Assembly: GCA_025774205.1 (NCBI GenBank)
Contig: JALGWK010000132.1
Location: forward strand, 1-8,227
Direction: 5' to 3'
From: a bacterium
GTDB taxonomy: Bacteria; Blakebacterota; Blakebacteria; Blakebacterales; Blakebacteraceae
Length of the DNA: 8,227 nt
Both the position numbers and the translations under genes were made by a program. The notes under the pieces are model-generated. The model was not told where the DNA came from and searched no databases. It saw only the letters and a program-made list of their open reading frames with translations. Below are positions 1 to 8,227 of this stretch, in pieces (within the stretch, counting starts at the first letter, position 1; each line of letters begins with the position of its first letter).

Positions 1-8
1 GTGTTCAT
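1..8 (-). CDS. Start of a divergent gene, cut by the window edge
   Basis: On the minus strand an ATG at 8-6 is followed by AAC and the first two bases of a Thr codon, so only Met-Asn-Thr is visible. A strong Shine-Dalgarno GAGGAG (complement of 17-22) lies 8 bases upstream of it. That spacing and quality are better than chance would usually give, so I read this as the true start of a gene transcribed leftward, away from the lipoprotein gene. Nothing can be said about its product. Confidence 0.45.
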
Positions 9-276
9 GGGGATGTCTCCTCGGTGTTGCTGCCGATCGCGGCATGCGGTACAACGGCTCATGACAGAGCAGGATCAGGCGGGCGCGGATCCAGGATGTC
101 ACAGTCATTACCTCTAGGTGCCATCAAGTTATTCAACGGATACCGGACTTCTACTCTGAATGAGGGATCAAGGGAAGGAAAAAACCGTATTGCAGTGTGA
201 TCGAAGGCTCTCCGGTATGCGTCGAACCGTCAGATACCGGACGGTCAACCCGACACCGTTAAGGAACCTGCAACGC
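9..276. promoter_or_regulatory. Divergent intergenic region with a triple ATACCGGA motif
   Basis: This 268-base stretch lies between the divergent start at 8 and the lipoprotein start at 277. The 8-mer ATACCGGA occurs three times: direct at 140-147 and 234-241, inverted at 211-218. The two direct copies are part of a 10-bp repeat, GATACCGGAC (139-148 and 233-242). The inverted copy can pair with the 234-241 copy, and ACCGTC (226-231) can pair with GACGGT (240-245), so two alternative small hairpins overlap in the leader. I found no convincing -35/-10 pair in either direction. An operator or leader role is inference. Confidence 0.3.
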
Positions 277-1080
277 ATGCAGAACAAGAGACCACGGGCG
301 CTCAGCCGTTTCGTATTGCTGCTCATCTGCACCGGTCTGCTCGCCGGTTGCGGCCTCGACCTGCTCACCAGGAGGGATCGGGATGAACCGTCAGGCCCGG
401 TCCAGGTCATGTTCATCGGCAACAGCCTGACCGGGTGGGGAGATACCCTCTCTCAATTCGAGGCGTTGGCCGAGGCCGCCGATATCGATGTTGTCGTGGG
501 CAATGCCGCCCGGAACAGCGTACGCCTGACTGAGCATATTGAGTCATATGAGACCAAGGCAATGATTGCGGAGCGGTTGTGGGACTATATCGTTCTGCAG
601 GGAAGCAGCTATCTGATCGCCTTCCCCGATTCGATCGAGGTGGTCGCGCAGCCCTATGAGATCCTTCAAACGATCATCCGGAACAACTCATGGAAAACCC
701 GGATCGTGCTCTTCATGGACTGGTCAATGGATCCGGTGCCTGGCGGCAACTACACCTTCAGCGAATTCTCACAGATGCTCCATGACGGCACCCTGCTGCT
801 GGCGAACCGTCTCAAATGCATGGTGGCACCGATAGGTTGGATGTGGAAGAGGGTGCGTGAGGAACGACCCACCCTGCAACTTCAGAAGGATACGGTGCAT
901 CCGAATCTGGCCGGGGGATACCTGCAGGCGTGCGTCTATTTCGCCACGATCTTCCGGAAGAGTCCGGTCGGGAATGACTACACCGGCAGGCTCGACGAGG
1001 AGGTCGCGGCCTACCTTCAGCAGACCGCCGCCGATATAGTGCTGAAGAACCGCTCGAAGTGGCGCCTGTCCGGATCGTGA
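277..1080 (+). CDS. SGNH/GDSL-hydrolase-like lipoprotein (DUF4886-like)
   Basis: A 267-aa exported protein. Residues 1-24 are a lipoprotein signal: basic N-terminus, hydrophobic run 12-23, then lipobox L22-A23-G24 with lipidation Cys25. The rest resembles SGNH hydrolases of the DUF4886 kind. The block-I motif F-I-G-N-S is at 46-50, with Ser50 as candidate nucleophile. The W-D-Y-I-V-L-Q strand ends just before Gly109-Ser110-Ser111. Block V is D205-T-V-H208-P-N, the expected Asp/His pair. Such enzymes remove acyl or acetyl groups, often from carbohydrates; the substrate here is unknown. I chose the ATG at 277 over an in-frame ATG at 160 because it puts the signal peptide at the N-terminus and has AAGGA at 261-265. 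The longer form would carry a 39-residue Arg-rich extension before the signal. Gly109 stands where I recall an acidic residue in relatives (L-Q-E-Q-S). The gene stands alone, convergent with the respiratory operon. Confidence 0.75.
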   Translation: MQNKRPRALSRFVLLLICTGLLAGCGLDLLTRRDRDEPSGPVQVMFIGNSLTGWGDTLSQFEALAEAADIDVVVGNAARNSVRLTEHIESYETKAMIAERLWDYIVLQGSSYLIAFPDSIEVVAQPYEILQTIIRNNSWKTRIVLFMDWSMDPVPGGNYTFSEFSQMLHDGTLLLANRLKCMVAPIGWMWKRVREERPTLQLQKDTVHPNLAGGYLQACVYFATIFRKSPVGNDYTGRLDEEVAAYLQQTAADIVLKNRSKWRLSGS

Positions 1081-1106
1081 CCGGTCCCTGATATCCCGAC
1101 CGGTCA
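1078..1106. terminator. Inverted repeat between convergent genes, possible bidirectional terminator
   Basis: TGACCGGT (1078-1085) and ACCGGTCA (1099-1106) form a perfect 8-bp stem with a 13-base loop. It begins at the stop codon of the lipoprotein gene and lies 34 bases beyond the stop of the minus-strand bd-like gene. The position suits transcription termination from both sides. No U-tract follows on either strand, so intrinsic termination is not assured. Confidence 0.35.
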
Positions 1107-1139
1107 GCCGGGTATCGTCGTTACTGTCGGGCCGATCGG

Positions 1140-2258
1140 TCAGTCGCTCTCCGCTATCCCCTCCAACCGCTCCCGGGCGCCCTCGGCCATCCGCGGGAAG
1201 ACCTTCACCATCAGCACCCCCAGGAGGGTGGCGCCCCCGACCAACGTGACCAGGAAGAGTACGAACATCCCCCACTGGGCCTGGACCGGAACCGAGGAGA
1301 GCGTGAAGTACGGTCGGAGCACCTCCATCCGGACCTGATCGCGGAAGATCACCATCGAGGCAATGATGATCACCATGCCGAGTGAAGCGATCAGGGGCGA
1401 TCGCACACTGCTGGTCCCCACCGCGGCGCGGGCGAAGAAGATCGTCACTCCCAGACCGAGCAGGCCGGTGATGAAGAGTGGCAGGGTGGCGCCGGTCGTG
1501 CTCCACATGGCGTTGAGGCTCTCTGCCTGTGTCAGCAGGAGACCGATGGCCGCGATCGCCCAGAGCATCGGGGAGATGAGAACCGCTCTGAACCCGAATC
1601 GCTGTGACCGGTCGGCTTCATCCTCCATCCCCCACCGGCGCAGGTAGATCCCCCGCCAGATGAGAGCGAGCCCGGCCGCTGCCAGGGAACCGCCGGTGAA
1701 GAGAAGAAAACGGGGCAGGAGGGAAGGCTCACCATGGGTGAGAACCCCTCCACCGGGATGATCGGTGTAGAGCCGGAGGAGTTTCTGCGGGCTCATGGTG
1801 AGGGTGAAGTTGTTGACGTAGATGAAGCCGATGTAGAGGAGCAGAACCCCGGCAACCGCCACGATCGGCCAGCGTGACCGCTCGCCCTTCGCGCGGCTGA
1901 ACTTGAAGTAGTAGAACCCGAGATAGGCCAGGATCATGACCGGGATCACCTGGATCCAGAAAGCGCCCATGATCACCGAGGAGCTGTAGAACAGCTGCCC
2001 GTAGAGGACCTGCACGAAGAGGAGGGGAGGGATACCCAGGGTGATCAGGTAGGAGACTCCGAGCGGGAGCCCCGAACCGAGGAAGTGACCGATCCCACGG
2101 TACTCCTCATCCTTCCTGAAACGGGTCCAGAGGTAGAGGATCACGCTCCCCAGCGTGAAGTTCATCGCGAGGAAATGCAGGGTCAGCGTCAGGTAGGCCA
2201 GCGACTGGATGAGCCAGGGCGGCAGGGCGAAGCCGAGCGGATCGGGGGAGGGGATCAT
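1140..2258 (-). CDS. CydA-like membrane subunit lacking most haem ligands
   Basis: A 372-aa integral membrane protein with about nine hydrophobic segments (roughly 14-44, 65-85, 92-117, 130-148, 181-204, 224-243, 259-278, 288-306, 328-352). By eye it resembles cytochrome bd subunit I: in helix 1 His28, followed nine residues on by Gly37, matches the E. coli CydA H19/G28 pattern. It also parallels its upstream neighbour, for example P-S-L-L near 178-181, then Arg183, and the R-P-Y motif at 315-317. The Glu that binds the b595/d pair (E99 in E. coli) is Gln103 here, no Met matches M393, and Arg183 sits near the H186 position. It is therefore probably a haem-poor structural partner, standing where CydB would be. 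Its ATG overlaps the upstream stop by 4 bases (ATGA), with a purine-rich GGAAGGGGG before it, so the two genes are translationally coupled. There is no haem-c motif. The family placement is inference from pattern, not a search. Confidence 0.7.
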   Translation of the reverse strand: MIPSPDPLGFALPPWLIQSLAYLTLTLHFLAMNFTLGSVILYLWTRFRKDEEYRGIGHFLGSGLPLGVSYLITLGIPPLLFVQVLYGQLFYSSSVIMGAFWIQVIPVMILAYLGFYYFKFSRAKGERSRWPIVAVAGVLLLYIGFIYVNNFTLTMSPQKLLRLYTDHPGGGVLTHGEPSLLPRFLLFTGGSLAAAGLALIWRGIYLRRWGMEDEADRSQRFGFRAVLISPMLWAIAAIGLLLTQAESLNAMWSTTGATLPLFITGLLGLGVTIFFARAAVGTSSVRSPLIASLGMVIIIASMVIFRDQVRMEVLRPYFTLSSVPVQAQWGMFVLFLVTLVGGATLLGVLMVKVFPRMAEGARERLEGIAESD

Positions 2259-3607
2259 CGTCCGCCCCCTTCCACGGTTCCGGTGATCTCAGGTTCTACG
2301 ACCACCTCCCCGTGTTGCGAGACGATCCAGTTGCTGAGGGCCGCCCGGTCCTCGGCGGTTCCCTGGAAGGGGGGCATGACGCCGCTCTCGTGCATGGTCT
2401 CCAGCCATCTCGATCCGAATTCCGGGGTCCATTCCTCCGTGCGTTGCCCGAGTGAGCGGTAGGCGTCCCAGGTGTGGCAGCTGACACACTGCAGCCGGAA
2501 GATCCATTCCCCGTGCTCCATGCTCATCGGCTCGACCTCTGGTCGCCACCGGGCCCTCGAGAGGAAGGGTTCCCCCATCAGGGCGGGATCCTCGCTGTCG
2601 TGCTTCCAGAGCGAGTTGGAATAGAGCACGTTATAGATCACGTAGGGCTTGCGGGCCATCTCGCGGAAGAACTCCGCTCCCATGAATCCGAACTGGGCGA
2701 TGAGGAAGAGCGCGATCGCGCCGGCCGTGGTGGCGGCCTTCGGGCGGATGGCGATGACGAGTGCCCCAAGGACGATGAAGAAGCCGCTGATCATCGCCAG
2801 CCAGAAATAGCGATTGAGGGCTTCAAGCCGCCCTCCGAACACCCCGGTCGATCCCTCCCGGAAGAGGTCGACGGTGGCCTGGGGCAGGGTCGACCAGTAC
2901 CAGATGAGAAGGAAGGGGATGATGACCGCGGCCGGCAGCACCCACCTGGCCGAGAATCGGATGACCCGGTTCCGGAAACCGTCATCGCCGTTGATCCTGG
3001 TGGCCACGATGATGCCGAAGAGCCCGCCCATCATGAACATGATCAGGGTCCTGATCAGCAGGGAGGGGAAGTAGCCGGGGTTGAAGAAGCCGGCCCAGAT
3101 GCTCGTGCTCTCGAGGCTCCAGGCGCCGGGAGTGAGCATGAAGGTGAGGATGCCGTTGATGACGAAGAGCGACCCCCAGGCGATCACGAAGTAGGCCCCG
3201 GCCAGGAAGATCTGCATCCGGCGCGAGTTCTTCTGCCAGCCGTAGAAGTAGAGGTAGAGGACCGTCAGCTCCCCGAGGAACATCACCCATTCGATCGCCC
3301 AGGCGAAGACGAACTGGTGGATCAGGAGGCTCGTTCCCTCGGGACTCGCCAGCTGGATCGAGAACCAGATGCCGACGCCCGTCACCGCTCCGAGCACGGT
3401 CGTATAGACCAGGAACCAGGTGGCGTATTTCCGCAGCCAGGCGCGGATCGCGTCACCATTCGACTGCCGGTCCGACCACACCTCGGCGATGAAGAGGAAC
3501 GCCCCGCCGCCGATGGCGAGATGCGCGATAAGCATGTGGATCACCGCGATGATGGCGACAACGAGACCGGCCCCGAGGAAGGGGATATCCCAGACCGGGT
3601 AGTTCAT
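2255..3607 (-). CDS. Cytochrome bd-like subunit I fused to a C-terminal haem-c domain
   Basis: A 450-aa protein. Residues 1-312 form eight membrane helices patterned on CydA: His24 in helix 1 with Gly33 and Glu42 at the same offsets as E. coli H19/G28/E37; Glu106 and Glu113 in helix 3 (E99/E107); Met272 in helix 7 (M393); and A-R-K-P-Y at 318-322 where CydA has G-R-Q-P-W. The segment between helices 6 and 7 is only about 25 residues, so the CydA quinol-binding Q-loop is missing. The ninth CydA helix is also missing. Instead, residues 330-450 hold a mono-haem c domain, C374-V-S-C377-H378 (bases 2474-2488), with Met411 in M-P-P as likely distal ligand. It probably takes electrons through haem c rather than from quinol. 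GGGAG lies 7 bases before the ATG. It follows cytochrome b after 37 bases and overlaps the next gene by 4. Reduction of O2 is inferred; the position of the b558 ligand H186 appears to be Arg186. Confidence 0.82.
   Translation of the reverse strand: MNYPVWDIPFLGAGLVVAIIAVIHMLIAHLAIGGGAFLFIAEVWSDRQSNGDAIRAWLRKYATWFLVYTTVLGAVTGVGIWFSIQLASPEGTSLLIHQFVFAWAIEWVMFLGELTVLYLYFYGWQKNSRRMQIFLAGAYFVIAWGSLFVINGILTFMLTPGAWSLESTSIWAGFFNPGYFPSLLIRTLIMFMMGGLFGIIVATRINGDDGFRNRVIRFSARWVLPAAVIIPFLLIWYWSTLPQATVDLFREGSTGVFGGRLEALNRYFWLAMISGFFIVLGALVIAIRPKAATTAGAIALFLIAQFGFMGAEFFREMARKPYVIYNVLYSNSLWKHDSEDPALMGEPFLSRARWRPEVEPMSMEHGEWIFRLQCVSCHTWDAYRSLGQRTEEWTPEFGSRWLETMHESGVMPPFQGTAEDRAALSNWIVSQHGEVVVEPEITGTVEGGGR
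2474..2488 (-). other. CXXCH covalent haem-c site
   Basis: These bases encode Cys-Val-Ser-Cys-His, residues 374-378 of the bd-like fusion. It is the only CXXCH motif I see in the respiratory gene cluster, so it is the sole candidate for the cytochrome c1/f function of the Rieske/cytochrome b complex. Confidence 0.9.
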
Positions 3608-3644
3608 CTTCCGGCTCCCATCGAATGGTGCACTGACTGCGCGC

Positions 3645-4748
3645 TCATGAGAGTCCTCCCCAGACGGTGAAGAGGAGGAGCCCGAGGAGGGCCACGATCC
3701 CGATCTTTGTCACGAGCCTTCCCCGGTCATCGGCCGGGATGCTCCGGTCGAGGAATGGGACCGTCAGGATCCCGATCGGGATCATCGTCCAGAGGAACAT
3801 GCCGACCGCCTCGATCTTCCCCGGAAAGAGTTTCAGGAGCTGGAACTGGGAGAGGAAATACCACTCCGGTTTGATGCCCGCCGGGGCCGATCCGAAAGGA
3901 TCCGCTTCCGGTGACAGTCCCCGCGGCCAGACCGCGGAGATCGCGACCAGCAGAGCCCCCATGCAGAGCCAGATCGGGATCTCGCCGAACATGAACTCGG
4001 AGAAGAACTTCTCGTATTTCTTCTGCTCCGGGGGAAGGGCCGCGAAGAAATCGGGTTCACTCACTCCCTGGACCTGGATGAAGAAGAGGTGGAGCCCGAT
4101 GATGGTAAGGATGGTCACCGGCAGGACCATGACGTGCAGGGTGTAGAACCGGCCGATGGTGTCGACGGTCACTTCCGGACCGCCCCGGGCGAGGTCGGCC
4201 AGCCACATTCCCAGCAGGGGCGCCTTCTCCACTTCGGCGATCCCGACCCGGGTGGCGAAGAAGGCCAGGTCATCCCACGGCAGGAGATAGCCGGAGAAAC
4301 CGAAGACGAGCGTGACGGCGAAGAGGAGCGCGCCGCTGAGCCAGGTGAACTCCCGCGGTTCCCGGTATGCCTTCATGAAGAAGGTGCTGAAGAGGTGGAT
4401 GAATAAAGCCAGGGTCATCAGGTTGGCGCTCCAGTGATGGATGCTCCTGATCACGGCCCCGAAGGGGACCTCCATCACGATGCGCTGGACCGACATCCAC
4501 GGTTCAGCCGGCCGGTAGTAGACCATCAGCAGGACACCGGTGATCACCTGGACGATGAAGAAGAAGAGTGCCAGCCCGCCCATGTTGTACCAGACCGAAT
4601 GTCTATGCTTCGGAACGACCTTGCCCTCCAGGTGTTCGTATGTTCTCCAGACAGGGAAACGCTGCAGGAACCAGCGTGAGAGCAGGCCCGATCGGGTATC
4701 GGGAGCCGGGAGCCGCTCCTCGGCTTCTGCCGGGATCTCGTATTTCAT
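3645..4748 (-). CDS. Cytochrome b (fused b6 and subunit IV) of a Rieske/cytochrome b complex
   Basis: A 367-aa membrane protein with seven helices, four b6-like and three subunit-IV-like, in one chain. It oxidises quinol at the outer face and recycles one electron through two b haems. Haem ligands are visible: H104 and H118 in helix B (13 residues between) and H205 and H220 in helix D (14 between). The 14-residue helix-D spacing is the b6-type pattern, not the bc1 type. The Qo motif P294-E-W-Y297 sits before helix F. The residue matching Cys35 of b6, which anchors the extra haem ci, is Asn55 (Y-N-M-G-G), so that haem is probably not covalently bound. The ATG overlaps the Rieske stop by 4 bases (ATGA), showing coupled translation. 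The ribosome-binding site is weak (AGGCAGG), as expected for a coupled start. A 37-base gap follows before the bd-like fusion gene. Confidence 0.93.
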   Translation of the reverse strand: MKYEIPAEAEERLPAPDTRSGLLSRWFLQRFPVWRTYEHLEGKVVPKHRHSVWYNMGGLALFFFIVQVITGVLLMVYYRPAEPWMSVQRIVMEVPFGAVIRSIHHWSANLMTLALFIHLFSTFFMKAYREPREFTWLSGALLFAVTLVFGFSGYLLPWDDLAFFATRVGIAEVEKAPLLGMWLADLARGGPEVTVDTIGRFYTLHVMVLPVTILTIIGLHLFFIQVQGVSEPDFFAALPPEQKKYEKFFSEFMFGEIPIWLCMGALLVAISAVWPRGLSPEADPFGSAPAGIKPEWYFLSQFQLLKLFPGKIEAVGMFLWTMIPIGILTVPFLDRSIPADDRGRLVTKIGIVALLGLLLFTVWGGLS

Positions 4749-5227
4749 GACCCTGCCTCACTCTCGCCGCCCCCGGTCAACCGGTAGACATGGAGGAGTC
4801 CGTCCTCCTCCACGACTCCCAGTTCTGTAAGGGGACGGGGTGGGGGGCCGGCGATGTTCCTGCCTTCGAGGTCGTAGGTGCCGCCGTGACAGTGGCAGTA
4901 TATCCGCTCACCCTCGAAGGCCACGTTGCATCCGGCGTGGGTACACTTCGAGTCGAAGGCCTTCAGGGTTCCGCTCTGATTCCGGAAGATCAGCAGACCG
5001 CGATTCCCGTACTTGCCGTTGCCGCCCATGCCGGGTTGCGAGACTTCCGCGGAAGTGATCTTCTCGACCAGGGCCCGCCCATCCTCACCGAAAGGATCGG
5101 GAGGCGCCTGGGGACTGAGGTAGCGGAATACGGGGTAGATAGCCGCCGCGAGCCAGCCGAGACCGACCGCGCCGAGGAATCCGAGGAACCCCCGTCGGGA
5201 TCGTTCTGTACCCTCCGCCTCTTTCAT
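4745..5227 (-). CDS. Rieske [2Fe-2S] protein, Tat-exported
   Basis: A 160-aa protein that carries electrons from quinol at cytochrome b to a c-type haem outside the membrane. The N-terminus has a twin-arginine motif S10-R-R-G-F-L15 followed by a hydrophobic helix to about 35, probably an uncleaved anchor. The cluster motifs are C95-T-H97-A-G-C100 and C111-H-C113-H114-G-G. Ligands are C95, H97, C111 and H114, and C100-C113 is the likely disulfide. The G-P-P-P-R-P-L loop follows. The Ser that hydrogen-bonds the cluster in high-potential Rieske proteins is Gly116, while the Tyr is kept (Tyr118), which suggests a lower potential suited to menaquinol. I chose the ATG at 5227 over an in-frame one at 5275: AGGAGA at 5235-5240 is 7 bases from it, and the Tat motif is then near the N-terminus. 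It starts 16 bases after the PhoU-like fragment and overlaps cytochrome b by 4. Confidence 0.93.
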   Translation of the reverse strand: MKEAEGTERSRRGFLGFLGAVGLGWLAAAIYPVFRYLSPQAPPDPFGEDGRALVEKITSAEVSQPGMGGNGKYGNRGLLIFRNQSGTLKAFDSKCTHAGCNVAFEGERIYCHCHGGTYDLEGRNIAGPPPRPLTELGVVEEDGLLHVYRLTGGGESEAGS

Positions 5228-5243
5228 GGGATTCTCTCCTGTG

Positions 5244-5522
5244 TCAGGTACCCCACTCTTCGGGTGTGGCCTCACCCTTCTCTCTGAATCCTATCCGATA
5301 GTAAGGATTGATGATACTGGTCGCGACGTTCTTGATATGGGCGCTGATGCGCTTGAGGTATCTGATATAGAGGGCTGCCACGACCGCGACCCCGCAGCCG
5401 CCGGAGAGGACCCCGCCGGTCTTCAGTAGCTTGATATTCGACTCCACCAGCTTCACGACCAGTTCGTGATCCGCGAGGATCTTCCGGGCGCTCTCCTCAT
5501 CGTTGTTCATCGTCGATCTCAC
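5244..5522 (-). CDS. PhoU-like protein, C-terminal half (split gene)
   Basis: Codes for up to 92 aa from a GTG at 5522, or 88 aa from an ATG at 5510. It looks like the second helical bundle of a PhoU-domain protein: the segment Y-I-R-Y-L-K-R-I-S-A-H-I-K-N (about 52-65) and the ending N-P-Y-Y-R-I-G (72-78) are typical of PhoU-like proteins found beside Na/Pi cotransporters. PhoU proteins regulate phosphate uptake and signalling in the cytoplasm. The preceding frame carries the first half and overlaps this one by 26 bases. The only good ribosome-binding sequence, GGAGG, is 12 bases before the GTG, so if this half is made separately it is probably by coupling. Deleting 10 bases in the overlap fuses both halves into one 205-codon frame. 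It may be a broken gene, or a real two-polypeptide PhoU. Confidence 0.7.
   Translation of the reverse strand: MRSTMNNDEESARKILADHELVVKLVESNIKLLKTGGVLSGGCGVAVVAALYIRYLKRISAHIKNVATSIINPYYRIGFREKGEATPEEWGT
5497..5511 (-). repeat. 5-bp direct repeats flanking the PhoU frame break
   Basis: On the minus strand GATGA occurs twice with a 10-base period (complement of 5507-5511 and 5497-5501), separated by ACAAC. Removing one 10-base period joins the codons for E-I-D-D directly to E-E-S-A-R, restoring a continuous PhoU-like frame. Confidence 0.7.
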
Positions 5523-5871
5523 TGGGATCGAATACCTCCGGCAGGTCCTGGGCCAGTTCCACGATGTTCTTGGTGAAATCCCCGATCCGCTCGATGTCGA
5601 TGACGATGGCGGTCAGTACAAGGGCGTGATTGGCATCCGGGTTCTGCGATATGGCGAGATGAGTGACGATCTTCCGCCTGACACTCCGTTCGTATTTGTT
5701 GATCTGCCGGTCCCGTTCATAGATGTCGTATTCCAGACGGCCTTTCTCCCGAAGGGATGCAACCGCGTCGGTGAACATGATATGTGACGTCTTGAGCATG
5801 ATGATGGCCTCTTTGAAGGCTTCATCAGTGAGACTGTCCTTTCTAAACAACTGGAAAATCTGTTTCCACAT
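5497..5871 (-). CDS. PhoU-like protein, N-terminal half (split gene)
   Basis: Codes for 124 aa, all helical in appearance, with no membrane segment. It has the first PhoU bundle: a start of the form M-W-K-Q-I-F-Q-L-F, the stretch Y-E-R-D-R-Q-I-N-K-Y-E-R-S-V-R-R-K (51-67) and I-D-I-E94-R-I-G-D98-F (91-99). The last contains the ExxxD metal-binding motif of PhoU. Such proteins act on phosphate transporters; here the partner is the Na/Pi cotransporter whose gene ends 21 bases upstream. GGGAG is 9 bases before the ATG. The frame stops at TGA (5499-5497), only about half way through the usual length of these proteins (around 200-230 aa as I recall). The other half continues in a different frame. 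Confidence 0.75.
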   Translation of the reverse strand: MWKQIFQLFRKDSLTDEAFKEAIIMLKTSHIMFTDAVASLREKGRLEYDIYERDRQINKYERSVRRKIVTHLAISQNPDANHALVLTAIVIDIERIGDFTKNIVELAQDLPEVFDPSEIDDEQR

Positions 5872-5892
5872 AACGGGTCACTCCCTCAGGTA

Positions 5893-6987
5893 CTACGTCA
5901 ACAGGAGATACAGTATCGGTATCAGGTACAGAGCAAGATACCCGACCACGATCAGTACTGTTTTTCTGCCGGACCGGCCGGCTATTTCACCTGCTTTGGT
6001 GGCCAGCCAGATCGGAATATTCTTCGCCGGATAGATGATCGCGATTCCCATGATATTGAAGGTGAGATGGGCCAGTGCCACCGTTATCGCCACTGGATTC
6101 CCGGTCGCGAAGGACGCCAGGATGGCGGTGATGGTCGTGCCCACGTTCGCCCCCATAGTATATGGGAAGATCTTTCGAACCGTCAGAACGTTGGTTCCCA
6201 CGAGCGGTACGACCAGCGAGGTCGTTGCCGAACTGCTCTGCACCGTCGCGGTCAGTACGGCACCCAGTGTAAAGCTTGCCAGGTCGTTTCTAAAGAGCAC
6301 GCGATCGAAGAGAGCTTCGATCCGGCCCAGGATTGTGCTGCGCATGATCTTGACCATCCGGGCGAGCGCGAAGAAGAGCAGCAGCAGGGCCAGGATCACC
6401 AGCGGCAACGGATGGGGGATCAGGTCCGAGATGACGTGACTGAGCGGTTCGACTACTACCTTCAGGGGACTCACCAGACTCAGTCCGCCGATCCCTTCGA
6501 ACGTCCTGGACAGCGCGACCGCGATCTTCTCGATGGGATGGAACATCACCTCAAGCGGAAACAGGATCAGCACGGCCAGAACATTGAAGAAGTCGTGCAC
6601 GGTGCCGGCGGCAAATGCCTTGCTGAATTCCCCGCGTCGCGTCACGTGCCCCATGGAGACGATCGTGTTCGTGACCGTAGTGCCGATATTCGCGCCCATG
6701 ACCATCGGGATCGCTATCCGCAGGTCGAGCGTGCCGGCAGCTACCAGTCCGACGACGATAGAGGTCGTCGACGAGGAGCTCTGGACCAGGCTGGTCGCCA
6801 GCATTCCGATAATCAGACCAGCCAGCGGATCGGAAACCGTCTCGAAGAGTCTGTTGGCGAACCCTGCCCCGGCCATCTTGAACGCCGAACTCATCAGGTC
6901 GATGCTGACGAAGAACAGGTAGAGGACGGCAAGGAAGGTTGCTACCCGGAGGATGGAACGCCAGGGACCGCTCTCAGGTGCCGGCAT
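5893..6987 (-). CDS. Na+/phosphate cotransporter (NaPi-II/Na_Pi_cotrans family)
   Basis: A 364-aa inner-membrane transporter for sodium-coupled phosphate uptake. It has the inverted repeat architecture of the family, with paired signature motifs: Q69-S-S-S-S-T-T-S76 and G98-A-N-I-G-T-T-V-T106 in the first half; Q250-S-S-S-A-T-T-S257 and G279-A-N-V-G-T-T-I-T287 in the second. These QSSS motifs form the substrate region in characterised relatives. The family normally has a PhoU domain, fused or next door; here the PhoU-like gene follows after 21 bases. An in-frame ATG at 7062 would add 25 polar residues but has no ribosome-binding sequence. The ATG at 6987 has a weak GGAA 8 bases before it and begins near the first helix, so I chose it. 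A candidate promoter at 7043-7069 overlaps the longer start and also favours 6987. Confidence 0.92.
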   Translation of the reverse strand: MPAPESGPWRSILRVATFLAVLYLFFVSIDLMSSAFKMAGAGFANRLFETVSDPLAGLIIGMLATSLVQSSSSTTSIVVGLVAAGTLDLRIAIPMVMGANIGTTVTNTIVSMGHVTRRGEFSKAFAAGTVHDFFNVLAVLILFPLEVMFHPIEKIAVALSRTFEGIGGLSLVSPLKVVVEPLSHVISDLIPHPLPLVILALLLLFFALARMVKIMRSTILGRIEALFDRVLFRNDLASFTLGAVLTATVQSSSATTSLVVPLVGTNVLTVRKIFPYTMGANVGTTITAILASFATGNPVAITVALAHLTFNIMGIAIIYPAKNIPIWLATKAGEIAGRSGRKTVLIVVGYLALYLIPILYLLLT

Positions 6988-7042
6988 GCACGTCGTTCCG
7001 TTTGTCTGGTCAGTGGAGGATTCGTTGCTCGTCGCCTGACAA

Positions 7043-7069
7043 AGTATATGGAGGTACGTCATGTGTCAG
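7043..7069 (-). promoter_or_regulatory. Candidate promoter for the Na/Pi-PhoU-respiratory gene train
   Basis: On the minus strand CTGACA (complement of 7064-7069, 5 of 6 to the -35 consensus) is followed after 15 bases by TATACT (7043-7048, 5 of 6 to the -10 consensus). The spacer is shorter than the usual 17. Transcription would start near 7036, about 50 bases before the ATG at 6987. Confidence 0.3.
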
Positions 7070-7084
7070 GTCGGTAACGTCCAT

Positions 7085-7112
7085 GTGACGGAATTCCGAC
7101 AGAGAATATTCT
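7085..7112 (+). promoter_or_regulatory. Two 10-bp palindromes over a weak candidate dfx promoter
   Basis: CGGAATTCCG (7089-7098) and AGAATATTCT (7103-7112) are perfect palindromes four bases apart. A weak plus-strand promoter fits over them: GTGACG (7085-7090), a 16-base spacer, and TATTCT (7107-7112), each 4 of 6 to consensus. Palindromes inside the core promoter of a superoxide reductase gene suggest a repressor site, but I do not recognise the regulator. Confidence 0.3.
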
Positions 7113-7229
7113 TTCCACCTGCCCGTCCGAAGGATACCATCCGCCTCATGAGCGGGAGAGGGATGATGGGTGTCAAGACATCGGATCGCGTGACAGGGCA
7201 CCAGCAAGGACTGACAGGGAGGCACCAGC

Positions 7230-7610
7230 ATGGTTTCAGAGAGACTCGAGGTCTACCGCTGCAATCTCTGCGGGAACATGGTCGAGGTTGTGAAGGTTGG
7301 CGGCGGCACGCTCGTCTGTTGCGGTCAGGAGATGGAACATCTCATCGAGAGTTCGACCGATGCCGCGGTCGAGAAGCATGTGCCGGTCGTCGAGAGAGTC
7401 GAGGGAGGAACGAAGGTCACGGTCGGTGAGGTGGCCCACCCGATGGAAGAGGCTCACCTGATCGAGTGGATCGAACTGATCGTCGATGGCAACGTCTGGA
7501 CCCGGTTCCTGAATCCGGGTGACGATCCCGAAGCGTTCTTCCCGGTGGAAGGTGACGAGATGAAGGCCAGGGAGTACTGCAACCTGCACGGATTGTGGAA
7601 GGCTGAGTAA
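7230..7610 (+). CDS. dfx: Desulfoferrodoxin (two-iron superoxide reductase)
   Basis: A 126-aa cytoplasmic enzyme that reduces superoxide to hydrogen peroxide without releasing O2, typical of anaerobes and microaerophiles. The N-terminal desulforedoxin domain holds centre I, Fe(Cys)4: C11-x-x-C14 and C30-C31. The catalytic domain holds centre II, Fe(His)4Cys: H50, H70, H76, C117 and H120. The E48-K49-H50 triplet, which carries the flexible Glu and the Lys that helps draw in superoxide, is intact. All ligands are present, so it should be active. AGGGAGG (7216-7222) is 7 bases before the ATG, an excellent ribosome-binding site. The gene is divergent from the Na/Pi gene and convergent with the methyltransferase gene. 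Electrons normally come from rubredoxin; no rubredoxin gene is visible here. Confidence 0.95.
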
Positions 7611-7654
7611 CCGACAACCACTCCTCATTTACTGCTGAAGAAGAACGATCCGAT

Positions 7655-8227
7655 TCACTCAGTGCGGTCGGCCCATCCCGGGCCGGCCGACTCGAGCACT
7701 TTATAACCGACGACCGCGACCGCCGTCGCCACGTTGAGGGAGTTCTTGTACCCATAGGTGGGGATCTCGACGAATCCGTCGCATATATCGAGCACTTCCC
7801 GGCTCACGCCGAGAGCCTCGTTCCCGAATACCAGCGCAATGGGGTTCGGGTATTCGACACGGTCGTATCGCCGCGCGTGAGATGTCGTCTCCACCGCCCA
7901 GACCGGAATCCCCCGGTCGGTAAGGTCCTTCACCGCGTCGAGGGTCTGCTCGAAATGCCTCCACGGCACATATTCGATCGTTCCCAGCGAAGTCTTCTCA
8001 AGTTTCAGGTGCGGCGGGTGGGCGGTGTAGCCGCAGAGGTAGAGTCCCGAGACACGCATGGTGTCGCAGAGTCGGAAGATGGAACCGACGTTGAAAGCGC
8101 TCCGCAGGTTGTCGAGGATGATATAGAGGGGAGATTTCGGGAGAGCCTGATAGTCATCAAGGGGCAGGTCGAGATCGAAACTGCGGACCTCGAAGCTGGT
8201 CTCCATGTCTCCCGGTTCCCGGGCCAT
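7655..8227 (-). CDS. SpoU/TrmH-family RNA 2'-O-methyltransferase
   Basis: Codes for 190 aa from an ATG that coincides with the window edge, so the true start may lie further on; an in-frame ATG at 8206 is another option. The three SPOUT motifs are present. Motif 1 is N40-L-R42-S-A-F-N46-V-G-S-I-F-R, with the catalytic-type Arg42. Motif 2 is L-V-F134-G-N-E137-A-L-G140. Motif 3 is I155-P-T-Y-G-Y-K-N-S163-L-N165-V-A. These make the trefoil knot that binds S-adenosylmethionine. The protein would methylate a ribose 2'-OH in tRNA or rRNA; the target cannot be told from sequence. It has the short, knot-only form without an RNA-binding extension of the rRNA-type enzymes. It ends 44 bases from the convergent desulfoferrodoxin stop. 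Confidence 0.9.
   Translation of the reverse strand: MAREPGDMETSFEVRSFDLDLPLDDYQALPKSPLYIILDNLRSAFNVGSIFRLCDTMRVSGLYLCGYTAHPPHLKLEKTSLGTIEYVPWRHFEQTLDAVKDLTDRGIPVWAVETTSHARRYDRVEYPNPIALVFGNEALGVSREVLDICDGFVEIPTYGYKNSLNVATAVAVVGYKVLESAGPGWADRTE

Follow-up and report, generated by a model that had tools for sequence, protein, structure and literature searches.

Four minus-strand genes in the window (the whole 8,227-nucleotide stretch analysed here, contig JALGWK010000132.1 of the Blakebacteraceae assembly GCA_025774205.1) probably encode a single quinol:O2 oxidoreductase, in which a Rieske/cytochrome b module devoid of cytochrome c1 would be joined to a haem c-bearing member of the bd superfamily. 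An open reading frame check confirmed the set at positions 1140-5227, and a Pfam search of the window identified a further gene at 7230-7610:

4745..5227, minus strand: Rieske [2Fe-2S] protein (PF00355, E 1.4e-12)
3645..4748, minus strand: cytochrome b as a b6-subunit IV fusion with 7 transmembrane helices (PF00033, E 6.7e-44, and PF00032)
2255..3607, minus strand: CydAc, CydA-like catalytic subunit with a C-terminal haem c domain (PF01654, E 2.6e-10, and PF13442)
1140..2258, minus strand: CydA', CydA-fold paralogue, 9 transmembrane helices (profile-profile comparison and predicted fold)
7230..7610: superoxide reductase (desulfoferrodoxin) gene (Pfam search of the window)

The tight packing of the four genes described in the original prediction is exact to the base, with overlaps of 4 bases between the Rieske and cytochrome b genes (4745-4748) and between those for CydAc and CydA' (2255-2258), and a gap of 37 bases between cytochrome b and CydAc (3608-3644). 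As had also been noted, no gene for cytochrome c1 or f lies inside the window. The first CydA-like protein had been read correctly as carrying a CXXCH domain: besides PF01654 it matches PF13442 (Cytochrome_CBB3; E 8e-5, 23.3 bits, slightly below the cut-off of 27), and the haem c motif, C374xxCH378 in the window, is present in all 90 CydAc sequences compared.

The Rieske protein has a single N-terminal transmembrane helix with a twin-arginine-like RRGFL motif, and its cluster boxes are CTHAGC and CHCHGG. In all readable sequences the second box is CxCHGG, with Gly at the position where high-potential Rieske proteins have a Ser that raises their potential; judging from general knowledge, this replacement would fit a menaquinol-type potential. 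Cytochrome b carries the haem ligands H104, H118, H205 and H220 with b6-type spacing and the Qo motif PEWY, and together the two proteins thus display the cluster boxes, the four haem b ligands and the Qo motif of a Rieske/cytochrome b complex. The haem-ci (cn) Cys is absent from cytochrome b, where position 55 is N, M, A, S or T in clade I, which includes the window, and Y in clade II; a b6f complex of the haem-ci type was rejected on this ground.

By its conserved residues, CydAc looks like an O2 reductase unable to oxidise quinol itself. Invariant in the 90 sequences, in addition to CxxCH, are H24 (H19 in E. coli), E106 and E113 (E99 and E107), E312, R315, E316 (E445), R319 and P321. The b558 His (E. 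coli H186) is replaced by Arg in all 90, and the place of the Q-loop, between TM6 and TM7, is taken by 18-27 residues. With the O2-site residues kept and both the b558 His and the Q-loop lost, CydAc has retained its O2 site and lost its quinol site. A single-subunit model of middling confidence (pLDDT 72.6) matches solved bd subunit I at Z 27-29; a sequence search found no solved structure of the CydAc subfamily, the best match being the Geobacillus bd oxidase. The aligned active-site haem ligands and Glu pair, together with the matching fold, place the protein in the bd superfamily, and the missing quinol site and C-terminal haem c make it OR-C-like. The b558 His, Q-loop and CydB subunit of canonical quinol-oxidising bd enzymes (qOR) are all lacking. 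The "b595/d pair" of the original prediction holds in that both active-site haem ligands are kept, but is better worded as two active-site haems; haem d may be present in CydAc.

The eight transmembrane helices of CydAc have an N-out/C-out arrangement, with 4, 3, 5 and 2 Lys/Arg residues in the inside loops vs. 0, 0, 0 and 3 in the outside loops. Because of this positive-inside, C-out topology, the haem c domain is predicted to be periplasmic. It directly follows the helix bearing E316 and R319, and Met411, present in 89 of the 90 sequences, is likely the sixth ligand of its haem. By topology, the Rieske head and the CydAc haem c are predicted to lie on the same side of the membrane.

The fourth protein, CydA', had no Pfam or NCBIfam match, including none to Pfam CydB. 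Its original description as a second CydA-like protein stands as regards descent, given a profile-profile probability of 98.6% with the CydAc family and a single-subunit model, likewise of middling confidence (pLDDT 79.5), that matches solved bd subunits at Z ~28; it does not extend to catalysis, as the active-site Glu pair is missing. H28 is found in nearly all CydA' sequences and R183 in all of them, so that both a pseudogene and a CydB were rejected in favour of a conserved CydA paralogue, which is probably a CydB-like structural partner.

When 84,980 named genomes were scanned, at least 561 CydAc relatives came to light, 80 of which were fetched and analysed. About 40 loci, spread over many phyla, carry the four-gene set, arranged in one of two gene orders. 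Order A (Rieske-cytochrome b-CydAc-CydA') is that of the window, of the clade 59-85% identical to it (labelled Zixibacteriota, Deltaproteobacteria, Planctomycetota, Polyangiaceae/Myxococcota and Verrucomicrobia) and of a small second group (L018, L041 and L055). Order B (CydA'-Rieske-cytochrome b-CydAc) is found in Acidobacteria, Verrucomicrobia, Planctomycetes, Armatimonadetes, Lentisphaerae, Hydrogenedentes and Melainabacteria, the last including Candidatus Obscuribacter phosphatis. The scattering of homologues that the original prediction had named as a ground for refutation was thus not seen. CydAc-CydA' pairs without linked Rieske/cytochrome b genes make up 47 of the 90 rows. Their haem c number ranges from one to eight, with eight being typical of Desulfo- lineages and Bacteroidota/Ignavibacteria; the pair can therefore work with other donors. 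Linked CydAc proteins have exactly one haem c in every case.

In clade I (99% SH-aLRT on the CydAc tree), Rieske and cytochrome b genes are present in every locus with enough DNA, and the loci missing one of them start within the cluster at a contig end. The sole exception in clade II is L053, which keeps CydA' and CydAc and cleanly lacks, at the place of the Rieske and cytochrome b genes, a 1.5-kb stretch present in L048 (92-95% identical); this may be either a real loss or a misassembly. Rieske/cytochrome b linkage requires 4 changes on the 90-row CydAc tree, compared with a mean of about 30 when shuffled, and with the recurrence of the set this led us to reject chance adjacency. The distance matrices of the four proteins correlate with one another (Mantel r 0.56-0.79 for clade I and 0.89-0.96 for clade II, with p 0.0005-0.017), which speaks against free reshuffling, although shared descent would also give such a correlation. 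A quick cytochrome b tree sets the linked group apart from the other cytochromes b of the carrier genomes (83% SH-aLRT). On a more careful tree, leaving out L059 (its cytochrome b gene lies 6-8 kb away), linkage needs one or two changes, with one change in 26% of bootstraps, and both one and two origins are possible. In 8 of the 14 clade I genomes, no cytochrome b other than the linked one was found.

A conventional c1 or f gene elsewhere in the genome, another observation that the original prediction had named as counting against it, was not encountered: among 38 carrier genomes none has cytochrome c1 (PF02167) and none has cytochrome f (PF01333) above the cut-off, the sub-threshold matches to the latter being short and mostly in very long frames. 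Most informative is the comparison with related operons, which do provide a c-type partner of their own. One other group of Rieske/cytochrome b operons encodes a 7-11-haem cytochrome c directly after cytochrome b (some ends are cut by the fetched stretch), and one such operon with a multihaem (7-11) cytochrome c lies in the genome of the window itself, on contig C97; a further related group has a mono-haem c gene in that place. Whether the order is A or B, CydAc sits directly after cytochrome b, in the c-partner slot of the related operons. Cytochrome c assembly genes were found in 12 of the 14 clade I genomes.

The central idea of the original prediction, that a Q-cycle feeds a bd-like site without a soluble cytochrome c, is supported at the level of sequence, and from it we infer a physical complex, an electron path and an energy yield as follows. 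Menaquinol (or another quinol) would be oxidised at the PEWY-bearing Qo site, with one electron passing via bL and bH to Qi in a full Q-cycle and the other via the mobile Rieske cluster directly to the haem c of CydAc. From there, electrons would reach the active site, whose two haems would be held by H24 and E316 and at which O2 would be reduced, with CydA' taking the place of CydB. The protons for O2 reduction would come from the cytoplasm, because the equivalent of E. coli E107 is retained. The oxidase part would thus draw its electrons from the outer side of the membrane and its protons from the inner side, contributing 4 charges without pumping, and the Q-cycle would add 4 charges per 4 electrons, giving about 8 per O2 instead of the 4 conserved by canonical bd enzymes (PMC13189123). 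A role as the oxidase is in keeping with the window's genome (a draft, 86% complete), which yielded neither a haem-copper oxidase nor CydB and whose only PF01654 protein is the CydA described here. Neither was found in 9 of the 14 clade I genomes, all of which are drafts in which absence is not proof. Genes for menaquinone synthesis are patchy in clade I: MqnA was found in 3 genomes and MenD above the cut-off in 3 others, and neither was detected on these terms in the draft genome of the window.

Alternatively, the genes may encode two separate complexes, with the Rieske/cytochrome b module reducing a soluble or anchored cytochrome c or a copper protein, which would then reduce the haem c of CydAc; that haem would be a docking site, as in the haem c-bearing bd relatives without a Rieske/cytochrome b neighbour. 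The 47 unlinked loci lend themselves to this reading, as many of them have 2-8 haems suited to periplasmic cytochrome donors, several carrier genomes have further CBB3-type c domains, and a cytochrome c is the assumed donor for the sister OR-N type in Nitrospinota (PMC10839748). We nevertheless consider such an arrangement unlikely. In a genome-wide survey confined to CBB3-type domains, as distinct from PF00034-type and multihaem cytochromes c, the domain of CydAc was the only one found in 5 of the 14 clade I genomes, namely that of the window and four relatives. In addition, no convincing c-type gene was found in the flanks of the linked loci, and both the constant single haem c of linked CydAc and the related Rieske/cytochrome b operons that encode their own c partner count against this alternative.

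A second alternative, a module of anaerobes that scavenges O2 or NO rather than conserving energy, or an enzyme with NO as its substrate, seems to us quite improbable. In its favour are the desulfoferrodoxin gene of the window, a rubrerythrin gene adjoining the L030 cluster, the protection against O2 and NO that canonical bd enzymes also afford, and the lack of haem-copper oxidases in most clade I genomes. However, it would be surprising for a mere scavenger to be equipped with a Rieske/cytochrome b Q-cycle as its front end, and many clade II carriers (Acidobacteria, Obscuribacter and Verrucomicrobia) also have haem-copper oxidases and can therefore respire O2.

The preferred reading, a single oxidoreductase, can be set against several known systems. 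Murali, Gennis and Hemp reportedly described in 2021 an OR-C family that carries haem c. CydAc and CydA' resemble OR-C members in the active-site haem ligands, the lack of a quinol site, the haem c and the CydA-like second subunit in place of CydB, but differ in the single C-terminal haem c and in the dedicated Rieske/cytochrome b pair of the operon. It is this dedicated partner that appears to be new here; haem c-bearing bd families, which the original prediction had rightly mentioned, are already known from phylogenomics. Shared with b6f and bc complexes are the Rieske boxes, the four His ligands of haem b at b6-type spacing, the PEWY motif and the b6/IV architecture, whereas c1/f and the haem-ci Cys are lacking and the oxidase subunit supplies the haem c. 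The present unit would work like the actinobacterial bcc-aa3 III-IV supercomplex, in which a Q-cycle complex hands electrons to its oxidase by way of a bound haem c and no soluble carrier takes part; here, in contrast, the oxidase is of bd type and has no proton pump, and the haem c is on the oxidase subunit rather than on the bcc part.

According to the reviews and papers that cite Murali et al. 2021, the bd superfamily comprises three families, only one of which has a quinol site (PMC8509429, PMC10839748, PMC13189123). A 2021 review stated that all biochemically characterised bd enzymes are quinol oxidases and that an enzyme with another donor was still to be obtained (PMC8509429); the present gene set is a concrete candidate, with the donor encoded alongside. 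The OR-N CydAA' proteins of Nitrospira and Nitrospinota, sometimes encoded downstream of alternative complex III (PMC12342949, PMC10839748), are comparable in being bd relatives that do not use quinol, in having two CydA-type subunits and in adjoining a quinol-oxidising complex, but their partner is alternative complex III instead of Rieske/cytochrome b. Nitrospina and its relatives have Rieske/cytochrome b-like operons with an octahaem c partner (PMC3578206), and cable bacteria reportedly possess CytB, Rieske and CydA homologues while lacking a complete bd oxidase (PMC10030654).

We give about even chances to the broader view that these loci represent a widespread, obligate Rieske/cytochrome b-bd supercomplex, the first Rieske-fed bd enzyme, which would double the charge yield although its oxidase does not pump protons, and would be the sole terminal oxidase of several uncultured lineages. 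No paper describing the four-gene bd unit was found in the literature consulted, which did not cover Murali et al. 2021, and priority is not claimed. Should such a complex exist, bd chemistry would not be confined to low-yield respiration, as about 8 rather than 4 charges per O2 would be conserved without copper, which would suit habitats low in O2 and copper. It would also change how annotators of metagenomes read a CydA without CydB plus Rieske and cytochrome b.

For Melainabacteria, a "complex III/IV combination" with petB and petC beside an O2 reductase has been described (PMC6349859); that oxidase is for the most part a haem-copper oxygen reductase of type C, whereas the one here is of bd type. 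The main text of Soo 2014 does not mention complex III/IV (PMC4040986). Obscuribacter and its relatives carry the present four-gene cluster too (L062).

A second Rieske-cytochrome b operon was found in the window's own genome, on contig C97 (locus L120), where cytochrome b is followed by a multihaem cytochrome of 453 aa with nine CxxCH motifs:
L120 2-2863, second Rieske-cytochrome b operon, then multihaem cytochrome
The cytochrome b group of this locus, which includes L121, L123, L127 and L130, adjoins the CydAc-linked cytochromes b in the quick tree. No MqnA, and no MenD above its cut-off, was found in G000 and G001, two draft genomes of the window's genus, both of which carry Rieske/b complexes.

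A CydA fused to eight haems c, in which a CBB3-type domain precedes a c3/c7-like multihaem part, is paired with CydA' in L042, L043, L060, L067, L084 and others, the hosts being for the most part sulfate reducers and Bacteroidota. This pair is a bd relative with its electron wire built in.

At L053, from a close Caenarcaniphilales relative, the Rieske gene and most of cytochrome b are cleanly absent between CydA' and CydAc (3275-3313, corresponding to L048 8453-9986 in the locus comparison), reflecting either loss or misassembly. Another locus shows a possible tandem duplication of the catalytic subunit:
L082 10001-13729, two CydAc genes in succession, then one CydA'

The window also encodes:
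5244-5871, minus strand, two short, mutually overlapping ORFs, each with a PhoU domain
5893-7062, Na/Pi cotransporter, beside the PhoU ORF pair
7230-7610, plus strand, two-domain desulfoferrodoxin (superoxide reductase)
The PhoU ORFs could be two genes or a single two-domain gene broken by a frameshift. Desulfoferrodoxin, whose gene lies near the oxidase cluster, is an oxygen-defence protein typical of anaerobes.
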